Both the position numbers and the translations under genes were made by a program. Positions 1-64,000 of a stretch of 64,000 nucleotides of DNA are shown piece after piece. The stretch covers positions 6,247,020-6,311,019 of the forward strand of contig AP017605.1 of the NCBI GenBank assembly GCA_002356515.1, in the 5' to 3' direction. Below the pieces are notes generated by a model. That model searched no databases, had not been told where the DNA came from, and saw only the letters and a program-made list of their open reading frames with translations. Numbering within the stretch: the stretch's first letter is position 1; every line of letters begins with the position of its first letter. The stretch is from Mesorhizobium loti. Its GTDB lineage: Bacteria > Pseudomonadota > Alphaproteobacteria > Rhizobiales > Rhizobiaceae.

Positions 1-60
1 CGCGACCCCACCGAAGTGCTCGCGCGGGTCGTGGACGATCGCCGCCGTCGCCGTGAATCC
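1..60 (+). CDS. C-terminal tail of an unknown protein (partial, weak)
   Basis: Frame 1 is open from the window edge to a TGA at 58-60 and would encode the last 19 residues of a protein ending in an Arg-rich stretch (DDRRRRRES). No family can be assigned from so short a tail. The opposite strand is also open here, so this could be a chance reading frame. Confidence 0.25.
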
Positions 61-113
61 TGAGCTCCAGACTCGCCAAAGCCGAAGGGTGGGTGCCATC
101 CACTCGATTTCGT

Positions 114-372
114 CAGCGAACGGAGACCCGACCCGCTGTTATCTGTGTACCCGACCTCGACAATTGTAACTTGGTGCCCGTCGGCGTTCAGCGCCGAGTT
201 GAGCTTAGCGGCAAATGCGTCGGCTGGAGCTTCTATTCCGGCCGTTGATGTAGCGGGCGCCGAGGGTTACGATTGTCGGAGGTGCATCCTCGGCATCCAC
301 GTTGCCGGCCAACCCCAACATTGTGGAAAGTGCGGCAAGGGCCACAAACGAAACGTCACGCACTTTTGTCAT
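114..372 (-). pseudogene. Secreted SGNH/GDSL-type hydrolase, frameshifted remnant
   Basis: The reading frame starts at an ATG at 372 preceded by a good ribosome site (GGAGGTGG) and encodes a signal peptide (hydrophobic VSFVALAALSTMLGLAG, cleavage near DAEDA). Then follows PPTIVTLGARYINGR, which resembles the block I TIVxLGDSxTxGxG of SGNH hydrolases. The first frame stops at 205 after 55 residues. A shift near 230 continues the similarity as GIEAPADAFAAKLNSALNAD, then TIVEVGYTDNSGSGLRSL, the usual order in this family. The catalytic GDS is replaced by GAR and the rest of the protein is missing, so I call it a dead fragment. The family assignment is by pattern only. Confidence 0.5.
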
Positions 373-611
373 GGTCCACCTCCCAGCGGGACCATGCGGG
401 GCTATCCTGGCCCAAGCCTCAGAGCCCGCGATGGATCGCAGCAGCATATTCTCACAACCTCATGGGCGACGGAAGGTGGCCGCGCCGTGCTGATGTTGTG
501 GTTAATTTAACGACGTGCAATGGTCGTGAGCCGGTAGGATCGCTATCCTAGCCAGGGGCGCGGGGGGCGATCATGGCATCCAAGTTGAAACCAAGGATGG
601 GCCGAAGATAG

Positions 612-2606
612 TCAGCGCTCGGGCAATCCCGCCAGCTTCAAGCCTTCGACCACCTTGTCTGCCCATTCCGGCGTGTTCCGGAAGATAGGCAGCGACCGGA
701 ATCGCTCGATCGTGAAACTTGGCTGGCCGGCCATGAGCATTTGCGCGGCCCAGCGGGCGGTCTCCAGGTCGCCGCCCATCGCCGACCAGGCGGCGAGGTA
801 TCGATAAGACATGATGATGTCGGGGCGGGCGGCGATGACCTCGCGGGCGATCGCGACGGCCTGGGAAAGGGACCCTGTCTTGGCCAAGGCGTAGCCCGTT
901 CCCAGTCTCACGGCGAATGCGAACGGATCCATCGGGCTCAGCGTCATCGCCCGCTGGAACCGTTCCTGGGCCAGGGCGGCCTTGTCCTTGTAGATCGCGA
1001 TCCAGCCGTGGCGTGCCCATGCCCAGGCATTGTTCGGATCGAGCGTGAGAGCTCTTTCGATGAAGGTGGCTGCGCGCTCCTGTTCGCCGCACATGCTCAA
1101 TGCCGAGCCGGCGGCGGCCAATGCGGTTGGGTCGTCGCCGATCGAGCCTGCCGCCTCAACTGCCGCGAGCGCCTTTTCCAGCTCCATTTCCGGCTGCTCG
1201 GCCCACAGATAGGCAGCGTTCGAGGCGTGGCACCATGCTAGAAGGGCATGCGCGCGGCCATAGGCCGGATCGACCGTGATCGCTTTCTTGAGCAGCTCTA
1301 TTGCCAGGTCGTTGGTGTCCTTACGGCGGCCCCAAATGTCCGGATAGGCGCGCATGACGAGATCATAGGCCCTGAGGCTGGTCGGCGGCTTGCGCCTGGC
1401 CAGCTCGATCTCGGCACCACGGATGGCCGGATGGATGGCGCCCGCCACCTGCGCCGCGATCCTGTCCTGGAACTCGAAAACGTCCTCGGTCGCACCATCG
1501 TAGCGCTCGGACCAGAGCTGTGTCCGCGTCTCGGCATCAACCAACTGCACGGAAATGCGCAGCCGATCGCCGCCCCGCCGAACGGTGCCTTCAACGACGT
1601 AATTGACGCCGAGTTCCCGGCCGACCTCGCGCACGTCGGCGAAGCGGCCCTTATAGGTGAAGGCGGACTGGCGCGCGATGACGAAGAAGTTCCGGATGCG
1701 CGAAAGCGCGGCGGTGATCTCCTCTACAACGCCGTCGGCAAAATACTCGTCCTCCGCCCCGCCGAGATTGTCGAAAGGCATCACCGCCACCGACGGCTGG
1801 TCATGCGGTCTCGCCGGCGTGGCGATAGGCTGAGGCGGCTGGGCGGTGTCGTGCGCCGACGCGGTCTGGCGATGTCCGCCCCGCGTCTGCAGCGACGCCG
1901 CCAGTGACAGCGTCTGTGCCTCGGGTTCCACGCCCAGATGCTTCTTCAGCAGCGCGCGGCAGGTCTCGAACTGACGCAAGGCCGCGTTTTCGTGGCCCCT
2001 CGCAGCGTGGATGCGCATCAAGGCCCGATGCGCCGGCTCGGCGGCCGGATCCGAGGCAAGCAGCCTTTCGGCGAGCCGTTCGCAAGCTGCTTCGTCCGCG
2101 GATCCGGCTTCGGGCTTCTCAAGGCTCAGGCGCTCCGCCAGCTGCTGCGCCTTCTGCCGGTATCTGAACTGGTATGGGCTGAACCATTCATCCAGTCCGT
2201 CCGGAATGGCCTCCCCCGCAAGCACATCACCGCGATAGAGGTCGGCGGCAAAGGCGAGGTCCGTCGTCCCGCTTTCGGCGAGCTTGCGCTCGAAGAGCCA
2301 GATGTCGGCTTCGTCCGGGCCGGCCGTCAGCGCAACCGTTTCCTGATCCCCGTCGATGGAAATGGCTGCATTGCCGGTGGCGGGAAACCACCGCCGGATG
2401 TCGGCCAGCGCCTGGCGCAGGCTGTTGCGCGACTGCGCATCGCCTCGTCCCGGCCAAAACCCTTCGCAAAGCCGTTCGCGAGTGGCGCCGCGGCGACCCG
2501 CCAGGACCAGGGCGGCAAAAAGCAGCGCCGACTTGCGCGTTGCGAAGCGGACGGGCTGGCCCTCTCCGGACATCACTTCGAGACCGCCAAGCAACCGGAT
2601 ACGCAC
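612..2606 (-). CDS. SARP-type winged-helix regulator with TolB-like and TPR domains
   Basis: 664 residues. The N-terminus (about 1-95, RLLGGLEVMSG... RNSLRQALADIRRWF) is an OmpR/SARP-like winged helix. It is followed by a bacterial transcriptional activation (BTAD) helical domain to about residue 240. After a linker, PSVAVMPFDNLGGAEDEYFADG starts a TolB-like amino-terminal domain typical of regulators fused to adenylate-cyclase-like or TPR proteins. The C-terminal 270 residues are TPR repeats (AHALLAWCHASNAAYLWAE, TFIERALTLDPNNAWAW, FQRAMTLSPMDPFAF). No cyclase catalytic domain and no membrane segment is seen. It is probably a cytoplasmic transcription factor whose activity is set by protein or ligand binding to the TPR part. 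It is transcribed alone, divergently from the DUF1127 gene at 2777. Domain assignment is firm; the target genes are unknown. Confidence 0.82.
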   Translation of the reverse strand: MRIRLLGGLEVMSGEGQPVRFATRKSALLFAALVLAGRRGATRERLCEGFWPGRGDAQSRNSLRQALADIRRWFPATGNAAISIDGDQETVALTAGPDEADIWLFERKLAESGTTDLAFAADLYRGDVLAGEAIPDGLDEWFSPYQFRYRQKAQQLAERLSLEKPEAGSADEAACERLAERLLASDPAAEPAHRALMRIHAARGHENAALRQFETCRALLKKHLGVEPEAQTLSLAASLQTRGGHRQTASAHDTAQPPQPIATPARPHDQPSVAVMPFDNLGGAEDEYFADGVVEEITAALSRIRNFFVIARQSAFTYKGRFADVREVGRELGVNYVVEGTVRRGGDRLRISVQLVDAETRTQLWSERYDGATEDVFEFQDRIAAQVAGAIHPAIRGAEIELARRKPPTSLRAYDLVMRAYPDIWGRRKDTNDLAIELLKKAITVDPAYGRAHALLAWCHASNAAYLWAEQPEMELEKALAAVEAAGSIGDDPTALAAAGSALSMCGEQERAATFIERALTLDPNNAWAWARHGWIAIYKDKAALAQERFQRAMTLSPMDPFAFAVRLGTGYALAKTGSLSQAVAIAREVIAARPDIIMSYRYLAAWSAMGGDLETARWAAQMLMAGQPSFTIERFRSLPIFRNTPEWADKVVEGLKLAGLPER

Positions 2607-2776
2607 GACCCCTCTCCAGATTTCGAACGCGCCAGCAGAATAGCATCTTCGCCGGTCGATTTAACGCAGATTTAACGGCGGTCCATCGGACTTCCCGCGA
2701 TTGTTCACGCCCGGCTGAACAACCGCAAATCGCCCCCGTGAGAAGCTGCGACCGTAATCTGGGACAGGAGAGCAAA

Positions 2777-3025
2777 ATGGCTCACACGGAAGCTCACGCT
2801 GAGACCCGCACATCGAAACACCGGCTGCTTGGGAAAGCGTCGAACAGCATGGCAGCAGCAGTCGCGGCCTTCACAGCCTGGCGGCGGACCGTGGCAGGGC
2901 GCAAGGCGTTAGCAGACCTGACGTCCGATCAGTTGAAGGACATCGGCTGTCAGGAGGTCCCCAGACCTACGCTCTTCGTCAAGGTCGGGGTCGGCCTCAT
3001 GACGGACCTGATGTCGATGAGGTGA
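2777..3025 (+). CDS. DUF1127 domain protein
   Basis: 82 residues starting at ATG 2777, with GGGACAGGAG about 9 nt upstream. The C-terminal half carries the DUF1127 signature (WRR...ALADLTSDQLKDIGC). In alphaproteobacteria short DUF1127 proteins act in phosphate, carbon and RNA metabolism and in stress responses. This copy is longer than the roughly 45-residue short class and ends with a tail (LFVKVGVGLMTDLMSMR) outside the domain. An in-frame upstream extension exists but runs through the promoter of the divergent regulator and lacks a ribosome site. Confidence 0.8.
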   Translation: MAHTEAHAETRTSKHRLLGKASNSMAAAVAAFTAWRRTVAGRKALADLTSDQLKDIGCQEVPRPTLFVKVGVGLMTDLMSMR

Positions 3026-3187
3026 GGCCGAACCACAAAGGCGCTGCGAACGCCGCCGTTAGGCAGGCAGAATTCAGCAAAAAATCAGCAGCCGTTCAGG
3101 ACGAGAGGCAGCTTTTGGCGGCCATGCTTGCGGACCAACCGGCGAACAGTCGGCACCTGCTGCCGCCGTCAACATTGGAGGTCGATC

Positions 3188-3403
3188 ATGCATGTGAAGG
3201 CTGATGCGCCGGTTGCGTCCACCACACTGACGCGAGGGGAAGCACTTAGCATCCTTTCTGCGGGCATAGCCGGCCCCTGCTGCGGCGAGGCCCATGAGAT
3301 GTTGGCCTGGCTCTACCTGCTGACAGCTAGCGAGGCGGGCGCGGAACCGCCCGCCGAACGCCCCCGCCCATGGCTTCGCCTGCGCAGCCTCTTTCAGACT
3401 TGA
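3188..3403 (+). CDS. Small hypothetical protein
   Basis: 71 residues from ATG 3188, preceded by TTGGAGG with about 8 nt spacing, which fixes the start. No domain is recognised. The centre (GEALSILSAGIAGPCCGEAHEMLAWLYLLTA) is hydrophobic and holds a CC pair; the tail is Pro/Arg rich. It lies 160 bp after the DUF1127 gene in the same direction, so the two may share a transcript. Confidence 0.5.
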   Translation: MHVKADAPVASTTLTRGEALSILSAGIAGPCCGEAHEMLAWLYLLTASEAGAEPPAERPRPWLRLRSLFQT

Positions 3404-3523
3404 CCTCGCCTATTTTTGCCGCGCCATGGACGACGGGCAATCAAGCGTCTCGATGGGGCAAGGACTTAGCGCTACGGATCGGCGGCGCGGTTCTCGATCT
3501 TGACCGGGGTACGGCCTGTCGAA

Positions 3524-3841
3524 TTACCCAGGTTGCACATTCAGAAAGCTGACATCCCCGACCGAACAGTCCATGTGTACCATGTCGCGCTGAGGATGCA
3601 GCACCTCCGCCGTGCCCTTGACGGGATTGGTCTTGCCGATCGCGACGGTAAGGATGCCCGCGTCATCGATCGCCAGGCTGAAGGTAATCGCCTTCCCTAC
3701 AGCTGCTTGTGCGATCAGCTCTGACTTGCCGTTAAATATCATGAAGAATTTCACTTTATCTGGCTCGGCCCGATACATCTCCGCGCGCGTAAGGCAGCAA
3801 ACGGGCAATCGGAATGAATGGCCGCTTTCGGGATGGCTCAC
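3524..3841 (-). CDS. Hypothetical protein, start uncertain
   Basis: Open frame of 105 codons. The part from MYRAEPDKVKFFMIFNGKSE to the end reads like a folded protein (alternating hydrophobic strands ITFSLAIDDAGILTVAIGK, GTAEVLHPQRDMVHMD), while the first 20 residues may be upstream noise. No ribosome site clearly selects a start and no family is recognised. It may be the C-terminal remnant of a larger gene. Confidence 0.35.
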   Translation of the reverse strand: MSHPESGHSFRLPVCCLTRAEMYRAEPDKVKFFMIFNGKSELIAQAAVGKAITFSLAIDDAGILTVAIGKTNPVKGTAEVLHPQRDMVHMDCSVGDVSFLNVQPG

Positions 3842-4014
3842 TTTGCCGGGGAACGGCGAGGATCAGGCGCAAAGCTGCCGTCCACACTCGATGCATTCCC
3901 GCTTTATCCATAAGCACCCGAAACTCGGGCTGAGGCGCGACTCAGAAAGGTCGAAAAGATTCAAAGAAACCAAGGGATATTGTCATCGCGCCCACTTGCG
4001 CGGTAGTCAGCCCT

Positions 4015-4743
4015 ATGACGTCTCGAACTCGGTTGGTGGACTCAATGAAGCCGCTGGTCCTGATCTCCTCGAAGGACCCGGATTTTTTCCTGGTTTTCGG
4101 GCACATCCTGTCGGTAGCTGGCTTTGAAATACGGCTGATCACGGGAGATCGGGAAATCGCACGTGCCATCGAGGCGGCAGCCCCGCTTGCTGTCGTCATG
4201 GACTGCCATCCAGGCGACCGTGCGGTGGTCAAACAGTGCGCCTGGCTGAAGTCTGCCGCCGCGACCAAAGCGACGCCGGTGGTAAGCCTGGTCGCCCCGC
4301 GTTCGGGCAAGCTGCATCTAGACTTGATCAAGGCTGGCGTCGACGAGATATTTTCGCGGCCGTTCGCCCCCGAACAGCTTCTGGCCTGGCTGCATGGCAA
4401 AGCGGCCCTTGCGAAGCTATCGCGCGAAACGGATTCGGGTGAGCTGGTTCAGGGCGATTTCCGGCTGGAGCGACAAACCCACCGGACATTCTTCCGGCAA
4501 AAAGAAATTGTGATGCCACCGATCGAGTTCAAGCTCTTGCGCAGCCTTTTGGCGCAGCCTGGCAAAGTCTTCAGCCGCGAGGAACTGGTCGCGACCGCCT
4601 GGCCTGAACATGCCGCCGCAACCGATGTGCGGGGCGTCGACGTCCATATCGCCAGGCTGCGCAAAAGGCTTCGGGCATCCGTGGGAAGCGATGTGATCCG
4701 GACGGTCCGCTCGGCTGGCTACGCCTTCGCGCCGGAGTGGTAA
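4015..4743 (+). CDS. OmpR/PhoB-family response regulator
   Basis: 242 residues (an internal ATG at 4045 would remove ten). The receiver domain spans about 10-125, with the phospho-acceptor Asp in AVVMDCHPGD. The acidic cluster after beta-1 is poor (ISSKDPD instead of DD) and the usual Lys near the end is Arg (IFSRPF), so phosphorylation may be atypical. The C-terminal winged helix (about 145-242) has MPPIEFKLLRSLLAQPGKVFSREEL and the wing RTVRSAGYAF typical of PhoB. No histidine kinase is adjacent, so this is an orphan regulator. Confidence 0.85.
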   Translation: MTSRTRLVDSMKPLVLISSKDPDFFLVFGHILSVAGFEIRLITGDREIARAIEAAAPLAVVMDCHPGDRAVVKQCAWLKSAAATKATPVVSLVAPRSGKLHLDLIKAGVDEIFSRPFAPEQLLAWLHGKAALAKLSRETDSGELVQGDFRLERQTHRTFFRQKEIVMPPIEFKLLRSLLAQPGKVFSREELVATAWPEHAAATDVRGVDVHIARLRKRLRASVGSDVIRTVRSAGYAFAPEW

Positions 4744-4814
4744 CCTGCTCGGCGATTCCAGCGTTAGCTCGTGCGCGCCCATTGGCAGCCCGCCGGGTCC
4801 GCACGCATCTGCTC

Positions 4815-5591
4815 TCAATGGCTCAGGATGGTATCCAGGAACAGCCGGGCGCGTGGGTGAGCGGCTCTAGAGAAAAAGTCTCTGGAAGAAGCATGTTCGA
4901 CAATGCGGCCTTGGTCCATGAAAACGATCTCATCCGCGACTTCGCGTGCGAAACCCATTTCATGGGTCACGCAGACCATGGTCACGCCGCTTCGCGCCAG
5001 CGCGATCATGACGTCCAGGACTTCCTTGATCATTTCCGGGTCGAGCGCCGAGGTGGGTTCGTCGAACAGCAAGATGCGGGGATTGAGGCAAAGCGCGCGT
5101 GCGATCGCCACCCGTTGTTGTTGGCCGCCGGAAAGCTGGGCCGGGTAGGCCTGCGCCTTTTCGGGGATGCGCACCGCTGTCAGATGCCGCATGGCGATCT
5201 CTTCGGCCTCGCGCGCCGGTTTCAGGAGAACCCGGCGCAGCGCCAGCGTGCAGTTGGCAAGCACCGTGAGGTGCGGAAACAGGTTGAAGCTCTGGAACAC
5301 CATGCCCGTCTGCCGGCGCGCCATAGCCGTGTCACGGGCATTTCTTCCCAGAGTCGTCCCTTCGAGCTGGATCGTTCCCTTTTGGAAGGGCTCGAGACCG
5401 TTGATGCAGCGAATCAAGGTCGACTTGCCGGAGCCGGACGGTCCGCAAACGACGATGCGCGCGCCCGCTCCAACCGTCAGATCGATGTCTTTCAAAACCT
5501 GCAGGGCGCCGAACCATTTGTTGAGGCCGTCGATCCGGACATGAGGGATCGATTGAACGGCCGCGACTGGAAGTGGGGCTTGAGCGAGCAT
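4815..5591 (-). CDS. Polar amino-acid-type ABC transporter, ATP-binding subunit
   Basis: 258 residues from ATG 5591. Walker A is GPSGSGKST, the Q-loop region is TGMVFQSFNLFPH, the signature is LSGGQQQRVAIARAL, Walker B is ILLFDEPTSALD and the switch His is in CVTHEM. This is the HisP/GlnQ class that energises uptake of polar amino acids or related solutes such as ectoine. Its ATG overlaps the stop of the upstream permease (TGATG), giving translational coupling in a three-gene operon. No solute-binding protein is encoded next to it. Confidence 0.9.
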   Translation of the reverse strand: MLAQAPLPVAAVQSIPHVRIDGLNKWFGALQVLKDIDLTVGAGARIVVCGPSGSGKSTLIRCINGLEPFQKGTIQLEGTTLGRNARDTAMARRQTGMVFQSFNLFPHLTVLANCTLALRRVLLKPAREAEEIAMRHLTAVRIPEKAQAYPAQLSGGQQQRVAIARALCLNPRILLFDEPTSALDPEMIKEVLDVMIALARSGVTMVCVTHEMGFAREVADEIVFMDQGRIVEHASSRDFFSRAAHPRARLFLDTILSH

Positions 5592-6250
5592 CAGCGACGT
5601 CCAGCCGCAAGCAGGCGTTGTTCGATGCGCCTCACGCCATAAGCAAGTATCAGCGCCAAGGCGAGAAACAGAATGCCGGCGACGGTCAGTGGCTCTGCGT
5701 ATCGATAGGTCTCGGAGGCGATGTCGAAGGCGCGTCCTAGCATTTCGGGCACGGCCAGGATCGCGAGATAGGGCGTCGCCTTGAGGATCGAAACCAGATA
5801 GTTGCCCAATGGTGCCGCGACGTTGCGCAACATCTGCGGCGCGATGACGAAGACGACCGTGTCGCGGCGTGTGACTGACAAGGCTCTGGCTGCTTCCTGC
5901 TGGCCTTTCGGGATTGCGTCGATGCCCGCTTTGAACACCTCCGCCAGATAGCCGCTGTAATAGAGGCTCAGCCCCAATATGCCGACCGTCATGGCGCCAA
6001 GCCGGATCCCGTAGAAGGGCAGGACGAAATACAGGAAATAGAGCCAAGCCAGAACCGGCGTCGAGCGGATGAAGTCGATCAGGAAGCGGACGGCGAGGCC
6101 AGGCGCACCGCCCCCGCGGCGGATCATTTCGAAAGTGAAGCCAAGCGCCGAAGCGCCGAGACAACTCAAGACCGTCGCGAGCAGGGTCGTCCCGATCGCC
6201 CCGATGATCGTCGGGATGGTCGATAGTGCGAAGTCAAAGTTAAATCCCAC
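5591..6250 (-). CDS. Polar amino-acid ABC transporter permease (EhuD-like)
   Basis: 219 residues. The GTG at 6250 is chosen because it overlaps the stop of the upstream permease and follows GAAAGAGG. It is a HisM/GlnP-type membrane protein with about five transmembrane segments and the coupling EAA motif (QQEAARALSVTRRDTVVFVIAPQ). The tail (FDIASETYRYAEPLTVAGIL) resembles ectoine/hydroxyectoine permease EhuD, but substrate cannot be proved from sequence. Cytoplasmic-membrane partner of the preceding permease and the following ATPase. Confidence 0.85.
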   Translation of the reverse strand: MGFNFDFALSTIPTIIGAIGTTLLATVLSCLGASALGFTFEMIRRGGGAPGLAVRFLIDFIRSTPVLAWLYFLYFVLPFYGIRLGAMTVGILGLSLYYSGYLAEVFKAGIDAIPKGQQEAARALSVTRRDTVVFVIAPQMLRNVAAPLGNYLVSILKATPYLAILAVPEMLGRAFDIASETYRYAEPLTVAGILFLALALILAYGVRRIEQRLLAAGRR

Positions 6251-6893
6251 GCGGCGTTCCTCTTTCGGGATTGACTCGCGCCTCGAGCCAGCGGCCGGCA
6301 AGCGCGATCGGATAACAGACGACGAAGAAGGCCAGCAGCAGCGCCGAATAGATCGCGACGGGGTCGTAGTCGGTCTGCGCAATTTCCTTGGCGCGGAAGG
6401 TCATGTCCGTCAGCGTGACCAGCGAGACGAGGGAGGTTGCCTTGACGAGTTGGATAAGGTTGTTGACGAAGGTCGGGCTCATGGCGACCAAGGCCTGCGG
6501 CAGCTCGATCAGAAACAGGATCGCCGGGCGCGAGAGGCCGAGCGCCATGCCAGCCTCGCGTTGGCCGGCGGGAAGAGACTGCAGCCCGGCGCGCACCGCC
6601 TGGCTGGCATAGCCGCCGGTGTTGAGGCCGAGCACCAATGCACTGACGGTCAGCGCCGATAGTGTGATCCCCATCACCGGCAGCACGTAGTAAAAGAAGA
6701 AGAGCAGGACGACGACCGCGGAGCTGCGCCAGAATTCAATCACGGCGGTAACCAGAAAGCGTGTCATGCCGGTGGTCAGAAACTGCACGACGCCGAAGAC
6801 GAGCGCGAAGGGGACCGCAAAGACAAGGCCATAGGCCGTGACCTCTAGGGTGATACCCAGCCCTTGCAGAATGCCCAGCCAGATGTCGAGCAT
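6240..6893 (-). CDS. Polar amino-acid ABC transporter permease (EhuC-like)
   Basis: 217 residues from ATG 6893 (MLDIWLGILQGLGITLEVTA). The frame is open further upstream but that part has no membrane character. It has five predicted membrane helices and the EAA loop (QREAGMALGLSRPAILFLIELPQ). It is first gene of the operon permease-permease-ATPase and overlaps the next start by 11 nt. The 390 bp upstream hold no binding-protein gene, so the receptor must come from elsewhere or has been lost. Confidence 0.85.
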   Translation of the reverse strand: MLDIWLGILQGLGITLEVTAYGLVFAVPFALVFGVVQFLTTGMTRFLVTAVIEFWRSSAVVVLLFFFYYVLPVMGITLSALTVSALVLGLNTGGYASQAVRAGLQSLPAGQREAGMALGLSRPAILFLIELPQALVAMSPTFVNNLIQLVKATSLVSLVTLTDMTFRAKEIAQTDYDPVAIYSALLLAFFVVCYPIALAGRWLEARVNPERGTPRGI

Positions 6894-7287
6894 GCTCACC
6901 GGGTCCCACTCTTCGTGGAGTCGGTTGGCAACGATGTCGGCATCGTCGAGCCGTGCCTGAGGAAGGCGGCTTTGCGCTGAAGAATCGCGCCCTCCTGACC
7001 GGACCTCATGGCAATCCTCCGCACTGTGAAAAGGACGATCGCCTGTAGGGCAGGCCATCGATCGCTCTCTCATAAACCGCGCGGGAGTCGAGTGTCAATA
7101 AACATGTACGTATTGTTGCCAAAGTTCATATTATAGCGCCACGGCCGTCGGCACCGCCGTTGGCCGGTAATTGCACGCTACGCTACGATGACAGGTAAAA
7201 CCCGTTGAATCGGAGTGCTCCAGGGCTCTTTTGATCGTCCCCGACCGGGCGGTGTTTGATGTGTTCCCGGCTCATAACGGGGACAGG
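6894..7287. other. Intergenic region between the ABC operon and trbB
   Basis: This stretch separates two divergent operons. I see no convincing gene. It presumably holds the promoters of both operons and the left edge of the trb module, but I could not pick out a clear promoter or attachment site. Confidence 0.4.
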
Positions 7288-8271
7288 ATGGCTATCTCGC
7301 ACAACGATACCGAAGGACGCGCGCGCAGCTCGCGCATGCTGCGCACCGCGCTCGGGCCAGCCATCGCCCGGTTTCTCGACGATCCCGCGATCGTTGAAAT
7401 AATGCTGAACCCGGATGGCCGCATCTGGGTGGACCGCCTTTCGGAAGGTTTGGCCAATACAGGGGAAATGCTGGCACCTGCCGCTGGTGAGCGAATTGTG
7501 CGCCTGGTTGCCCATCATGTCGGCGCCGAGGTCCATTCCCGTTCCCCACGCGTCTCGGCCGAGTTGCCGCAAACCGGCGAGCGTTTCGAAGGCCTGTTGC
7601 CGCCCGTCGTCGCAGCACCCGCCTTCGCGATCCGCAAGCCCGCGGTCGCCGTGTTCACGCTCGATGACTACGTCGCGGCAGGCATAATGTCCGCCGGCCA
7701 GGCCGCGATCTTGCGCGCCGCGGTTGCGGAGCGCGCGAACATCCTTGTCGCCGGCGGCACATCGACTGGCAAGACGACCCTCACCAACGCGCTGCTCGCC
7801 GAAGTGGCGAAAGGGATGGATCGGGTCGTCATCATCGAGGACACCCGCGAACTGCAATGCGCCGCGCCCAACCTTGTCGCAATGCGCACCAAGGATGGCG
7901 TCGCAACGCTCGCCGACCTGGTTCGCTCTTCGCTGCGCCTGCGGCCCGATCGCATTCCCATCGGCGAGGTTCGTGGCGCCGAAGCCCTCGACCTTTTGAA
8001 GGCATGGGGAACCGGGCACCCCGGCGGCATCGGCACCCTTCATGCCGGCTCCGGCATCGGCGCCCTGCGCCGCCTTGAGCAGCTTGTCCAGGAAGCCGTC
8101 GTCACCGTCCCGCGTGCATTGATCGCCGACACGATCGGCCTCGTCGCAGTGCTTACCGGACGTGGCGCCGCCCGACGGCTTAGCGAACTCGTCCGGGTCG
8201 AGGGTCTCGGCCCCGACGGCGATTATCGCATTGCTGAAGCGACACCGATCAACTCAGGAGAAACCCCATGA
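7288..8271 (+). CDS. trbB: TrbB, VirB11-family conjugation ATPase
   Basis: 327 residues from ATG 7288, preceded by GGGGACAGG. It is the hexameric traffic ATPase on the cytoplasmic face of the mating-pair apparatus. Walker A is [10 protein letters not shown] near residue 156, the Asp box is [12 protein letters not shown], Walker B lies around [15 protein letters not shown], and the His box is [13 protein letters not shown]. Length matches the family. It opens a tight trbB-C-D-E-J-K-L-F-G-I operon in which adjacent genes mostly overlap by 4 nt. Confidence 0.93.
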
Positions 8272-8600
8272 TCCGCCTCCTCGCACGCAGCCACGGCAGC
8301 CTGGCCGCGGCGGCCGCCGCCCTTGCCGTCAATCTCATGGTCGCGTCGAGCGCCCATGCGTCAGGCTCCTCGATGCCATGGGAACAGCCACTCGAAAAAA
8401 TCCTGCAGTCGGTCGAGGGACCGGTCTCCAAGATCATTGCCGTCATCATCATCATCGTCACCGGCCTGACGCTGGCCTTCGGCGACAGTTCGGGCGGCTT
8501 CAGGCGGCTCATCCAGATCGTTTTTGGCCTTTCGATCGCCTTTGCGGCGTCGAGTTTCTTCCTGTCGTTCTTCTCGTTCGGCGGCGGAGCGTTGATCTGA
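8268..8600 (+). CDS. trbC: TrbC, conjugal pilin precursor
   Basis: 110 residues, overlapping trbB by 4 nt (ATGA). It is a VirB2-like prepilin: long signal peptide (AAAAAALAVNLMVASSAHA), a short soluble piece, and two transmembrane segments (SKIIAVIIIIVTGLTLAF and IQIVFGLSIAFAASSFFLSFF). In the RP4 system the matured TrbC peptide is cyclised to form the pilus. Confidence 0.9.
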   Translation: MIRLLARSHGSLAAAAAALAVNLMVASSAHASGSSMPWEQPLEKILQSVEGPVSKIIAVIIIIVTGLTLAFGDSSGGFRRLIQIVFGLSIAFAASSFFLSFFSFGGGALI

Positions 8601-8881
8601 TGACAACCGCTTTCGAACAACTCGACGCGGTGCCGGGGTGGACGGTGCCCGTCCACCGGGCGCTGACGGAGCAGATCCTGCTCGGCGGCGCGCCGCGCGG
8701 AATCGCCATCCTGAATGGCACGCTGGCGGGCGCCGTCGGCCTTGGGCTGCGGCTGTGGCTGGCCGGTCTCCTGATCTGGGCGATCGGACATCTTACGGCG
8801 GTATGGGCCGCCAGGCGCGATCCGCTGTTTTTCGAGGTTGGACGCCGGCACCTGCGTCTACCTGGGCATCTGTCGGTTTGA
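8600..8881 (+). CDS. trbD: TrbD, inner-membrane mating-pore protein
   Basis: 93 residues beginning at the ATG that shares an A with the trbC stop. A VirB3-like small protein with one or two membrane segments (GTLAGAVGLGLRLWLAGLLIWAIG) and the conserved start GWTVPVHRALTEQILLGGAPR. Essential with TrbE for pore assembly in related systems. Confidence 0.88.
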   Translation: MTTAFEQLDAVPGWTVPVHRALTEQILLGGAPRGIAILNGTLAGAVGLGLRLWLAGLLIWAIGHLTAVWAARRDPLFFEVGRRHLRLPGHLSV

Positions 8882-8891
8882 GGGCGCGGTT

Positions 8892-11342
8892 ATGATGAGC
8901 CTTGCCGAATACCGCCGGACCGCTGCTCGCCTTGCCGACTACCTGCCTTGGGCAGCACTCGTGGCGCCAGGCGTCGTGCTCAACAAGGATGGGAGTTTTC
9001 AGCGCACCGCAAGGTTTCGCGGGCCCGATCTCGACTCCGCCGTCGCGGCAGAGCTGGTTGCGGTGGCATCGCGCATCAACAATGCTTTTCGCCGCCTCGG
9101 CTCGGGCTGGAGCATCTTCGTCGAAGCGCAGCGGCATGAAGCGGCTTCTTATCCCGAAAGCCAGTTCCCCAATGCGGCTTCCGGCCTGCTCGATGCCGAG
9201 CGCAAAGCCGACTTCGACGAGGCGGGGGTTCATTTCATATCGAGCTATTTTCTCACATTCCTGTTCCTCCCGTCGTCCGAAGACGCCACGCGCGCCGAGG
9301 GATGGCTCTACGAGGGTCGCGACGAGTCGGGCGCGGATCCGGGCGAGATCGTGCGCGCCTTTGTCGACCGGACAGAGCGCGTTCTATCCCTGCTCGATGG
9401 TTTCATGCCGGAATGCCATTGGCTCGATGACGGCGAAACGCTGACCTATCTCCATTCGACGATCTCGACCAAACGCCATAAGGTGCGCGTCCCCGAGACG
9501 CCGGTCTATCTCGATGCGCTCCTGGCCGACGAGCCGCTCGCCGGCGGGCTCGAACCGCGGCTTGGCGACAAGCATCTTCGCGTGCTCTCGATTGTCGGCT
9601 TCCCGACCGCCACGACGCCCGGCCTGCTTGATGACCTCAATCGGCTGGCCTTCCCCTACCGCTGGTCGACCCGCGCCATCCTGCTCGACAAGGTCGACGC
9701 GGTCCGCCTGTTGACCAGGATACGGCGGCAATGGTTTGCCAAGCGCAAGAGCATCGCCGCGATCCTCAAGGAGGTGATGACCAACGAAGCTTCAGCCCTC
9801 CTTGACACCGACGCCGCCAACAAGGCGGCCGACGCCGACACGGCGTTGCAGGAGCTCGGCGCCGATATGGCAGGTATGGCCTATGTCACCGCGACCGTCG
9901 CCATATGGGATTGTGACCCGCGCGTCGCCGACGAGAAATTGCGGCTTGTCGAGAAGGTCATCCAGGGCCGCGACTTCACGGCGATTGCTGAGACCGTCAA
10001 TGCCGTCGACGCCTGGCTCGGTTCCTTGCCCGGACACGCCTACGCCAATGTCCGCCAGCCTCCCATCTCAACGCTCAATCTCGCCCACATGATGCCCCTG
10101 TCCGCCGTGTGGGCGGGGCCGGAACGGGACGAGCATCTGGTCAGTCCTCCCTTGCTTTACGGCAAGACCGAAGGCTCGACCCCGTTCCGGTTGGTCCTTC
10201 ATGTCGGCGATGTCGGTCATACGCTCGTCGTCGGCCCCACTGGCGCCGGCAAGTCGGTGCTGCTCGCGCTGATGGCGATGCAGTTCTGCCGCTACCGCAA
10301 CGCTCAGATCTTCGCCTTCGACTTCGGCGGCTCTATCCGCGCCGCGGCGCTCGCCATGGGCGGCGACTGGCACGATCTCGGAGGGCGCCTCACCGAAGGC
10401 ATGGACGCCTCCGTTTCGCTGCAGCCGCTCGCCCGGGTTCATGACACATACGAGCGCGCCTGGGCGGCTGACTGGATCGTCGCGATCCTGACGCGCGACG
10501 GCGTCCCAATCACCCCGGACGCAAAGGAGCATATCTGGGCGGCGCTGACGTCGCTTGCCTCGGCTCCCGTCGAGGAGCGCACCATCACCGGGCTCAGCGT
10601 GCTTTTGCAGGCCAATGACCTGAAGCAGGCATTGCGCCCGTACTGTGTCGGAGGCGCTCACGGCCGATTGCTCGACGCCGAGGCCGAACACCTCGGCCAG
10701 GCATCCGTGCAGGCTTTCGAGATCGAAGGGCTGGTGGGCACACAAGCCGCGCCGGCTGTCCTGTCCTATCTGTTCCATCGCATCGGCGACCGGCTCGATG
10801 GGCGTCCAACGCTGCTCATCATCGACGAAGGCTGGCTTGCCCTCGATGACGAGGGGTTTGCGGGACAGTTGCGCGAGTGGCTGAAGACGCTGCGCAAGAA
10901 GAACGCCAGCGTCGTCTTCGCCACCCAGTCACTTGCCGATATCGACAATTCGACTGTTGCGCCGGCAATCATCGAAAGCTGTCCAACCCGGCTGCTGTTG
11001 CCCAACGAACGCGCGGTTGAGCCGCAAATTACCGCCATCTATCGCCGCTTCGGCCTGAACGACCGCCAGATCGAAATCCTGGCACGAGCGACACCCAAGC
11101 GCGATTACTACTGCCAGTCCCGTCGCGGCAACCGTCTCTTCGAACTCGGCCTGTCCGAGGTCGGCCTCGCGCTCTGCGCCGCGTCCTCGAAGAGCGATCA
11201 GGCCCTGATCGGCAGCATCATCGCCGAGCATGGCCGCCACGGCTTCCTGGCGGCCTGGCTGCGTGCCCGCGACGTCGGCTGGGCCGCCGATCTCATTCCC
11301 AACCTCACCCTTCCCGAACCTGAAAAGGATCCTCAACCATGA
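8892..11342 (+). CDS. trbE: TrbE, VirB4-family conjugation ATPase
   Basis: 816 residues from ATG 8892 (MMSLAEYRRTAARLADYLPW); an earlier in-frame codon at 8838 lies inside trbD and has no support. An N-terminal CagE/TrbE/VirB domain is followed by the C-terminal ATPase with Walker A GPTGAGKSVLL near residue 455, Walker B LLIIDEGW, and the FATQSLADI motif. It powers pilus assembly and substrate transfer at the inner membrane. Confidence 0.93.
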   Translation: MMSLAEYRRTAARLADYLPWAALVAPGVVLNKDGSFQRTARFRGPDLDSAVAAELVAVASRINNAFRRLGSGWSIFVEAQRHEAASYPESQFPNAASGLLDAERKADFDEAGVHFISSYFLTFLFLPSSEDATRAEGWLYEGRDESGADPGEIVRAFVDRTERVLSLLDGFMPECHWLDDGETLTYLHSTISTKRHKVRVPETPVYLDALLADEPLAGGLEPRLGDKHLRVLSIVGFPTATTPGLLDDLNRLAFPYRWSTRAILLDKVDAVRLLTRIRRQWFAKRKSIAAILKEVMTNEASALLDTDAANKAADADTALQELGADMAGMAYVTATVAIWDCDPRVADEKLRLVEKVIQGRDFTAIAETVNAVDAWLGSLPGHAYANVRQPPISTLNLAHMMPLSAVWAGPERDEHLVSPPLLYGKTEGSTPFRLVLHVGDVGHTLVVGPTGAGKSVLLALMAMQFCRYRNAQIFAFDFGGSIRAAALAMGGDWHDLGGRLTEGMDASVSLQPLARVHDTYERAWAADWIVAILTRDGVPITPDAKEHIWAALTSLASAPVEERTITGLSVLLQANDLKQALRPYCVGGAHGRLLDAEAEHLGQASVQAFEIEGLVGTQAAPAVLSYLFHRIGDRLDGRPTLLIIDEGWLALDDEGFAGQLREWLKTLRKKNASVVFATQSLADIDNSTVAPAIIESCPTRLLLPNERAVEPQITAIYRRFGLNDRQIEILARATPKRDYYCQSRRGNRLFELGLSEVGLALCAASSKSDQALIGSIIAEHGRHGFLAAWLRARDVGWAADLIPNLTLPEPEKDPQP

Positions 11343-12106
11343 CTGTTCGTCAAAGCCGCCCGCGCGCCCTTTTTCTGGTCGCGGCGATCCTCGCCGCGCC
11401 GCTCGCGATCTCGCCGATGATGACGGCGCCAGCGCATGCCTTCATCGTGTTTGATCCATCGAACTATTCCCAGAATGTTCTGACGGCCGCGCGTTCGCTG
11501 CAGCAGATCACAAACCAGATCACCTCGCTTCAGAACCAGGCCCAGATGCTCATCAACCAGGCGCGCAACCTGGCGAGCCTGCCTTTGTCCTCGCTCCAGC
11601 AACTGCAACAGTCGGTGCAACGCACACAACAGCTTCTCGGGCAAGCACAGAACATCGCCTTCGACGTCGAGCAGGTCGACAAGGCCTTTCAGCAGCAATA
11701 CGGCGGCGTCTCGCTCTCCGCGTCCGACCGAGAGCTCGTCACGGAGGCGCGCTCGCGCTGGCAAAACACGGTAGGCGGCCTTCAGGACGCCATGCGCGTC
11801 CAGGCGGGCGTCGTCGGAAACATCGAGACCGGCCGCGCGCAGATGTCGGCGCTGGTCGGTGCCAGCCAATCGGCGACCGGAGCGCTGCAGGCGACGCAAG
11901 CTGGCAATCAGCTTCTTGCGCTCCAGGGCCAGCAGCTCGCGGACCTGACCGCTGTGGTCGCCGCCAACGGCCGCGCCCAGGCTCTGGCTGAGGCCGAACG
12001 TGCTGCCGCGGTCGATCAGGGCCGCGAGCAACGCCGCCGCTTCCTGGCGCCAGGCTCTGGCTATCAGGCCGGCTCGGTCCAGATGTTCAACCGCGGAGGT
12101 CGATGA
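11339..12106 (+). CDS. trbJ: TrbJ, VirB5-like mating protein
   Basis: 255 residues with a signal peptide (LFLVAAILAAPLAIS, cleavage near AHA-FIVFD). The mature part is Gln/Ala-rich and helical (SLQQITNQITSLQNQAQMLI, then LQQLQQSVQRTQQLLGQAQ), as expected for the periplasmic pilus-tip protein TrbJ. Overlaps trbE by 4 nt. Confidence 0.88.
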   Translation: MTVRQSRPRALFLVAAILAAPLAISPMMTAPAHAFIVFDPSNYSQNVLTAARSLQQITNQITSLQNQAQMLINQARNLASLPLSSLQQLQQSVQRTQQLLGQAQNIAFDVEQVDKAFQQQYGGVSLSASDRELVTEARSRWQNTVGGLQDAMRVQAGVVGNIETGRAQMSALVGASQSATGALQATQAGNQLLALQGQQLADLTAVVAANGRAQALAEAERAAAVDQGREQRRRFLAPGSGYQAGSVQMFNRGGR

Positions 12107-12435
12107 CGATGGACGGCAAAACCCTCGCTCGCGCGGTGGGTGTCATCTTTGTTGCGGCCGCAATCGCGGCGGCCGCGCTCGGTATGAGCCGGAAGGAAAA
12201 CAAGCCGGCGGGCGAGGGCGCGCATACAACCGCAGGCTTGATGCCGAACCCGCTTCGCGATGGCCTGCGCCGCTGCCAGGCCCTCGGCGAGGCTGCTCTG
12301 CGTGACGATGGATGTGCGCAACTGTGGACCGAGCAGCGCGATCGCTTCCTCGGTCTCAAAGAGCCATCTGGGCGTCCGATAGGCGAGCCGGACGCTTCGC
12401 AGTCGCCAGGTGCTGCCACGCGCGGGGGCCAATAG
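12103..12435 (+). CDS. TrbK-alt, putative entry-exclusion protein
   Basis: 110 residues between trbJ and trbL, the position of the alternative TrbK family. An N-terminal membrane anchor (RAVGVIFVAAAIAAAALGM) precedes the conserved region PLRDGLRRCQALGEAALRDDGCAQLWTEQRDRFL with two cysteines. In RP4, TrbK blocks uptake of the same plasmid; for this family that role is inferred from position and general shape. Confidence 0.82.
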   Translation: MTMDGKTLARAVGVIFVAAAIAAAALGMSRKENKPAGEGAHTTAGLMPNPLRDGLRRCQALGEAALRDDGCAQLWTEQRDRFLGLKEPSGRPIGEPDASQSPGAATRGGQ

Positions 12436-12437
12436 AC

Positions 12438-13793
12438 ATGGGCAATACGGGTGTCATCGACCAATTCTTGTCCACCTTCACCCGCTACATCGACAGCGGC
12501 TTTGGCCTGCTCGGCGGCGAGGTCGCTTTCGTCGCGACCACGCTGATCGTCATCGACATCACGCTTGCCGCGCTCTTCTGGAGCTGGGGCGCTGACGACG
12601 ACATCCTTGCTCGGCTTATCAAGAAGACGCTCTTTGTCGGTGTCTTCGCCTACCTAATCTCCAACTGGAACGGTCTCGCTCAAATCGTGTTCGAGAGTTT
12701 CTCCGGTCTTGGTCTCAAGGCGAGTGGAACCGGTTTTTCGGCACAGGACCTGCTGCACCCCGGCAAGGTGGCGCAAACCGGCCTCGATGCGGGGCGACCA
12801 TTGCTTGAGGCGATCTCCGGTTTGATGGGCTACGTCTCCTTCTTTGAAAACTTCATCCAGATCGCTTGCCTGCTCTTTGCCTGGGCGCTCGTCCTGCTCG
12901 CCTTCTTCATCCTGGCGGTGCAGCTCTTTGTGACGCTGATCGAGTTCAAGCTGGCGACGCTGGCCGGCTTTGTGCTGATCCCCTTCGGGCTCTTCGGCAA
13001 GACGGCCTTCATGGCCGAACGGGTGCTCGGCAACGTCATCTCGTCCGGCATCAAGGTTCTGGTGCTTGCCGTCGTCATCGGCATAGGATCGACGCTCTTC
13101 GGCGAATTCACCCAAGGCTTCGGCGGCGAGAGCCCCACCATCGACGAGGCCATGGCGATCGTGCTCGCGGCGCTATCGCTGCTTGGCCTCGGCATCTTCG
13201 GTCCCGGCATCGCCAACGGCCTCGTCGCTGGTGGACCGCAGCTTGGCGCCGGTGCGGCCGTCGGCACTGGCCTTGCCGCGGGCGGCATGGCGGTTGCGGG
13301 CTATGGCGTAGCCGGCATGGCGGCGCGAGGTGTCACAGCGGCCGCCTCGGGCGCGATGTCAACCGCGCGTGGCGCCACGTCACTCGCTGGCGGCGCCTCG
13401 GCCGCTTATAGGCATGGCGCTGCCGGCCAGGCTGGCGCGGCAGGCATCGCCTCGGGCTTGGGCGGCATTGCGCGCGCTGGCGCTTCGGCGGCAGCCTCGC
13501 CCCTCAAGCGCGCCGCCGCAAACACCGGTCAATCGCTGAAGTCCAGCTTCGCCTCCAGCGCCAGTTCGGCCGCTGAAATCACCGGTGGTTCGATCGGAGG
13601 TGCTGCGGTGTCAACCGCGGCTCCTCCCTCCGGCGCGGGCAATCCGTCCGGCACTCAAGGACAGCCGGAATGGGCCAGACGTCTGCAGCGCTCTCAGCGC
13701 CTCGCTCACGGCGCCCAGACCGCCGCCCACGCGGTACGCGCCGGCGACAGCCATGGCGGCGGAGCTTCGCTCTCTCTTTCTGAAGGCAAATGA
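12438..13793 (+). CDS. trbL: TrbL, polytopic mating-pore protein
   Basis: 451 residues from ATG 12438. The N-terminal 290 residues contain about six membrane helices (VAFVATTLIVIDITLAALFW, LLFAWALVLLAFFILAVQLF). The rest is a Gly/Ala/Ser-rich soluble tail of low complexity ending at EWARRLQRSQRLAHGAQTAAH. VirB6-like channel component of the inner membrane. Confidence 0.9.
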   Translation: MGNTGVIDQFLSTFTRYIDSGFGLLGGEVAFVATTLIVIDITLAALFWSWGADDDILARLIKKTLFVGVFAYLISNWNGLAQIVFESFSGLGLKASGTGFSAQDLLHPGKVAQTGLDAGRPLLEAISGLMGYVSFFENFIQIACLLFAWALVLLAFFILAVQLFVTLIEFKLATLAGFVLIPFGLFGKTAFMAERVLGNVISSGIKVLVLAVVIGIGSTLFGEFTQGFGGESPTIDEAMAIVLAALSLLGLGIFGPGIANGLVAGGPQLGAGAAVGTGLAAGGMAVAGYGVAGMAARGVTAAASGAMSTARGATSLAGGASAAYRHGAAGQAGAAGIASGLGGIARAGASAAASPLKRAAANTGQSLKSSFASSASSAAEITGGSIGGAAVSTAAPPSGAGNPSGTQGQPEWARRLQRSQRLAHGAQTAAHAVRAGDSHGGGASLSLSEGK

Positions 13794-13797
13794 CGAA

Positions 13798-14487
13798 ATG
13801 AACATCTTCAGGCGACCCGCCGTCCACTACGGCAAGACCCCTCGACCGGAAACCCCCTATCAAAAGGCGCAGCAGATCTGGGACGAGCGCATCGGCTCTG
13901 CCCGCGTGCAGGCACGCAACTGGCGCGCCATGGCTTTCGGGTCGCTCATCCTGTCGGCAGGCCTCGCCACATCACTGGTCTGGCAATTGGGCCGCGGTAC
14001 CGTCGTGCCCTGGATCGTGCAGGTCGATACTTTAGGCCAGGCGCAAGCGATCGCGCCCGCGATCGCCGACTATAAGCCGACCGATCCTCAAATAGAGTGG
14101 CATCTCGCCCGCTTTGTCGAACAGGTGCGCTCCATCCCCGCAGATCCGATCATTCTGCGCCAAGACTGGCTGCGCGCCTATGATTGGACCACCGACCAGG
14201 GCGCAGCGGCGCTCAACGACTATGCTCGCGCCAGCGACCCTTTCTCCAGGGTCGGCAAGCAGCAGGTCGCGGTCGAGATTTCTTCGGTTATCCGGGCCTC
14301 GCCGGGCTCCTTTCGTGTCGCCTGGATCGAGCGCCACTATGAAAACGGCCAGCTTTCCAGCGCCGAGCGCTGGACAGCAATCCTGACAATCGTGACGCAG
14401 ATGCCGAACGACGCCGAACGCCTTCGCGCGAACCCCCTCGGAATCTACGTCAACGCCATCAACTGGTCGCGGGAGATGAGCCAATGA
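13798..14487 (+). CDS. trbF: TrbF, VirB8-like mating protein
   Basis: 229 residues from ATG 13798 (MNIFRRPAVHYGKTPRPETPYQ). One membrane anchor (FGSLILSAGLATSLVWQL) is followed by the periplasmic VirB8 fold (RSIPADPIILRQDWLRAYDW, AWIERHYENGQLSSAERW). It lies 5 nt after trbL and overlaps trbG by 4 nt. Confidence 0.9.
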   Translation: MNIFRRPAVHYGKTPRPETPYQKAQQIWDERIGSARVQARNWRAMAFGSLILSAGLATSLVWQLGRGTVVPWIVQVDTLGQAQAIAPAIADYKPTDPQIEWHLARFVEQVRSIPADPIILRQDWLRAYDWTTDQGAAALNDYARASDPFSRVGKQQVAVEISSVIRASPGSFRVAWIERHYENGQLSSAERWTAILTIVTQMPNDAERLRANPLGIYVNAINWSREMSQ

Positions 14488-15548
14488 GCCCGACATCGCG
14501 GCTTGCTGCCGGCACGATTTTCTCAAGATACTTGCTGTCGGCCATGCTGGTCTCGGGGACGACGCTGCTGGCGAGCTGCGCAACGCCTTTGAAGAAGCCG
14601 CCGAAGATCAGCTATGATACCTATGTCCCGCCTTTGCCGCCGGCGCCCGCCGCCGCGATTGACCAAAGGCCGAAACCCCTCCGCGTTCCATCCGGCTGGG
14701 CTCCCGCGCACGGCGGCGCCCTCGGCGGAACGCCGGCCGCGCGTGTCGAGAACGCAAACGCTGCGGCGCGTGTGGAGCCGCGCCGGGACGGTTACTACAA
14801 TGCCATTCAGATCTACCCGTGGAGCGAAGGAGCGCTTTATCAGGTCTACGCCGCGCCTGGCCAGATAACGGATATCGCGCTGGAGCCCGGCGAGCGCCTG
14901 ACCGGAGACGGTCCGATCGCGGCCGGCGATACCGCGCGCTGGATCATCGGCGACACCGAAAGCGGGTCCGGCATTGCCCGACGCGTCCACGTCCTGGTGA
15001 AACCCTCGCGGGCGGACATCACAACCAACCTCATCATCGCCACGGACCGGCGCAGTTACATGCTCGAATTGCGGGCAGGCGCGAAGCCATACATGCCCGC
15101 CGTTGCGTGGTCCTATCCGGCTCAGAAAGCTGGAACCCTTCAGACCATGCCCACAACGCCTGTCATACCGGACGTCACAACGCGCAACTATCGCTACGGC
15201 CTTACCGGCGACAGCCCGCCCTGGAAGCCGGTGAGTGCCTACGACGACGGCCGCAGGGTCTACATCGAGTTTCCGCGCGGCATTGTGCAAGCCGAGATGC
15301 CGCCGATTTTCGTCATCGGTCCGGACGGCGAGGCTGAAATCACCAACAGCCGCGTCTATCAAAACGTCCTGATCGTCGACCGTCTTTTTGGTGCGGCCGA
15401 ACTGCGTCTTGGCGCCGGCAAGCGGCAGCAGACGGTAAGGATCGTCCGCACCGACGGAGGAAGAACCGATGGGTTTTGGCGCAGGCTAGGCGACAGCGCC
15501 GCGTCGAAGGTGCCGAACTCGACGCAGAGGGGAGCGATCCAGCCATGA
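14484..15548 (+). CDS. trbG: TrbG, VirB9-like outer-membrane pore lipoprotein
   Basis: 354 residues. The signal sequence ends in a lipobox (TTLLASC), then a Pro-rich linker and the VirB9/CagX domain (YPWSEGALYQVYAAPGQITDIALEPGE, FPRGIVQAEMPPIFVI). Forms the outer ring of the secretion channel with TrbI. Confidence 0.9.
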   Translation: MSPTSRLAAGTIFSRYLLSAMLVSGTTLLASCATPLKKPPKISYDTYVPPLPPAPAAAIDQRPKPLRVPSGWAPAHGGALGGTPAARVENANAAARVEPRRDGYYNAIQIYPWSEGALYQVYAAPGQITDIALEPGERLTGDGPIAAGDTARWIIGDTESGSGIARRVHVLVKPSRADITTNLIIATDRRSYMLELRAGAKPYMPAVAWSYPAQKAGTLQTMPTTPVIPDVTTRNYRYGLTGDSPPWKPVSAYDDGRRVYIEFPRGIVQAEMPPIFVIGPDGEAEITNSRVYQNVLIVDRLFGAAELRLGAGKRQQTVRIVRTDGGRTDGFWRRLGDSAASKVPNSTQRGAIQP

Positions 15549-16681
15549 GCGAGAAGGATATGGCCGTCGAACCCATGCGCCTTCGCGCCGACCCGCCGCG
15601 CGTGACACGTCTGTCGCGCAAGATGCTCGCAGGCATCGGCTTCGTAGCCTCGCTCGCTATCGGGGGCGCGCTGATTTACGCTTTGCGGGACGCGAATACG
15701 ATCAAGCAGGGCGAAGAGCTCTACCCCACCTCCAATCGGCCGCCCGCTGACGGACTGGCACGCCTGCCGCGCGACTATTCCGGCCCGATTCTTGGGCCGC
15801 CGCTGCCTGGCGATCTCGGCCGGCCGATCCTCGATGCCCAAAACAAGGGACAGGCCGTCGTGCCTCCCTCGATCGCAAGCCCGGCGATCGACGAAGCCGA
15901 GCAACGCCGGCGGGCTGAGGAGGAGGCCGCGAGAACCTCGCGCGTCTTCTTCCAGACAGGGCAAGGAGACGCCAGGACCGCCGAAGCGTCCCCCCCTGCC
16001 GTTAACGACCTTGCCAGTCGGGTCGGTCAGCCGACTGCACCGGATCGCCAGCTCTCCTTCCTGTCCGCCGCCGCAGACCGGCGTACCGTGGCCCCGGATC
16101 ACGTCACGCCTCCCGCGTCACCTTACGTGCTTCAGGCCGGTGCCGTGATCCCGGCCGCGCTCATTACGGGTATCCGGTCGGACCTGCCCGGCCAGATCAG
16201 CGCTCAAGTAACCGAAAACGTCTATGACAGTCCCTCCGGCCGATCGCTGCTCATCCCGCAAGGCACTCGCATTATCGGGCAGTATGATAACGGAATTGGC
16301 TCGCGGCAGCGTCGCGTGCTGCTGGTCTGGAACAGGCTGATCTTTCCCAACGGACGCTCCATCGTTTTGGAGCGGCAGCCTGGCGCAGATGCTCAGGGCT
16401 ATGCCGGCCTGGAGGACGAAGTCGACTATCACTGGGGCGAGTTGTTCAAGGCCGCGGCGTTGTCGACCGTTCTGAGCGTCGGCGCGCAGGCCGGTTCTTC
16501 CGACCAGGACAGCGATATCGTGCGTGCTCTGCGCAGCGGCACTTCCGACAGCGTGAGCCAGGTAGGCGAACAGGTCGTTCAGCGGCAGCTCGCTATCGCC
16601 CCGACGCTCACGATCCGACCTGGGTTTCCTGTCCGCGTCCTCGTTACCCGAGATCTTGCGCTCGAACCATATGGAAGTTGA
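15545..16681 (+). CDS. trbI: TrbI, VirB10-like channel protein
   Basis: 378 residues from ATG 15545, overlapping trbG by 4 nt. One membrane helix (AGIGFVASLAIGGALIYAL), a Pro-rich periplasmic linker, and the VirB10 beta-barrel domain (YVLQAGAVIPAALITGIRSD, GRSLLIPQGTRIIGQYDNG, VLLVWNRLIFPNG). It spans inner and outer membranes and closes the intact part of the operon. Confidence 0.92.
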   Translation: MSEKDMAVEPMRLRADPPRVTRLSRKMLAGIGFVASLAIGGALIYALRDANTIKQGEELYPTSNRPPADGLARLPRDYSGPILGPPLPGDLGRPILDAQNKGQAVVPPSIASPAIDEAEQRRRAEEEAARTSRVFFQTGQGDARTAEASPPAVNDLASRVGQPTAPDRQLSFLSAAADRRTVAPDHVTPPASPYVLQAGAVIPAALITGIRSDLPGQISAQVTENVYDSPSGRSLLIPQGTRIIGQYDNGIGSRQRRVLLVWNRLIFPNGRSIVLERQPGADAQGYAGLEDEVDYHWGELFKAAALSTVLSVGAQAGSSDQDSDIVRALRSGTSDSVSQVGEQVVQRQLAIAPTLTIRPGFPVRVLVTRDLALEPYGS

Positions 16682-16682
16682 C

Positions 16683-16760
16683 ATGACCAAGTTGAAGCTC
16701 GCCACGATCGCCGACGACAAACCGGTGAAGATCACGGTGGAGCTGTCAGCGACCCTGCCG
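16683..16760 (+). pseudogene. DUF2274 gene, truncated after about 25 codons
   Basis: Starts 2 nt after trbI with MTKLKLATIADDKPVKITVEL, which matches the beginning of the DUF2274 proteins that normally follow trbI in rhizobial elements and run to about 75 residues. After ELSATLP the similarity stops in every frame, although the reading frame continues to 16991. This is a recombination or deletion junction and marks the right end of the recognisable conjugation module. Confidence 0.7.
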
Positions 16761-17160
16761 CCAACCTCACTTTGCCGTGTTCCGAAACGGTCGAATACTC
16801 GCCCCCTGAGGTCGATGGTGAGCGACACCGTTTCCTATCAGGCGATTGCCGGCGTAAACCGGATCGCAAAGAGTTCGACGGCTCGCGCCACCTCCAGGGA
16901 CACAGCGCGCAAGGGCCTGGGTTGCCTACCGGATAGCCGCTGGACGTCGCCTGTTACAATGTCGACGCCGAGGCCTTGCAAATACGCATGAAGGCTTCGG
17001 CCGGAAATACCGGCACGGTGGCGGCGGATAAGGTCACGATCGGTTGATCATTAGAATTGGGCTTGCTCTCGATACAGGGGACAGCAATGATCATCGTTTA
17101 CTCCGCTGGGCCATCGAAGGCTTAAAAGCCGACTGTCCATGCCGTCGGCAGGAGATTGTC
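16761..17160. other. Unassigned stretch after the trb module
   Basis: No convincing gene is visible. Short open frames on the plus strand have no ribosome site or family pattern. Possibly foreign or scrambled DNA joined at the DUF2274 break. Confidence 0.3.
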
Positions 17161-17781
17161 ATGAAGAAGCTTACTTCTCGTGAGGACACATCCGCCATCC
17201 TGTCAAACATGGGCAAGCTACTGCCCGATCTTGAGGCGCTCTACAAAGACATTCACGCCCATCCGGAACTGTCGATGCAGGAGAGGCGAACAGCGAGCAT
17301 TGCCGCTGACGGGCTCAAGGACGCCGGTTACGAGGTAACTGCCGGGGTGGGCAAAAGGGTGTCGTGGGACTGCTCCGCAACGGCAAGGGGCCGACGGTGA
17401 TACTGCGTGCCGACATGGACGCGCTTCCAATCGCCGAGAAACACCGGCCTTGCCTATTCCAGCAACGTCACGGCCACGGACCCGGAAAGGAAAACGGTCC
17501 CGGTAGGGCATATGTGCGGTCACGACATGCACGTCGCATGGCTGGTCGGTGCGGCGACACTGTTTTCGCAGACGCGCAAAGACTGGAAGCGTACATTGAT
17601 GGCCGTTCTCCAGCCCGGTGAAGAAACCGCCCAAGGTGCCCAGGCCATGATCGATGACGGCCTGCTGGAACGCTTCCCCACGCCTGATGTCGTGCTTGGC
17701 CAGCATGTCATGGTCGGTCCGTCGGGCACTGTTGCCGGCAGCGCGGGACCAATCACCTCCGCGGCGGACAAGAAGAAATAG
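17161..17781 (+). pseudogene. M20D amidohydrolase (hippurate-hydrolase type), frameshifted and truncated
   Basis: Begins at ATG 17161 behind GGCAGGAG. Three frames must be joined: residues like LLPDLEALYKDIHAHPELSM to about 17345, then GLLRNGKGPTVILRADMDALPI to about 17440, then AYSSNVTATDPERKTVPVGH with the metal motif MCGHDMHVAW and PGEETAQGAQAMIDDGLLE. The catalytic Asp-containing DMDALP and the zinc ligands HD..H are present but in different frames. The last similarity is GTVAGSAGPITSAADKKK, about half of the usual 400 residues. A dead gene with two frameshifts and a lost C-terminus. Confidence 0.85.
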
Positions 17782-17895
17782 CTACATGAAAGATGCCCTA
17801 CTTAAGATATTCGACCAGAACGACAAAGAGAGGCGCCTCGAGGTGCATTTCAGACAGGCGCAGTGGGCCGGAAGCGGACTGTCCGGTACTGGGGG

Positions 17896-18180
17896 TAAAA
17901 GAACGGGTCCGCGTAACTGACAAACTCGGGGGGATATCTTCGCATACACCTTTGTCGAAGGGGATACCTCCCGGAGCGAAAGGCCCTGCCGGCCGAGGCC
18001 AGCGGAGCGAATGTGGGGTGATGAGTAAATGTGGATCGCGAGTGGATTGCCCGCGCTAGGTGACCTTATTTTCAGCCGCCCATCATCTTGGCCATCGCGC
18101 AGAAATCCAAGTGCGACTTGTTGATCGTGGTATCGCCGCAGTCTTTCAACACAGCCTACTGTTCATCGGGTTTCATGGAC
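17896..18180 (+). repeat. Duplicated segment, copy 1 (partner 22034-22320)
   Basis: About 285 bp nearly identical to 22034-22320, with a few substitutions and small indels; identity stops abruptly after CATGGAC. It carries the last third of the gene at 21907 and the last third of the minus-strand gene at 22212, both without starts, so copy 1 is a non-coding relic of a copied convergent gene pair. Confidence 0.9.
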
Positions 18181-18219
18181 TGCCTATAACGAGCATTGGC
18201 CGCTTCTGGCGCAGGTGGG

Positions 18220-18248
18220 TTGACAAAAAGCAGCCAGTCAAACAGTTT
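18220..18248 (+). promoter_or_regulatory. Possible housekeeping promoter of the RiPP precursor
   Basis: TTGACA at 18220-18225 and CAGTTT at 18243-18248 are 17 nt apart, placed 32 nt before the GTG start at 18280. The -35 is perfect; the -10 is weak. Confidence 0.35.
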
Positions 18249-18279
18249 CCAATTTGAGGGACCAACGCGGGGATACATT

Positions 18280-18378
18280 GTGAAGAAGACATACCAAAAG
18301 CCGGTGCTGACCAAACGTGAACGTCTGTCGTCGATTACCGCTCAGAGCACCCCCATTTCAGGGCCGGTCCTCACCTGA
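18280..18378 (+). CDS. Putative RiPP precursor with lasso-type leader
   Basis: 32 residues beginning GTG AAG AAG, with GCGGGGAT about 8 nt upstream. The leader KKTYQKPVLTKRERLSSITA fits the lasso leader pattern Y-x2-P-x-L-x9-T (Tyr5, Pro8, Leu10, Thr20), the part recognised by the RRE protein, except that the usual Gly is Arg or Glu. The short C-terminal part (QSTPISGPVLT) would be the core. It has no Asp or Glu, so it cannot form the normal lasso macrolactam. A strong terminator lies 27 nt after the stop. No asparagine-synthetase-like cyclase, RRE protein or protease is encoded in this window, so it is an orphan precursor. Family assignment from the leader is fairly sure; product is unknown. 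Confidence 0.7.
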   Translation: MKKTYQKPVLTKRERLSSITAQSTPISGPVLT

Positions 18379-18404
18379 TTGCCTCTCTCCTAAGGTGATC
18401 GCAT

Positions 18405-18435
18405 AAAGCCCGCCGGCCAGAGCCAGCGGGCTTTT
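18405..18435 (+). terminator. Rho-independent terminator of the RiPP precursor gene
   Basis: AAAGCCCGC and GCGGGCTTTT form a hairpin with a short GGC/GCC extension, followed by T residues. It ends the transcript of the 18280 gene. Confidence 0.85.
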
Positions 18436-18505
18436 CATTTGAGATTTGTCCGTTTCGTGGTGGCGGGTGGCCAATTGTTACCAACCGCGGCAACTATTGC
18501 GGAGA

Positions 18506-18709
18506 CTAACCCGTTCCCGCATCTAAACTCGGCCCAGAACGCGGCACCCGGGCTTCTTCGGCGATCACCAAAAGCGCCTCCAATGTGACTGCGATTCCGG
18601 ACATCAGCGCGGAAATATCAGTGTTCCCGCCGGGCAACGCTAGTTCATTCGCCCTGCTTTGCATGCTCGCGCTCAGTTCCTTGAGTTTCATGCGCAGGTC
18701 GTCGTCCAT
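18506..18709 (-). CDS. Small hypothetical protein under an EcfG-type promoter
   Basis: 67 residues from ATG 18709, with GGGAG 8 nt upstream. The protein is mostly helical (MDDDLRMKLKELSASMQSRANEL, then ISALMSGIAVTLEALLVIAEEARV), soluble, and of no recognised family. A perfect GGAAC-N17-GTT promoter at 18739-18763 points at it, giving a short leader of about 20 nt. This supports both the start and a role in the general stress response. Confidence 0.65.
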   Translation of the reverse strand: MDDDLRMKLKELSASMQSRANELALPGGNTDISALMSGIAVTLEALLVIAEEARVPRSGPSLDAGTG

Positions 18710-18736
18710 GTTTACACTCCCGTTTCGGCCCTCAGA

Positions 18737-18763
18737 GGAACGCGCTGATGGAGAACCAGTTCC
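18737..18763 (-). promoter_or_regulatory. EcfG-type promoter (palindromic GGAAC-N17-GTTCC)
   Basis: On the minus strand -35 GGAAC (18763-18759), 17 nt, -10 GTT (18741-18739), preceded by C as in the consensus CGTT. Because the -10 is followed by CC the site also reads as a promoter on the plus strand, where no gene follows. Confidence 0.65.
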
Positions 18764-19292
18764 GGTGATTTGTGGTCGTGTGAGCTATTCAAACCCGCGT
18801 ATTCCAGCAGCGAGGCTTGAGCCTGAAACAGGTCAACCAAGTGAGCGGAGGACGCCCAGACGCATAGTCCGTAGGCCGTCGCGAAGGAGATCACGTCATC
18901 AGGCTTAACGGACCAACGCAGCGATCATGTGGTGAAGTGACGTAATGAAATCCATTACGACGATGGCAGCGGCGAGAATTGTCATAATTTTTGCTGTTCA
19001 TGACAGGTCTCTCTGATTGTTGACCCGCTGGAAGGCTCTCCCTTCTCGATTTCGCTGATGGCGCTCATGCGCAGGCATTGCAGTCGATGCGGTCTTCATA
19101 AGGTTCATAGTTTTCTCCACCTATGAGCGGAGATAAGCCTACGGACAGTTGGCGACACCAACCACCAGATACCTTGCCCCGGCTTTTCAGCCATGATGTC
19201 GGCCCGCGTGTCCAAAAGCTTTCGCTGGATCCTGAGAAGAACCCGGCGGGGCAAGGCTGCGACTTTGAACGGGAAGCGAATGCGCCGAGTCT
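18764..19292. other. Stretch without a convincing gene
   Basis: Minus-strand codons 18712-18894 form an open frame but it contains the EcfG promoter of the next gene and lacks a ribosome site. A short inverted repeat GTAATG-AAATC-CATTAC lies near 18942-18958. Nothing else was recognised. Confidence 0.35.
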
Positions 19293-19493
19293 CTACTCGC
19301 CTGCCCACTCTGTGCGCCACACGCGATCGATACCTTGCACAAGCACCTCATAACCATGTGAGGCGGCTGCTTTCGCAGCCTTGATAGCGGCCAACACAGC
19401 ATCGCTGTTGGAGTTCTACGGGGATTCCTTCCCGTCGTAGCGGACGTTCCAGCCATCACCTTCCTTGAAGACGTAATACCTCGCAGTCGCCAT
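19293..19493 (-). pseudogene. DUF2188-like protein interrupted by one in-frame amber codon
   Basis: From ATG 19493 the frame reads MATARYYVFKEGDGWNVRYDG, KESP, then TAG at codon 26, and continues without any shift as NSNSDAVLAAIKAAKAASHG and YEVLVQGIDRVWRTEWAGE to a TAG at 19293. The total of 66 residues and the pattern (aromatic strand, GxGWxV, a helix of alternating Ala/Lys, then xVxGxDGxxxTEW) fit DUF2188. A single base change (for example TAC or TAT to TAG) accounts for the loss. No weak ribosome-site evidence suggests restart. Confidence 0.75.
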
Positions 19494-19702
19494 ACGCGGC
19501 GCTCCCCCCGATTGCTTCAACCCGAGAGGAAAATTAGCAAGGTCTAATTTCGATGCAACCATCATTCCCAACGATGACGGCCAGGAGTTCGTTCGAACAT
19601 CAGATGGCCCGTGACGCTTTTCATCCGGGGCAGGCAGGCAACGTGCGCGGAACAAATTTCGCGCATTCAAGTTAGTAGGGGTTGGTTACGGGGGACTCCG
19701 CG

Positions 19703-20008
19703 ATGCTTCTTGCCTTGGACGACGCGAGATCGACGGCCGTGTTGGCCGGCAGAGGAACAGATGCGGAAATCTTCGGCGTGATTGATCTCACCAGTAAAAC
19801 AGAAACCCGGATCGGCGTCATCAGCTTGGGGCGCGCCATCCAGTTCGTCGCCAACGCGTCCGTGCTTGGCTACGACGTTCGCGGTGCAATGGTCCTGTAC
19901 GGAGAACCTAAAACGCCAAGCTTGAGGGTATGGGACTGCGAACATCTATGGACGCAATTTGGTGGCGCTCTGCTCCAGCCTACCGAGCGTTCTACAGATA
20001 TCGGCTGA
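19703..20008 (+). CDS. Hypothetical protein
   Basis: 101 residues from ATG 19703, chosen because GGGGGAC lies 7 nt upstream; a TTG at 19682 is an alternative. The N-terminal half looks like alternating strands and helices (AEIFGVIDLTSKTETRIGVI, SLGRAIQFVANASVLGYDV), the end (WDCEHLWTQFGGALL) is aromatic. No family recognised. The opposite strand is also open here but lacks a start signal. Confidence 0.5.
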   Translation: MLLALDDARSTAVLAGRGTDAEIFGVIDLTSKTETRIGVISLGRAIQFVANASVLGYDVRGAMVLYGEPKTPSLRVWDCEHLWTQFGGALLQPTERSTDIG

Positions 20009-20349
20009 TTGAGTTGCCCTAGGATAACATTTCGGCATAACGAGCAAAAGAAATGGCGCTACAAACGGACACCATGCCGGTATGGACGGGTGGCCGGCTA
20101 TCTTATTCTGGGAACATAGCCGTTAGATCGAAACCTTGAATCTGTGAATCCTCTCGGCTGGGAATCGCACTGGAAAGCACGTTGGGTAACGGTTGATCAA
20201 CCATTGCTGGTATTATCTTGAAGTAGGGTGGCGGCTCCAACTGTGCGGCAGGGGTGCTGGGTTGTCGGAGCCGCCCGCGCAGTCAGGTTGGATTTGGCCG
20301 CGCTGTTCCAAAGTAGGACAGCGCGGTCAATGAACCGTTAAAATCTTCC
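20009..20349. other. Intergenic stretch
   Basis: No gene or RNA recognised. The right end runs into the promoter-like site of the truncated ligase copy. Confidence 0.4.
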
Positions 20350-20374
20350 GGAACTAATTAAGCGTATGCTAATT
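20350..20374 (+). promoter_or_regulatory. EcfG-like promoter variant of the truncated ligase copy
   Basis: GGAAC, 17 nt, then ATT instead of GTT. The same variant, in clearly homologous sequence (GGAAC..A.TTAGC..ATGCTAATT), precedes the intact ligase at 44479, so the promoter was copied with the gene. Confidence 0.45.
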
Positions 20375-20399
20375 GAATCGCGGTTTGCGAGGGCTGTGC

Positions 20400-20654
20400 A
20401 TGCGTTTGAAGTTCGTGGCGCCCTTGATTCCCAACCTTGTTGAGAAGCCTCCGGACGGCGAAGGTTGGATTCACGAAGTCAAGTTCGACGGCTATCGATC
20501 GCAACTCGTTATCGATGACGACGGCACGCGCATCTACACGCGCAAGCGCCGCTCGTCACCATGTCCTATAGCTATCTGGATTGGGGTGAGCGACTTACGG
20601 ATTTGTAAGGAGATCCATCCGGCGCGGCCTTGCCGGGCGAAGCCTTCTTATTGA
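20400..20654 (+). pseudogene. Truncated LigD-like DNA ligase copy
   Basis: From ATG 20400 the first 52 residues match the start of the ligase at 44479: MRLKFVAPLIPNLVEKPP, the nucleotidyltransferase motif HEVKFDGYRSQ, and DDDGTRIYTRK. Then the similarity ends (about 20553) and the frame runs through unrelated sequence to 20654. The active-site Lys is present but the rest of the catalytic domain is absent, so it cannot ligate. A copy-and-truncate product of the intact gene or of a paralogue. Confidence 0.85.
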
Positions 20655-20795
20655 CGGCCCGCTGCCTGGGGGTTCGCGGGCAGCGGGCCTTTAGTTTCGG
20701 CGGGTGGAGGCCCACCGGGCAACAAATGTGCCGTTCGCTGCCGATGGTTATGGTTAGCTGGCGCCCCCTGACTGAGCTACTTACCGATTCGTAAG
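20594..20795. repeat. Pair of small related palindromes flanking the terminator
   Basis: CTTAC-GGATTT-GTAAG (20594-20609) and CTTAC-CGATTC-GTAAG (20780-20795), both preceded by GAGC(G/T)A. They may be operator-like sites or a small repeat family; no protein can be assigned. Confidence 0.4.
20656..20692 (+). terminator. Strong hairpin terminator
   Basis: GGCCCGCTGCC and GGCAGCGGGCC form an 11-bp perfect stem (20656-20666 with 20679-20689) followed by TTT. It ends whatever transcript reads through the truncated ligase. Confidence 0.8.
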
Positions 20796-21021
20796 GGCGT
20801 GCCGCCCATGGAAGTCGCCGTCCTACTGCCGAGCCTTTGTTTGAACAGAGCTGAAAATCTGTTTGGAAGGTCGGGCGCCATTGATGACTTCGACGCCAGA
20901 ACACAAAACCAAGCAGGGTTCAGCTCATATATGCAGCCGAAAAACAAAGTGATTTCTTGCCGCCCCAAATCGTCCAGAATCGAGGCGTTGGTCAGCTAGA
21001 TCGAAGACGACGGAGAGGTCG
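20693..21021. other. Intergenic stretch
   Basis: Apart from the second palindrome at 20780 nothing is recognised. Short open frames on both strands have no ribosome site. Confidence 0.4.
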
Positions 21022-21342
21022 ATGAGCTTGTCGGTACTTGCTGTGGCGAGCGCGATTTTGTCGCTGACATTTAGTGCTCAGGCAGCGCCGCTGCCGATTG
21101 GCGCGCCGGTACACGATGGCCTGATGCAGCAGGCGCGAGTGACGTGTGCATACCTAACCCGGGACGGCTACTGCGTCCGACCGCACAGAGTGCACAAACA
21201 TAGGGGATATCGGCACCGCTACCACCACCACTATCGGCGGATCTATGAGCCGCCGTACTACGGGCGCTACTATCGCCCCCGGCCGATCATCCGGGTCATT
21301 CGTAACTATCCACCGTTTTATGATGATGGCTGGGTCTATTGA
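21022..21342 (+). CDS. Small secreted His/Tyr/Arg-rich protein
   Basis: 106 residues from ATG 21022 behind GGAGAGGT. Signal peptide LSVLAVASAILSLTFSAQAA with cleavage near AQA-APLP. The mature part is very basic and aromatic (HRGYRHRYHHHYRRIYEPPY, GRYYRPRPIIRVIRNYPPFY) with two cysteines at TCAY and GYCV. His/Tyr-rich periplasmic proteins of this shape are common in rhizobia without known function; metal binding by the His run is possible but inferred. Confidence 0.7.
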   Translation: MSLSVLAVASAILSLTFSAQAAPLPIGAPVHDGLMQQARVTCAYLTRDGYCVRPHRVHKHRGYRHRYHHHYRRIYEPPYYGRYYRPRPIIRVIRNYPPFYDDGWVY

Positions 21343-21455
21343 GAAGGGCGGCGCAAACGTCGCGCCGTCGGGGAGCGTCGCCTCCCGGCAGCCAGCCTCA
21401 CCTTTGCCCAGGTCGCCAAAACAAACCCAGCGTCGAACGCTGGTTGGAGTATTTC

Positions 21456-21740
21456 ATGAACATTCGAATTCTTATCGCCGCAGGTGCCCTTGCGTTGGCC
21501 AGCCCACTCGCGGCACCGGCAAACGCGCAAGAGACGTTCGATTGCACCGATGGCTGCTCGGGCCATCAGGCTGGGTACGATTGGGCGCAAAGGAACGACA
21601 TCACCGACGAAAGCGATTGCGACGGGAATAGCCGGTCCTTCAACGAGGGCTGCCAAGCGTACGTCGATGAGCAATCAACCGAACCAGTTCAGCGCTATCA
21701 ACCCAACGACGGAAACGACGACGAAGATAGCGGCGAATGA
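21456..21740 (+). CDS. Small secreted Cys-containing acidic protein
   Basis: 94 residues from ATG 21456, with TGGTTGGAG upstream. Signal peptide ILIAAGALALASPLAAPANA-QE. The mature domain ETFDCTDGCSGHQAGYDWAQ, then DITDESDCDGNSRSFNEGCQAYVDE has four cysteines spaced like a small disulphide-bonded fold. The tail is acidic (DGNDDEDSGE). Found 115 bp after the previous secreted protein. Function unknown. Confidence 0.7.
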   Translation: MNIRILIAAGALALASPLAAPANAQETFDCTDGCSGHQAGYDWAQRNDITDESDCDGNSRSFNEGCQAYVDEQSTEPVQRYQPNDGNDDEDSGE

Positions 21741-21906
21741 ACAGACACAACGAAAAACCCGCCGGCCCCTTCGGATCCGTTGATCCAGGCGCACCGGCCG
21801 AACAGATGAAGGAGCCTGCCGGCTAGGACCGTGTGGTGAACCAATGGAGCCCCAAACCCAACTCACTTGCTGACCTTAGAAAATTGAAGGCTTGGGAGTT
21901 AAGGTG

Positions 21907-22167
21907 ATGACAATTTACCTGGTTGAAGAAATGCGCGGAGGTCGCGTTACCAAGTCTCAGACAATCGATGCGCCTTCACCACGAGCAGCTGCCTCGAAGT
22001 CCACTGGTCGAACGATCACCTCAGGACCTTGGCTAAAAGAATGGGTCCGCGTCACTGACGAATTTCGGGGGAATATCTTCGCATTCACCTTTGTCGGGGG
22101 GGATACCTCCCGGAGCGAAGGGCCCCGCCGGCCGAAGCCAGCGGAGCGAATGTGGGGTGATGAGTAA
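21907..22167 (+). CDS. Small hypothetical protein (parent of the 17.9 kb relic)
   Basis: 86 residues from ATG 21907 with TTAAGG upstream. MTIYLVEEMRGGRVTKSQTI starts a compact domain with DAPSPRAAASKSTGR and WLKEWVRVTDEFRGNIFAFT. The tail is polar. No family recognised; the pattern (short protein with an aromatic strand and a helix of Ala) suggests a soluble domain of under 100 residues. Its last third is duplicated at 17896-18040. It converges with the gene at 22212. Confidence 0.6.
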   Translation: MTIYLVEEMRGGRVTKSQTIDAPSPRAAASKSTGRTITSGPWLKEWVRVTDEFRGNIFAFTFVGGDTSRSEGPRRPKPAERMWGDE

Positions 22168-22320
22168 ATGTGGGTCGCGAAAGGGATTGCCCGCGCCACG
22201 TGAACTTATTTTCAGCCGCCCATCATCTTGGCCATCGCGCAGAAATCCGAGTGCGACTTGTTGATCGTGGTATCGCCGCAGTCTTTCAACACAGCTTTCT
22301 GTTCATCGGGTTTCATGGAC
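22034..22320 (+). repeat. Duplicated segment, copy 2 (partner 17896-18180)
   Basis: The source copy, in which the sequence forms parts of two intact convergent genes (21907 plus strand, 22212 minus strand). Confidence 0.9.
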
Positions 22321-22490
22321 ATCCATGCGGTCTTGAACTCCGCTTCCGACCTCAACGTTTTCATGCCGGCATCGGTGAAGAACGGGGACATCTTTGCCGG
22401 ATCGTCGAGTGCGGAGGTGTTGCCAGCGAGTGCTGAACCAGTCATCAATGCGAGCGCCATTGCGCCCAGGGTGAGCATCTTGATATTCAT
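22212..22490 (-). CDS. Small secreted protein, periplasmic
   Basis: 92 residues from ATG 22490 with AAGGTGGA about 9 nt upstream. Signal peptide MLTLGAMALALMTGSALA-GN. The mature part is helical: DPAKMSPFFTDAGMKTLRSE, EFKTAWMSMKPDEQKAVLKD, CGDTTINKSHSDFCAMAKMM, with two cysteines probably in a disulphide. Similar small secreted helical proteins occur widely in Rhizobiales but I cannot name a function. No EcfG site precedes it. Confidence 0.7.
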   Translation of the reverse strand: MNIKMLTLGAMALALMTGSALAGNTSALDDPAKMSPFFTDAGMKTLRSEAEFKTAWMSMKPDEQKAVLKDCGDTTINKSHSDFCAMAKMMGG

Positions 22491-22534
22491 CTCAATTTCC
22501 ACCTTCGGTCATTCAACACGAGTGACCTGAAAGG

Positions 22535-22600
22535 GGAACGTCCACTTCGGAACTGTGTTTACTGCAAGCGATGACAAAGCTATCAGACCTTTGCCGCCGC
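22535..22600 (+). pseudogene. Relic of an EcfG promoter plus the start of a zinc-ribbon gene
   Basis: GGAAC at 22535-22539, 17 nt, GTT at 22557-22559, then 11 nt and an ATG at 22571 whose first seven codons (MTKLSDL) are the same as those of the EcfG-driven zinc-ribbon gene at 44394. After that the reading differs and no zinc ligands follow. I read it as a decayed paralogue that kept its promoter. Confidence 0.5.
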
Positions 22601-22714
22601 AGCTTGGCACACCGAAAACCATTGCGTAGGATCCAAGGCGCGCGCTCAAAGCAGAACTCCGCCTGGGTCGGTGAACGCAGCAGGACGCATCAGAAGCGGG
22701 CACTCGGCTGATTG

Positions 22715-23224
22715 TCAGAGGTCGACTTTTGCGTTGTCGCCAACCTCTGGCTTGGCGCCAGTGACTGCCGCGAACACCATCTTTGCCGTGGCGACGACCA
22801 ACCCCGGGCTATCCCACAGTTCGCCTTCGTCCGGTTTGACGGTTATCAGACGGATTTCGGGATCGTCCGCGTTCTCCCACCAGGCGCCGTCGGTCTTCTC
22901 CCACAGCTCGGTGATTTTCTGCCTGTCGTTTGTCACCGCAGCGGACCCGGAAATGGTGACGTACTTATAATGACTGCTGTCGCTCCAGGCCAAAGTGACT
23001 TTCGGGTATTTCGACAGCTGCTTGTTCTTTGCACCGTCATTGTTGACGAGGAAATAGATCGCGTTCTCATCACGTTGCACACGCGCAGAAAGCGGCCGAG
23101 CGCGATTGTACTCGCCGTCCCATGTCACGAACATGCAGATGTCGATTTGTTTGGCGAGCTCCCAGACCCGGTCCGTCGCCTCGGTGGGGGTGAGGTCTGT
23201 CTCCTGCTCTCGACGCTTGGTCAT
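22715..23224 (-). CDS. Pyridoxamine 5'-phosphate oxidase-family general stress protein
   Basis: 169 residues from ATG 23224, preceded by CGGAGGA. It has the split-barrel flavin-binding fold of the general-stress-protein-26 group: RVWELAKQIDICMFVTWDGE, RARPLSARVQRDENAIYFLV, NNDGAKNKQLSKYPKVTLAW, then GSAAVTNDRQKITELW. Members bind FMN or related cofactors; the substrate is unknown. An EcfG-type promoter at 23257-23281 drives it, consistent with a stress role. It is transcribed divergently from the ABC transporter at 23442. Confidence 0.85.
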   Translation of the reverse strand: MTKRREQETDLTPTEATDRVWELAKQIDICMFVTWDGEYNRARPLSARVQRDENAIYFLVNNDGAKNKQLSKYPKVTLAWSDSSHYKYVTISGSAAVTNDRQKITELWEKTDGAWWENADDPEIRLITVKPDEGELWDSPGLVVATAKMVFAAVTGAKPEVGDNAKVDL

Positions 23225-23256
23225 ACGGTATCCTCCGCTGATTGGTGTGTTCGTAC

Positions 23257-23281
23257 AACTCGCGTTGGGTCGCGACGTTCC
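23257..23281 (-). promoter_or_regulatory. EcfG-type promoter of the PNPOx-family gene
   Basis: Minus strand: GGAAC (23281-23277), 17 nt, GTT (23259-23257), 32 nt before the ATG, leaving a leader that includes the ribosome site. Confidence 0.75.
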
Positions 23282-23441
23282 CGTGGAAGTTCGCAGTCCG
23301 TCAGTAGACGGGCTGTCGAAATCAACTTGCCTGGCGTTTGGGATCGGTTTGCGCGTGATGAAGCGCCACAACGCCTGAGCGCTGATACGACGCGTGCAGA
23401 GATCATTGAAACCTTTTGTATCCTGCGCCGTTGTCGGCCGA

Positions 23442-25417
23442 ATGTCCCAAGCGAAATCCACTCCGAAACCAGTCAGCAATGCCAAAGCACCGGGCGCCGC
23501 TAAGCCGCGTCTGGAGAAAGTTGCGGTTGAGGTCGTGTCAGAGGCGGTGGACGAAGCTTCGCCACCACCGGAAATCGTCGAGCCCGATCCGGAGTTCACA
23601 CCCCAGCAGGTCGAGGAAGCGCGCAAGAAGTATTTGCTCAAGCGTTTCTGGATCAGCGCGCGCGGATATTGGAGCCGCAACGGCGACCGGCTCGCTTGGC
23701 CGTGCACGATTGGGCTCTTGGCTCTGATCTGTATCAATGTCGGATTCCAGTACGGTATCAATGTCTGGAATCGCTCGATTTTCGATGCCATCGAGAGCCG
23801 CGACGCCCACACCGTCTATTTTCTCAGCGTGGTCTTCCTGCCGCTCGTCGCCGGAAACGCCGGCCTCGTCGTTGCGCAAGTCTTTCTTCGTATGACGATG
23901 CAGCGTCGCTGGCGCTCCTGGCTCACCACGTCGGTCATCGGCCGCTGGCTGGCCAACGGCCGCTATTATCAGCTGAACCTCGTCAGCGGCGATCATCAGA
24001 ACCCTGAAGCTCGCATCGCCGAGGATTTGCGAATCGCCACGGAGTCGCCCGTCGATTTCGTCGCCGGGGTCACTTCCGCATTTCTGGCGGCCTCAACCTT
24101 TATCGTCGTGCTCTGGACGATCGGCGGTGCACTCACCCTGCCGATTGGCGGGCGAGCGTCACGATCCCCGACTTCCTCGTCATCACCGCGGTGATCTATG
24201 CCGCCATCACCTCCACCTCGATGGTGTTTATCGGCCGCCACTTCGTTGAGCTCTCGGAGAAGAAAAATCAGAGGGAAGCCGAATTCCGCTACACACTGAC
24301 GCGCGTGCGTGAAAACGGCGAGAGCATTGCATTGCTCGGCGGCGAGGAAGAGGAGCGCAGCGGTATCGACAACACCTTTGGCCATGTCCTGAAACAATGG
24401 GCGTTGCTGACCGGCCAGCACATGCGCACCGCCTTGGTATCGCAGGGTTCGAGCCTTTTCGCGCCGGTCGTGCCGGTCCTGCTCTGCGCGCCGAAATTCC
24501 TTGAGGGCAGCATGACGCTTGGACAGGTCATGCAGGCGGCCTCGGCCTTCGCCATCGTGCAGGGCGCATTCGGGTGGCTTGTCGACAACTACCCGCGCCT
24601 CGCCGACTGGAACGCCTCCGCGCGCCGCATCGCCTCGCTGATGATGTCGCTCGACGGGCTCGAGCGTGCGGAGCAGAGCGATGCCCTTGGACGTATCAAC
24701 CGCGGCGAAACCGACGGCTGCGCAATGCTGAGCCTGAAAGATCTCTCCGTGTCGCTCGACGACGGCACCGCAGTGGTCGAGGAGACCGAGGTCGCGATCG
24801 CGGCTGGCGAACGCGTGCTGGTGTCAGGCGAATCGGGGTCAGGCAAGAGCACCTTGGTGCGGGCGATCGCGGGCCTGTGGCCGTGGGGTGGCGGCAGCGT
24901 GAATTTCCATCCCGACAAGCGGATGTTCATGTTGCCGCAACGGCCTTACGTCCCCTCCGGCACGCTTCGCCGTGCCGCGGCCTATCCCGGCGCTGCCGAC
25001 AACTGGACGCTGAAAGAGATCAGGGCCGCACTCGACAAGGTGGGACTAGGTCATCTGAACGACAGGATCGAGGAGGAAGCGCCCTGGGACCAGACGCTGT
25101 CTGGTGGGGAAAAGCAGCGGCTCGCATTCGCGCGACTTCTTTTGCACGCGCCAGATATTGTCGTGCTGGATGAAGCGACGGCGGCGTTGGACGAGAAGAG
25201 CCAGGATAAGATGATGGAGACCATCATCCACGAATTGCCTGATGTCACCATCATCAGCGTTGCGCATCGAGTCGAACTGGAGGCCTACCACAGCCGCAAG
25301 ATCACCCTGGAGCGGCGCAAGGGGCGCGCAAAGCTTGTTAGCGATATCGATCTGATCCCGCGCAAGGGCGGGCGCAAGTTGCTTGCAAGCCTTCTTCGGC
25401 GCCGGCGTTCCAAGTAA
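23442..25417 (+). pseudogene. SbmA/YddA-type ABC transporter, split by a one-base frameshift
   Basis: Two frames together make a full protein of about 650 residues. The first part (23442-24194) has an acidic N-terminus and membrane helices (PCTIGLLALICINVGFQYGI, VVFLPLVAGNAGLVVAQVF) of the ABC_membrane_2 type. Its frame is lost near 24150 at GGCGGGCGAGCG, one base short of coding GGASVTIPDFLVITAV, which continues in the second frame (open from 24191 to 25417). The second part carries Walker A GESGSGKST, signature LSGGEKQRLAF and Walker B IVVLDEATAALD. A single-base loss in a G/C run could be a true mutation or a sequencing error. Family members export or import peptides or long-chain compounds. 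Confidence 0.8.
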
Positions 25418-25463
25418 GCCAACGCTAACGAGCCCGACGAAAGGGAGTTCGTGGCGGGTTCGT

Positions 25464-25715
25464 CTAGCGTAGCAGGCCTTCGTCGTCGAACGCATCCCAG
25501 CCCTTCAAATCTGGCGGGGGTCGATTGTCATCTCGCTTGCTCCTGGGACTACGAGCCTTGGCGCTACCCTTGCCAGCTCGAGTCAACGCGGCCTTGCCGG
25601 CATCGCGCCGTCTGTTGTCTGCAATTTCCCGCGCGTCGTCCTCCCGCCAGGCGCTTGGCAGGTCTCGGTGAAGGACGTCCTCGATGTGCTTCGGGTGGAA
25701 AACATGAAAGGTCAC
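25464..25715 (-). CDS. Small hypothetical protein, probably the C-terminal half of the preceding gene
   Basis: 83 residues from a GTG at 25715 that overlaps the TGA of the gene at 25712. VTFHVFHPKHIEDVLHRDLP, AWREDDAREIADNRRRDAGK, and a C-terminal GWDAFDDEGLLR. Charged and helical, with no membrane segment. The sequence around the overlap (GGCGGTCGAAGGCCGTGACC) would read straight through with one extra base, so this and the 25712 gene may be one protein broken by a frameshift. Confidence 0.5.
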   Translation of the reverse strand: MTFHVFHPKHIEDVLHRDLPSAWREDDAREIADNRRRDAGKAALTRAGKGSAKARSPRSKRDDNRPPPDLKGWDAFDDEGLLR

Positions 25716-26083
25716 GGCCTTCGACCGCCGCGCATCTTAACCGTCCGCTTGCCGATGCTCTGCAGCCCCCCGTCTTTGAGCCACTTGTGACGTTCGCGTG
25801 CAGAAATCGTCAGAATATCCTCAACCTCGCGCGGCAGGACTGGGTGCACGTCAATGGTTTCAAGCATCTTGGCGATGTTGTCCGAGGCCGCTTCGAACTC
25901 TTCCGCATCGTCTTCGTGCGTCCGCAGTGCGATGCGTCCAGTGTCGGCCTTGACGTATTTCCTCACCGCCCACGGCAGGCGGGCGCGCACTTCACGCTCG
26001 ATCCGTTTCGTGCGAACCGCGGAGCCAAGCGTCGCGGAGGGCGACAACGGCCACTCGGCAATCAATGACAGTGGAGCGCTCAT
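25712..26083 (-). CDS. Hypothetical protein, N-terminal half of a possibly split gene
   Basis: 123 residues from ATG 26083 (MSAPLSLIAEWPLSPSA). The centre is charged: EREVRARLPWAVRKYVKADT, HEDDAEEFEAASDNIAKMLE, then DILTISARERHKWLKDG, which looks like a small DNA-binding helix-turn-helix (SARERHKWLKDGGLQSIGKRTV, similar to an excisionase-type turn). The frame is open further upstream but without coding character. Not recognised as a named family. Confidence 0.5.
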   Translation of the reverse strand: MSAPLSLIAEWPLSPSATLGSAVRTKRIEREVRARLPWAVRKYVKADTGRIALRTHEDDAEEFEAASDNIAKMLETIDVHPVLPREVEDILTISARERHKWLKDGGLQSIGKRTVKMRGGRRP

Positions 26084-26339
26084 GCCTCGTCCGGAACTGC
26101 GATCTTGACGAGGGAACATTGCCCAGCGATGCCAATCAGAATCACCCGCCAGTTGCTCAACATGTCGAGTTCTCGTGATGGACGAACCGGACAACCCTGT
26201 GGATTTAAGATGGTAGACATCTACAGACTTTCCAGCACCCCCGCGTCTCGCGCGGGGCGCGGATACGAATTTCGGTTGGGGGCGTTCCCGCTCGGCGTCG
26301 AGGTCGCAGAATGCAGATGCACCTGACACGGTCCAACAA

Positions 26340-27005
26340 TCACTTCTCGGGCGTGTTGCGGATCTCTTCATTGCGGACGAAATAGTCGCTGGCCGCCGCC
26401 ATGACCGCCAGAAAGGCGGCGCCATATCGCGCGAAGCCGAAGGCCTCCGCAGCCGCAATTTTTGCGCCGCGCTTATGCACATTGACAAATTCAGCCGCCA
26501 CGTCCCGAACTTCAGCTGCGGTCTTGCCGAACAGCGCGCGCTCATTGACTGTTGGCCGGAATGCCCGGCCGATGAGATGACCAACCAACAGCCCTCCCGC
26601 CGAGCCCGTTATCATCTTGGCTCGATCGAGATTCGTCACGGCGCGACGCTTGTCAGCAGGATACCGGCTTGAGCTTGCATCGGCGTGCCCGCCGCTGGTC
26701 GATAGCGCCGCGTTCGCTTCGACACTTCCCGCAGGAAGATTGGCGTCAGCACTCCTTCTTCCCGCATCGAAAACGGCAACGGCGCCGAGGGCTACGGCCG
26801 CCGCCGTGCCGCCATTCTCTTTGACCGCATCGGAGACGCCACCCAACACTGCGGCAACCTTCCGTTTGGCGTAGTGCGTAGAGACATCCACCAAATGCCT
26901 GGGTTGCAGCCGGCGGGTTACCTCGCTTACCGGGCCGAACAGCGCCTGCCGTTCAGCGCGGCTCTGCACCAGAATATCCCGGATCTCACTGCTGGGTTGA
27001 GCCAT
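26340..27005 (-). CDS. DUF3618-like membrane-associated protein
   Basis: 221 residues from ATG 27005. The start SSEIRDILVQSRAERQALFG, then VTRRLQPRHLVD fits the DUF3618 pattern (SxEIexdIxxtRaxLxxTvxaLxxRLsPxxLvd). Two weakly hydrophobic stretches (GTAAAVALGAVAVFDAG, MITGSAGGLLVGHLIGRAF) and AAFLAVMAAASDYFV could associate with the membrane. It is third in the operon after the YqjD- and YqjE-like genes; overlaps 26986 by 20 nt. Confidence 0.7.
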   Translation of the reverse strand: MAQPSSEIRDILVQSRAERQALFGPVSEVTRRLQPRHLVDVSTHYAKRKVAAVLGGVSDAVKENGGTAAAVALGAVAVFDAGRRSADANLPAGSVEANAALSTSGGHADASSSRYPADKRRAVTNLDRAKMITGSAGGLLVGHLIGRAFRPTVNERALFGKTAAEVRDVAAEFVNVHKRGAKIAAAEAFGFARYGAAFLAVMAAASDYFVRNEEIRNTPEK

Positions 27006-27399
27006 AACGTATCCCCTGCTTCAAGGCTGCGAGGTCTGTCCGCACCTGATTGACGGTCTCGACGGGCGTGATGGTCCACCCAATCAGCGCGCGCTTGGCG
27101 AGATAAAGGGACACCAAACCGGCCCCGATCAAAACAAGGCCGACAATTAGACAGGCGAACAACGGGCCAACCCCGAAATGGATCATCGCAAGGATGAGGA
27201 ACTGGACCAGAGCGAACGCCGCCAAAACGAAAAACATGGCGGCTGCCATGCCGCATGCGCCGGACGACACGAGTGAGGTGGACTTCACTCGCATTTCCGC
27301 CTTTAGCAGGCGCAGATCGAGGCGCATCAACGAAGCAAATTGGCTTGCCGCGTCGCCTAGCACGCTCCCGAAGGGCCGGTGATCCATTTCATCATCCAT
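26986..27399 (-). CDS. YqjE/holin-X-like membrane protein
   Basis: 137 residues. After an amphipathic start (GDAASQFASLMRLDLRLLKAEM) come two strong transmembrane helices (GMAAAMFFVLAAFALVQFLIL and ACLIVGLVLIGAGLVSLYLA). This is the DUF1469/putative Actinobacterial Holin-X pattern, which in E. coli is YqjE and lies behind yqjD. Not a lysis protein by itself. It lies 15 nt after the gene at 27415 and shares its EcfG-type promoter. Confidence 0.8.
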   Translation of the reverse strand: MDDEMDHRPFGSVLGDAASQFASLMRLDLRLLKAEMRVKSTSLVSSGACGMAAAMFFVLAAFALVQFLILAMIHFGVGPLFACLIVGLVLIGAGLVSLYLAKRALIGWTITPVETVNQVRTDLAALKQGIRYGSTQQ

Positions 27400-27414
27400 G
27401 CGAATGATCCTTTC

Positions 27415-27939
27415 TCAGGACCGGTCGGAGCTTCGCATCATCCGCGTCAGGACCACGCCAGCTAGGATTCCGACGCCAAAAAAGGCGGCAGGCTGACGCT
27501 GCGCGAATTTCGTGACGGAATCGAGCAACTCGCCGACGTTGCGGTCCCTGATATCGGTCGAGATACGCTCGACACCTTCAGCAGCACTGCGCACCATGCT
27601 TGCTACCTGCGGTGATTGCTTTTCGATGCCGTCTGCCGCGTCCTTCACGGAATGGGCGATGTTGGCAATGGCGTCGGCGCCCGCGGTCTTGTTGGACTCG
27701 ACAGCCTCCTTGAAGGCGCCCGCGGCATCCGAGGCGACAGACCCGGCATAATCCTTGGCGTCGCTCGACACAGTGGCGGCGGCATTCTTCAGATGCGCCG
27801 CGGTCTCGGCCGCACTCGTCTTCAACTTGCCGAGAGCTTCCTTGCTGGTCGCGGCACGTTCACTGTCTGGGTCGCCCCGCCAGCCATTCTCGTTGGCGGT
27901 ACCTGATTGCGAAAAGTCGTCTGTGGTTGGCGTGTTCAC
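27415..27939 (-). CDS. YqjD/ElaB-like, nutrient-deprivation-induced type membrane protein
   Basis: 174 residues. A polar head is followed by a long Ala-rich helix with heptad-like spacing (KLKTSAAETAAHLKNAAATV, SSDAKDYAGSVASDAAGAFK) and a single C-terminal transmembrane helix before the end (RQPAAFFGVGILAGVVLTRMM). This is the tail-anchored DUF883 architecture, in E. coli a stationary-phase protein that binds ribosomes at the membrane. First gene of a three-gene operon with a perfect EcfG-type promoter at 27968-27992. Confidence 0.8.
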   Translation of the reverse strand: MNTPTTDDFSQSGTANENGWRGDPDSERAATSKEALGKLKTSAAETAAHLKNAAATVSSDAKDYAGSVASDAAGAFKEAVESNKTAGADAIANIAHSVKDAADGIEKQSPQVASMVRSAAEGVERISTDIRDRNVGELLDSVTKFAQRQPAAFFGVGILAGVVLTRMMRSSDRS

Positions 27940-27967
27940 GATATTTCACTCCTGTTGCTAGGAGTTG

Positions 27968-27992
27968 AACTTCCCCACCATCAAGCGGTTCC
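27968..27992 (-). promoter_or_regulatory. EcfG-type promoter of the YqjD/YqjE-like operon
   Basis: Minus strand: GGAAC (27992-27988), 17 nt, GTT (27970-27968), 28 nt before ATG 27939. Confidence 0.75.
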
Positions 27993-28481
27993 GGCAGCCA
28001 ACAAAAATCCTTCACTTGGTCGCATCCTCAGCGTGTGCGCACCGAATGCGCCCTGCATGCGCTTGCCGTCTCAAACTCCAAGGGAGGTAGCAATCCGCAG
28101 GGATAAGCATCGGCACATCCTGGCAGGCTCCGCTATAGTGATGACGCCATCTTCGCGGGCGTTCAGAGTGAACGGCAGATCAAACGTGACGGCACACCTG
28201 GAGCGGACGGTTCCGCTCTCGGTCCATTTCGGTCATTCGGGAGCGTGGCGGCAGATGACTGTTTCTGGGGCATTCTTGATTCTTTTGAGATTAAGAAAAA
28301 ACTGCGCGAAAAGTAATCGAAATCGATTGACGGTTATCCGCGATGCGAAGCCTTTTGCTGCAAATGTAGTCCAGCGAACCACGTCAGCCGAACATGGAGG
28401 GGAGCCTCGCTGCCTCGACAAACTAAGCTGCCTTGCCGGTCGCCACCCTGTGCGCAATATTCTAGGGTGAGAGGGAATAGC
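27993..28481. other. Intergenic stretch
   Basis: Between the YqjD-like operon and the plus-strand gene at 28482. Open frames exist on both strands but none has a start signal or a family pattern. I see nothing definite in it. Confidence 0.4.
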
Positions 28482-28730
28482 ATGCGGGAACTGCCGCGCG
28501 ACATCGAAGCCGACGTCGTCTTGGCTATTGGCCACGTCCTCGACGATCATGCAAGGATGGCATCGGTCTCGGTAGGTCATGTCGTCGGCCACATACGCAA
28601 GACGAATAACACCTCGCTTGACGACGAGGCGATCGAACAACTCGTGGTGGAGATGGCTGGATCGCGAGGACTTTCCGTCATGCTGGATCGTCGACCATCC
28701 CACGCGGATCGCGACATATCGAAAAGCTGA
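28482..28730 (+). CDS. Small hypothetical soluble protein
   Basis: 82 residues from ATG 28482, with GTGAGAGGGA upstream. Helical, acidic at the start (LPRDIEADVVLAIGHVLDDH), then VSVGHVVGHIRKTNNTSLDD, EAIEQLVVEMAGSRGLSVML. The arrangement (helix, short turn, DEAIEQLV) suggests a small helix bundle or winged helix. No family recognised. Confidence 0.6.
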   Translation: MRELPRDIEADVVLAIGHVLDDHARMASVSVGHVVGHIRKTNNTSLDDEAIEQLVVEMAGSRGLSVMLDRRPSHADRDISKS

Positions 28731-28844
28731 GCGCCGCGACTCAAGACGGCGCGACACCCCTCGGTGCTGGCCATGGCCGTGCTTTTCTTATCCGAACGGA
28801 ACGCTAAGCAGTTTCGAACGCTTAGTCTCTCGAAAGGGACACTT

Positions 28845-29015
28845 ATGATGGCTGAGAGACCGAAGGCATTCGATCCGAAAGCCGAGTTTGTGCGTAAGGT
28901 CGCGCAGGAGACAGGTATTTCCGAGGGACAGGTGCGGGAATTGATTTCGATGGTCGGCTACGACCATTCCTCCCTGGTGCGCGAAGCCCGAATACTCAAG
29001 CAAAGCGAGCAATAA
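28845..29015 (+). CDS. DUF3606-like small protein
   Basis: 56 residues from ATG 28845 (a second ATG follows directly), preceded by GAAAGGGACAC. The core FVRKVAQETGISEGQVRELI, MVGYDHSSLVREARIL fits the DUF3606 fold, in which a helix-turn-helix-like unit (tGiSeeqlreavkkvG) is conserved. GGAAC lies at 28798 but is followed after 17 nt by GCT rather than GTT, a poor EcfG match. Confidence 0.65.
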   Translation: MMAERPKAFDPKAEFVRKVAQETGISEGQVRELISMVGYDHSSLVREARILKQSEQ

Positions 29016-29109
29016 AACGCAAATTGCTCGGGGTCATCTTTTCAGTCGGGCAGATGCGCGAAGACCGATTGGGGTCGCCAGTCTTGCGGCGGCGGCTGAA
29101 AAGCTGCTT

Positions 29110-29134
29110 GGAACAAAATCAGAATTGCCACGTT
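29110..29134 (+). promoter_or_regulatory. EcfG-type promoter of the poly-HAMP kinase
   Basis: GGAAC (29110-29114), 17 nt, CGTT (GTT at 29132-29134). It lies 78 nt before the GTG at 29213 and thus also argues against the earlier in-frame start at 29024. Confidence 0.75.
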
Positions 29135-29212
29135 TTGGACACTTGCGGGAGGATGTGTCGCTCTTCCGCGAGGGGCTTTTTTATCAGACATGGATCCATT
29201 GGGGGTGGCGCT

Positions 29213-32200
29213 GTGACCGTGCAGGCAGTCAAAAAGCAGTTGGACCGTCGAAGCATTTTGAACTCTCTAAAGGCCTTCCGGCGCGGTGACTTCTCCGTGC
29301 GCATCGACAACGTCTATGAAGGTCTCGATTCTGAGATCGCGGAAACCTTCAATGAGATTGTCGAACTGAACGATCAGGTGACGCGTGAATTCGAGCGGCT
29401 CAGCAGAGTCGTCGGTAAGGATGGGCGGATCGGCGAACGCGGCCGCGTCCGAAACGCCACTGGCAGCTGGGAATCCAGCGTGCGGTCCGTCAATGATCTG
29501 ATCGAAGACATGGTTCAGCCGACAGCCGAAGTCGCCCGCGTCATCGGCGCCGTCGCCAAGGGCGACCTTTCGCAAACGATGATGGTCGAAATTGACGGCC
29601 GACCACTGCGTGGCGAATTTCTGCGCATCGGCAAGATCGTCAACACCATGGTTGGCCAGCTGGCGTCGTTTGCCTCCGAGGTGACGCGTGTGGCGCGCGA
29701 AGTGGGCACCGAAGGCAAGCTCGGCGGCCAGGCGCGCGTCAAAGGCGTTGCTGGAACGTGGAAGGATCTGACCGACAACGTCAACGCCATGGCGACCAAT
29801 CTAACCGGTCAGGTTCGCAACATCGCGGAGGTGACAACGGCTGTCGCGTCTGGCGATCTCTCGAAGAAGATCACCGTCGACGTGAAGGGCGAGATCCTCG
29901 AACTGAAAAACACCATCAACACAATGGTCGACCAGCTCAATTCCTTCGCTTCGGAAGTGACGCGCGTGGCGCGCGAGGTCGGTACCGAGGGCAAACTCGG
30001 CGGCCAGGCGCGCGTCGAAGGCGTCGGCGGCACATGGAAGGACCTGACCGACAACGTCAATTCCATGGCCGAGAATTTGACGGGGCAGGTGCGCAATATC
30101 GCCGAGGTGACAACGGCCGTCGCCTTGGGGGACCTTTCGAAGAAGATCACGGTCGACGTGAAGGGCGAGATTCTCGAACTGAAGTCGACAATCAACACGA
30201 TGGTCGACCAACTGAATTCCTTTGCCGGTGAAGTGACGCGCGTTGCGCGCGAGGTTGGAACTGAAGGCAAGCTTGGCGGCCAGGCGCAGGTGCGCGGTGT
30301 TGCGGGCACGTGGAAGGACCTCACCGACAACGTCAACTCGATGGCCGAAAACCTCACTGGACAGGTACGGAACATTGCCGAGGTGACGACGGCGGTCGCC
30401 TCTGGCGACCTGTCGAAGAAGATCACGGTGGCGGTGAAGGGTGAAATCTTGGAGTTGAAGGACACCATCAACACGATGGTCGATCAGCTCAACTCTTTTG
30501 CCTCCGAGGTCACGCGCGTGGCGCGTGAAGTTGGAACCGAGGGCAAGCTCGGCGGCCAGGCCGAGGTGAGGGGCGTCGGCGGCACGTGGAAAGATTTGAC
30601 CGACAACGTCAATCTGATGGCTGCCAATCTGACCGGTCAGGTGCGCAACATCGCCGAGGTGACGACGGCCGTGGCACGCGGCGACCTATCCAAAAAGATC
30701 ACGGTCGACGTCAAGGGCGAGATCTTGGAGCTCAAGGACACCGTCAACACGATGGTCGATCAGCTGAACTCCTTCGCGTCGGAGGTCACGCGCGTGGCTC
30801 GCGAGGTCGGTTCTGAAGGCAAACTCGGCGGCCAGGCTCATGTCGAAGGCGTCGGCGGCACCTGGAAGGATCTGACCGACAACGTCAACGCCATGGCCGG
30901 CAATCTGACCGTGCAGTTGCGCGACGTGTCCAAGGTCGCGACCGCCATCGCCACCGGTGACCTGACGCAGAAGATCACGGTCGATGCCCTGGGCGAGATC
31001 CTGCAGATCAAGGATGTCATCAATACGATGGTGGATCAGCTCAATTCCTTTGCGTCGGAAGTGACGCGCGTGGCGCGTGAAGTCGGCTCCGACGGCAAGC
31101 TCGGTGGCCAGGCCCAGGTGCGCGGTGTCGCCGGCACTTGGAAAGACTTGACCGATAACGTCAACGCAATGGCCGCCAATTTGACGGGCCAGGTCCGCAA
31201 CATCGCCGAAGTGACCACAGCTGTCGCGCTCGGTGATCTGTCGAAGAAGATCACCGTCGACGTCCGCGGAGAAATTCTCGAGCTCAAGGACACCATCAAC
31301 ACGATGGTGGACCAGCTCAATTCCTTCGCGTCCGAAGTGACACGTGTGGCGCGCGAGGTCGGCACAGAAGGCAAGCTTGGCGGTCAGGCGCAGGTGCGTG
31401 GCGTCGCCGGCACATGGAAGGATTTGACCGACAATGTGAACTCGATGGCCGAGAACCTCACCGGCCAGGTGCGAAATATCGCCGAAGTCACAACCGCGGT
31501 GGCACGCGGTGATCTCTCGAAAAAGATCACGGTCGACGTAAAAGGCGAAATCCTGGAACTCAAGTCGACCATCAACACCATGGTGGACCAGCTCAACTCC
31601 TTTGCCGGCGAGGTGACCCGTGTGGCGCGTGAGGTCGGCACCGAGGGCAAGCTCGGCGGCCAGGCGCGTGTCGAAGGCGTGGCCGGAACTTGGAAAGACC
31701 TGACTGACAACGTCAACCTCATGGCGACAAATCTGACCAATCAGGTGCGTGGCATTGCCGATGTCGTGACCGCTGTCGCGCAAGGTAACCTCAAGCGCAA
31801 GCTGACTGTCGACGCCAAGGGCGAGATTGCCTCCCTGGCCGACACGATCAACGGTATGATCGAGACGCTGGCAACCTTTGCCGACCAGGTGACGAACGTC
31901 GCCCGTGAGGTGGGCATCGAGGGTAAGCTTGGCGGACAGGCCCGCGTGCCAGGTGCGGCAGGCCTTTGGCGCGATCTTACCGATAACGTCAATCAGCTCG
32001 CCGCCAATCTGACGACCCAGGTGCGCGCCATCGCCGAAGTCTCGACGGCGGTCACCAAGGGCGATCTGACCCGCTCGATCAGCGTCGAAGCGTCGGGCGA
32101 GGTCGCAGCGCTCAAAGACAACATCAACGAAATGATTCGCAATCTGAAGGATCAGACGCTGAAGAATGCCGAGCAGGACTGGTTGAAGACCAATCTCGCG

Positions 32201-34927
32201 CGGTTTTCGCGCATGCTGCAGGGCGAGCGCGACCTTGCTACGGTTTCGCGGCTGATCATGTCCGAGCTCGCTCCTCTCGTAAACGCGCAATATGGTGTCT
32301 TCTACGTCACCAACCGCGACGAGGAGGAGTCCTATCTCGAGTTGGCGGCGTCCTATGGTGCCGAAAGCAAGGCCGCCATCAAACAGCGTCTCGATCTGCG
32401 CGAAGGCCTGGTCGGACAAAGCGCCGCCGACAAGCGCGCCATCATGCTGGACAACGTCCCGCCGGAATTCCTGCGCGTCACCTCGGGCCTTGGCAGCGCG
32501 TCGCCGGCCAACGTCATCATCCTCCCCGCGCTGTTTGAGGATGAAGTGAAAGCCGTCATCGAACTTGCCTCGTTCGGGGAGTTTCGCGACACCCACCAGT
32601 CGTTCCTCAATCAGCTCATGGAGTCCGTCGGCATCGTTCTCAACACGATTGCGGCGACGATGCGCACCGAGGGCCTGCTCAAGCAGTCGCAACTGCTGAC
32701 CTCCGAACTGCAGGCGCGCCAGACCGAACTGACCAAGAAGCAGGAAGAGTTGCACGCGACCAACGAGGAGCTGCAGGAAAAGGCGCAGCTGCTCGAAAAC
32801 GAAAAGAAACAGGTCGAGAACAAGAACCTCGAAATCGAGATGGCACGGCGCGCGTTGGAGGAGAAAGCCGAGCAGTTGGCACTGACCTCAAAGTACAAGT
32901 CAGAATTCCTGGCCAATATGAGCCACGAACTGCGTACGCCACTCAATTCGCTGCTCATTCTGTCAAACCTGCTTGCGACCAACCAGCAAGGCAATCTCAA
33001 CGAGAAACAGGTTGAGTTTGCGCGCACGATCAACTCCGCAGGCACGGATCTCCTCAGCCTTATCAACGACATCCTCGATCTGTCGAAGATAGAGTCAGGC
33101 ACCGTCTCCATCGACATCAATGATATGCCGGTGACGCATCTGCGCCAGCATATGGAGCGTACGTTCCGTCAGTTGGCAGCCGATAAGGGCCTTGGCTTCA
33201 CCATCAAGGTGGACCCGGCTCTGCCGGAAACTGTCCGCACGGACGAGAAGCGCCTGCAGCAGATTGTCCTGAACCTGCTTTCGAACGCATTCAAATTTAC
33301 CTCGGAGGGCGAGGTCAGCCTGAACTTCCGAGTTGAAAAGGCCGGCCGGCGCAACGGCTCGGCGCATCCCGCGAAGGCCTTGGCGATCGCCGTGACCGAC
33401 ACCGGAATTGGCATTCCAGAAGACAAGCAAAAGCTGATTTTCGAGGCCTTCCAGCAGGCTGATGGCACCACCAGCCGCAAATATGGTGGCACCGGCCTCG
33501 GCCTCTCTATCAGTCGGGAGATCGCGCGCTTGCTTGGCGGTGAACTGCGGGTTGAAAGCACACCAGGTAAGGGCTCGACATTTACCTTGGTTATCCCGTT
33601 CAACGGTCCGCGCGTTGCGACCGTGCAATCAGCCTTGCCGACGACAACGGATGCAATCGTCGCGCAGGCATCAGTTGGCAGTCCGCCATCGGCGGAGTTG
33701 ATCGACGATCGCGATTCCATTTCTCCAACCGATCGGGTTGTGCTCATCGTTGAGGACGACCCGACTTTCGGTGGACTGCTACTCGGCCTCGCCCGCTCCG
33801 CCGGGCTGAAAGGCGTCTTGTCGAACGCTGGGGCGGGCACACTGGCATTGGCGCGCAAACTCGTTCCAGACGCCATCACGCTGGATTTGGGGCTATCCGA
33901 CATCGATGGCTGGGTACTTTTCGATCTGTTGCGGCATGACCAGAAAACGAGAGGCATTCCGATTCACGTCATCTCGGGGGCCGAGGATACCGATGGACTT
34001 GCCCGCAACGGCGCATCCAGCATTTCGACAAAGCCTGTTTCTTCAGATGAATTGATGCAGGTGTTTCAGGACATCCATTCCAAGAAACTCCGTATCCAGC
34101 GCCGCGTTCTGGTCGCCGATTCCGATCCGGAACGCAGGCTTTCTCTCGTTGAAGCGATCCGCGATGGTGTCACCTCGGTCACGGCGGTGGGCCGCATCGC
34201 GGCAAATGCCGATGACATCGGCATGACATCCTATGATGCTGTTGTGCTCGGCTTAGGACGCTCCGCCAAGGACAACAGTCAGGCACTGGATGAGATCAGC
34301 GGTCAATTCGGTGAATCCTTGCCGCAGCTTTTGTTCTTTGCCCCTCATCCGGATGCGCTCGACCAGGTCTTGGCACTGAACCCGGCTTTCGCGAACGCGC
34401 CACGCGCGGAAAACTTCGCGCAGTTGGCGCTCCACATTTCGGCAACGCTGCCTGGTGAAGGCCGCGACGAACGCGAAGTCGCGACCGAACAAAGCGGTAA
34501 GTCCGACCTAAGCGGTGCCAAGGTTCTCATCGTGGACGACGACATCCGCAACATCTACTCACTCACCAGCGTCTTGGAGACCTATGACATTCAGGTTTTG
34601 CATGCAGAACGCGGGCGCGACGGGATTGCCCTCCTGGAACAGAGCCCGGATGTTGATGCGGCCTTGATCGATATCATGATGCCGGAAATGGACGGCTACG
34701 AGACGATGCGGCGAATTCGCGCCACGCCGACGATCGCTCACATCCCATTGATTTCGGTCACTGCCAAGGCAATGAAGGGAGATCGTCAGAAATGTCTGGA
34801 CGCTGGCGCCTCTGACTACATCGCCAAACCGGTGGATCTCGATCTTCTGCTGGCATTGCTTCGTGTTTGGATCGGACGCTCTCGATCCCGCGTCGACACG
34901 CCAGACATGCTCATGGCCGTAAACTGA
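29213..34927 (+). CDS. Soluble poly-HAMP hybrid histidine kinase (HAMP x10, GAF, HisKA, HATPase, three REC)
   Basis: 1904 residues from GTG 29213 (GGGGGTGG 5 nt upstream). No membrane segment. Residues about 60-980 are tandem HAMP-like units of 92 residues, each with [18 protein letters not shown], [18 protein letters not shown] and [17 protein letters not shown]. Then a GAF domain (about 1005-1140), a long coiled coil (about 1155-1222), HisKA with SHELRTP near 1236, HATPase_c ([20 protein letters not shown]), a receiver with Asp in [12 protein letters not shown], a degenerate receiver lacking the Asp, and a final receiver with Asp in [12 protein letters not shown]. The layout resembles fungal group III (Nik1/Os-1) kinases and soluble bacterial relatives that sense osmotic or cell-envelope stress through HAMP stacks. 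It is followed 10 nt later by a second kinase. Confidence 0.93.
29650..32140 (+). repeat. Tandem in-gene repeat, about nine 276-bp HAMP units
   Basis: The recurring GKLGGQA block appears nine times at 92-codon spacing (plus a divergent one, [13 protein letters not shown], before them). Units are 80-95 percent alike at protein level; the fifth unit ([20 protein letters not shown]) and the last two differ most. Such DNA is prone to unit gain and loss. Confidence 0.92.
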
Positions 34928-34937
34928 CGGCCGGCCG

Positions 34938-37013
34938 ATGCAAAAGCTCGTCAGAAGTAAAATGACGAAACCTGAAATCGTGCGGTTGGCCGAGGAGCCG
35001 GCGCGAACCCGTATCCTCGCCGTGGACGATGATGAACGCAATTTGCTGGCGATCACCGAAGTGCTTGCCGCGACCGGTGATGTCATATGCGCCCAGTCCG
35101 GCGAGGAGGCCTTGCGTCACTTGTTGAAGGAGGACTTCGCCGTCATCCTACTCGATGTCCTCATGCCAGGTCTGGACGGGTATGAAACGGCTACCCTCAT
35201 CCGACAGAGGGATCAATCCAAACGCACGCCGATCATCTTCCTGACGGCCATAAACAAGGAAGACGCTCATATGCTGCGCGGCTATGACGCCGGTGCGGTC
35301 GACTTTGTCTTCAAGCCTTTCGATCCGGTCATGCTGCGTTCGAAGGTTGCCGTGTTTGTTGAGCTTCACGAAAAAACACGTGAAATCCAGCGAAAAGCTG
35401 TGGTCGAACAAGGGCTGCTTGCCCAGGCGCTGCAGGCGCAGAACGAAAAGCTTCACGCTGAGCGGGCCCTTCGCAACTCGGAGGAACGGCAGGACGCCAT
35501 CTTGCATTCCCTGCCAGTCTGCTTTCATGCGCGCTCAGCCGAGCCGCCCTTCGCAGCGCGCTTTGTCACCGACGGGGTTGAACGTCTGACCGGATTCACG
35601 CCCATGACGCTCACGTCGGATCCATCTTTTGGCCTTAGCCGGGTTCATCCCGAGGATCTTGGCAGATTGAAGCAGGCCTTATTGGCAGCAAAAACGACCG
35701 GCTCCTACTCCTGCGAATTCCGTTGGCAGTGCGCCAATGGCGAGTATCGCATCTTTCTCGACCAAGGTGTGATGTCGAATGGCTCGGATGGTCGCGAGCC
35801 AGAAATCCTGGGCACTTTGCTTGATGTCACCGAGCGACGAGGGCTTGAGGATCAACTGCTGCAGTCGCAGCGACTTGACGCGATCGGCAAGCTGACCGGT
35901 GGCTTGGCCCATGATTTCAACAATCTGCTCGCCGCAATCTTGAGTGGGCTGGGCTTGCTTGAACGCCGTGCGACGTTGGATGATCAGGCCCGCCAGGTTC
36001 TTGAGCTGATGCGGCGTTCGGCCAAGCAAGGCGCCGATCTCGTCACACGAATGCTTGCCTTTTCGCGTCGTCAGACGCTAAAGCCAGAATCCGTGCGTCT
36101 TAGTGCGCTTGGCGACACTATGAACGGGTTGGTCGCGCCGGTCCTAGGGGGCCTGATCCGCTTTGATTGGCAGATCGACGATGCGGTATGGCTAGTGCAT
36201 GTCGATGCCGGGCAGCTTGAGCTTGCGCTGATGAATCTTGTTTTCAACGCACGCGATGCCATGCCATCCGGTGGAACGATCGGCGTGCATGCGCAAAATC
36301 GAACCATCGATACGACGTCTGAGGATCTGGCACCCGGCGAATATGTGGTTGTCACCGTGAAGGATACCGGCTCGGGGATCCCATCCGACATTCTGGCGAA
36401 GGTCATCGAACCTTTCTTCACGACTAAGCCGGTTGGAAAGGGAACGGGCCTGGGTCTCAGCACCGTTTATGGTTTCATGAAGCAGTCGGGCGGCTCGCTG
36501 CGGATAGAAAGTTCCCTTGGCCGCGGAACTGCAATGGAACTTTGGTTGCCACGTTCGTCTGAGCATCCATCCAGCGATGAGGCTGGGTCGAACAAGGAGG
36601 AAATCGTCACTTATGCGGGGAAAGAATACCCATCGATTCTTCTGATTGACGACAGCAGTGTGCTGCGGCAGCTGACGGCTGAATCACTTCGGCAGCGGGG
36701 CTTTTCGGTGACGTGCGCGGCCGGCGGCGCCGAGGCGCTGGCCACCATTGAGCGGGCGCCACATGATTTCGATGTAATTGTCACTGATTTTGCAATGCCC
36801 CTTGTATCCGGCGTCGAGGTCATTCGTTTCGCTCGGAACCTCCGCTCGGATTGGCCCGCGGTCATAGTGACGGGTTATGCCGACGCCGGTGCGATTGCTG
36901 ATCGGCCGTCGGACGTTCCGCTGTTAAACAAGCCATTTCGCGAAATGGATCTCATCGAGGGCATCTTTCGCGCAATCGCCCAGGCAGGTTCCAAGGCAAC
37001 GAAGGCAGGCTAG
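34938..37013 (+). CDS. Hybrid histidine kinase (REC-PAS-HisKA-HATPase-REC)
   Basis: 691 residues (an internal ATG at 34962 would remove eight). N-terminal receiver with the acceptor Asp in [13 protein letters not shown] and Lys in FVFKPFD, a coiled linker, a PAS domain ([40 protein letters not shown]), HisKA of the AHDFNNLL type, HATPase_c ([25 protein letters not shown]) and a C-terminal receiver with Asp in [13 protein letters not shown]. Soluble. It follows the poly-HAMP kinase by 10 nt, so the two are probably co-expressed and may exchange phosphate through the N-terminal receiver. Confidence 0.9.
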
Positions 37014-37264
37014 AGCAACCAAATCCGCCATCGTGCGGCCGATTCCATAGCAGCCCTTGGCAAGCCGGAAGGGAATATCTGACCCACATTGTGGCATTAC
37101 GGGCGGTGGCTTCGTTCGGCTCCGGCAGGTCATCTGATTGGATTTTCGCGCAGCGGCACCGCCGGCCAGCATCTGAAGGGGAGTAGTGAATTTGCAACGC
37201 TAGCGGGATCGAGACCGGGCCATCCTCACGACGTTCGAATAAGCGCGGAAACGACGGCCGAGAT
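37014..37264. other. Intergenic stretch after the kinase pair
   Basis: No gene recognised; the region leads into the EcfG-type promoter at 37265. Confidence 0.4.
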
Positions 37265-37289
37265 GGAACATTAGTCGTTCCTGAATGTT
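37265..37289 (+). promoter_or_regulatory. EcfG-type promoter of the 25-residue membrane protein
   Basis: GGAAC (37265-37269), 17 nt, GTT (37287-37289), 68 nt before ATG 37358. Confidence 0.75.
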
Positions 37290-37357
37290 CATTTCAGCGT
37301 GGGGATCGTATGGCAGGCAAGACAGCTTGGTCTGCTTATTGTTTAGGAGACGGATCG

Positions 37358-37435
37358 ATGCACAGCATAATCTACATCGTCGGGCTTGTCGTGGTTGTTC
37401 TCGCAGTTCTGAGCTTTTTCGGCCTCAGGCGGTAA
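37358..37435 (+). CDS. 25-residue single-helix membrane protein
   Basis: From ATG 37358, with TAGGAGACGG 7 nt upstream. The protein is one transmembrane helix: MHSIIYIVGLVVVVLAVLSF, then FGLRR. A ribosome site, an EcfG-type promoter and a clean hydrophobic helix with a positive end make this a real gene despite its size. Similar tiny proteins are scattered through rhizobial genomes; a role in membrane stress is inferred only from the promoter. Confidence 0.7.
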   Translation: MHSIIYIVGLVVVVLAVLSFFGLRR

Positions 37436-37682
37436 TCGGCCAAGCCAATATTCGTGTGCGGCGCCAAGGAGAATTGAAACCCACCGCTGCGACACTTCGT
37501 TATCGACCTTTGGCTGGCGTGCCTCCGCAGGCCTCGCCAAAGCCAAACAGCTACCTCTGAGTCCACCGGCCATCCAGATTGCTCCGGGACGGTTCAAAGA
37601 ATGTTGTTGGAAGAGGTCATCTTTCGTCGATGCCATCAACGTGCCGCGTGAACCATCGGTGGCTCACGCGGCTCCAGGAAAA

Positions 37683-37946
37683 TCAATACCCTTCGGGACA
37701 CCGCGCAACATAGACGCGCCCTTGGCGATCTCGGTAACGGCACTGGCCAGCCTCGCTGGCGTGCCCGATTACCGCGCCGGCGATGGCACCCGCGGCACCA
37801 CCAACGATCGCGCCTTGCACCGGGTTCCCAGCCACGGCCGCGCCGATTGCCGCCCCACCCAATCCGCCGACTGCGGCACCCTGTTCCGTGCGTGAGCATG
37901 CAACAAGTGGAACGAGAAGGCTCAATACGAGCAGTGTTTTCTTCAT
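37683..37946 (-). CDS. Glycine-zipper lipoprotein
   Basis: 87 residues from ATG 37946 with CTGGAGAAA upstream. Lipoprotein signal KKTLLVLSLLVPLVAC with lipobox LVAC, then a glycine zipper (GGLGGAAIGAAVAGNPVQGA and IVGGAAGAIAGAVIGH), and a small Cys-containing tail (GQCRYRDRQGRVYVARCPEG). Such OsmB/SlyB-like proteins sit in the outer membrane and rise under envelope stress. A mutated copy of its 5' part is fused to a LolA gene at 39215. Confidence 0.8.
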   Translation of the reverse strand: MKKTLLVLSLLVPLVACSRTEQGAAVGGLGGAAIGAAVAGNPVQGAIVGGAAGAIAGAVIGHASEAGQCRYRDRQGRVYVARCPEGY

Positions 37947-38246
37947 GAGTTTTCTCCAGCAGCCCAAAATTGAGCCGGAGGCTAAATGCGCCGTTTGCAT
38001 TTTCGATCCATCATGTCTCTAATTTAGATGATGCTAAGATGTGTTGTGGGGTATGACGTGCAAAGCCCACATCGTGGACCTCAGTTCGCTTGAAGCTTCG
38101 CCCCGCGCGTCGGCAGGTAGGGAACTCCCCTCTTGGTATACTGTTCGGGGAGGAGGGCTCTCGGAATGTGCGGGACAACATGATCGTCCACCCGCTTGCC
38201 CGCAGTGGCGATGACAAAGCCGCCCCTCACCTCGATCAGTCGATGG

Positions 38247-38372
38247 CTAGAAGGGCCTCAGCGCGGAAATGGCCAGGACGATAACGCAGAATGAGACCGC
38301 GATGGCGATGCTCCACGCGATGAGCCTCCTTTTCGTGCGCCGCTGTCTGTCGCCAAATGGGTTGTCCGCCAT
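38247..38372 (-). CDS. 41-residue membrane protein, leaderless, EcfG-driven
   Basis: From ATG 38372: MADNPFGDRQRRTKRRLIAW, SIAIAVSFCVIVLAISALRP F. A basic head is followed by one transmembrane helix. The EcfG-type -10 GTT ends only 9 nt before the ATG, so the transcript should start at or within a base or two of the start codon. No ribosome site is needed or seen. The same arrangement occurs at 44394. Function unknown. Confidence 0.65.
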   Translation of the reverse strand: MADNPFGDRQRRTKRRLIAWSIAIAVSFCVIVLAISALRPF

Positions 38373-38381
38373 GGTTGACGA

Positions 38382-38406
38382 AACATCCCGTCGGAACAAA
38401 TGTTCC
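38382..38406 (-). promoter_or_regulatory. EcfG-type promoter with very short leader
   Basis: Minus strand: GGAAC (38406-38402), 17 nt, GTT (38384-38382). The opposite strand has an overlapping GGAAC (38393-38397) followed after 17 nt by TTT, a possible weaker promoter for the gene at 38474. Confidence 0.7.
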
Positions 38407-38473
38407 GCAACTAATTTAGCAAGGGCTGATTGTCACTCGTCCTGCAAATGATCGCGACGCGTCAGGAGGATCG

Positions 38474-38647
38474 ATGCCTTCGGAGCGGCCTATCGGCAAG
38501 GCGACCCGCGACGAGGTTTCTAGCGGCTATGGCCCGCCGGGGACGGCCCTCGATATCTTTCTCAATGGTGGCAAAATGTCGGTCGGCGTCATTGGTGAAA
38601 AGTTGATGAAGGCCAGTCGTCGCTCTCTCCCCCTCTCCTTGAGCTGA
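38474..38647 (+). CDS. 57-residue hypothetical protein
   Basis: From ATG 38474 with a strong site (CAGGAGGATCG). MPSERPIGKATRDEVSSGYG and PPGTALDIFLNGGKMSVGVI, then GEKLMKASRRSLPLSLS. Soluble, no family recognised. The end may have been altered, because the basic-Ser tail is unlike the first part. A weak EcfG-like site (GGAAC-N17-TTT) precedes it. Confidence 0.5.
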   Translation: MPSERPIGKATRDEVSSGYGPPGTALDIFLNGGKMSVGVIGEKLMKASRRSLPLSLS

Positions 38648-38657
38648 ATTGGCGAAC

Positions 38658-38800
38658 TCACCGTTTTCTCAGGTGCCGTTCGAAAATCGCTAACTTATGT
38701 TCGTAGCCGATTCGCACCTGCGTCTTACACCCATCGCATTTGAGCAGGCCGGACATTGAAACTCTATCGCCACGTCACGCAATTCATTGGAGAGGGCCAT
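38658..38800 (-). pseudogene. Zinc-ribbon protein copy with an internal deletion and frameshift
   Basis: From ATG 38800: MALSNELRDVAIEFQCPACS matches the start of the intact zinc-ribbon gene at 45620. The next about 16 codons (HPIVKPGSWLRTIGVF) are missing, and the frame shifts. In another frame it goes on as KCDGCKTQVRIGYEHKLAIF, ERHLRKR and stops at 38658. Both CxxC pairs survive but in different frames, so it is inactive. Confidence 0.75.
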
Positions 38801-38939
38801 TGATATCCTCTGGCCGACGACAATTCTTCAAGTCGGCGATTATCAACAAGCAGAACGGACAAAGGTTCACTGGTCGGGACCTATGCTCATGAGAAACCGG
38901 TCCTTGGTCGCGGCACGTTCAACTTGTGAGCGCGCTGAA

Positions 38940-38964
38940 GGAACATTAGCTGTCTCTAAAGGTT
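38940..38964 (+). promoter_or_regulatory. EcfG-type promoter of hairpin element A
   Basis: GGAAC (38940-38944), 17 nt, GTT (38962-38964). The site starts GGAACATTAG, as does the promoter of element C at 42962, so promoter and hairpins were copied together. Confidence 0.7.
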
Positions 38965-38970
38965 TGTTCG

Positions 38971-39050
38971 TGCGGCAGGGCGGGCTCCCCTGCTGAAGAT
39001 CGGTAACCGATCGGCCCGCGCTCCCCACCGCCAGGGGCGCGCGGGCTTTC
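38971..39050 (+). ncRNA. Candidate stress-induced small RNA, hairpin element A
   Basis: A predicted transcript of about 80 nt from the EcfG promoter to a terminator-like hairpin. It holds CCTGCTGAA, a small stem GATCGG-TAA-CCGATC (38998-39012), then a long stem GCCCGCGC (39014-39021) with GCGCGGGC (39039-39046), extended by CCCC/GGGG, and TTTC. No open frame fits. Related elements are at 41831 and 43021. The promoter-to-terminator size and C-rich loops resemble general-stress small RNAs such as GsrN of Caulobacter, but no homology is claimed. Confidence 0.5.
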
Positions 39051-39214
39051 CTTCCACATGGCCGGCGCTCAGCTCGATCGCGCGCTACGAAGACCAAGAA
39101 GACGAGCACGGCCCCTCGGTGCGAATGTATGAAAGCTCCGTTGCTTGCTTTGACGGATCGAAAAACTCCGTGGCGCATTAAACTTCGGCTAATGGTTGAA
39201 CCAGGAAAGAACCA

Positions 39215-39943
39215 ATGAAGAGGACGTTGCTCGTTTTGAGCCGGCTCATTCCACTCGCTGCAACCTCCCGCACCGAACAGGGTGCAGCCGTCGGGCGGCT
39301 TGGGTGGCGCAGCCATAGGCGCGGCAGACTGTTGGCCTTCTGCTTTGGCGTTGTGACCTTTGCAGCGATTAATTTCGAACTTACGACTGCGGTCTCTGCC
39401 GCGCCTGTGGAAGCGGCGACGATCGCCGATCACTTCTCATCCGTGAAGTCCATGTCTGGGGACTTTGTCCAGTCTGGCCCAAGAGCGGAGAAGACCAGCG
39501 GCAGATTTTTCCTCCAGCGTCCGGGCAAGCTGCGGTTCGACTACGGAGGCCGATCAGGGATCGGCTTAATTGCAGATGGAAAATCCGTCGTAATCTATAA
39601 AAAAAAGCTCAAGACATCGCGCCTCTATTCCCTCTCGAAAATACCGCTTAAGCTGCTGCTCGAAGACCAGGTCGAGTTCTCTGGCAGTCGCCTCAAAAGC
39701 ATCAAAGACGATGGTGCCCAAATCATCATTAAGCTGGGTGACAAGTCGGTTTTCGGAAATTCGAACATCACTATGGTGTTTGACAAGACATCGTTAGATC
39801 TACGCAGATGGAGCCTCACCGACGAGAGGGGGCAAAGCACCACGGTCACTATTTTCAATGTGAAGCAGGGCGTCCGCGCTCCCCCGGGCACCTTCACTAT
39901 CGATTATGCGGCAAACCGTGAGCTCAACACCACAACGAAATAA
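39215..39943 (+). CDS. LolA-like protein with an N-terminus taken from the glycine-zipper lipoprotein
   Basis: 242 residues. The first 22 residues (KRTLLVLSRLIPLAATSRTE, QGAAVG) copy the lipoprotein at 37946, but the lipobox Cys has become Thr. A one-base insertion then turns the glycine zipper into RLGWRSHRRGR. From about residue 45 follows a second signal-like stretch (LLAFCFGVVTFAAINFELTT, AVSAA) and a LolA domain: VKSMSGDFVQSGPRAEKTSG, RFFLQRPGKLRFDYGG, then DKTSLDLRRWSLTDERGQST. LolA carries lipoproteins across the periplasm. The true start could be a TTG near 39332 that leaves only the second signal. Confidence 0.7.
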   Translation: MKRTLLVLSRLIPLAATSRTEQGAAVGRLGWRSHRRGRLLAFCFGVVTFAAINFELTTAVSAAPVEAATIADHFSSVKSMSGDFVQSGPRAEKTSGRFFLQRPGKLRFDYGGRSGIGLIADGKSVVIYKKKLKTSRLYSLSKIPLKLLLEDQVEFSGSRLKSIKDDGAQIIIKLGDKSVFGNSNITMVFDKTSLDLRRWSLTDERGQSTTVTIFNVKQGVRAPPGTFTIDYAANRELNTTTK

Positions 39944-39984
39944 TTGTCGCGATCCGACAGAGGTGCTGGAATATGGAGCGTCGT

Positions 39985-40090
39985 ACAGTCGTTCATATCG
40001 CCACACCGTGACCAGTCCCGGGCGATCCGATCCTACATAAGGGCCCGCTCGGGGCTGTCCGATATGACCCAGAGGTAAGTCGAGTTCAAG
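39985..40090 (+). pseudogene. Relic of the 47180-type small gene
   Basis: Reads VVQSFISPHRDQSRAIRSYI, then a stop and VEFKFV in one frame. Compare KPFISPHCDHYRATRVLHET and VEFIRWF in the intact gene at 47180. About a third of that gene is recognisable, without start. Confidence 0.55.
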
Positions 40091-40213
40091 TTTGTGGAAC
40101 ACCTCAAGGCCGCACGCCGGCCTGAAGCTTGATAGCCCAACAGGCCTAATTGCGAACTGGGTAGTGTACGGATAAACCAATCAGGGCGGGGAGGAACCCG
40201 AAAGCCCCACCGC

Positions 40214-40264
40214 AACGGCCGGTGCGGCGTCTGTTACCCCTACGCCCACCCCGCACCGGCCGTT
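40214..40264 (-). terminator. Perfect 14-bp inverted repeat after the 40279 gene
   Basis: AACGGCCGGTGCGG (40214-40227) pairs with CCGCACCGGCCGTT (40251-40264), loop 23 nt. It starts about 15 nt after the stop of the minus-strand gene. There is no T run, so it may be a Rho-assisted terminator or an mRNA-stabilising 3' end. Confidence 0.5.
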
Positions 40265-40278
40265 CCCCAACGGTAAGG

Positions 40279-40470
40279 TCATAGGCGGTCGAAATCGGCA
40301 AGGCCGAGACGTCTTCGCTGGCCCTCGGCATACGCCAGAGCGAACGACTCTAGTTCAAATGAGCGGGTTAGTTCTTCGTCGCCATCGACCACGCGGACGA
40401 ACCATTCTCCGCAGGCTTCGAGCACTTCAACGCAGGGATTGACCTTGCTGCCAGGCGTCACGCTATCCAC
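40279..40470 (-). CDS. Small acidic hypothetical protein
   Basis: 63 residues from GTG 40470, with CAGGAG upstream. VDSVTPGSKVNPCVEVLEAC, GEWFVRVVDGDEELTRSFEL, ESFALAYAEGQRRRLGLADF. The pattern (strand, EWFVRVVDGDEE, then helix ALAYAEGQRRRL) recalls DUF2188-type small proteins, but the match is weak. A broken copy of its start lies at 41737-41829. Confidence 0.6.
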   Translation of the reverse strand: MDSVTPGSKVNPCVEVLEACGEWFVRVVDGDEELTRSFELESFALAYAEGQRRRLGLADFDRL

Positions 40471-40680
40471 CGCAGTCTCCTGAGAAAGCAACGGTGAATG
40501 TCGGGCATTGTATGGCTCTGAAACTTGCTGTCGCAATTAAAAAGACATACCCGCCAACCCTCGCCAGCGTCATCGCCGGGGGCGTAGGGGACTTCAGTCG
40601 CAGTTGCGCGGTTGCTAATATGCCCATAGTTTTTAGGCGATGCGGGGAACGCCTAGTTGCTCTCAACTGTATTGCGAGAA

Positions 40681-40902
40681 ATGCTCATTTGCGAATGCGG
40701 TCGCACCGGGTATTTGAAACTACGGGAAGACGAACAGCCTCTCAGTGGCCCTTGGGAATCTTACAGCTTGGAGGGGTTCAACGGCGGTAGCCTGACGATC
40801 ACCAGTTTCGGGAACATTCCAGGCGACAAGTTGGTCTATCTCCGTCCCTTGTGTCCTCAATGCAGCCAGTGGGGCAAGGTGAAGTATGCCAGCCGGAGCT
40901 GA
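40681..40902 (+). CDS. Small zinc-ribbon-like protein
   Basis: 73 residues from ATG 40681. CEC at residues 4-6 and PLCPQC near residue 60 could bind one zinc ion; the middle (LTITSFGNIPGDKLVYLRPL) is strand-like. The site before the start is weak (GCGAGAA). It is one of four small putative zinc-ribbon proteins in the 38-46 kb region. Confidence 0.55.
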   Translation: MLICECGRTGYLKLREDEQPLSGPWESYSLEGFNGGSLTITSFGNIPGDKLVYLRPLCPQCSQWGKVKYASRS

Positions 40903-41099
40903 GGCCGCAAGAAAGGCCTACGTTTTCGGCGTATTCGAGAAACCGCACTGGCGCGCCATCCTAACCACCAAGTACAGATCCGAAGCAGAGGCGCTTTGAG
41001 CGCGCAATGATCCAGGACAGCGTAAAGGCGCGGGTCGAGGAGATCTCGCCGAGGCCGAAGAATCAGGGCGTTCAGAATAGACCAAGACGAGTGGTGTGA
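40886..41099 (+). pseudogene. Frameshifted copy of a small conserved gene family
   Basis: From ATG 40886: AYVFGVFEKPHWRAILTTKY, RSEAEAL, then TGA. This aligns with SYIVSVFDKHRWRTILTTVD, KGEAEAL of the gene at 41913. After the stop another frame continues RAMIQDSVKARVEEISPRPK, like the VRVEEITPKPKK of the gene at 47632. One or two bases lost near 40998 broke it. Confidence 0.6.
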
Positions 41100-41336
41100 A
41101 GCGGCGAGGCGCGCCCCACGGCCCCAACAGCCGGCATTGCTGACAGTCCAATTGTTGGGCCAGCGGCTATTGATCCATTATGGGACGGAAGGATCGGTCA
41201 CCGCATATTTAAGCGCATCGTCTGGCCCACTCGGGCGCCTTCCGATGCGCGCAAGAGCGGTCAATAGCGCGTTCCTCCGCCGGCAAGTCGACGCGCAGCG
41301 GCGCCTCCTCCTTCTCCCGTTCGCGCTCAAGCCGAT
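41100..41336. other. Intergenic stretch
   Basis: No gene recognised. Confidence 0.3.
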
Positions 41337-41621
41337 TTACCCACGGGCAGAGGTTGCTAATCCTTGGGCTTCAGCTGCCATGCATGCGTCACGGGCGACT
41401 GCATAGGCCGGAAGATGCGCCTTGTGGCGACGATGGCCTAGCGCTGGGTTGATCATGCTTTCGTCGGGCTCGTTGTCGCTGAAGTCTCTAAGAAGCATCT
41501 TGGCGTGTTCTGCCCAATGCTCTTCAGCCAGGTTTGTCTCGCGAACCAACTTCCTGAAAGCCTCGCGTACGATGTCGAAGGCGAATGCCGAAATGTGTCT
41601 GCCTGCATGGTCATGCGCCAT
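41337..41621 (-). CDS. Hypothetical protein, start uncertain
   Basis: 94 residues from ATG 41621; the frame is open to 41753. MAHDHAGRHISAFAFDIVRE, AFRKLVRETNLAEEHWAEHA, KMLLRDFSDNEPDESMINPA, then a His/Arg-rich end. The first part looks like a folded helix pair. No family and no strong ribosome site. Confidence 0.45.
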   Translation of the reverse strand: MAHDHAGRHISAFAFDIVREAFRKLVRETNLAEEHWAEHAKMLLRDFSDNEPDESMINPALGHRRHKAHLPAYAVARDACMAAEAQGLATSARG

Positions 41622-41736
41622 TGACTGCTCGATTTCATACCAATTTGTAAGGCAGGCCCTCACGGCTGGATGGCCTACAATGGCGGCTCGGTTCCTATTG
41701 CCCCTAGAGCCTCCGAGCCGGCCGTCCGCAAACTCA

Positions 41737-41829
41737 GGTGCCATCGACCACACGGACGAACCATTCTCCGCAGGCTTAGATCACTTCAACGCGAGGATTG
41801 ACCTTGCTGTCATGCGTAAGGCTGTCCAG
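41737..41829 (-). repeat. Broken copy of the start of the 40279 gene
   Basis: About 90 bp matching 40379-40475 with a premature stop (V-E-V-I-stop where the gene has VEVLEACGEWF). It replaces the region in which hairpin element B would be expected to have its EcfG promoter. Confidence 0.75.
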
Positions 41830-41830
41830 T

Positions 41831-41891
41831 CCTGCCGAAGATCGGGCCTCCGATCGGCCCGCGCACCTCTGGCCGAGAAGCGCGGGCTTTC
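41831..41891 (+). ncRNA. Hairpin element B (5' leader of the gene at 41913)
   Basis: CCTGCCGAAGATCGG, a short loop, CCGATC, then GCCCGCGC (41857-41864) with GCGCGGGC (41880-41887) and TTTC. Same order as elements A and C, but no GGAAC-N17-GTT lies upstream. Ends 21 nt before the start codon of the next gene. Confidence 0.45.
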
Positions 41892-41912
41892 AATATTCCC
41901 GAAAGGGCAGAG

Positions 41913-42170
41913 ATGGCCGCCACGAGCTACATCGTCAGCGTCTTCGACAAGCACCGCTGGCGTACCATCCTGACGACAGTGGACAAGGGCGAAGCCGAGG
42001 CGCTCAAGCAGTCGACGATCCACGACCCGATATGCCCGTGCGTCGGCCGACGCAGTTCGGGCTATCGTCGCATGGGAGCCACAATGCCACCTGCGTGGCG
42101 AGATCTGTGGCAAGCTTCTTCGCAGGAGTTCTGGGAGGACAATCATGCCAATTCGGCGAAAGGCAACTGA
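41913..42170 (+). CDS. Small hypothetical protein
   Basis: 85 residues from ATG 41913 behind GAAAGGGCAG. MAATSYIVSVFDKHRWRTIL, TTVDKGEAEALKQSTIHDPI resembles a small alpha/beta domain and is shared with the pseudogene at 40886. The second half (MGATMPPAWRDLWQASSQEF) may result from a shift or fusion. Its leader contains hairpin element B. Confidence 0.5.
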   Translation: MAATSYIVSVFDKHRWRTILTTVDKGEAEALKQSTIHDPICPCVGRRSSGYRRMGATMPPAWRDLWQASSQEFWEDNHANSAKGN

Positions 42171-42326
42171 GGCCGGTATCTTTGATCCAGCCGAAATGGC
42201 TCTGCTGGGTCGGGTGTTCGAGCAGCTGAAGCTCGAACATCAATCGTCCGATGAGCGTGACGCAATCGGCAGGCATTGTCGATGAGGATGAGCTGGTCTC
42301 TCTATCCAGGCAACCGCTGGGTCGTT
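42145..42326 (+). pseudogene. Small conserved gene with a frameshift near its 3' end
   Basis: From ATG 42145 with GGGAGG 7 nt upstream: MPIRRKATEAGIFDPAEMAL, LGRVFEQLKLEHQSSDERDA, then IGRHCR and stop at 42285. In another frame the next codons read GIVDEDELVSLSRQPLGR and stop at 42326, which looks like the natural end. The intermediate codons seem lost. That the two pieces belong together is an inference from the reading. Confidence 0.5.
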
Positions 42327-42569
42327 AGAGAAACAGGGCGGAACTTAAACCTAGTGGTCGAGCCCCATGAGCGCGCGGAAGCAATCCGGGATCAGTGGAT
42401 CGCTAACAGCGTCCCCAAGACGATGAAAGCCGATGTCATCCTGGTCGATGAACTCACGCACAAGCTAATCGCGGACGCCAAGGCCCTCGGGATCAGGCGG
42501 GGTGAAATCGATGAAGAGGTGGATAGCCCTTACCGTACGATCCTCGACGCCATCGAGCACCCTGCTTGA
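42282..42569 (+). CDS. DUF768 protein with a foreign N-terminus
   Basis: 95 residues. From DQWIANSVPKTMKADVILVD to ADAKALGIRRGEIDEEVDSP, YRTILDAIEH it matches the intact DUF768 gene at 46883 throughout. The first 35 residues (MRMSWSLYPGNRWVVRETGR...) do not and overlap the frameshifted gene at 42145. DUF768 is a family of unknown function restricted to Mesorhizobium and close relatives. No ribosome site is clear. Confidence 0.6.
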   Translation: MRMSWSLYPGNRWVVRETGRNLNLVVEPHERAEAIRDQWIANSVPKTMKADVILVDELTHKLIADAKALGIRRGEIDEEVDSPYRTILDAIEHPA

Positions 42570-42614
42570 TTTCCCAAGTGACCCGACGCGGTTCGCATCA
42601 ATTGGTCGCTGCTG

Positions 42615-42797
42615 TCAGGGCGCATTCCTGAGTCCGCTGCCGCGGCATTCAGGGCAGATGGCCGTCGACCCTTCACAGTCTTGGCGATGGACTGCCTGTG
42701 GGCAGCATGTGCCGTTCGAGGTCAGCCATTTCTTGCAATTGAAGACCTTGCCAGCACCGAGACATCGCCGACACTGGAACTTCCTAAAATCTGACAA
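42615..42797 (-). CDS. Small zinc-finger-like protein
   Basis: 60 residues from TTG 42797. CRRCLGAGKVFNCKKW, TSNGTCCPQAVHRQDCEG, ICPECRGSG give six to eight Cys in CxxC-like pairs, as in DnaJ-type or small zinc-ribbon proteins. Start codon and site are weak. Confidence 0.4.
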   Translation of the reverse strand: MSDFRKFQCRRCLGAGKVFNCKKWLTSNGTCCPQAVHRQDCEGSTAICPECRGSGLRNAP

Positions 42798-42961
42798 ATC
42801 CTACCTGCCGTCGCTTGAGCACGGCAGTAACGTGCTTGCCGAATTTTGGTTTCAGCTACTTCAGGCTCTGACCGGTGAACACGCTATTTGCGGCCCTCGG
42901 GGCCATTGTAAGGTCCAGGACCGGTGCGGTTCGATGCATGCGACTTTCGATCGGTTGGTCT

Positions 42962-42986
42962 GGAACATTAGGGACATCCAAGGGTT
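42962..42986 (+). promoter_or_regulatory. EcfG-type promoter of hairpin element C
   Basis: GGAAC (42962-42966), 17 nt, GTT (42984-42986), starting GGAACATTAG as in element A. Confidence 0.7.
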
Positions 42987-42992
42987 GGTGAT

Positions 42993-43083
42993 GGCGGCAG
43001 GCGATGCTCCCTCGCGTTACCTGCCGAAGATCGGGACAGAAACCTTGATCGGCCCGCGCTCTTCACGAGAGGCGCGGGCTTTC
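42993..43083 (+). ncRNA. Hairpin element C: candidate small RNA or leader of the gene at 43108
   Basis: A predicted EcfG transcript that forms CTGCCGAAGATCGG...TTGATCGG and a stem GCCCGCGC (43052-43059) with GCGCGGGC (43072-43079), loop TCTTCACGAGAG, then TTTC. Unlike element A it is followed 25 nt later by a gene, so it can be either a small RNA with read-through or a 5' attenuator. Confidence 0.5.
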
Positions 43084-43107
43084 CCAATTTATTGAAAGAG
43101 ACCGCGT

Positions 43108-43317
43108 ATGTCCCAGACCATCCAACCGCCCATATTGCCGGAGGCAAGTCCGGATCGAATGGTCAACTGCGAAGTCGCCCTGGAAACGGCATTCGCAGCC
43201 TTGGTAACCGAATCGGAGGCCCAGGGATGGACAGCGCGGGAGACCGCCGAAACCCTGCTCAAAATTGCAAGGGAACATATCCAGCTTCTGGAAGCCGGTG
43301 TCGAGGCTGAGAGCTAA
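43108..43317 (+). CDS. Small hypothetical helical protein
   Basis: 69 residues from ATG 43108 with GAAAGAG upstream. MSQTIQPPILPEASPDRMVN, CEVALETAFAALVTESEAQG, WTARETAETLLKIAREHIQL. Amphipathic helices, soluble. It stands in an EcfG unit: promoter 42962, hairpins, gene, terminator 43333. Confidence 0.65.
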   Translation: MSQTIQPPILPEASPDRMVNCEVALETAFAALVTESEAQGWTARETAETLLKIAREHIQLLEAGVEAES

Positions 43318-43332
43318 GGCGAGGCCGCCACA

Positions 43333-43357
43333 CGAGGCAATTGTTCTGCCTCGTTTT
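43333..43357 (+). terminator. Rho-independent terminator
   Basis: CGAGGCA (43333-43339) and TGCCTCG (43347-43353), loop ATTGTTC, followed by TTTT. Ends the transcript of the 43108 gene. Confidence 0.85.
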
Positions 43358-43768
43358 ATTCCGCGGATTCATTGTTGGTGAATGGTGAAGCGCTCGGGAG
43401 GCACCGCAAGGTCCAGCCCGGCGGTGTTGGCTGCTTCTGGTACTCGGCGATTGCGGCCGTGCATTGTTCGCGCTTATCGAACGTGCTTGGCAACACCGCC
43501 ATGCCGCCTCTGCGGACCGGCGATTACCAGATACCAGATCAGCGCTGCTGAAAGCCATGGGCATTTCCTCATTTCAACCGCCATAGATGCGGGCGGCCCG
43601 ATCACCTTAGGCCAATGACCGGAATGAGCTAATTGTCATTGGCAAAAAGAGCGGCGATTAGGTCGCCGCAGTCAGTGAGGCCGTGATAGTCCTCCATCAC
43701 GGTTGCGACCTTTGAAAGCCCTTTTCTCACTTCGTGTGAGCTAAGCGCGCCAGCGGTTCAAGTAGGTT
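43358..43768. other. Stretch without a convincing gene
   Basis: Open frames on both strands are basic and low-complexity, with no start signals. I see nothing definite in it. Confidence 0.35.
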
Positions 43769-44155
43769 CTACCCGTCTGGACCTTCCCGAAAGGAATAAC
43801 TGGCTGAGGTTTCGAACACGGACTGCGAAGGCTGCCATGCCCGACATTCGACGGAGATTCTTGGGTGCTCGATGCGAATGATATTAAACGAATTTGCAGC
43901 CCTGCGAACCCGTGATGAAACCGCGGTTCCTGCTTGAATAAGCAATGCCGCATAGCCGTCGATAACGTAACGCCTGGCGCTCAAATCGGCGCGGTGAAGA
44001 TGCTGGTGGCCAGACAATGTGATGTCGACACCGCTGCGCGAGAAGACATCCATTGCCAGATCCACGCGGCCTACGATGCCATCGTCGCTTTCCAGTCCAG
44101 CCCTTCAAAAGGATGATGCGTAACCACTATTATTTCCGGGCGGGCTCTTTTTGCC
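43769..44155 (-). pseudogene. Metallophosphoesterase, 5'-truncated and frameshifted
   Basis: One frame reads PEIIVVTHHPFEGLDWKATM and stops; after a shift near 44075 the second reads GRVDLAMDVFSRSGVDITLS with GHQHLHRADLSA, the two histidine motifs (HH and GHxH) of calcineurin-like phosphoesterases. It then continues RYVIDGYAALLIQAGTAVSS to 43769. The first half with the metal ligands DxH and GD is absent. Confidence 0.75.
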
Positions 44156-44178
44156 TGTGGTCGCCAGCAGCGGGCCTG

Positions 44179-44394
44179 CTACTTTTTTCGAGAAAACTCG
44201 AGGATCGTCGCAACGGTTTCGGGTTCTAGAGGCTCGTGCCCTGGCTCTTCATGCCAGAAGACTTGGCGAAGGTCGCGCTGATCGACCTTCTGGCCGCAGT
44301 TCGGGCAGTTGTAGAAATGGCCCTCTTCGCGGATGAGGTCGCCGCCGTGCAGCCTACCGGGAATGAGCGGCCCAAGGTCTGATAGCTTCGTCAT
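44179..44394 (-). CDS. Zinc-ribbon protein, EcfG-driven and near-leaderless
   Basis: 71 residues from ATG 44394. MTKLSDLGPLIPGRLHGGDL, IREEGHFYNCPNCGQKVDQR, DLRQVFWHEEPGHEPLEPET. NCPNCG is one half of a zinc site; His residues in FWHEEPGHE may complete it. The EcfG-type -10 lies 9 nt before the ATG, so the mRNA should lack a normal leader. It is divergent from the ligase gene. A relic with the same start is at 22571. Confidence 0.7.
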   Translation of the reverse strand: MTKLSDLGPLIPGRLHGGDLIREEGHFYNCPNCGQKVDQRDLRQVFWHEEPGHEPLEPETVATILEFSRKK

Positions 44395-44403
44395 GGCCGA
44401 TCG

Positions 44404-44453
44404 AACCTCGCGTCTCAATAAAAGTTCCGGAACCATTTTAGCACATGCTAATT
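44404..44453. promoter_or_regulatory. Divergent EcfG-type promoters sharing GTTCCGGAAC
   Basis: The palindrome GTTCCGGAAC (44424-44433) supplies a -35 to each strand. Minus: GGAAC (44428-44424), 17 nt, GTT (44406-44404) for the zinc-ribbon gene. Plus: GGAAC (44429-44433), 17 nt, ATT (44451-44453) for the ligase at 44479. The plus -10 deviates by one base. Confidence 0.7.
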
Positions 44454-44478
44454 AAATCGCAGCTTTGCGAGTCCGTGC

Positions 44479-45351
44479 ATGCGTCTGAAGTTCATAGCCC
44501 CGTTGATGCCGACGCTGGTCGAGACGCCGCCAGCGGGCGACTGGTGGATTCACGAGGTGAAATTCGACGGCTACCGATCGCAAATGATCATCGACGAGGA
44601 CGGCACGCGCATCTACACCCGCAACGGCCATGACTGGACGTCGAAATATCGCGACCTGGTGAAAGAGGCCGCCAGCCTCGGCGCCGAAAGCGCCATCGTC
44701 GACGGCGAGATCATCGTGCTCAACGAAGCCGGCGTGTCCGACTTCGGCGAACTCCGCAAGGCCATCTCCAGCCGCCAGCACGACCTCTATTTCGTCGCGT
44801 TCGATCTCCTGCACCTTAACGGCCACGACTTGCGCGACATGCCGTTGGACGACCGCCGCGAGATCCTGGCCGCAATGGTCCCGGGCGGGCAGCGCATCCA
44901 GTTTAGTGAGGCCCTGCCGGGCAACGGCGCGGCGGTTTTTCACCTGGTCGAACAAGCCGGGCTTGAAGGCGTCGTTTCGAAGCGGAAGGACAGCAGATAT
45001 CGTTCTGGACCATCGACCAACTGGCTGAAGGCGAAATGCTACTCGGTCTACGAATACGATCTGCTCGGCGTCGAGCGTGAACCCGGCAAGCCGGCCTTTG
45101 CCTTGATGGCCGACCGGACGACCGGCCGCTATGTCGGTTCCGCCTTCATCAATTCGAGCCAGGCAATCCGCGAACGGCTCTGGAAGCGTGTCCAGGAGCA
45201 CGCCGGCCCGGCGCCCAAAGGCATGAAGCGGCCGGCGACACAGTGGGTGAAACCCGGCATCATCGGCCGCGTGAAGCACTTGCGTGGCGAAGAAGATCTG
45301 CGCCACGCTTCGCTGCAGGATTTCCGGGAGGAAGACGATGGCCGTGGCTAG
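44479..45351 (+). CDS. ATP-dependent DNA ligase, LigD/LigC-like
   Basis: 290 residues. Nucleotidyltransferase domain with the adenylated Lys in HEVKFDGYRSQ near residue 32, then ESAIVDGEIIVL, FDLLHLNGHDL, EGVVSKRKDSRY and WLKAKC; OB-fold from about residue 200. It lacks the polymerase and phosphoesterase domains of full LigD. Acts with Ku in non-homologous end joining; ku lies 5 kb downstream. In Sinorhizobium some NHEJ genes belong to the RpoE2 stress regulon, in keeping with the promoter seen here. A truncated copy is at 20400. Confidence 0.9.
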   Translation: MRLKFIAPLMPTLVETPPAGDWWIHEVKFDGYRSQMIIDEDGTRIYTRNGHDWTSKYRDLVKEAASLGAESAIVDGEIIVLNEAGVSDFGELRKAISSRQHDLYFVAFDLLHLNGHDLRDMPLDDRREILAAMVPGGQRIQFSEALPGNGAAVFHLVEQAGLEGVVSKRKDSRYRSGPSTNWLKAKCYSVYEYDLLGVEREPGKPAFALMADRTTGRYVGSAFINSSQAIRERLWKRVQEHAGPAPKGMKRPATQWVKPGIIGRVKHLRGEEDLRHASLQDFREEDDGRG

Positions 45352-45380
45352 AAGGTCACGTGCCGGGTAGCACCCGTGAC

Positions 45381-45620
45381 CTATCCTCCGGCATAGCGCC
45401 GCTTGGCGTGGCGCTGGACTTCACCTCTCGTCGGCTTTTCAAGATAGCGCCCGAAGATCTTTAGCTTCTCTTCATAGCCAATGCGCACCCTATCCTTGCA
45501 GCCTTCGCAATTGAAAACCCCGATCGTTCGGAGCCAAGACCCTGGCTTCACGATAGGATGCGAACAGACCGGGCATGCAAATTCCACCAGAACGTCGCGC
45601 AGTTCATCGGACAAAGGCAT
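45381..45620 (-). CDS. Zinc-ribbon protein
   Basis: 79 residues from ATG 45620 with GAGGAG 9 nt upstream. LSDELRDVLVEFACPVCSHP, IVKPGSWLRTIGVFNCEGCK, DRVRIGYEEKLKIFGRYLEK. CPVC and CEGC form a four-Cys zinc ribbon with a helix tail. It converges on the ligase gene (29 nt between stops). A broken copy is at 38658-38800. Confidence 0.75.
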   Translation of the reverse strand: MPLSDELRDVLVEFACPVCSHPIVKPGSWLRTIGVFNCEGCKDRVRIGYEEKLKIFGRYLEKPTRGEVQRHAKRRYAGG

Positions 45621-45640
45621 TTCGTCATTGCTCCTCAATC

Positions 45641-45676
45641 CGATGCCCGCCAGCTCCGATGAGTTGGCGGGCATCG
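45641..45676 (-). promoter_or_regulatory. 12-bp inverted repeat before the zinc-ribbon gene
   Basis: CGATGCCCGCCA (45641-45652) and TGGCGGGCATCG (45665-45676) are perfectly complementary, loop 12 nt. It lies 20 nt upstream of the ATG at 45620, in the leader or promoter. Could be an operator or an RNA hairpin. Confidence 0.5.
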
Positions 45677-46036
45677 ATCTGATCGGCGATGAAGGCACTT
45701 ACTCGGCGATCGATGTCCTAACCACGCACGGTCATTCGGGTTGCAGGCCTCAGACCTTTGCGCACAGCAGCCCGACCAAAGTCGTAAGACGAGGAGCTTT
45801 CAGCGGATTGGGCGTCCAGCGGGACACCGCAGTGGTGACGCCGGCCAGACAAGAGCGAAAGGCCATGATCAGCGAAGTGGAGAAGCGGGCGGCCTGAATT
45901 GACCCGCCTGCCTCTCGGCATGATCGGAATTCTGCCCCCGGCTATAACTATTTGTAAGGTTTGCGTCATGTGATCGGATGAAGATCGATCGGGACGAGTG
46001 AATTTTATTGGCAAGCCCAGAATGGAGGTTGTTGTG
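45677..46036. other. Intergenic stretch
   Basis: No gene recognised on either strand; presumably contains the promoters of the zinc-ribbon and methyltransferase genes. Confidence 0.35.
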
Positions 46037-46816
46037 ATGGGCGGGTCTCGAGGTGATGTGTTGACCGAGCGGTCATTCGAGGGGAGCGCTTATAGCGATT
46101 ACCGATCGAGCCATCAGACCCCAGGCTACGGCACCGATTACACCAAAACCTTCTGTTCCGGCTACTATGCTGCCTTGTGGTTGCGTATCGAACGCCCCCT
46201 TGTGGAAGGCATTCTCAGGCCTCTTGGCGGGCCGGATCGCAGCTGCCTCGACTTCGCGTGCGGCACGGGGCGCGTCACAACTGTTGCAGGCCCATTGTTC
46301 GGTGAGGTCTTTGGCGTCGACGTCTCTCAATCCATGCTTGCTTGCGCGCGGGTTCCGAGCAACGTCAAGCTGGTGAAAGCCGATCTGACGGTTGCCCCCC
46401 TTTCCAGAAGATTCGACGTGGTTACAGCTTTTCGATTCTTCTTGAACGCTGAAGAGCCTCTTAGGCGGGACGCGCTCTCGGCCATTCATGAGCATTTGAA
46501 CGACGGTGGGTTGCTGGTTTCGAACGTCCACATGAACGCAACCTCGCCGGCGGGGCTGGTCTGTCGCTTTCTCAACCGAATTCGGGGGCGCGTCGTGCGC
46601 AGTACGTTGAGCATCCACGCATATCGCCAGATGCTCGTTTCCAACGGGTTTGTCGTCGAACGGGTCATCGGCTATGGGTTTTTGCCGCGGCCCGGCTGGC
46701 TGCTACCAGGACTTTGCGAAATGTTGATCGGGCCTGTTGAGACGATATGCAGGCGAGCTGGTGTCCCAGCACGCTTTGCTCAGAATTTCTTAGTGGTCGC
46801 CAGAAAGCGACAGTGA
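46037..46816 (+). CDS. SAM-dependent class I methyltransferase
   Basis: 259 residues from ATG 46037 with GGAGG 8 nt upstream. The SAM motif I is CLDFACGTGRVTTVAGPLFG, the acidic end of strand 2 is FGVDVSQSML, then VKLVKADLTVAPLSRRFDVV and LNDGGLLVSNVH. The C-terminal part (STLSIHAYRQMLVSNGFVVE) is the usual helical cap. Substrate unknown. The last 88 codons are copied at 61580. Confidence 0.8.
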   Translation: MGGSRGDVLTERSFEGSAYSDYRSSHQTPGYGTDYTKTFCSGYYAALWLRIERPLVEGILRPLGGPDRSCLDFACGTGRVTTVAGPLFGEVFGVDVSQSMLACARVPSNVKLVKADLTVAPLSRRFDVVTAFRFFLNAEEPLRRDALSAIHEHLNDGGLLVSNVHMNATSPAGLVCRFLNRIRGRVVRSTLSIHAYRQMLVSNGFVVERVIGYGFLPRPGWLLPGLCEMLIGPVETICRRAGVPARFAQNFLVVARKRQ

Positions 46817-47185
46817 AGCAGGCCAAGAAGATCATCGGAATCGACTGATGGAACCGAAGACCGCTCGCGAGCTTAACGCTCGATGAGCACGCGCGGCATC
46901 GACTTCCTCGACCAATGGATCGCCAACAACGTCCCCGAAACGGCGAAGGCGGACGTCATCTCGGTCGACGAACTCACGCACAAGCTTATCGCCGACGCCA
47001 AGGCGATTGGCATCAAGCGGGGCGAGATCGACGAGGAGGTGGACAGCCTCTATCGAACGATCCTCGACGCGATTGTGCATTACGACCCTGGCCTGCCCGA
47101 ATAGCCCTTGCCATCCGGATCGATGGCGAGGAATATAATCCTCTTGTTGCGGCGATTCCCTCATATGGAGTTCGCTACCATGGCA
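46532..47185 (+). repeat. Segmental duplication, source copy (partner 61580-62215)
   Basis: About 650 bp covering the end of the methyltransferase gene, the spacer and the whole DUF768 gene. Here both genes are intact. Confidence 0.85.
46883..47104 (+). CDS. DUF768 protein
   Basis: 73 residues from ATG 46883: MSTRGIDFLDQWIANNVPET, AKADVISVDELTHKLIADAK, AIGIKRGEIDEEVDSLYRTI, then LDAIVHYDPGLPE. A family restricted to Mesorhizobium and relatives, often found as short stand-alone genes; function unknown. Helical and acidic. Two other copies lie at 42282 (altered start) and 61922 (decayed). Confidence 0.8.
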   Translation: MSTRGIDFLDQWIANNVPETAKADVISVDELTHKLIADAKAIGIKRGEIDEEVDSLYRTILDAIVHYDPGLPE

Positions 47186-47404
47186 AGATCGAAACCCTCC
47201 AAGCAGTTATCGCAGGCTGAAATCGAGCGCTTCCTGGTGGCAGCGGAAGCGCTGCACAAGAGCATCGTGAAGCCGTTCATATCGCCACACTGCGACCACT
47301 ACCGGGCAACGCGTGTCTTGCACGAAACGCTGTTGAAAGCGGTGCGGGAAGTGACCGGTAAGGAAGTCGAGTTCATCCGCTGGTTCGGTGGCGGTTCGGC
47401 CTAG
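47180..47404 (+). CDS. Small hypothetical protein
   Basis: 74 residues from ATG 47180, chosen because ATGGAG supplies a ribosome site 9 nt upstream. ARSKPSKQLSQAEIERFLVA, AEALHKSIVKPFISPHCDHY, RATRVLHETLLKAVREVTGK. Helical and basic; a relic of the same family lies at 39985. No function known. Confidence 0.6.
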   Translation: MARSKPSKQLSQAEIERFLVAAEALHKSIVKPFISPHCDHYRATRVLHETLLKAVREVTGKEVEFIRWFGGGSA

Positions 47405-47477
47405 CGTTTAGCGCCACCCGCTTGAAATCGCTGCCGCATTGCGCAATTGTCGCGCTGCCCAAGGCAATGAGTACCCA

Positions 47478-47631
47478 ATGAAGCGTATAGCGAAAAAGGC
47501 TCGCCCTTTCGTGCCGATCGAAATTCATGTCGGCACTGTCGCGGATGAGAACGGCGCTCTTGGCATCCTCTCGATACATACAACTGCAGGCTTGTTGGAT
47601 ATCGCGCTAGACCGAGAGGCCGCGGCATACG
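47478..47631 (+). pseudogene. 5' part of a small conserved gene, joined to another fragment
   Basis: From ATG 47478: KRIAKKARPFVPIEIHVGTV, ADENGALGILSIHTTAGLLD, IALDREAAAYG. A strand-rich domain that appears to lose its helical end (the sequence after DREAA is unrelated). The frame stays open to 47978 only by running through other genes in the wrong frame. Confidence 0.5.
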
Positions 47632-47805
47632 GTGCTAACCCCCAAGGACAAGCAGAAGGCGCTCGATACGGCCAAGGAGATCGGCGACAAGGTGCGGGTC
47701 GAGGAGATCACTCCGAAGCCGAAGAAGCGTTGGAACATTACGCGACGCAAAAAGTTAGTGAGGCGGCAGAGGTTCCAACGCCTCAGCAAGTCCCGCGATC
47801 CCTAG
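47632..47805 (+). CDS. 57-residue basic protein or fragment
   Basis: From GTG 47632: LTPKDKQKALDTAKEIGDKV, RVEEITPKPKKRWNITRRKK, LVRRQRFQRLSKSRDP. Very basic C-terminus. The motif VRVEEITPKPKK recurs in the pseudogene at 40886. The start has no clear ribosome site; this may be the 3' part of a gene whose start was lost in the same deletion that truncated the 47478 gene. Confidence 0.4.
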   Translation: MLTPKDKQKALDTAKEIGDKVRVEEITPKPKKRWNITRRKKLVRRQRFQRLSKSRDP

Positions 47806-47886
47806 GGACGCCCGCCGCTGCCGTGAATGGAGCGGCGGGTTCTACACCGCCACACCATCGGCGCCCGCGTTGTGATGGACGGATTA

Positions 47887-48262
47887 GCGCAAACGCGCTA
47901 TTTCCGCTTTGTCTTCGGCCCCGTCGCCTTCTTCGCGGCAGGCCTGGTGCCTTCGCCGGCCGGTCGCCCTTGGGCTGATGCTTGTGGGTCACAACCGTCT
48001 TGAGTTGCCCCTTGATCTTGGCGTTCTTTTTCCCGCACCGAGGCAACGCGAAATCCGCATTCAGGGCAAAAGCTCCGTCCTTCGAAAGCCCCAACGCCCT
48101 GATAAGCAGGTCGCGGCCAAACGCCGAAGAAGGTGAACGCACTGCCGCTTGTGCGCCGACAATCCTGGCAATGGCAAGTCCAACGCGCAGGGGTGCGCCT
48201 TTCACCAAAAAGCGAACCGCACCGCAAACGCAGCCACCGCTGCGCACCTCATCGATGCTCAT
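47887..48262 (-). pseudogene. GFA-type (glutathione-dependent formaldehyde-activating) protein, frameshifted and fused
   Basis: From ATG 48262: MSIDEVRSGGCVCGAVRFLV, KGAPLRVGL, then the frame is lost near 48177. In the next frame it continues CHCQDCRRTSGSAFTFFGVW and GRSFCPECGFRVASV. These are the zinc Cys motifs CxC, CHCxxC and CPxCG of GFA domains. After that the sequence changes to KNAKIKGQLKTVVTHKHQPK and a basic tail ending AKKATGPKTKRK, the remains of another small gene. Inactive mosaic. Confidence 0.7.
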
Positions 48263-48414
48263 TGCAGAGCTCGCTTTGGGGGATCACGGTTCTCGTCGGG
48301 ATTGGGGAGAGGAATTTCGTCCGGCAGAAGATCCGGGTCAGGCTCTCGCACGTCGGGAGTCCAGGTCGGGGCATCTACCGGCGGTTCTTCATTTGGCTCT
48401 GGTTTGGGCGGCAT
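48259..48414 (-). CDS. 51-residue Pro/acidic protein
   Basis: From ATG 48414 with GGGAG upstream: MPPKPEPNEEPPVDAPTWTP, DVREPDPDLLPDEIPLPNPD. Unstructured, acidic and Pro-rich. Overlaps the GFA remnant start by 4 nt and follows the gene at 48619, so it is probably part of that EcfG-driven operon. Function unknown. Confidence 0.55.
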   Translation of the reverse strand: MPPKPEPNEEPPVDAPTWTPDVREPDPDLLPDEIPLPNPDENRDPPKRALQ

Positions 48415-48619
48415 GATTATTCTCCCGGTCGGTTGGTCGGACGAGGTGTTTTGCCGGCCACCGGCCGCGCATCGATTTGTCGGCAGTGAAGGGTTCTGCC
48501 CGAGGGGTAGGTGACGCTTGATCCTCGTCGTTGCCGTCCAGGCCTTTACGCTCCATCTTGGCACCAGCTCTCTCCGGTTCCCTGACAATAGCCGCGCCGA
48601 GGTTCTTGGTCTTGGCCAT
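48389..48619 (-). CDS. Small basic hypothetical protein, EcfG-driven
   Basis: 76 residues from ATG 48619 with AAAGGAGAC 9 nt upstream. AKTKNLGAAIVREPERAGAK, MERKGLDGNDEDQASPTPRA, then EPFTADKSMRGRWPAKHLV. Polar and unstructured. A perfect EcfG-type promoter at 48642-48666 lies 22 nt upstream of the start. Overlaps the next gene (48414) by 26 nt. Confidence 0.55.
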   Translation of the reverse strand: MAKTKNLGAAIVREPERAGAKMERKGLDGNDEDQASPTPRAEPFTADKSMRGRWPAKHLVRPTDRENNHAAQTRAK

Positions 48620-48641
48620 TTCCGTGTCTCCTTTGCTGGCC

Positions 48642-48666
48642 AACGACCGGCCGTAGGGAATGTTCC
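48642..48666 (-). promoter_or_regulatory. EcfG-type promoter (minus strand)
   Basis: GGAAC (48666-48662), 17 nt, CGTT (GTT at 48644-48642), for the 48619 gene. Only 9 nt separate its -35 from that of the divergent promoter. Confidence 0.75.
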
Positions 48667-48675
48667 ATCTGGAGC

Positions 48676-48700
48676 GGAACTAGCGCTGCCGGGTGCGGTT
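48676..48700 (+). promoter_or_regulatory. EcfG-type promoter (plus strand)
   Basis: GGAAC (48676-48680), 17 nt, GTT (48698-48700), 27 nt before ATG 48728. Confidence 0.75.
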
Positions 48701-48727
48701 ATCGTTGATCACACGGAGGACCAAGAC

Positions 48728-48943
48728 ATGTCTGACAACGAAAACCATCGCGAAACCGGGGCGACAAAATATCCGGCAAAGACCGGCGCCGACCCTTCGG
48801 ATGCGTTCTCTCAGGACGCGGCCGGAAACAAGAAGCCCAAGAATGGCGTTGGACTGACGCGCCCCGTCAATGAGGTGGACGACAAGACTCACCAGTCAGA
48901 CGGGCAGAACCCATCCGACCAGGTAAGGAGTTCCAGGCCATGA
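48728..48943 (+). CDS. Small polar stress-type protein
   Basis: 71 residues from ATG 48728 with CGGAGGA upstream. SDNENHRETGATKYPAKTGA, DPSDAFSQDAAGNKKPKNGV, then EVDDKTHQSDGQNPSDQ. Hydrophilic and disordered, hydrophilin-like in composition (Gly, Asp, Asn, Lys). An EcfG-type promoter suggests a desiccation or osmotic role. ATGA overlap with the next gene. Confidence 0.65.
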   Translation: MSDNENHRETGATKYPAKTGADPSDAFSQDAAGNKKPKNGVGLTRPVNEVDDKTHQSDGQNPSDQVRSSRP

Positions 48944-49248
48944 ACGTCGCCAATCTTCAGCTTGAAGGTCTGATGATGGCGGTCGCGTCGATCAACAATT
49001 TGCTGGTCCACAAAGGCCTGCTTTCAGTCGACGACATCGACATCGCGTTGCGGAAGTCCGAAGCCAATTTCACGGGCGATGAGCGCACCTACGAAGACAT
49101 GCCGCCGGCCAATCGCGACGCCATCTGCTTTCCAATCCGTCTTCTGCAGATCGCGAACAATTCCCAAGGCGAATCCGACATTCTACCGTTTTCGGAACTC
49201 GCGAAGATGGTTGGACAAACGAAAGAGCCCTACAACGATCAAAGGTAA
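48940..49248 (+). CDS. Hypothetical protein, translationally coupled
   Basis: 102 residues overlapping the previous stop by 4 nt. NVANLQLEGLMMAVASINNL, LVHKGLLSVDDIDIALRKSE, ANFTGDERTYEDMPPANRDA, then FPIRLLQIANNSQGE. Helical and soluble. No family recognised. Same EcfG transcript as the 48728 gene. Confidence 0.65.
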   Translation: MNVANLQLEGLMMAVASINNLLVHKGLLSVDDIDIALRKSEANFTGDERTYEDMPPANRDAICFPIRLLQIANNSQGESDILPFSELAKMVGQTKEPYNDQR

Positions 49249-49278
49249 CGGCAGCGATGGCTCGATCCGAGCGGCGGC

Positions 49279-49584
49279 TTACATTTCGCTGTTTTGAATA
49301 ATTCCCGCTTCGCCATCCTGGATAGGCGTGCGCGGCACCGTTGACGTCTTGAGCCGAACGCCTGGTCCGCCATGGATCGTCTCGCCATCACTTAGAAAGG
49401 CAACCCCCGCCAGCTCGAGCGCGGATCGCATAGCAACCAGCATGTCGCCGGCCGGAACGCGCTTGCTCTTCTCGAAGTCCCGAACGGTTCCCTCACTGAC
49501 TTGCGCTTTGGCGCCGAGCCTGGCTTGTGACCAGTCCACCAGAGCCCGCGCCGCCCGACATTGCTCGACAGTCAATTGGGTCAT
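49279..49584 (-). CDS. XRE-type helix-turn-helix regulator
   Basis: 101 residues. QCRAARALVDWSQARLGAKA, QVSEGTVRDFEKSKRVPAGD is a Cro/C1 helix-turn-helix, followed by MLVAMRSALELAGVAFLSDG, the tail typical of small rhizobial XRE proteins. Acts alone as a DNA-binding dimer. It lies 37 nt after ku on the same strand, so it can be co-transcribed with ku. Confidence 0.8.
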   Translation of the reverse strand: MTQLTVEQCRAARALVDWSQARLGAKAQVSEGTVRDFEKSKRVPAGDMLVAMRSALELAGVAFLSDGETIHGGPGVRLKTSTVPRTPIQDGEAGIIQNSEM

Positions 49585-49621
49585 AAACTTCTTCTCCTCG
49601 CACGACTCTGTGCGCGTTGGC

Positions 49622-50449
49622 CTAGGCGCTCTTGCGCTTTGGAGAGCTCTTATTGGGCGTCGCTAATCCTTCCTGCGTGAGGCTCTTCTTGAGCACCTCG
49701 GCCAGGTTGATGACGTTCTCCTGCGGCTTGGGCGCCGCCTTTGGGGGCGCCTTGCCCCTGCGCTTCGCGTCGATCATGGCAATCAGCGCATCTTCGTAGG
49801 TGTCCTCGAATTTCGAGGGATCGAAAGTGGTCACCTTTTTGTCGATGAGCATGCCGGCGATCTCAAGCAATTCGGGATCGTATTTCGCCTTGGTCATGCT
49901 ATCGAAGACACTGTCCTCGGAGACCATCTCGTTGTGGTTTCGAAGTTCGGTCATCACCATGCCCTTGCCATATGGCTCGATAACAACTTCCCGGCCGCGC
50001 TGATAGAGCACGATGCAGGACCGCGCTGCGACGCCCTTGTTCCTCATGGCATCGCGGATCACGCCGTAAGCCTCGACGGCCGCGCCGTCGGCTGGAATGG
50101 GGTAGTAGGGCTTCTCTAGATAGCGGGTGTCGATCTCGCTGATCGCCACAAACTCACCAACCTCCATATTCGAGGTGAGCTTGAGCGCCTTGATGTCGTC
50201 GGGCTCGATCTGAAGGAATTCATCCTTCTCCACCTCGAAACCCTTGACCTGGTCTTCCGTTTCGACCGGTTCCCCGGTCTTCTCATCGGCATACATGCTT
50301 TTGACCGGCAGGCCGTCCTTGCGGTTCAAAATCTTGAAGTGGATCTTCGAGGCTTCGCTGGTGGCGCCCACAATCTTGACGCCACAGGCAACCGAGCCGA
50401 CCTTCAAAAGACCTTTCCAGACAGGGCGCGGCGCGACCATATCGTTCAT
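49622..50449 (-). CDS. ku: Ku, non-homologous end-joining protein
   Basis: 275 residues: RPVWKGLLKVGSVACGVKIV, then IHFKILNRKDGLPVKSMYAD, VEVDKDEFLQ-like VEKDEFLQIEPDDIKAL, GVAARSCIVLYQRGREVVIE, and MLIDKKVTTFDPSKFEDTYE. This is the bacterial Ku homodimer ring that binds DNA ends and recruits LigD. The C-terminus is basic (LATPNKSSPKRKSA). An EcfG-type promoter at 50464-50488 gives expression under general stress. A relic of its start and promoter lies at 62217-62317. Confidence 0.93.
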   Translation of the reverse strand: MNDMVAPRPVWKGLLKVGSVACGVKIVGATSEASKIHFKILNRKDGLPVKSMYADEKTGEPVETEDQVKGFEVEKDEFLQIEPDDIKALKLTSNMEVGEFVAISEIDTRYLEKPYYPIPADGAAVEAYGVIRDAMRNKGVAARSCIVLYQRGREVVIEPYGKGMVMTELRNHNEMVSEDSVFDSMTKAKYDPELLEIAGMLIDKKVTTFDPSKFEDTYEDALIAMIDAKRRGKAPPKAAPKPQENVINLAEVLKKSLTQEGLATPNKSSPKRKSA

Positions 50450-50463
50450 CCTGTTTCAGAGCC

Positions 50464-50488
50464 AACGAGTTTCCTTTCAGATCGTTCC
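50464..50488 (-). promoter_or_regulatory. EcfG-type promoter of ku
   Basis: Minus strand: GGAAC (50488-50484), 17 nt, CGTT (GTT at 50466-50464), 14 nt before ATG 50449. Confidence 0.78.
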
Positions 50489-50579
50489 TTCTGCCGAGAT
50501 TTTGCGGAAGCGACGAACCCAAAAAGAACGTTAGAGCCAATTGGATTGCGGATTTCCACGCTGTCGCCGCGGCGATCCT

Positions 50580-51175
50580 TAAACGCGCGTTGTCTCTGAC
50601 AACGCAGGAGACACCGATGCCCGCCTCAACGAGGACCAACAAATCCAACGCAAAGGAAAAACAGCAACGCATACAGCGACAAGTCGACTCGGACGACCCG
50701 GGCCAAACCGAAATCGAAACCGGCTGGCGCCATGCAGGCAGGCGCGCGAAGATAGGTTTCGGTGGGCTAAAGGCCCTATCATCGGTCCAGCACGAGCAAG
50801 CAGGGCGCCCACCGTGAGGAAGGTGATCGCTGATAGCATTGCGTGTCCGCTCGGGAAGCTCGCGGTGAACACTTGCGTGAACGTGAGGAATGTCGGGCCT
50901 GGACCGATCAAAGCTCTTCTTGAGGATAGTGCTGAGCAGTTCGCCGCCGACCACCGAAACAGCCATCAAGATCGCGAGTGCCCGCTTATGGATGAGAAGG
51001 AGATAGCCCACCACTGCCAACAGCACGAATCCAAGAAACACCACGCTGCCGACGGGTGTCACATCTCGGGCGGCTTCGTGAAGCCACGGCGGTCCAATCG
51101 GATTGGCCGGATCGGCTGCGCTACGCAAAGCCGACAGGATGGCAAGATCGAAAGCGGTGGTATCGCCGTCTTCCG
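50580..51175 (-). pseudogene. PAP2-family phosphatase, truncated and frameshifted
   Basis: First frame: DTTAFDLAILSALRSAADPA, VFLGFVLLAVVGYLLLIHKR, and the motif KKSFDRSRPD. Then a shift near 50890 to the frame TQVFTASFPSGHAMLSAITF with the central PSGH motif. The third motif (SRxxxxxHxxxD) is not recognisable, and the start of the gene (near 51175) is missing. Membrane lipid phosphatase in origin. Confidence 0.75.
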
Positions 51176-51198
51176 TCCATCAAACGTTTTAAGCCGCT

Positions 51199-51223
51199 GG
51201 AACCAAAATGCTCACGGGCGGTT
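51199..51223 (+). promoter_or_regulatory. EcfG-type promoter of the PRC-barrel gene
   Basis: GGAAC (51199-51203), 17 nt, GTT (51221-51223), 98 nt before ATG 51322. Confidence 0.75.
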
Positions 51224-51321
51224 TAACCGTGCTGGTACAAATGTCCCGCGGTACATTTCCACCCGATTGGCGTGCTCGACACACGAAGTCAAAGCAAGAA
51301 GCCGCCTGTAGGGAAAATATC

Positions 51322-52092
51322 ATGAAATTGGCTAGGATCGCAGCGCCTTTGGCGTTGTTCTGCGCACTCGGTGTCGGGCAAGCATTCGCTGTCTGCAACA
51401 TTTCCGATGCAAAGCTCGAAGAGGCCGTCCTCAAGAGCCCTGAGTTGCGCAAGCCGGAAAACAGATACCTCGTTCGTGACCTGCGTACCCTCAGGGATGC
51501 CGCGTTCGTTTTGTGGACATACGGTCTGCACGACGATTGCGAGCGGGTGCTCGCCAATATCCGTCAATTGATTACCGCGCCATCTATGGCGAAGCTGGGG
51601 GGCAACGATGAGGACCTAGCCGATGAACAGTTGGCCGCCGGCGAACCACAGCAGCATCAAGGCGGCGAAGTCCGGGGCAATCGCGATGCCCCGGACGCAC
51701 GTCCTCTCATCAATCTTGACGACCTTGGACCCGGCCTGCGCGTCGACGAGATTGTCGGCTCCGAGGTTCGCAGTTCTGATGACAAGATCGTTGGCGAAGT
51801 CCGAAATGTCGTGATCGGCACCAAGGACCGGTGGGATTACGCGGTCGTTGCCTCTGGCGGGTTCTTCATAGCAGGCAAGGACAGCATCGTCGTCCCCCTC
51901 CGCTATCTGCAGGTCAACGAGGAACGGAACAGCTTCTACCTGCGCATCTCCAGCGCCGACGTCAAAGCCGTTCCGTTGATGCCGGACCAAGAATATCTGT
52001 GGCTTGCGGATGAAGCATGGCGGGCGAAGAACGATGCGATCTTCCAGAAGCTGATTCCGGCAAGTCCGCAAGGCAAGACCGACGCCAAGTAA
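51322..52092 (+). CDS. Periplasmic PRC-barrel domain protein
   Basis: 256 residues from ATG 51322 (signal ARIAAPLALFCALGVGQAFA-VC). An N-terminal helical Cys-containing domain (ISDAKLEEAVLKSPELRKPE, YGLHDDCERVLANIRQ) is followed by a Gln/acidic linker and a PRC barrel (LRVDEIVGSEVRSSDDKIVG, EVRNVVIGTKDRWDYAVVAS, GGFFIAGKDSIVVPLRYLQV). PRC barrels of this kind in rhizobia are common EcfG targets. Periplasmic; function unknown. Confidence 0.8.
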   Translation: MKLARIAAPLALFCALGVGQAFAVCNISDAKLEEAVLKSPELRKPENRYLVRDLRTLRDAAFVLWTYGLHDDCERVLANIRQLITAPSMAKLGGNDEDLADEQLAAGEPQQHQGGEVRGNRDAPDARPLINLDDLGPGLRVDEIVGSEVRSSDDKIVGEVRNVVIGTKDRWDYAVVASGGFFIAGKDSIVVPLRYLQVNEERNSFYLRISSADVKAVPLMPDQEYLWLADEAWRAKNDAIFQKLIPASPQGKTDAK

Positions 52093-52214
52093 ATGATCGA
52101 GCCAAGCCGGAGCGCGGTTGGCTCGCTGATAGTCGATCCGCTCCAATGGCACCTCGGCGGCTCGCTTGTTGCCGCAGCGTGCCCGGGCATAGCCTAAGGT
52201 GCAATGCTTCAGGG

Positions 52215-52870
52215 TGTCGTGGTCTGCGGTCGGGCCTATGGCGGCGGCTGGTGGGACTGGCTGACGCCGTTCACCATTCTTGCGGCATCGCTGTTGCCAT
52301 CGGTGCCCTCAAGTACCCGGAGGTGACGCTTGAAGTCACGACTGAGGATCGGCCTGTCGACATGATCGAGGAAGGCTACGATCTGGTAATCCGGGTCAAT
52401 CCAGATCCCGACGAAAGCCTGGTCGGACGGGCGTTTCTCCGCGACCGTCTGGTTGTTGTGGCGAGCCCCGACCTTCCCCGCACGACCCGTGAGCGTGCCG
52501 CTCCTGGCGTTGCGCGCGGGGCGGGCGAACTGCAAACATGGCACATAAAGACACAAGGTGGCCGGTCAACAATTACAATCGAGCCGGTTCTCGTTTTGTC
52601 AACGCTCATCATGGTCCGGGATGCCGTGCGAGCCGGCGTCGGTGCAGGACGGCTTCCCGTTTCGTTGGTTGCTCACGACCTCGCTGACGGCACGCTGGTG
52701 AATTGGGGGGATATTGATGGCTCCGAAATCTCACTATGGACGCTCTACCCATCGCGGCGGCTGCTCAGCGCGCGCGTGTCGGCGTTCTTGGGCTTTTTGA
52801 AACAGGCCTTCCCGAATGGCACGCCGGACGAACTGGCCGCGTATATTGGCAGGTGGGGACCGAAGCCGCT
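52215..52870 (+). pseudogene. LysR-type regulator remnant (substrate-binding domain only)
   Basis: Reads VTLEVTTEDRPVDMIEEGYD, LVIRVNPDPDESLVGRAFLR, DRLVVVASPDLPRTTRERAA, then LSTLIMVRDAVRAGVGAGRL and SARVSAFLGFLKQAFP. This is the LysR effector-binding domain of the DVRI (CrgA/AaeR-like) group. The helix-turn-helix is absent; the sequence before about 52290 is in a different frame. Not functional as a regulator. Confidence 0.75.
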
Positions 52871-53071
52871 TTCGATGCACTGTTGTCAACAGCATCCCAG
52901 GTTCCGCCGCAGTCTTTCCATAGGAGCGGACGGTGCGGCGAACTAGAACGCTAAAAGAACCCGGATTCGTCACCCGTTTGACAAACTGCCGTCAGGCAAC
53001 CGAGTAGCCGCTTTATCAGCGGCCCAACAAAAATGCCGGACTACCGATCGGCCCTTGCCCTTGCCTCAATG
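52871..53071. other. Short intergenic stretch
   Basis: No gene or RNA recognised. Confidence 0.4.
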
Positions 53072-53890
53072 TTAAATGACATCAGGCTCGGCCTTTCTCT
53101 GTAAACGTCCATGCATGGCGACGTGCGTGATGGGTTGGTGAGCCGGGGCAGGGCGCTCCTGAAGCCGAATGCCCTTTGCCCAGAGCCGCAGCGCCTCCCA
53201 ATGGATGCCGGCGGTCACCTTGAGTGTCAGCAGAGGATACGAGATGAATGCGCGCAGCAGACTGGCATCGCTCAGCGCCCGCCGCTTGCCCGAGAAGCTT
53301 GCGACCATCAGCGGCCCTTGGTCATCGCTGGCAGTGATGTGTATCGCGACGTTTTCGCCGGGGAGGCCGATGCGAAAGCGATAGTTCAATCCCATGGCCA
53401 TGAAGGGCGAAACGTAGAAGCGCTTGTCGCAATATTGCCTGACAGTCTCGTCGTGCCCGTCGCCGACAGGAATCAGGTAGCTGTGGCGTTGCCCAAAGGT
53501 GTTGTTGACTTCATAGAGGATCGCGACGAGGGCGCCCTGCCGGTTATGGCAGAAATAGATGCTGAGCGGATTGAAAGCGTAGCCGAGCATGCGCGGCATG
53601 GAGAGCAGTCGGATTGGCCCCGCATCCGTCTCGATCCCTGCCCTCTCAAGCATATCTTCGACATAGGCTTTCAGCGATCCGCCCGAGCCATCGCCGTGAT
53701 CCGCGTCAGCGAAGCCGAACAGATTAAACCGGTTGTGTGACAACAGGCGAAGCCGCTTGCTCATCGCATCGATCTCGTCGAGGTCGAGCAGAAGGAAGAA
53801 CATGCGGTAGGAAAGGCGGTGCCGCCGCGGCTTCAGCCGTTGGTGCATTACTTTGCCAGCGTAGAGCGCTGATTTCAGCTCCGGCATCAC
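53072..53890 (-). CDS. DUF1365 protein of the sigma E/ChrR regulon
   Basis: 272 residues: LKSALYAGKVMHQRLKPRRH, RLSYRMFFLLLDLDEIDAMS, LLSMPRMLGYAFNPLSIYFC, EVNNTFGQRHSYLIPV, then KRFYVSPFMAMGLNYRFRIG. This is the DUF1365 family, which in Rhodobacter sphaeroides is part of the RSP_1087-1091 cluster transcribed by RpoE in response to singlet oxygen. Overlaps the upstream oxidoreductase by 4 nt and shares its RpoE promoter. Confidence 0.87.
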   Translation of the reverse strand: MMPELKSALYAGKVMHQRLKPRRHRLSYRMFFLLLDLDEIDAMSKRLRLLSHNRFNLFGFADADHGDGSGGSLKAYVEDMLERAGIETDAGPIRLLSMPRMLGYAFNPLSIYFCHNRQGALVAILYEVNNTFGQRHSYLIPVGDGHDETVRQYCDKRFYVSPFMAMGLNYRFRIGLPGENVAIHITASDDQGPLMVASFSGKRRALSDASLLRAFISYPLLTLKVTAGIHWEALRLWAKGIRLQERPAPAHQPITHVAMHGRLQRKAEPDVI

Positions 53891-55233
53891 GCCGCCTCGA
53901 GGTTGCGCCGCGCCACGGCGTCGATAATGTGAATGCGCGCCGACTCATTCGCGATGCTCCAGGGCCGGCGTACACCGCCAAGCGCCTCAGCCACCGCAAG
54001 CCCGGCCTGCAGGCCGTCCTCGTGGAAGCCGGCGCCGAAATAGGAGCCGCAGAACCAGGTTCTTCGACTGCCCTGCAGCGACCACAGCCTTTGCTGCGCG
54101 CGCATCGCTGCGGCGTCGAAAGCCGGATGTTCGTAGGTCTCGCGATGCAGCACCGTATTGGCCGCCGGCTCCACGACAGGATTGAGGGTGACAAAGAGCT
54201 GCTGGTCATCAGGCAACGATTGAAGCCTGTTCATCCAGTACGAAACGGAGAGCTTTCGGGCTTCACCCTGGCCCTGTGTCAAATAGTTCCAACTCGACCA
54301 GGCTCGCTTGCGCCGCGGCATCAGGCGCGCATCTGCATGCAGCACCGCCTCGTTGCGGCTGTAGCCAAAACTGCCGAGCAGCCGCGTCTCGTCGTGGCTC
54401 GGATCGTCAAGCATGCGCAGCGCCTGGTCGGCATGGGTGGCGATAACGACGTGATCGAAGCGGTGCTCTACGCCTTCGCAGTCGGTAAGCCAAGCCGCGC
54501 CCCCGCGCCTGGAGATCAAGCGCACGCCGCGCCCGGCATATGAACGGCCGGCGACGCTCCTCGCCAGTTGCTCGACATATTTGCGGCTGCCGCCATCGAC
54601 TGTGCGCCAGGTTGGCCGGCCTGCCAGGTTCAGTAGGCCATGGTTTTGGCAGAACCGGATGAAGGCGGTCGCTGGATAGTTGCCGACATCAAGCGCCGGC
54701 GTCGACCATATGGCTGCCGCCATCGGGTAGAGATGATCCTCGCGGAACGCGACACCGTAGCCCTTGGCATCGAGATATTCGGCCAAGCTGATCTCGCCGA
54801 TACGCGCGATATCGTGGGGGGCCTCACGATAGAAGCGCAGCAATTCCTTCAGCATTTGCCAAAAACGCAGCCTGCCGACATTAGACGGTTGTGCGAGCAG
54901 CCCGCCCAATCCGGTTCCCGAATATTCAAATCGTCCGCCGTCGAGCGAGACGGCAAATGACATGTCCGACGCCTTGGTGCGTACGCCGAGATGCGAAAAC
55001 AGCGCCGTCAGGTTGGGATAGGTGACTTCGTTGTAGACGATGAAACCGGTGTCGACCTGTGTGCCGCCGGCATTGACGGTATTGCTGTGGCCGCCGAGCC
55101 GCCGGTCCGCCTCGAACAGCGAAACCCTGTGGCGCGTTGAAAGCAGCCATGCTGCGGACAGGCCGGAGATACCGCTGCCGACGATGGCGATGTCCATCGG
55201 CTTGTCCGCCTCTAAATAGCCGCCGTTCGTCAT
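53887..55233 (-). CDS. FAD-dependent NAD(P)-binding oxidoreductase of the sigma E regulon
   Basis: 448 residues. Rossmann FAD site IAIVGSGISGLSAAWLLSTR, then FEADRRLGGHSNTV and VDTGFIVYNEVTYPN, typical of the amine-oxidase/phytoene-desaturase-like group linked to DUF1365 and cyclopropane synthase. C-terminal FAD contact FCGSYFGAGFHEDGLQAGLA. In Rhodobacter, the relative is involved in modification of membrane fatty acids during photo-oxidative stress. The ATG follows GGAGGGCG. First gene of the minus-strand operon. Confidence 0.85.
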   Translation of the reverse strand: MTNGGYLEADKPMDIAIVGSGISGLSAAWLLSTRHRVSLFEADRRLGGHSNTVNAGGTQVDTGFIVYNEVTYPNLTALFSHLGVRTKASDMSFAVSLDGGRFEYSGTGLGGLLAQPSNVGRLRFWQMLKELLRFYREAPHDIARIGEISLAEYLDAKGYGVAFREDHLYPMAAAIWSTPALDVGNYPATAFIRFCQNHGLLNLAGRPTWRTVDGGSRKYVEQLARSVAGRSYAGRGVRLISRRGGAAWLTDCEGVEHRFDHVVIATHADQALRMLDDPSHDETRLLGSFGYSRNEAVLHADARLMPRRKRAWSSWNYLTQGQGEARKLSVSYWMNRLQSLPDDQQLFVTLNPVVEPAANTVLHRETYEHPAFDAAAMRAQQRLWSLQGSRRTWFCGSYFGAGFHEDGLQAGLAVAEALGGVRRPWSIANESARIHIIDAVARRNLEAA

Positions 55234-55286
55234 TCACGCCCTCCGATTTGCTATGGAAGGGACTGACGTCCTCCCCTAGGTTCAAT

Positions 55287-55315
55287 TTCTACGCAGCGGT
55301 GCGGGCTGTGGATCA
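55287..55315 (-). promoter_or_regulatory. RpoE-type promoter (minus strand)
   Basis: Minus strand: TGATCC (55315-55310), 18 nt, TAGAA (55291-55287), close to the Rhodobacter sigma E consensus TGATCC-N18-TAAGA. Drives the FAD oxidoreductase and DUF1365 genes. Confidence 0.75.
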
Positions 55316-55343
55316 CCGTCTGCGGCAATCGCTGCGCGGCTAG

Positions 55344-55372
55344 TGATCCGAAAGGGATTGCCGCGCGTAACA
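55344..55372 (+). promoter_or_regulatory. RpoE-type promoter (plus strand), autoregulatory
   Basis: TGATCC (55344-55349), 18 nt, TAACA (55368-55372), upstream of rpoE. It shows that translation must start downstream of it, supporting ATG 55460. Confidence 0.75.
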
Positions 55373-55459
55373 GGGCGTATGAATGCATCAGGACATCATT
55401 TCATTGCCGACAAAGCCTTTCTTGCTTTCGATCTCGCGGAGAGCGGATTGGCAGTGACC

Positions 55460-56035
55460 ATGCGCGAAGACGAAGAGAGCCTGTCGGCGCCGGAAGCGGT
55501 CCGTTTGATGACGGCGGTCGCGGCGAACCGCGATCGAGCGGCCTTCGCGGGGCTGTTCGGCTTCTATGCGCCGCGGCTGAAGGCTTTTCTGAAGCGATCG
55601 GGGATGACGCCGTCCGCTGCGGAGGACGTCGCGCAAGAAACCATGCTGCTGGTCTGGAAAAAGGCATCGTATTTCGATCCCGCGCGTGCCGGGGTGTCGA
55701 CCTGGATCTTCACCATCGCCCGCAACGCGCGCATCGACCGGCTTCGCCGCGAAAGCCGGTCGGCGGTCATTGCCGAAGCCTTTGATCCGTCCGATCAGCC
55801 TGATGCGCCGGTTTCGGGCGAGCAGGCGATCATCGCGGTGGAGCGCGAGGAGCGGGTGCGGGAGGCGCTCGATCTTCTGCCGCGGGAACAGGCCGATATC
55901 CTGAAAATGTCATTCTTTGGCGAGGTAGCGCAATCCGAGATCGCCGACGCGGTCGGCATCCCCCTCGGCACCGTCAAATCACGCGTGCGGCTGGCCCTGG
56001 GCCGGCTGCGCCAAATCCTGGACGACCTCAAATGA
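55460..56035 (+). CDS. rpoE: ECF sigma factor RpoE (ChrR-partnered)
   Basis: 191 residues from ATG 55460 with GGAGAGCGG upstream (upstream codons overlap its own promoter). Region 2: FAGLFGFYAPRLKAFLKRSG, EDVAQETMLLVWKKASYFDP, VSTWIFTIARNARIDRLRR. Region 4: LDLLPREQADILKMSFFGEV and IPLGTVKSRVRLALGRLRQI. It directs the response to singlet oxygen in related bacteria. It overlaps the anti-sigma gene by 4 nt. Confidence 0.92.
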   Translation: MREDEESLSAPEAVRLMTAVAANRDRAAFAGLFGFYAPRLKAFLKRSGMTPSAAEDVAQETMLLVWKKASYFDPARAGVSTWIFTIARNARIDRLRRESRSAVIAEAFDPSDQPDAPVSGEQAIIAVEREERVREALDLLPREQADILKMSFFGEVAQSEIADAVGIPLGTVKSRVRLALGRLRQILDDLK

Positions 56036-56685
56036 TCAACCATCATCCGAGTGATGAGACGCTCTTCCGTTATGCCAACGGCTCGCTCGAATCCGGGCCG
56101 CGCATCGTCGTGGCCGTCCATGTCGGCGCCTGCACGGCTTGCGCCGAGCGCATAGTCAGTTTCGAGGCGCTGGGCGGCTCCCTTCTGCACGATATCGAGC
56201 CGGAAGACATGGAAGCTGGGGCCCTCGCTAAGGCGATGGCGATGATCGATGTCGACGAGGCCGCTCGCGGCAAGGCCGCGCCGGCCAAAAGGCTCCCGCG
56301 CGCCGATGTTGGCATCCGCCTGCCTGAGGTGCTTGATGACTGTGGCATCGGGCCATGGCGCTGGATCGGCCCGGGCGTGCGCTGGAGCCGCGTGACACTG
56401 CCCGACGACGACAGCGCCAACGTCATGCTGCTCAAGGTCGTGGCCGGCCGCAAGCTGCCGGAGCACACGCATGCGGGCTATGAATACACCCACATACTGA
56501 AAGGGTCGTTCTCGGACGCGCGCGGGCGCTATGGTCCGGGCGATCTCGACGAGGCCGATGACGACGTTCAGCATCAGCCGATCGTCGACAAGGACGGCGA
56601 ATGCATCTGCATTGCCGCGCTCGAAGGCCAGATGAAGCTGAGCGGCTTCTTCGGCAGGCTGATCCAGCCTCTGTTCGGCGGCTGA
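56032..56685 (+). CDS. chrR: ChrR anti-sigma factor
   Basis: 217 residues. The N-terminal zinc-binding ASD domain has HHPSDETLFRYANG and HVGACTACAERI (H-x3-C-x2-C). The C-terminal cupin has the ligands HTHAGYEYTHILKGSFSD and a downstream His (DDVQHQPIVDKDGECICIAA). Without singlet oxygen it holds RpoE inactive. Confidence 0.92.
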   Translation: MINHHPSDETLFRYANGSLESGPRIVVAVHVGACTACAERIVSFEALGGSLLHDIEPEDMEAGALAKAMAMIDVDEAARGKAAPAKRLPRADVGIRLPEVLDDCGIGPWRWIGPGVRWSRVTLPDDDSANVMLLKVVAGRKLPEHTHAGYEYTHILKGSFSDARGRYGPGDLDEADDDVQHQPIVDKDGECICIAALEGQMKLSGFFGRLIQPLFGG

Positions 56686-56691
56686 GCTCCG

Positions 56692-57519
56692 GTGATGAGT
56701 GTCGTCTCGGCTATCGTTCTTGCGGCGGTCGCTCTTTGTGCCACCATGGCGGTGGCGTGGCTGGTCGCGACACGGACCGGCAGGTCCGGATGGATCGATG
56801 CGATCTGGTCTTTCGCCGTGGGCATCTTCGGTGCCTTCTTGGCCCTCGTCCCATTTGTTGAAGGCGACAACGATCATAGGCAATGGCTGGTCGCCCTTTT
56901 GGCGCTGGTCTGGTCGCTGCGGCTTGGCGTTCACATAGGTGGGAGGACGGTCGGCGACAGCCGCGACGATCCGCGCTATGACCAGCTGAAGCAGCAATGG
57001 GGCGCCAGTTCCTCAAGCCGGCTGTTCTGGTTCCTTCAGGTTCAGGCGGCCGCGGCTTTCCTGCTTGCAATGTCGATCATGGCTGCCGCCCACAAGCCGG
57101 CTCCGGCGCTGGGGCTTGGCGACTGGGTCGGCGTTGCGCTCTGGATGGTGGCGATTGGCGGCGAGGCACTGGCGGACAGGCAACTGAATGCTTTTCGAGG
57201 CGATCCTGCCAACAAGGGCAAGGTCTGCGATGTCGGCCTGTGGGGCCTGTCCAGGCATCCCAATTACTTCTTCGAATGGCTGGGCTGGCTGGCATACGTG
57301 GCGATCGCGATCAGCTTCCCGTCGGCCTATCCGTGGGGTTTCGCCGCACTTGCCGGCCCCCTACTGATGTACTGGCTGCTGGTCCATGTCTCCGGCATCC
57401 CGCCATTGGAGGCGCACATGCTGCGTTCGCGTGGCGAACAGTTCAGCCGTTACCAGGGACGCGTAAACGCTTTCTGGCCGGGCGTGCCGATTGCGGCAAC
57501 AACCCGGGAAGGGACATGA
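56692..57519 (+). CDS. DUF1295 membrane protein (isoprenylcysteine methyltransferase/steroid-reductase-like)
   Basis: 275 residues (GTG 56692 or ATG 56695). About seven membrane helices (SVVSAIVLAAVALCATMAVA, SGWIDAIWSFAVGIFGAFLA, GLGDWVGVALWMVAIGGEAL). The motif GLWGLSRHPNYFFEWLGWLA is the hallmark of DUF1295/3-oxo-5-alpha-steroid-dehydrogenase-like proteins. Found next to CFA-synthase genes in sigma E clusters; probably modifies membrane lipids. Overlaps the next gene by 4 nt. Confidence 0.85.
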   Translation: MMSVVSAIVLAAVALCATMAVAWLVATRTGRSGWIDAIWSFAVGIFGAFLALVPFVEGDNDHRQWLVALLALVWSLRLGVHIGGRTVGDSRDDPRYDQLKQQWGASSSSRLFWFLQVQAAAAFLLAMSIMAAAHKPAPALGLGDWVGVALWMVAIGGEALADRQLNAFRGDPANKGKVCDVGLWGLSRHPNYFFEWLGWLAYVAIAISFPSAYPWGFAALAGPLLMYWLLVHVSGIPPLEAHMLRSRGEQFSRYQGRVNAFWPGVPIAATTREGT

Positions 57520-58550
57520 CAGTGAGCCTGATCTCATCCGCAATCCGTGCCGTCGAAAGCACACCGATTCCCGATACCGCGACACGCTTTGGTATCGGCA
57601 TCCTGGTAGGAAGAACGCGCCGGACGCTGGCCAAGGCGGGGTCAGTCGATGAGAAGCAGTTTGCTTGTGCCATGGCGGGCTATTCGATCGCCGAGCACGC
57701 GCAGGCCGCAAATGAGCAGCATTATGAGCTTCCGCCCGAATTCTTCGGGGTGACGCTCGGTCCCAACCGGAAATATTCCTGCTGTCTCTATCCCAAGGGC
57801 AACGAGAGCTTGGCCGAAGCCGAGATCGCGGCGCTAGAGCAGACTGTCGAGCATGCCGGCCTCGGCGATGGCCAATCCATTCTCGAGCTTGGCTGCGGCT
57901 GGGGTTCGCTGACGCTGTACATGGCTAAGCGTTTTCCGGCCGCCCGCATCGTGGCGATGTCGAATTCGACGCCGCAGCGCCTCCATATCGAAGCGGAAGC
58001 GTTGGCGCGCGGGCTGCGCAATGTCGAGGTCATCACCGCCGACATGAACGGCTTCGAGCCGCGAGAGCGCTTCGACCGCATCGTGTCGGTCGAGATGTTC
58101 GAGCATATGTCAAACTGGCGCGACCTGCTTGCCCGCATCCGAAGCTGGCTGGAGCCCGAAGGCAGGCTATTCGTCCATGTCTTCAGCCACCGCCACAGTC
58201 CCTACCGTTTCGATCATCGCGACGACGCCGACTGGATCGCACGGCATTTCTTCACCGGCGGCATCATGCCGAGCCATGGGCTGATCGGTCATTTCCAGGA
58301 CTGTTTCGCCATCGAACGCGACTGGCGTTGGAACGGCATGCACTATGCGCGCACCGCGCGGCAATGGTTGGCGCGTTTCGACGACAATTTCGAGCGCATC
58401 GGCGAGATTCTGACCGATGTCTATGGGCAGGAAGCGGCGCTTTGGCGCCGGCGCTGGCGAGTGTTCTATCTCGCGACCGAGGGCCTGTTCGGTCACGGCC
58501 AGGGCAGGGAGTGGGGCGTCAGCCACTATTTGCTGCGACCGGCCTGGTAA
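57516..58550 (+). CDS. Cyclopropane-fatty-acyl-phospholipid synthase-like methyltransferase
   Basis: 344 residues from ATG 57516 with GGGAAGGGAC. SAM motif LELGCGWGSLTLYMAKRFPA, then VAMSNSTPQRLHIEAEALAR, VEMFEHMSNWRDLLARIRSW and FFTGGIMPSHGLIGHF. The substrate loop EQHYELPPEFFGVTLGPNRK is typical of the CFA family. In Rhodobacter the sigma E regulon includes such an enzyme, linked to altered unsaturated fatty acids. Coupled with the DUF1295 gene. Confidence 0.87.
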   Translation: MTVSLISSAIRAVESTPIPDTATRFGIGILVGRTRRTLAKAGSVDEKQFACAMAGYSIAEHAQAANEQHYELPPEFFGVTLGPNRKYSCCLYPKGNESLAEAEIAALEQTVEHAGLGDGQSILELGCGWGSLTLYMAKRFPAARIVAMSNSTPQRLHIEAEALARGLRNVEVITADMNGFEPRERFDRIVSVEMFEHMSNWRDLLARIRSWLEPEGRLFVHVFSHRHSPYRFDHRDDADWIARHFFTGGIMPSHGLIGHFQDCFAIERDWRWNGMHYARTARQWLARFDDNFERIGEILTDVYGQEAALWRRRWRVFYLATEGLFGHGQGREWGVSHYLLRPAW

Positions 58551-58551
58551 C

Positions 58552-59145
58552 GTGGAAGGACTTGCACAGCTATGGCGCCGGGTCGCCGCTTACGCGGCGC
58601 ATGACGACCCCCTGACCAGCGCGGCCAACTGGATTGCGCTGGTGGTTGCCTGGAACCAGCCGTTCTACCCGCTGTACCTTTGGGCCGCGGTCGGAGCCGA
58701 CAAGATTGCACCGTCGTTTCTCACATTCATATCAACGCCGATATTTGTGGCTGTTCCGGCTGTCGCCAAACGGCATGCGCTGGCCGCCCGCATCCTGCTG
58801 TCGCTGACAGGCATCGCCAACGGCATCGTGAGCACCAAGGCGTTTGGCGTTGGTTCGGGCGTGGAGATTTTCCTGGTTCCGTGCGCACTGATCGGCGCTG
58901 CGTTGTTCAGACCGTCGGAGCGGGCGTTCGGACTCGTTATTGTCGCGCTCAGCGCTGTCGCCTATTCGATCCCGCTGCGCTTTTTCGGTGAGCCGCTGGC
59001 CAGCTACTCCGCCGCCGACAACAGTGCCATGGTTGGCCTAAATGCCTTGAGCGCCGCGACGCTGATCGTCTTCATCGGCTTGCTGTTGTCCGGTGCGATG
59101 CCAGCCGCGGAACAGCGTGGCGATCAGGCGCCCCGCAGGAAATAG
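58552..59145 (+). CDS. Unknown multi-spanning membrane protein
   Basis: 197 residues from GTG 58552, 1 nt after the previous stop. Five or six membrane helices (ANWIALVVAWNQPFYPLYLW, FLTFISTPIFVAVPAVAKRH, IFLVPCALIGAALFRPSERA, LIVFIGLLLSGAMPA). No family recognised; its place in the sigma E operon suggests a membrane role in photo-oxidative stress. The 3' end overlaps the convergent DUF2177 gene by 22 nt. Confidence 0.7.
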   Translation: MEGLAQLWRRVAAYAAHDDPLTSAANWIALVVAWNQPFYPLYLWAAVGADKIAPSFLTFISTPIFVAVPAVAKRHALAARILLSLTGIANGIVSTKAFGVGSGVEIFLVPCALIGAALFRPSERAFGLVIVALSAVAYSIPLRFFGEPLASYSAADNSAMVGLNALSAATLIVFIGLLLSGAMPAAEQRGDQAPRRK

Positions 59146-59534
59146 CGGGTCAGCAGTAAGCCCACGGTGGCGGCAACCGCGCTGAGCAGCGAACCCCAGC
59201 AGATATCCGCCACGGTGATGACCGTCGCCCAGCCGCGGATCGTGGCCTGGTTGGTCAGATCGTAGGTCGCGTAGGTGAAAAAACCATAGAGCGCGCCATT
59301 CAGCGCGGCCGTTGTCCATTTGCCGCTCGAAAAAGCCGGAGACGTTGCGAAGATTACGAGACCCACAACATAGATCAGGTAGAAGGCCGCAGCAGGAACA
59401 GGGTTGAATATGTCAACCAGTATGTCCCCGACATAGCGGCGGTAAAGGCGCTGCGACATCGTCGTGAGCCACAGCGCGTCAATCGCCAGGAAAGCGATCA
59501 GAGTGGTTGTGTAAGCGACGGCATACCGCATCAT
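59124..59534 (-). CDS. DUF2177 membrane protein
   Basis: 136 residues from ATG 59534 with GGGAAGG upstream. Four helices: VAYTTTLIAFLAIDALWLTT, AAAFYLIYVVGLVIFATSPA, ALNGALYGFFTYATYDLTNQ, ADICWGSLLSAVAATVGLLL. This is the DUF2177 family, common in sigma E/photolyase clusters. Last gene of the DUF2147-photolyase-DUF2177 operon. Confidence 0.87.
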   Translation of the reverse strand: MMRYAVAYTTTLIAFLAIDALWLTTMSQRLYRRYVGDILVDIFNPVPAAAFYLIYVVGLVIFATSPAFSSGKWTTAALNGALYGFFTYATYDLTNQATIRGWATVITVADICWGSLLSAVAATVGLLLTRYFLRGA

Positions 59535-59566
59535 GAAACCTTCCCGTTATTGTTTGATCCTCTGGC

Positions 59567-61000
59567 TCAATCCTTTAAGGACTGATAGACGATCAATGCC
59601 CTTTCTCGTGCCGCACCGTGGTCTACGATCGGATTGGGGTAGGTCTTGCCGAGCACGATGCCTTTGTCCTTCAGCACGGCAGCGGGAGAGTCCCATGGCC
59701 GATGAATATAGCGGTCGGGCAATGCAGAGATTTCCGGGACGTGCTGACGAACGTAGTCGCCCTGAGGGTCGAACTTTTCGCCCTGCAGCACTGGGTTGAA
59801 GATGCGAAAATAGGGGGCGGCATCAGCTCCGGATCCGGCCACCCACTGCCAGCTGGCCGGGTTGTTGGCGGCGTCCGCGTCGACCAGAGTGTCCCAAAAC
59901 CACTTTTCTCCGTGACGCCAGTCGATCATGAGGTCCTTGATGAGAAAGGAAGCCGCGATCATTCGCACGCGGTTGTGCATCCAGCCCGTTTGCCACAATT
60001 CGCGCATGCCGGCATCCACGATTGGATACCCTGTCAGGCCGCGCTGCCATGTCCGAAGCGCCCGCATGTCGTCCCGCCACGACATTGCGTCAAACTCCGG
60101 CCGGAAGTTGCGCGCTGAAAGATCAGGATTATGAAACAGCAGATGATATGAAAATTCCCGCCAGCCGATCTCCGAACGAAACTTCGAAGTTCCCGAGCTT
60201 TTCGATCTGCGCAACGCGGCGAATATCTGGAATGGCGTGATCTCGCCGAAGGTCAGATGCGGGGAAAGTCGCGATGTTGACGGCTGGCCAGGATAGTCAC
60301 GTTGGCGTTCATAATTGGCCAGGTCGTGCTCAATGAATTGACGAAGCCTGGCCTGGGCGCCTTCTTCGCCAGGTCTCCAAGTTTCGCGCAAGCCATACGC
60401 CCAATCGGGTTTGCTAGGCAGCAAGTCAAGCTCCATCAGGCGCAAGCCGCCAAGCTCACCCCTCCAACCATCAATCGATCCGGGGGGATCGATCGGATCG
60501 CGAACATGGACCTCGTCCGCCATCGCCTTCCAAAATGGCGTATAGACTTTGTAGAAGCCTCCGGACCCAGTCTTGAGGAGCGAAGGTTCATGCAGGAGCG
60601 CGCCATCGAAGCTGAGTGCCGTGAGCCCCTTTTCGCGCAGGGCGGCTTTCATCCTGGCATCGACCCCCGCCTCCGAGGGGTCGTAACGCCTGTTCCAGAA
60701 CACGCAATTCGCGCCGCTGGCGTCGATCGCCCTGGCGACGGCGTTTTCGGTGCGTCCATGCGCCAGAAATAGATTCGCTCCAGCCTTGCGAAGCAGATCG
60801 CCAAGGGCCGCGAGCGAGTGATGGAGCCACCAGCGGCTGGCCGGTCCCATGGCCCTTAGACCTTTGGTTGTCTCGTCCAGGATATAGAGCGCCACGACGG
60901 GAGCGCCGCGATCGGCTGCCGCCGCCAGCGCGGCGTTGTCACCAATGCGCAGGTCGCGCCGAAACAACACGATGGTGGGAGCTTGGGCTTGTCGGCTCAT
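59567..61000 (-). CDS. phrB: Deoxyribodipyrimidine photolyase (class I CPD)
   Basis: 477 residues. N-terminal Rossmann domain with APTIVLFRRDLRIGDNAALA; the FAD-binding C-terminus has GWREFSYHLLFHNPDLSARN, GLTGYPIVDAGMRELWQTGW, MHNRVRMIAASFLIKDLMID and WQWVAGSGADAAPYFRIFNP. The electron-transfer Trp region and the substrate-binding residues are in place. It repairs UV-induced pyrimidine dimers with blue light. In Rhodobacter phrA is a core RpoE target, matching the promoter at 61424. Confidence 0.92.
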   Translation of the reverse strand: MSRQAQAPTIVLFRRDLRIGDNAALAAAADRGAPVVALYILDETTKGLRAMGPASRWWLHHSLAALGDLLRKAGANLFLAHGRTENAVARAIDASGANCVFWNRRYDPSEAGVDARMKAALREKGLTALSFDGALLHEPSLLKTGSGGFYKVYTPFWKAMADEVHVRDPIDPPGSIDGWRGELGGLRLMELDLLPSKPDWAYGLRETWRPGEEGAQARLRQFIEHDLANYERQRDYPGQPSTSRLSPHLTFGEITPFQIFAALRRSKSSGTSKFRSEIGWREFSYHLLFHNPDLSARNFRPEFDAMSWRDDMRALRTWQRGLTGYPIVDAGMRELWQTGWMHNRVRMIAASFLIKDLMIDWRHGEKWFWDTLVDADAANNPASWQWVAGSGADAAPYFRIFNPVLQGEKFDPQGDYVRQHVPEISALPDRYIHRPWDSPAAVLKDKGIVLGKTYPNPIVDHGAARERALIVYQSLKD

Positions 61001-61013
61001 TCCGTCTCGCAGA

Positions 61014-61388
61014 TCATTTTGCCGGGGTCCAGCGCACGTTCTTGCAAATCAAGCCTGCGCCTATGCAGCCCCGCGTGGTGAGACCCCCCTTCCTCACCGT
61101 CAACGTCATTGAATAGGTACGGTCTCGCTTGGGGTCGTAAGCCTTTCCGGCCAGCGTGCCTTGTGACGCCGGTCTCAGCGTCATGATCAGCTTGTCGCCG
61201 GCCTGTTCACCCTTGCTGGTGTCGCCGATCCACAGATTGGTCGCGCACAATTGCTGTCCACAAGGCGCGATTGAGACCTTGGCGTTGCCGTCGTCTCGCA
61301 TCCATATGCCGCGGCTGTCCGAGAATGCGTCGGCTTGTGCCACCGACCCGAGAAATACGGCACAAAGGAATGCGATTGTCCCTTGCAT
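61014..61388 (-). CDS. DUF2147 secreted protein
   Basis: 124 residues from ATG 61388. Signal peptide TIAFLCAVFLGSVAQADA-FS, then RGIWMRDDGNAKVSIAPCGQ, LCATNLWIGDTSKGEQAGDK, and GLTTRGCIGAGLICKNVRWT. DUF2147 is a small lipocalin-like barrel; the Cys pairs (CGQQLC and GCIGAGLIC) are conserved. First gene of the photolyase operon and directly behind an RpoE-type promoter. Confidence 0.83.
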   Translation of the reverse strand: MQGTIAFLCAVFLGSVAQADAFSDSRGIWMRDDGNAKVSIAPCGQQLCATNLWIGDTSKGEQAGDKLIMTLRPASQGTLAGKAYDPKRDRTYSMTLTVRKGGLTTRGCIGAGLICKNVRWTPAK

Positions 61389-61423
61389 CGCCCCAATCTC
61401 CACTAACTGGCTAGATCTGTTGA

Positions 61424-61452
61424 TTCTACGCTGCTCGGGGACGTTTGGATCA
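61424..61452 (-). promoter_or_regulatory. RpoE-type promoter of the DUF2147-photolyase operon
   Basis: Minus strand: TGATCC (61452-61447), 18 nt, TAGAA (61428-61424), 35 nt before ATG 61388. Identical in both boxes to the promoter at 55287-55315. Confidence 0.78.
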
Positions 61453-61536
61453 CCGGTCCCGATCGGCGGCGCCAGGGACCAAGGGCCGCCAGGGTCCTCT
61501 TTCCGGAACGGTGGAAATGTGAGGGGTTAGAAAGCA

Positions 61537-61854
61537 ATGTTGAAATGTCGATTTCTAGAACCGTCGGCGGAAGCCTCGTTTGAACGCAACCTCGCCGATG
61601 GGCTGGCCTACCGCTTTCTCAACCGATTTCAGGGGCGAGTGGTTCGCAGTACGTTGAGCATTCACGCATATCGCCAAATGCTCGTTGGGTTTGTTGTGGA
61701 ACGGGCCATCGGTTATGGGTTTTTGCCGCGACCCGGGTGGCTGCTGCCAAGGCTTTGCGAAATGTTGGTCGTACCTGTTGAGACGATATGCAGTAGAGCT
61801 GGCGTCCCAGCACGCTTTGCTCAGAATTTCTTGGTGGTCGAGAGAAAAAGATAG
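61537..61854 (+). pseudogene. C-terminal fragment of the 46037 methyltransferase
   Basis: From about 61580: ERNLADGLAYRFLNRFQGRV, VRSTLSIHAYRQMLVGFVVE, RAIGYGFLPRPGWLLPRLCE, matching the last 88 codons of 46037-46816 with a three-codon deletion (SNG) and several substitutions. The SAM-binding half is absent, so it is not an enzyme. The start at 61537 is open frame only. Confidence 0.8.
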
Positions 61855-62215
61855 TGAAGCGCGCCAGGAAAGGCATCGAATCGACTAACGGAACGAAGAC
61901 CGCTTGCGAGCTTAATGCTCAATGATCGCGCGAAATCAACGTCCTGGAACAATCGCTGGCCAACAACGTCCTGAGACGACGATGGCCGACGTCATCTCGG
62001 TCGACGAACTCACGCGCAAACTCATTGCCGACGCAAAGGCCCTTGGCATTAAGCGGAGCGAGAAGAGGTCAACAGCCTCTATCGGACGATCCTCGACGCG
62101 ATTGTCATTACGACCCCAGCCTGACCGAATAGCCCTTGCCACCAAGTACGATCCGAGGAATATAATCCTCTCATTTCGGCGACACTCCAACGGAGATCGC
62201 CAATGTGGGACCGGC
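61580..62215 (+). repeat. Segmental duplication, decayed copy (partner 46532-47185)
   Basis: Covers the methyltransferase 3' end, the spacer and a broken DUF768 gene in the same order as the source, with substitutions and indels. Confidence 0.85.
61922..62130 (+). pseudogene. Decayed DUF768 copy
   Basis: Shows SLANNVLR in one frame and ADVISVDELTRKLIADAKAL, GIKRSEKRSTASIGRSSTR in another; the intact gene has ADVISVDELTHKLIADAKAI, GIKRGEIDEEVDSLYRTI. At least two frameshifts. Confidence 0.8.
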
Positions 62216-62216
62216 G

Positions 62217-62317
62217 CGGCCGAGCCAACCTTCAAAAAGCCTTTCCAGCACGCGGCGCGACCGTTTCATTCATCCTGTTTCCTGTCAGGGCAAACGACAG
62301 TGCATGTAAATCGTTCC
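62217..62317 (-). pseudogene. Relic of the ku start and its EcfG promoter
   Basis: Plus-strand 62217-62275 matches the first 17 codons of ku and its leader (CATCCTGTTT). Upstream on the minus strand the promoter GGAAC (62317-62313), 17 nt, CGTT (GTT at 62295-62293) is intact, although no coding sequence remains for it. Confidence 0.75.
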
Positions 62318-62350
62318 GTCGACCGGGCTGAGATCCTCAGCTGGTGCGTA

Positions 62351-64000
62351 CTATGAAGGATCGTCGAGAATCGTCCTCACCTTTTCGGCGAGATCTTCAA
62401 GGCTGAAAGGCTTCGGTAAAAGCTGCGTTCCAGGATCGAGGATGCCGTTGTGAACGATGGCGTTGCGCGTGTAGCCCGTGGTGTAGAGGATCTTGAGCTT
62501 GGGGTTGTCCTTGCGCAAGATATCCGCCAACTGGCGTCCAGACATTTCCGGCATAACGACGTCGGTGAATAGCAGGGACAGTTGCTGCCCGGCTTCAATC
62601 ATCTTGATCGCTTCGTTAGGACCAATGGCTTCGACGACCGTATAGCCAAGTTCGCGCAACGCTTCGGCTGAGACGGCGCGGACGCGATCCTCGTCTTCAA
62701 CCACCATGACGATTTCGCTTGGCAGGCCGCCATCTATCGACCTTGGTTTGAGCTCGGGAGTATCCTGGTTGGTGCTGCCATAATGCCGTGGCAGATAGAT
62801 CTTGATCGTCGTGCCGACGCCGGGCTCGGAGTATATTCTGACGTTGCCGCCCGATTGCCGGACAAAACCGTAAACCTGGCTGAGGCCAAGTCCGGTCCCC
62901 TTGCCAACGCCCTTGGTCGTGTAAAAGGGATCGAAGGCCTTGGCGAGAACATCCGGGGTCATGCCCGTGCCGGTATCGGTCACGGCGATTAGCACGAATT
63001 GTCCGGCCGCAATGGCGGACTCACGAGCGTATCGCTCATCGACATAGGCGTTCGACGTCTCAATGGTCAGCTTGCCGCCGTTGGGCATGGCGTCACGTGC
63101 GTTGACCGACAGGTTGAGCAAGGCGCTTTCCAGCTGACTGGGATCGGCCTTGACCTGCCAGAGGCCGGCACCGAAAGCCGTCTCCACCTTGATCGTCTCG
63201 CCGAGCGTGCGCATCAAGAGATCGGTCATCCCGCCGACCAGGCGGTTCGCGTTGATGGGCTCCGGCTTGAGCGGTTGCTGTCGCGAAAAGGCCAAGAGCC
63301 GCTGGGTAAGGGCGGCGGCACGGTGAGCCCCATCCATGGCGCCTTCGACAAATCGGCCGACGTCTGTCTCACCCTTGGTCAATTTGCGCTGAAGCAGATT
63401 GAGTCCACCGATAATGACCGCAAGCATGTTGTTGAAGTCGTGCGCAATCCCCCCCGTCAACTGGCCGACTGCCTCCATTTTTTGAACCTGCCGCAGCTGT
63501 TCCTCTGTCTTAGAACGTTCCGCCACTTCGTCGATGACGCGTTGTTCCAGCGTAGCGTTGAGTGTCTGCAGTGCGGCCTCTGCGCGCCGTCTTTCAGCCA
63601 ATTCGCGTTCGCTTGACTGGAAGAGGCGGGCATTGTCGATGGCCGTTGCTGCATGGCCGGCGATGCCGAGGAGAGCACTCTCATGTTCAGGACGAAACTT
63701 GCCGGTTTCCGCGTGACCGAAGAACAAACCGCCCAGAACTTCGCCGGAGTTCGACACGACTGGCACCGCCAGATAGGAGCGAACCGGGAGATGGCCTTCC
63801 GGCATGCCCTTGCGCGGCGCGTTCTTGCCGTACCGTGGATCCTTGAGAATGTCGTCCGATCGAACGACGCCTGTCCCAAGGAAGGTCGGTTCGAACATCG
63901 CCGTCGCGCGTGGCATGGGGTAATTTTGGAAGGCCGAACGTGGAGCACCTGACAGGGCGTAGAGCATGTAGCTGCCGCCCTGGTCGTCGAGCACGTTGTA
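62351..64000 (-). CDS. Hybrid histidine kinase (GAF-HisKA-HATPase-REC), 5' end outside the window
   Basis: At least 547 residues. GAF domain with GVVRSDDILKDPRYGKNAPR, LPVRSYLAVPVVSNSGEVLG; HisKA of the IAHDFNNMLA type; HATPase_c with NARDAMPNGG, DTGTGMTPDVL and GTGLGLSQVYG; C-terminal receiver with acceptor Asp in LLFTDVVMPEMSGRQL and Lys in LLPKPFSLEDL. Similar in its last half to the kinase at 34938. Soluble as far as visible; the signal domain may extend beyond 64000. Confidence 0.9.
   Translation of the reverse strand, partial: YNVLDDQGGSYMLYALSGAPRSAFQNYPMPRATAMFEPTFLGTGVVRSDDILKDPRYGKNAPRKGMPEGHLPVRSYLAVPVVSNSGEVLGGLFFGHAETGKFRPEHESALLGIAGHAATAIDNARLFQSSERELAERRRAEAALQTLNATLEQRVIDEVAERSKTEEQLRQVQKMEAVGQLTGGIAHDFNNMLAVIIGGLNLLQRKLTKGETDVGRFVEGAMDGAHRAAALTQRLLAFSRQQPLKPEPINANRLVGGMTDLLMRTLGETIKVETAFGAGLWQVKADPSQLESALLNLSVNARDAMPNGGKLTIETSNAYVDERYARESAIAAGQFVLIAVTDTGTGMTPDVLAKAFDPFYTTKGVGKGTGLGLSQVYGFVRQSGGNVRIYSEPGVGTTIKIYLPRHYGSTNQDTPELKPRSIDGGLPSEIVMVVEDEDRVRAVSAEALRELGYTVVEAIGPNEAIKMIEAGQQLSLLFTDVVMPEMSGRQLADILRKDNPKLKILYTTGYTRNAIVHNGILDPGTQLLPKPFSLEDLAEKVRTILDDPS

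Follow-up and report, generated by a model that had tools for sequence, protein, structure and literature searches.

A probable family of small RNAs with a predicted link to the general stress response in Mesorhizobium

The hairpin repeats found in 64,000 nt of Mesorhizobium loti DNA (the window) are, judging from their sequence, probably members of one small-RNA gene family with predicted control by the general stress response. We favour, with moderate confidence, the reading that their sRNAs constitute a new, stress-induced family which carries a C-rich loop and probably acts in trans. This is supported directly by the sequence family itself, by its structure and covariation, by the promoter match, by the ends of the conserved block and by the distribution in the samples.

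Architecture of the repeats in the window

The full unit consists, from 5′ to 3′, of an EcfG-type promoter, hairpins P1, P2 and P3, and a short U tract, with an RNA part of about 80–95 nt. P1 is the 5′ hairpin and usually has a C-rich loop, P2 is GATCGG/CCGATC, and P3 is terminator-like. The common sequence that the first-pass annotation had noticed in copies A, B and C is real: a search of the window for CCTGCYGAAGATCGG gave three perfect matches and no more (38989, 41831 and 43020), and the likeness of the three copies is far above chance expectation. Extended by P2 and by the stem GCCCGCGC/GCGCGGGC, it gave five exact copies genome-wide, against none for a reversed control pattern. The elements had been described as double hairpins in three copies. 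Both hairpins were recovered, but folds of A and C contain a third, P1, at the 5′ side; similarly, A, B and C stand as the copies of the window, but the genome total rises to seven covariance-model matches.

Covariance model R1 was built from an alignment that included A and C but not B. It matched A at 38968–39054 (68.0 bits), B at 41810–41895 (64.5 bits) and C at 42990–43087 (78.4 bits), all at E ≤ 6.1e-10; the next match (E 0.018) was P3 of C itself, read on the opposite strand. The matching promoters claimed ahead of A and C were present, both with the form GGAACATTAG-N12-GTT; they are EcfG-type by sequence match only. The genome encodes NepR.

The P1 loop of A, CGGGCTC, is not typically C-rich. 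The 3′ end of A is terminator-like and would close an RNA of some 80 nt that may stand alone. The statement that no gene follows A holds as far as recognised domains are concerned, since the next same-strand ORF with one, a LolA ORF, starts at 39215, about 165 nt downstream; shorter unassigned frames do precede it. B lacks the P1 5′ arm, and neither a −35 candidate nor an EcfG-type promoter was found upstream. At the place expected for these parts, directly upstream of B, lies a gene fragment that is an 89% direct repeat and matches, by tblastn, the gene oriented divergently to copy D. As read from its sequence, B is a decayed, promoterless remnant. Both B and C had been said to run into small genes. 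C does so, and its 69-aa ORF (the MSQ gene) had no Pfam match at E 0.01. An ORF also follows B, but only its 41919–42005 part matches the MTDKP query; the remainder gave no match to that query by tblastn or family search.

Table 1. Features of the three copies and their surroundings (positions in the window)
Feature	Position	Strand	Basis or remark
A, EcfG-type promoter region	38940..38967	+	GGAAC, 17 nt, GTT; GGAACATTAG at 38940
A, hairpin P1	38973..38995	+	CGGCAGGG(7-nt loop)CCCTGCTG; 8 bp by hand reading; folds, covariation in relatives
A, hairpin P2	38998..39012	+	GATCGG/CCGATC, loop TAA; fold, model match
A, hairpin P3 and TTT	39013..39050	+	fold; R1 match; conserved-block end across copies
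Gene fragment at expected place of B promoter and P1 5′ arm	41740..41828	-	duplicate of 40381-40469
B, truncated copy (P1 3′ arm, P2, P3, TTT)	41831..41891	+	R1 match; no promoter found
Small ORF after B	41913..42170	+	41919-42005 matches residues 6-34 of 53-aa MTDKP query (tblastn)
C, EcfG-type promoter region	42962..42989	+	GGAAC, 17 nt, GTT
C, hairpin P1, C-rich loop TCCCTC	42995..43026	+	CGGCAGG...CCTGCCG; folds
C, hairpin P2	43029..43050	+	fold; R1 match
C, hairpin P3 and TTTC, terminator-like	43051..43083	+	R1 match
69-aa ORF (MSQTIQPPILPEASPDRMVNCEVALE...; MSQ gene) after C	43108..43317	+	also after copy E of the genome

Distribution and limits of the conserved block

Besides A, B and C, the matches in the genome comprised three at E < 1e-6 and a weak one (45.7 bits). 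The copies lie at 0.92, 1.56, 6.29–6.32 and 7.21 Mb, and nepR at 3.52 Mb. By covariance model the family was present in 81 of 146 Mesorhizobium genomes (E ≤ 0.001), or in 87 when counted with R1 at E ≤ 0.01. The maximum was 14 copies per genome; about a dozen occur in some genomes, and paralogue number differs widely between species. The covariance search proposed at first pass, run with models R1 and R2, found the family, and gave no match outside Mesorhizobium in the family and order samples. Within the genus, plasmid NC_002682 of the laboratory strain MAFF303099 also gave a match. The exact pattern was present in 63 contig stretches, 25 of them from outside the genus; the best R1 score of these 25 was 22.7 bits, against 52–92 for clear members, so these were taken as chance and a wider spread was rejected. 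A locus from the first pattern search, L011, had no such promoter and was judged chance by eye; its genome carries one R2 match somewhere (E 1.9e-4). We propose duplication as the route by which the family expanded within Mesorhizobium.

A sample of 100 copies was drawn from 199 loci, leaving out same-place repeats and others. Two low-scoring rows of alignment A3 (40.2 and 37.2 bits) are included in the covariation, promoter and loop counts (n = 100) and were dropped from the gene, integrity, U-tract and edge counts (n = 98). The division into types I and II rests on a text pattern, by which type II made up 21/100 copies in one count and 16/98 in another, and the class of remnant copies is loosely defined and may include false members.

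Within this sample, GGAACATTAG was matched at 9–10 of 10 positions in 83 of 100 copies, and the spacing to [GA]TT was 17 in 68 of the 92 with a −35 candidate. Similarity between copies often starts at the −35 box and mostly stops at the U tract. This was determined from 7535 local alignments of 3788 copy pairs, with alignments of at least 600 nt excluded: 5716 ended at +80 to +99 (U tract), while the start was at −40 to −21 (−35 box) in 3583, within the element in 3443 and at −51 or farther 5′ in 181. Directly downstream of P3, the first 10 nt contained a mean of 4.8 T, and TTT came first in 68% of 98 copies. With so short a U tract, termination may be partial.

Downstream genes, stem covariation and alternative readings

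No recognised gene followed 53 of 98 copies, so that a conserved gene after every copy, as expected of a leader or attenuator, was not found; an MTDKP-type start came at once after 29 and the MSQ gene after 5. By tblastn, the MTDKP family lay downstream on the same strand in 38 of 100 entries, 29 of them with a start projected 5–27 nt past the model match, so close that a further promoter would hardly fit in between. Such genes right after the element, including the MSQ gene after C and E, would fit a cis-acting leader, with the hairpins as 5′ UTR of small genes under stress control, expression of the following gene attenuated by P3 or gated by P1, and gene-less copies decayed. We consider this rather unlikely. 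Of the 53 gene-less copies, 43 have nevertheless kept the promoter and 45 a C motif at some place in P1; the same element precedes two seemingly unrelated gene families, and several downstream genes show truncation or frame breaks next to an RNA part with a good score. In MTDKP-bearing copies both promoter and C motif were kept somewhat more often (27/29 each); their slightly lower frequency in gene-less copies was counted against the sRNA reading.

The claim that pairing is kept while stems and loops differ was supported by two alignments, in both of which double pairing-preserving changes exceeded shuffles and slid controls; the refuting condition set at first pass, a lack of compensation in homologues, did not hold. 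The model-fitted alignment had 63 double-change cells, against 18.9 ± 3.2 when shuffled (0/500); a MAFFT alignment of 46 sequences, made without structure, had 32 against 7.0 ± 4.8 (0/500). By a broad text pattern, 81/100 copies had a C-rich motif within or next to the P1 loop, against 526/2000 base-shuffled sequences, and CCCTCC within P1 in 41/100 against 49/2000. Loops were clearly G-rich in 5/100 copies, the sixth row of that pattern (L024) being a UUCG loop. These G-rich loops, the short U tract and the loop of A, which is not typically C-rich, were also counted against the sRNA reading.

The compensatory changes that keep the stems, and the retention of a C-rich loop across diverged stems, speak against a dispersed non-coding repeat, that is, a promoter-plus-terminator cassette copied around without itself regulating anything. 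B and other truncated copies would suit that explanation, as would the location of copies at unrelated sites (flank identity 0.27–0.40 among four copies from four genomes, group type II b), but we regard it as improbable. DNA-level palindromes, serving as protein-binding or recombination sites, are very improbable: P2 and P3 are indeed short GC-rich inverted repeats, but orientation and promoter spacing are fixed, a 3′ T run is present, and the P1 stem varies around a conserved unpaired loop.

Comparison with known RNAs and predicted action

The first-pass annotation knew of no described family with this sequence. In agreement, a scan with 4227 Rfam families gave no match at the gathering threshold in the window, and no published description was recognised in a literature search that covered mostly titles and the beginnings of abstracts. 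The sX13 RNA of Xanthomonas (RF02232) likewise has several hairpins before a terminator. It has C-rich loops and G-rich targets, and is not known to be linked to EcfG. A resembles it weakly, at 22.1 bits, far below the gathering score of 50, and sX13 comes from another bacterial class. Atu_C7 of Rhizobiales (RF02501) matched A at 20.6 bits, below its gathering score of 45, largely via the terminator hairpin, and at 12.6 bits with a shorter stretch; it did not match C at E ≤ 1, and the best Rfam score for C was Teg23 (17.0 bits). In the scanned loci of relatives, the sole match over most of an element was Acido-1, on the opposite strand of that of L176 (21.5 bits, E 1.2), and mir-22 overlapped the end of the L062 element, also on the opposite strand (17.5 bits, E 4.1). 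All of these weak matches, and one to mir-637, were taken as chance or common terminator shape.

By analogy, the RNAs would probably act like GsrN of Caulobacter or SmelB126 of Sinorhizobium. GsrN is a sigma-T/EcfG-dependent sRNA (eLife 2018, PMC5869019). Compared by features, it shares a stress-sigma promoter and a C-rich 5′ loop with the present family, the latter in the 81 copies above, clearly in C and not clearly in A. That paper reports that the interacting sites of co-purified mRNAs are mostly G-rich and that BLASTn matches to GsrN are confined to Caulobacteraceae, and it proposes GsrN-like RNAs in other Alphaproteobacteria; the homologues it predicts usually lie close to ecfG/phyR, although C. 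crescentus gsrN is itself an exception. Unlike GsrN, the Mesorhizobium family occurs in multiple copies and is often linked to small genes. No R1 match was found within 9.5 kb around nepR, in the ecfG/nepR/phyR neighbourhood, and orthology by position was rejected for the present copies. SmelB126 (smB9) of S. meliloti, according to two reports (PMC7143759, PMC3616915), has an RpoE2 motif and four genome copies, is rpoE2-dependent by microarray and measures 111 nt by coordinates. It resembles the family in its GGAACATT promoter, C-rich stretch, terminator-like 3′ end and multiple copies. No homology was found: the SmelB126 region gave no R1 match up to E 10 and the sequence differs by inspection.

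For the favoured sRNA reading, we infer transcription, EcfG dependence, termination, trans action and targets as follows. EcfG-loaded RNA polymerase would start at the base of P1 and terminate behind P3 and the U tract; the product would be a structured RNA some 80–95 nt long. In most copies a P1 stem of up to about 12 bp would expose a C-rich loop, CCCUC(C) or similar. Through this loop the RNA would probably contact G-rich ribosome-binding sites on target mRNAs and repress them in trans. P2 and P3 would stabilize the RNA and define its 3′ end. In about one third of the sampled copies, a small gene some 5–27 nt downstream would be reached by read-through, making the element both sRNA and leader there.

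If true, the general stress response of legume symbionts would gain a large and apparently unnamed sRNA family. Mesorhizobium, with paralogue numbers so variable between species, would be a natural system in which to ask what drives the multiplication of stress sRNAs and how these couple to small proteins. Models R1 and R2 could be used for Rfam submission and with existing RNA-seq data.

A more speculative extension, which we think improbable, is a genus-specific, expanding stress-RNA system. A cassette of EcfG promoter, C-loop sRNA and often a small gene would have multiplied to around a dozen copies in some genomes, its loops free to change and its targets diversifying under one stress switch; a further locus type with a complementary G-rich, GGGGGCA-like loop, comprising the copy at 1560840 of this genome and its relatives, would be a built-in sponge for the C-loop copies. 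Duplex energies between C-loops and four G-loops beat shuffles weakly (0 to 0.49 of shuffles were equally good), which makes the loop–loop sponge a lead only. A member of the family may have been detected before, among the short unannotated sRNAs MH_s12, s36 and s37 named in an M. huakuii study (PMC5596092).

Elements of the shared unit

By pattern search, the sequence CCTGC(C/T)GAAGATCGG, noted in the first-pass annotation as common to elements A, B and C, occurred in all three without mismatch and only at these sites in the window. A longer pattern gave five exact copies genome-wide, versus none for a reversed control. The double hairpin proposed there was also recovered (P2, GATCGG/CCGATC, and P3), but folding placed an additional 5′ hairpin, P1, in A and C, with stems CGGCAGGG...CCCTGCTG and CGGCAGG...CCTGCCG, respectively. 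The unit therefore comprises promoter, P1, P2, P3 and U tract. From the spacing to the -10-like GTT, transcription would start near the base of P1, which predicts an RNA of ~80 nt for A and 90–95 nt for C.

As first described, A lacks a recognised small gene; it carries a perfect GGAACATTAG promoter and all three hairpins, and its unusual P1 loop, CGGGCTC, recurs in a relative (L179). C is complete, with P1 loop TCCCTC, and is identical to a further copy, E, at 89 of 98 positions. B has neither promoter nor P1 5′ arm. The gene fragment upstream of B is an 89% copy of another window segment, and a relative of it lies divergently ~108 nt upstream of copy D; B thus looks like a D-like cassette after an internal deletion.

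Coordinates of the elements and neighbouring features
Feature	Location	Position	Strand
Element A	window	38971-39050	
Element B	window	41831-41891	
Element C	window	42993-43083	
Copy E		6318081	
Segment copied upstream of B	window	40381-40469	
ORF resembling LolA ORF N-terminus	window	37683-38000	-
LolA-domain ORF	window	39215-39943	+
Second MTDKP-family remnant	window	40919-40996	+
DUF768 protein	window	42276-42569	+
Rfam ar14 sRNA	L038	2824-2939	-

Among neighbouring features, the LolA-domain ORF (E 5.5e-30) resembles the minus-strand ORF (MKKTLLVLSLLVPLVACSRTEQGAAVG) at its N-terminus by eye, a possible gene fusion. A second remnant of the MTDKP small-gene family was located by tblastn, at a site where covariance model R1 gives no RNA element. 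The DUF768 protein has B on one side and C on the other.

Conservation of structure and comparison with known families

On 100 chosen loci, R1 gave 104 matches, 100 of them distinct. The expected compensating changes were present in the model-fitted alignment of 100 copies, with double changes in 11 of 22 pairs versus 4.8 ± 1.1 when shuffled (0/500), and paired cells at 98.3% versus 24–47% in slid controls. Model fitting shaped this alignment, and the seed sequences had been chosen with the P2 3′ arm and P3 fixed; the genome's own copies were not so chosen, yet also match that pattern. Because of this bias, 46 model-found copies, four also matching the original pattern, were realigned by MAFFT without structure. 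RNAalifold returned the same three stems, and double-change cells again exceeded shuffles (32 versus 7.0 ± 4.8, 0/500), as did double-change pairs (7 versus 3.1 ± 1.2, 1/500), although the structure came from the same 46 rows, model finding rewards pairing and so favours paired cells, and kinship can also raise double-change counts above shuffles. Further pair types were less clear, 35/500 shuffles being equally high. P1 and upper P3 were most variable, while the lower P3 stem was near-invariant and carried little information. In a typical relative, P1 folds as a 12-bp stem with loop CCCTC, a loop found exactly in 32/100 copies.

In keeping with the initial view that no such family was described, Rfam had no match at threshold in the window, and a literature search yielded no recognised description. 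The sRNA list of a 2017 M. huakuii study contains unannotated short sRNAs (PMC5596092), which could include a family member. Multicopy stress-sigma sRNAs are a known kind, as Sinorhizobium SmelB126 shows (PMC7143759, PMC3616915); the Mesorhizobium family is larger and distinct from SmelB126, and its members are often linked to small genes.

Distribution, boundaries and downstream genes

The exact pattern was present in 45/146 genus genomes, a count that may take in chance matches such as L011; the reversed control had none among the matches listed. The genus is Mesorhizobium, from named contigs with the pattern (38/63 stretches). R1, built from 22 sequences, was positive in 87/146 genomes at E ≤ 0.01 (356 matches summed, median 3 per positive genome, maximum 15), and R2, from 104 sequences, in 81/146 at E ≤ 0.001 (maximum 14). 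The proposed wider covariance search found relatives in the own genus only, in 2/297 family genomes (109 genera; R1, E ≤ 0.001) and 4/297 order genomes (122 genera; R2, E ≤ 0.01); in all these model searches strict filters left few candidates scored per genome, so that weak relatives elsewhere may escape. Eight plasmid records matched C, all Mesorhizobium.

Boundaries were drawn from 7535 local alignments of 3788 copy pairs, alignments of ≥600 nt being left out. Ends fell at +80..+99 in 5716; starts fell at the -35 box (-40..-21) in 3583, within the element in 3443 and at -51 or farther upstream in 181. These edges suggest a conserved unit of about one transcript, promoter to terminator, plus the promoter. 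Another 1333 extended to +100 or beyond, the small-gene position in gene-bearing copies. Flanks gave a mixed picture by locus group. The L024/L014/L025 group had conservation of 0.80–0.97 over P1–P3, 0.40–0.55 downstream, 0.70 in the promoter and 0.81 at -100..-51; the L052 group was little informative (unit 0.90–1.00 versus flanks 0.84–0.92), and the G-loop group likewise kept much of its downstream flank (0.73–0.80). Directly 3′ of G-loop elements, a second conserved block, GCCCGGCRCAC...CCGGGC, is hairpin-like by eye (L016, L017, L018, L039, L076, L194); L076 and L194 have an MTEKP/MSEKP gene ~145 nt 3′ of the element. Divergent relatives whose promoters and loops differ occur at L033 (CCTCCCCTCC), L036 (CCTCCCCCTCC, two units apparently in tandem), L029 and L037.

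The start of a 53–54 aa type gene (MTDKPATTYIVSVFEKPHWRTVLTTKDK...), sometimes truncated or with a foreign end, follows 29/98 copies, the MSQ gene (the 69-aa ORF 3′ of C) five, and remnants, by a loose pattern, 11; 53 have none of these types. Promoter and C motif are kept somewhat less often in gene-less than in gene-bearing copies. Protein search gave 289 MTDKP homologues. Among the 120 matches listed, organisms named were Mesorhizobium (once as Rhizobium loti, an old name) and none had a precomputed Pfam domain; some source names read DUF2188. The downstream ORF of L057 is chimeric, MSQ-type at its N-terminus and MTDKP-type at its C-terminus, so cassettes seem to recombine.

Predicted stress control and possible mode of action

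NepR is encoded in the genome, and the adjoining ORFs, by their appearance, are presumably EcfG and PhyR. The EcfG consensus is GGAAC-N16/17-GTT, and the family promoter matches this type. Shine-Dalgarno-like sequences are potential pairing partners of C-rich loops. Interaction sites of the Caulobacter sRNA GsrN are given as mostly G-rich in the accessible part of its report (PMC5869019). Duplex energies for four C-loops against four typical sites were -5.6 to -9.5 kcal/mol, at which such pairing would be possible. On these grounds, the element is probably a trans-acting, stress-induced sRNA. The main rival, a cis leader role, is rather unlikely as the primary function; it is likely a second role in gene-bearing copies.

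Two observations concern neighbouring sequences. L038 also encodes the ar14 sRNA (73.1 bits), ~180 nt from a tRNA gene. By eye, the stretch upstream of the EcfG promoter includes a common block near CGACTGGAAGCCGAC...TTCGATCG in several copies (L023, L030, L035, L038), a possible extra control site.
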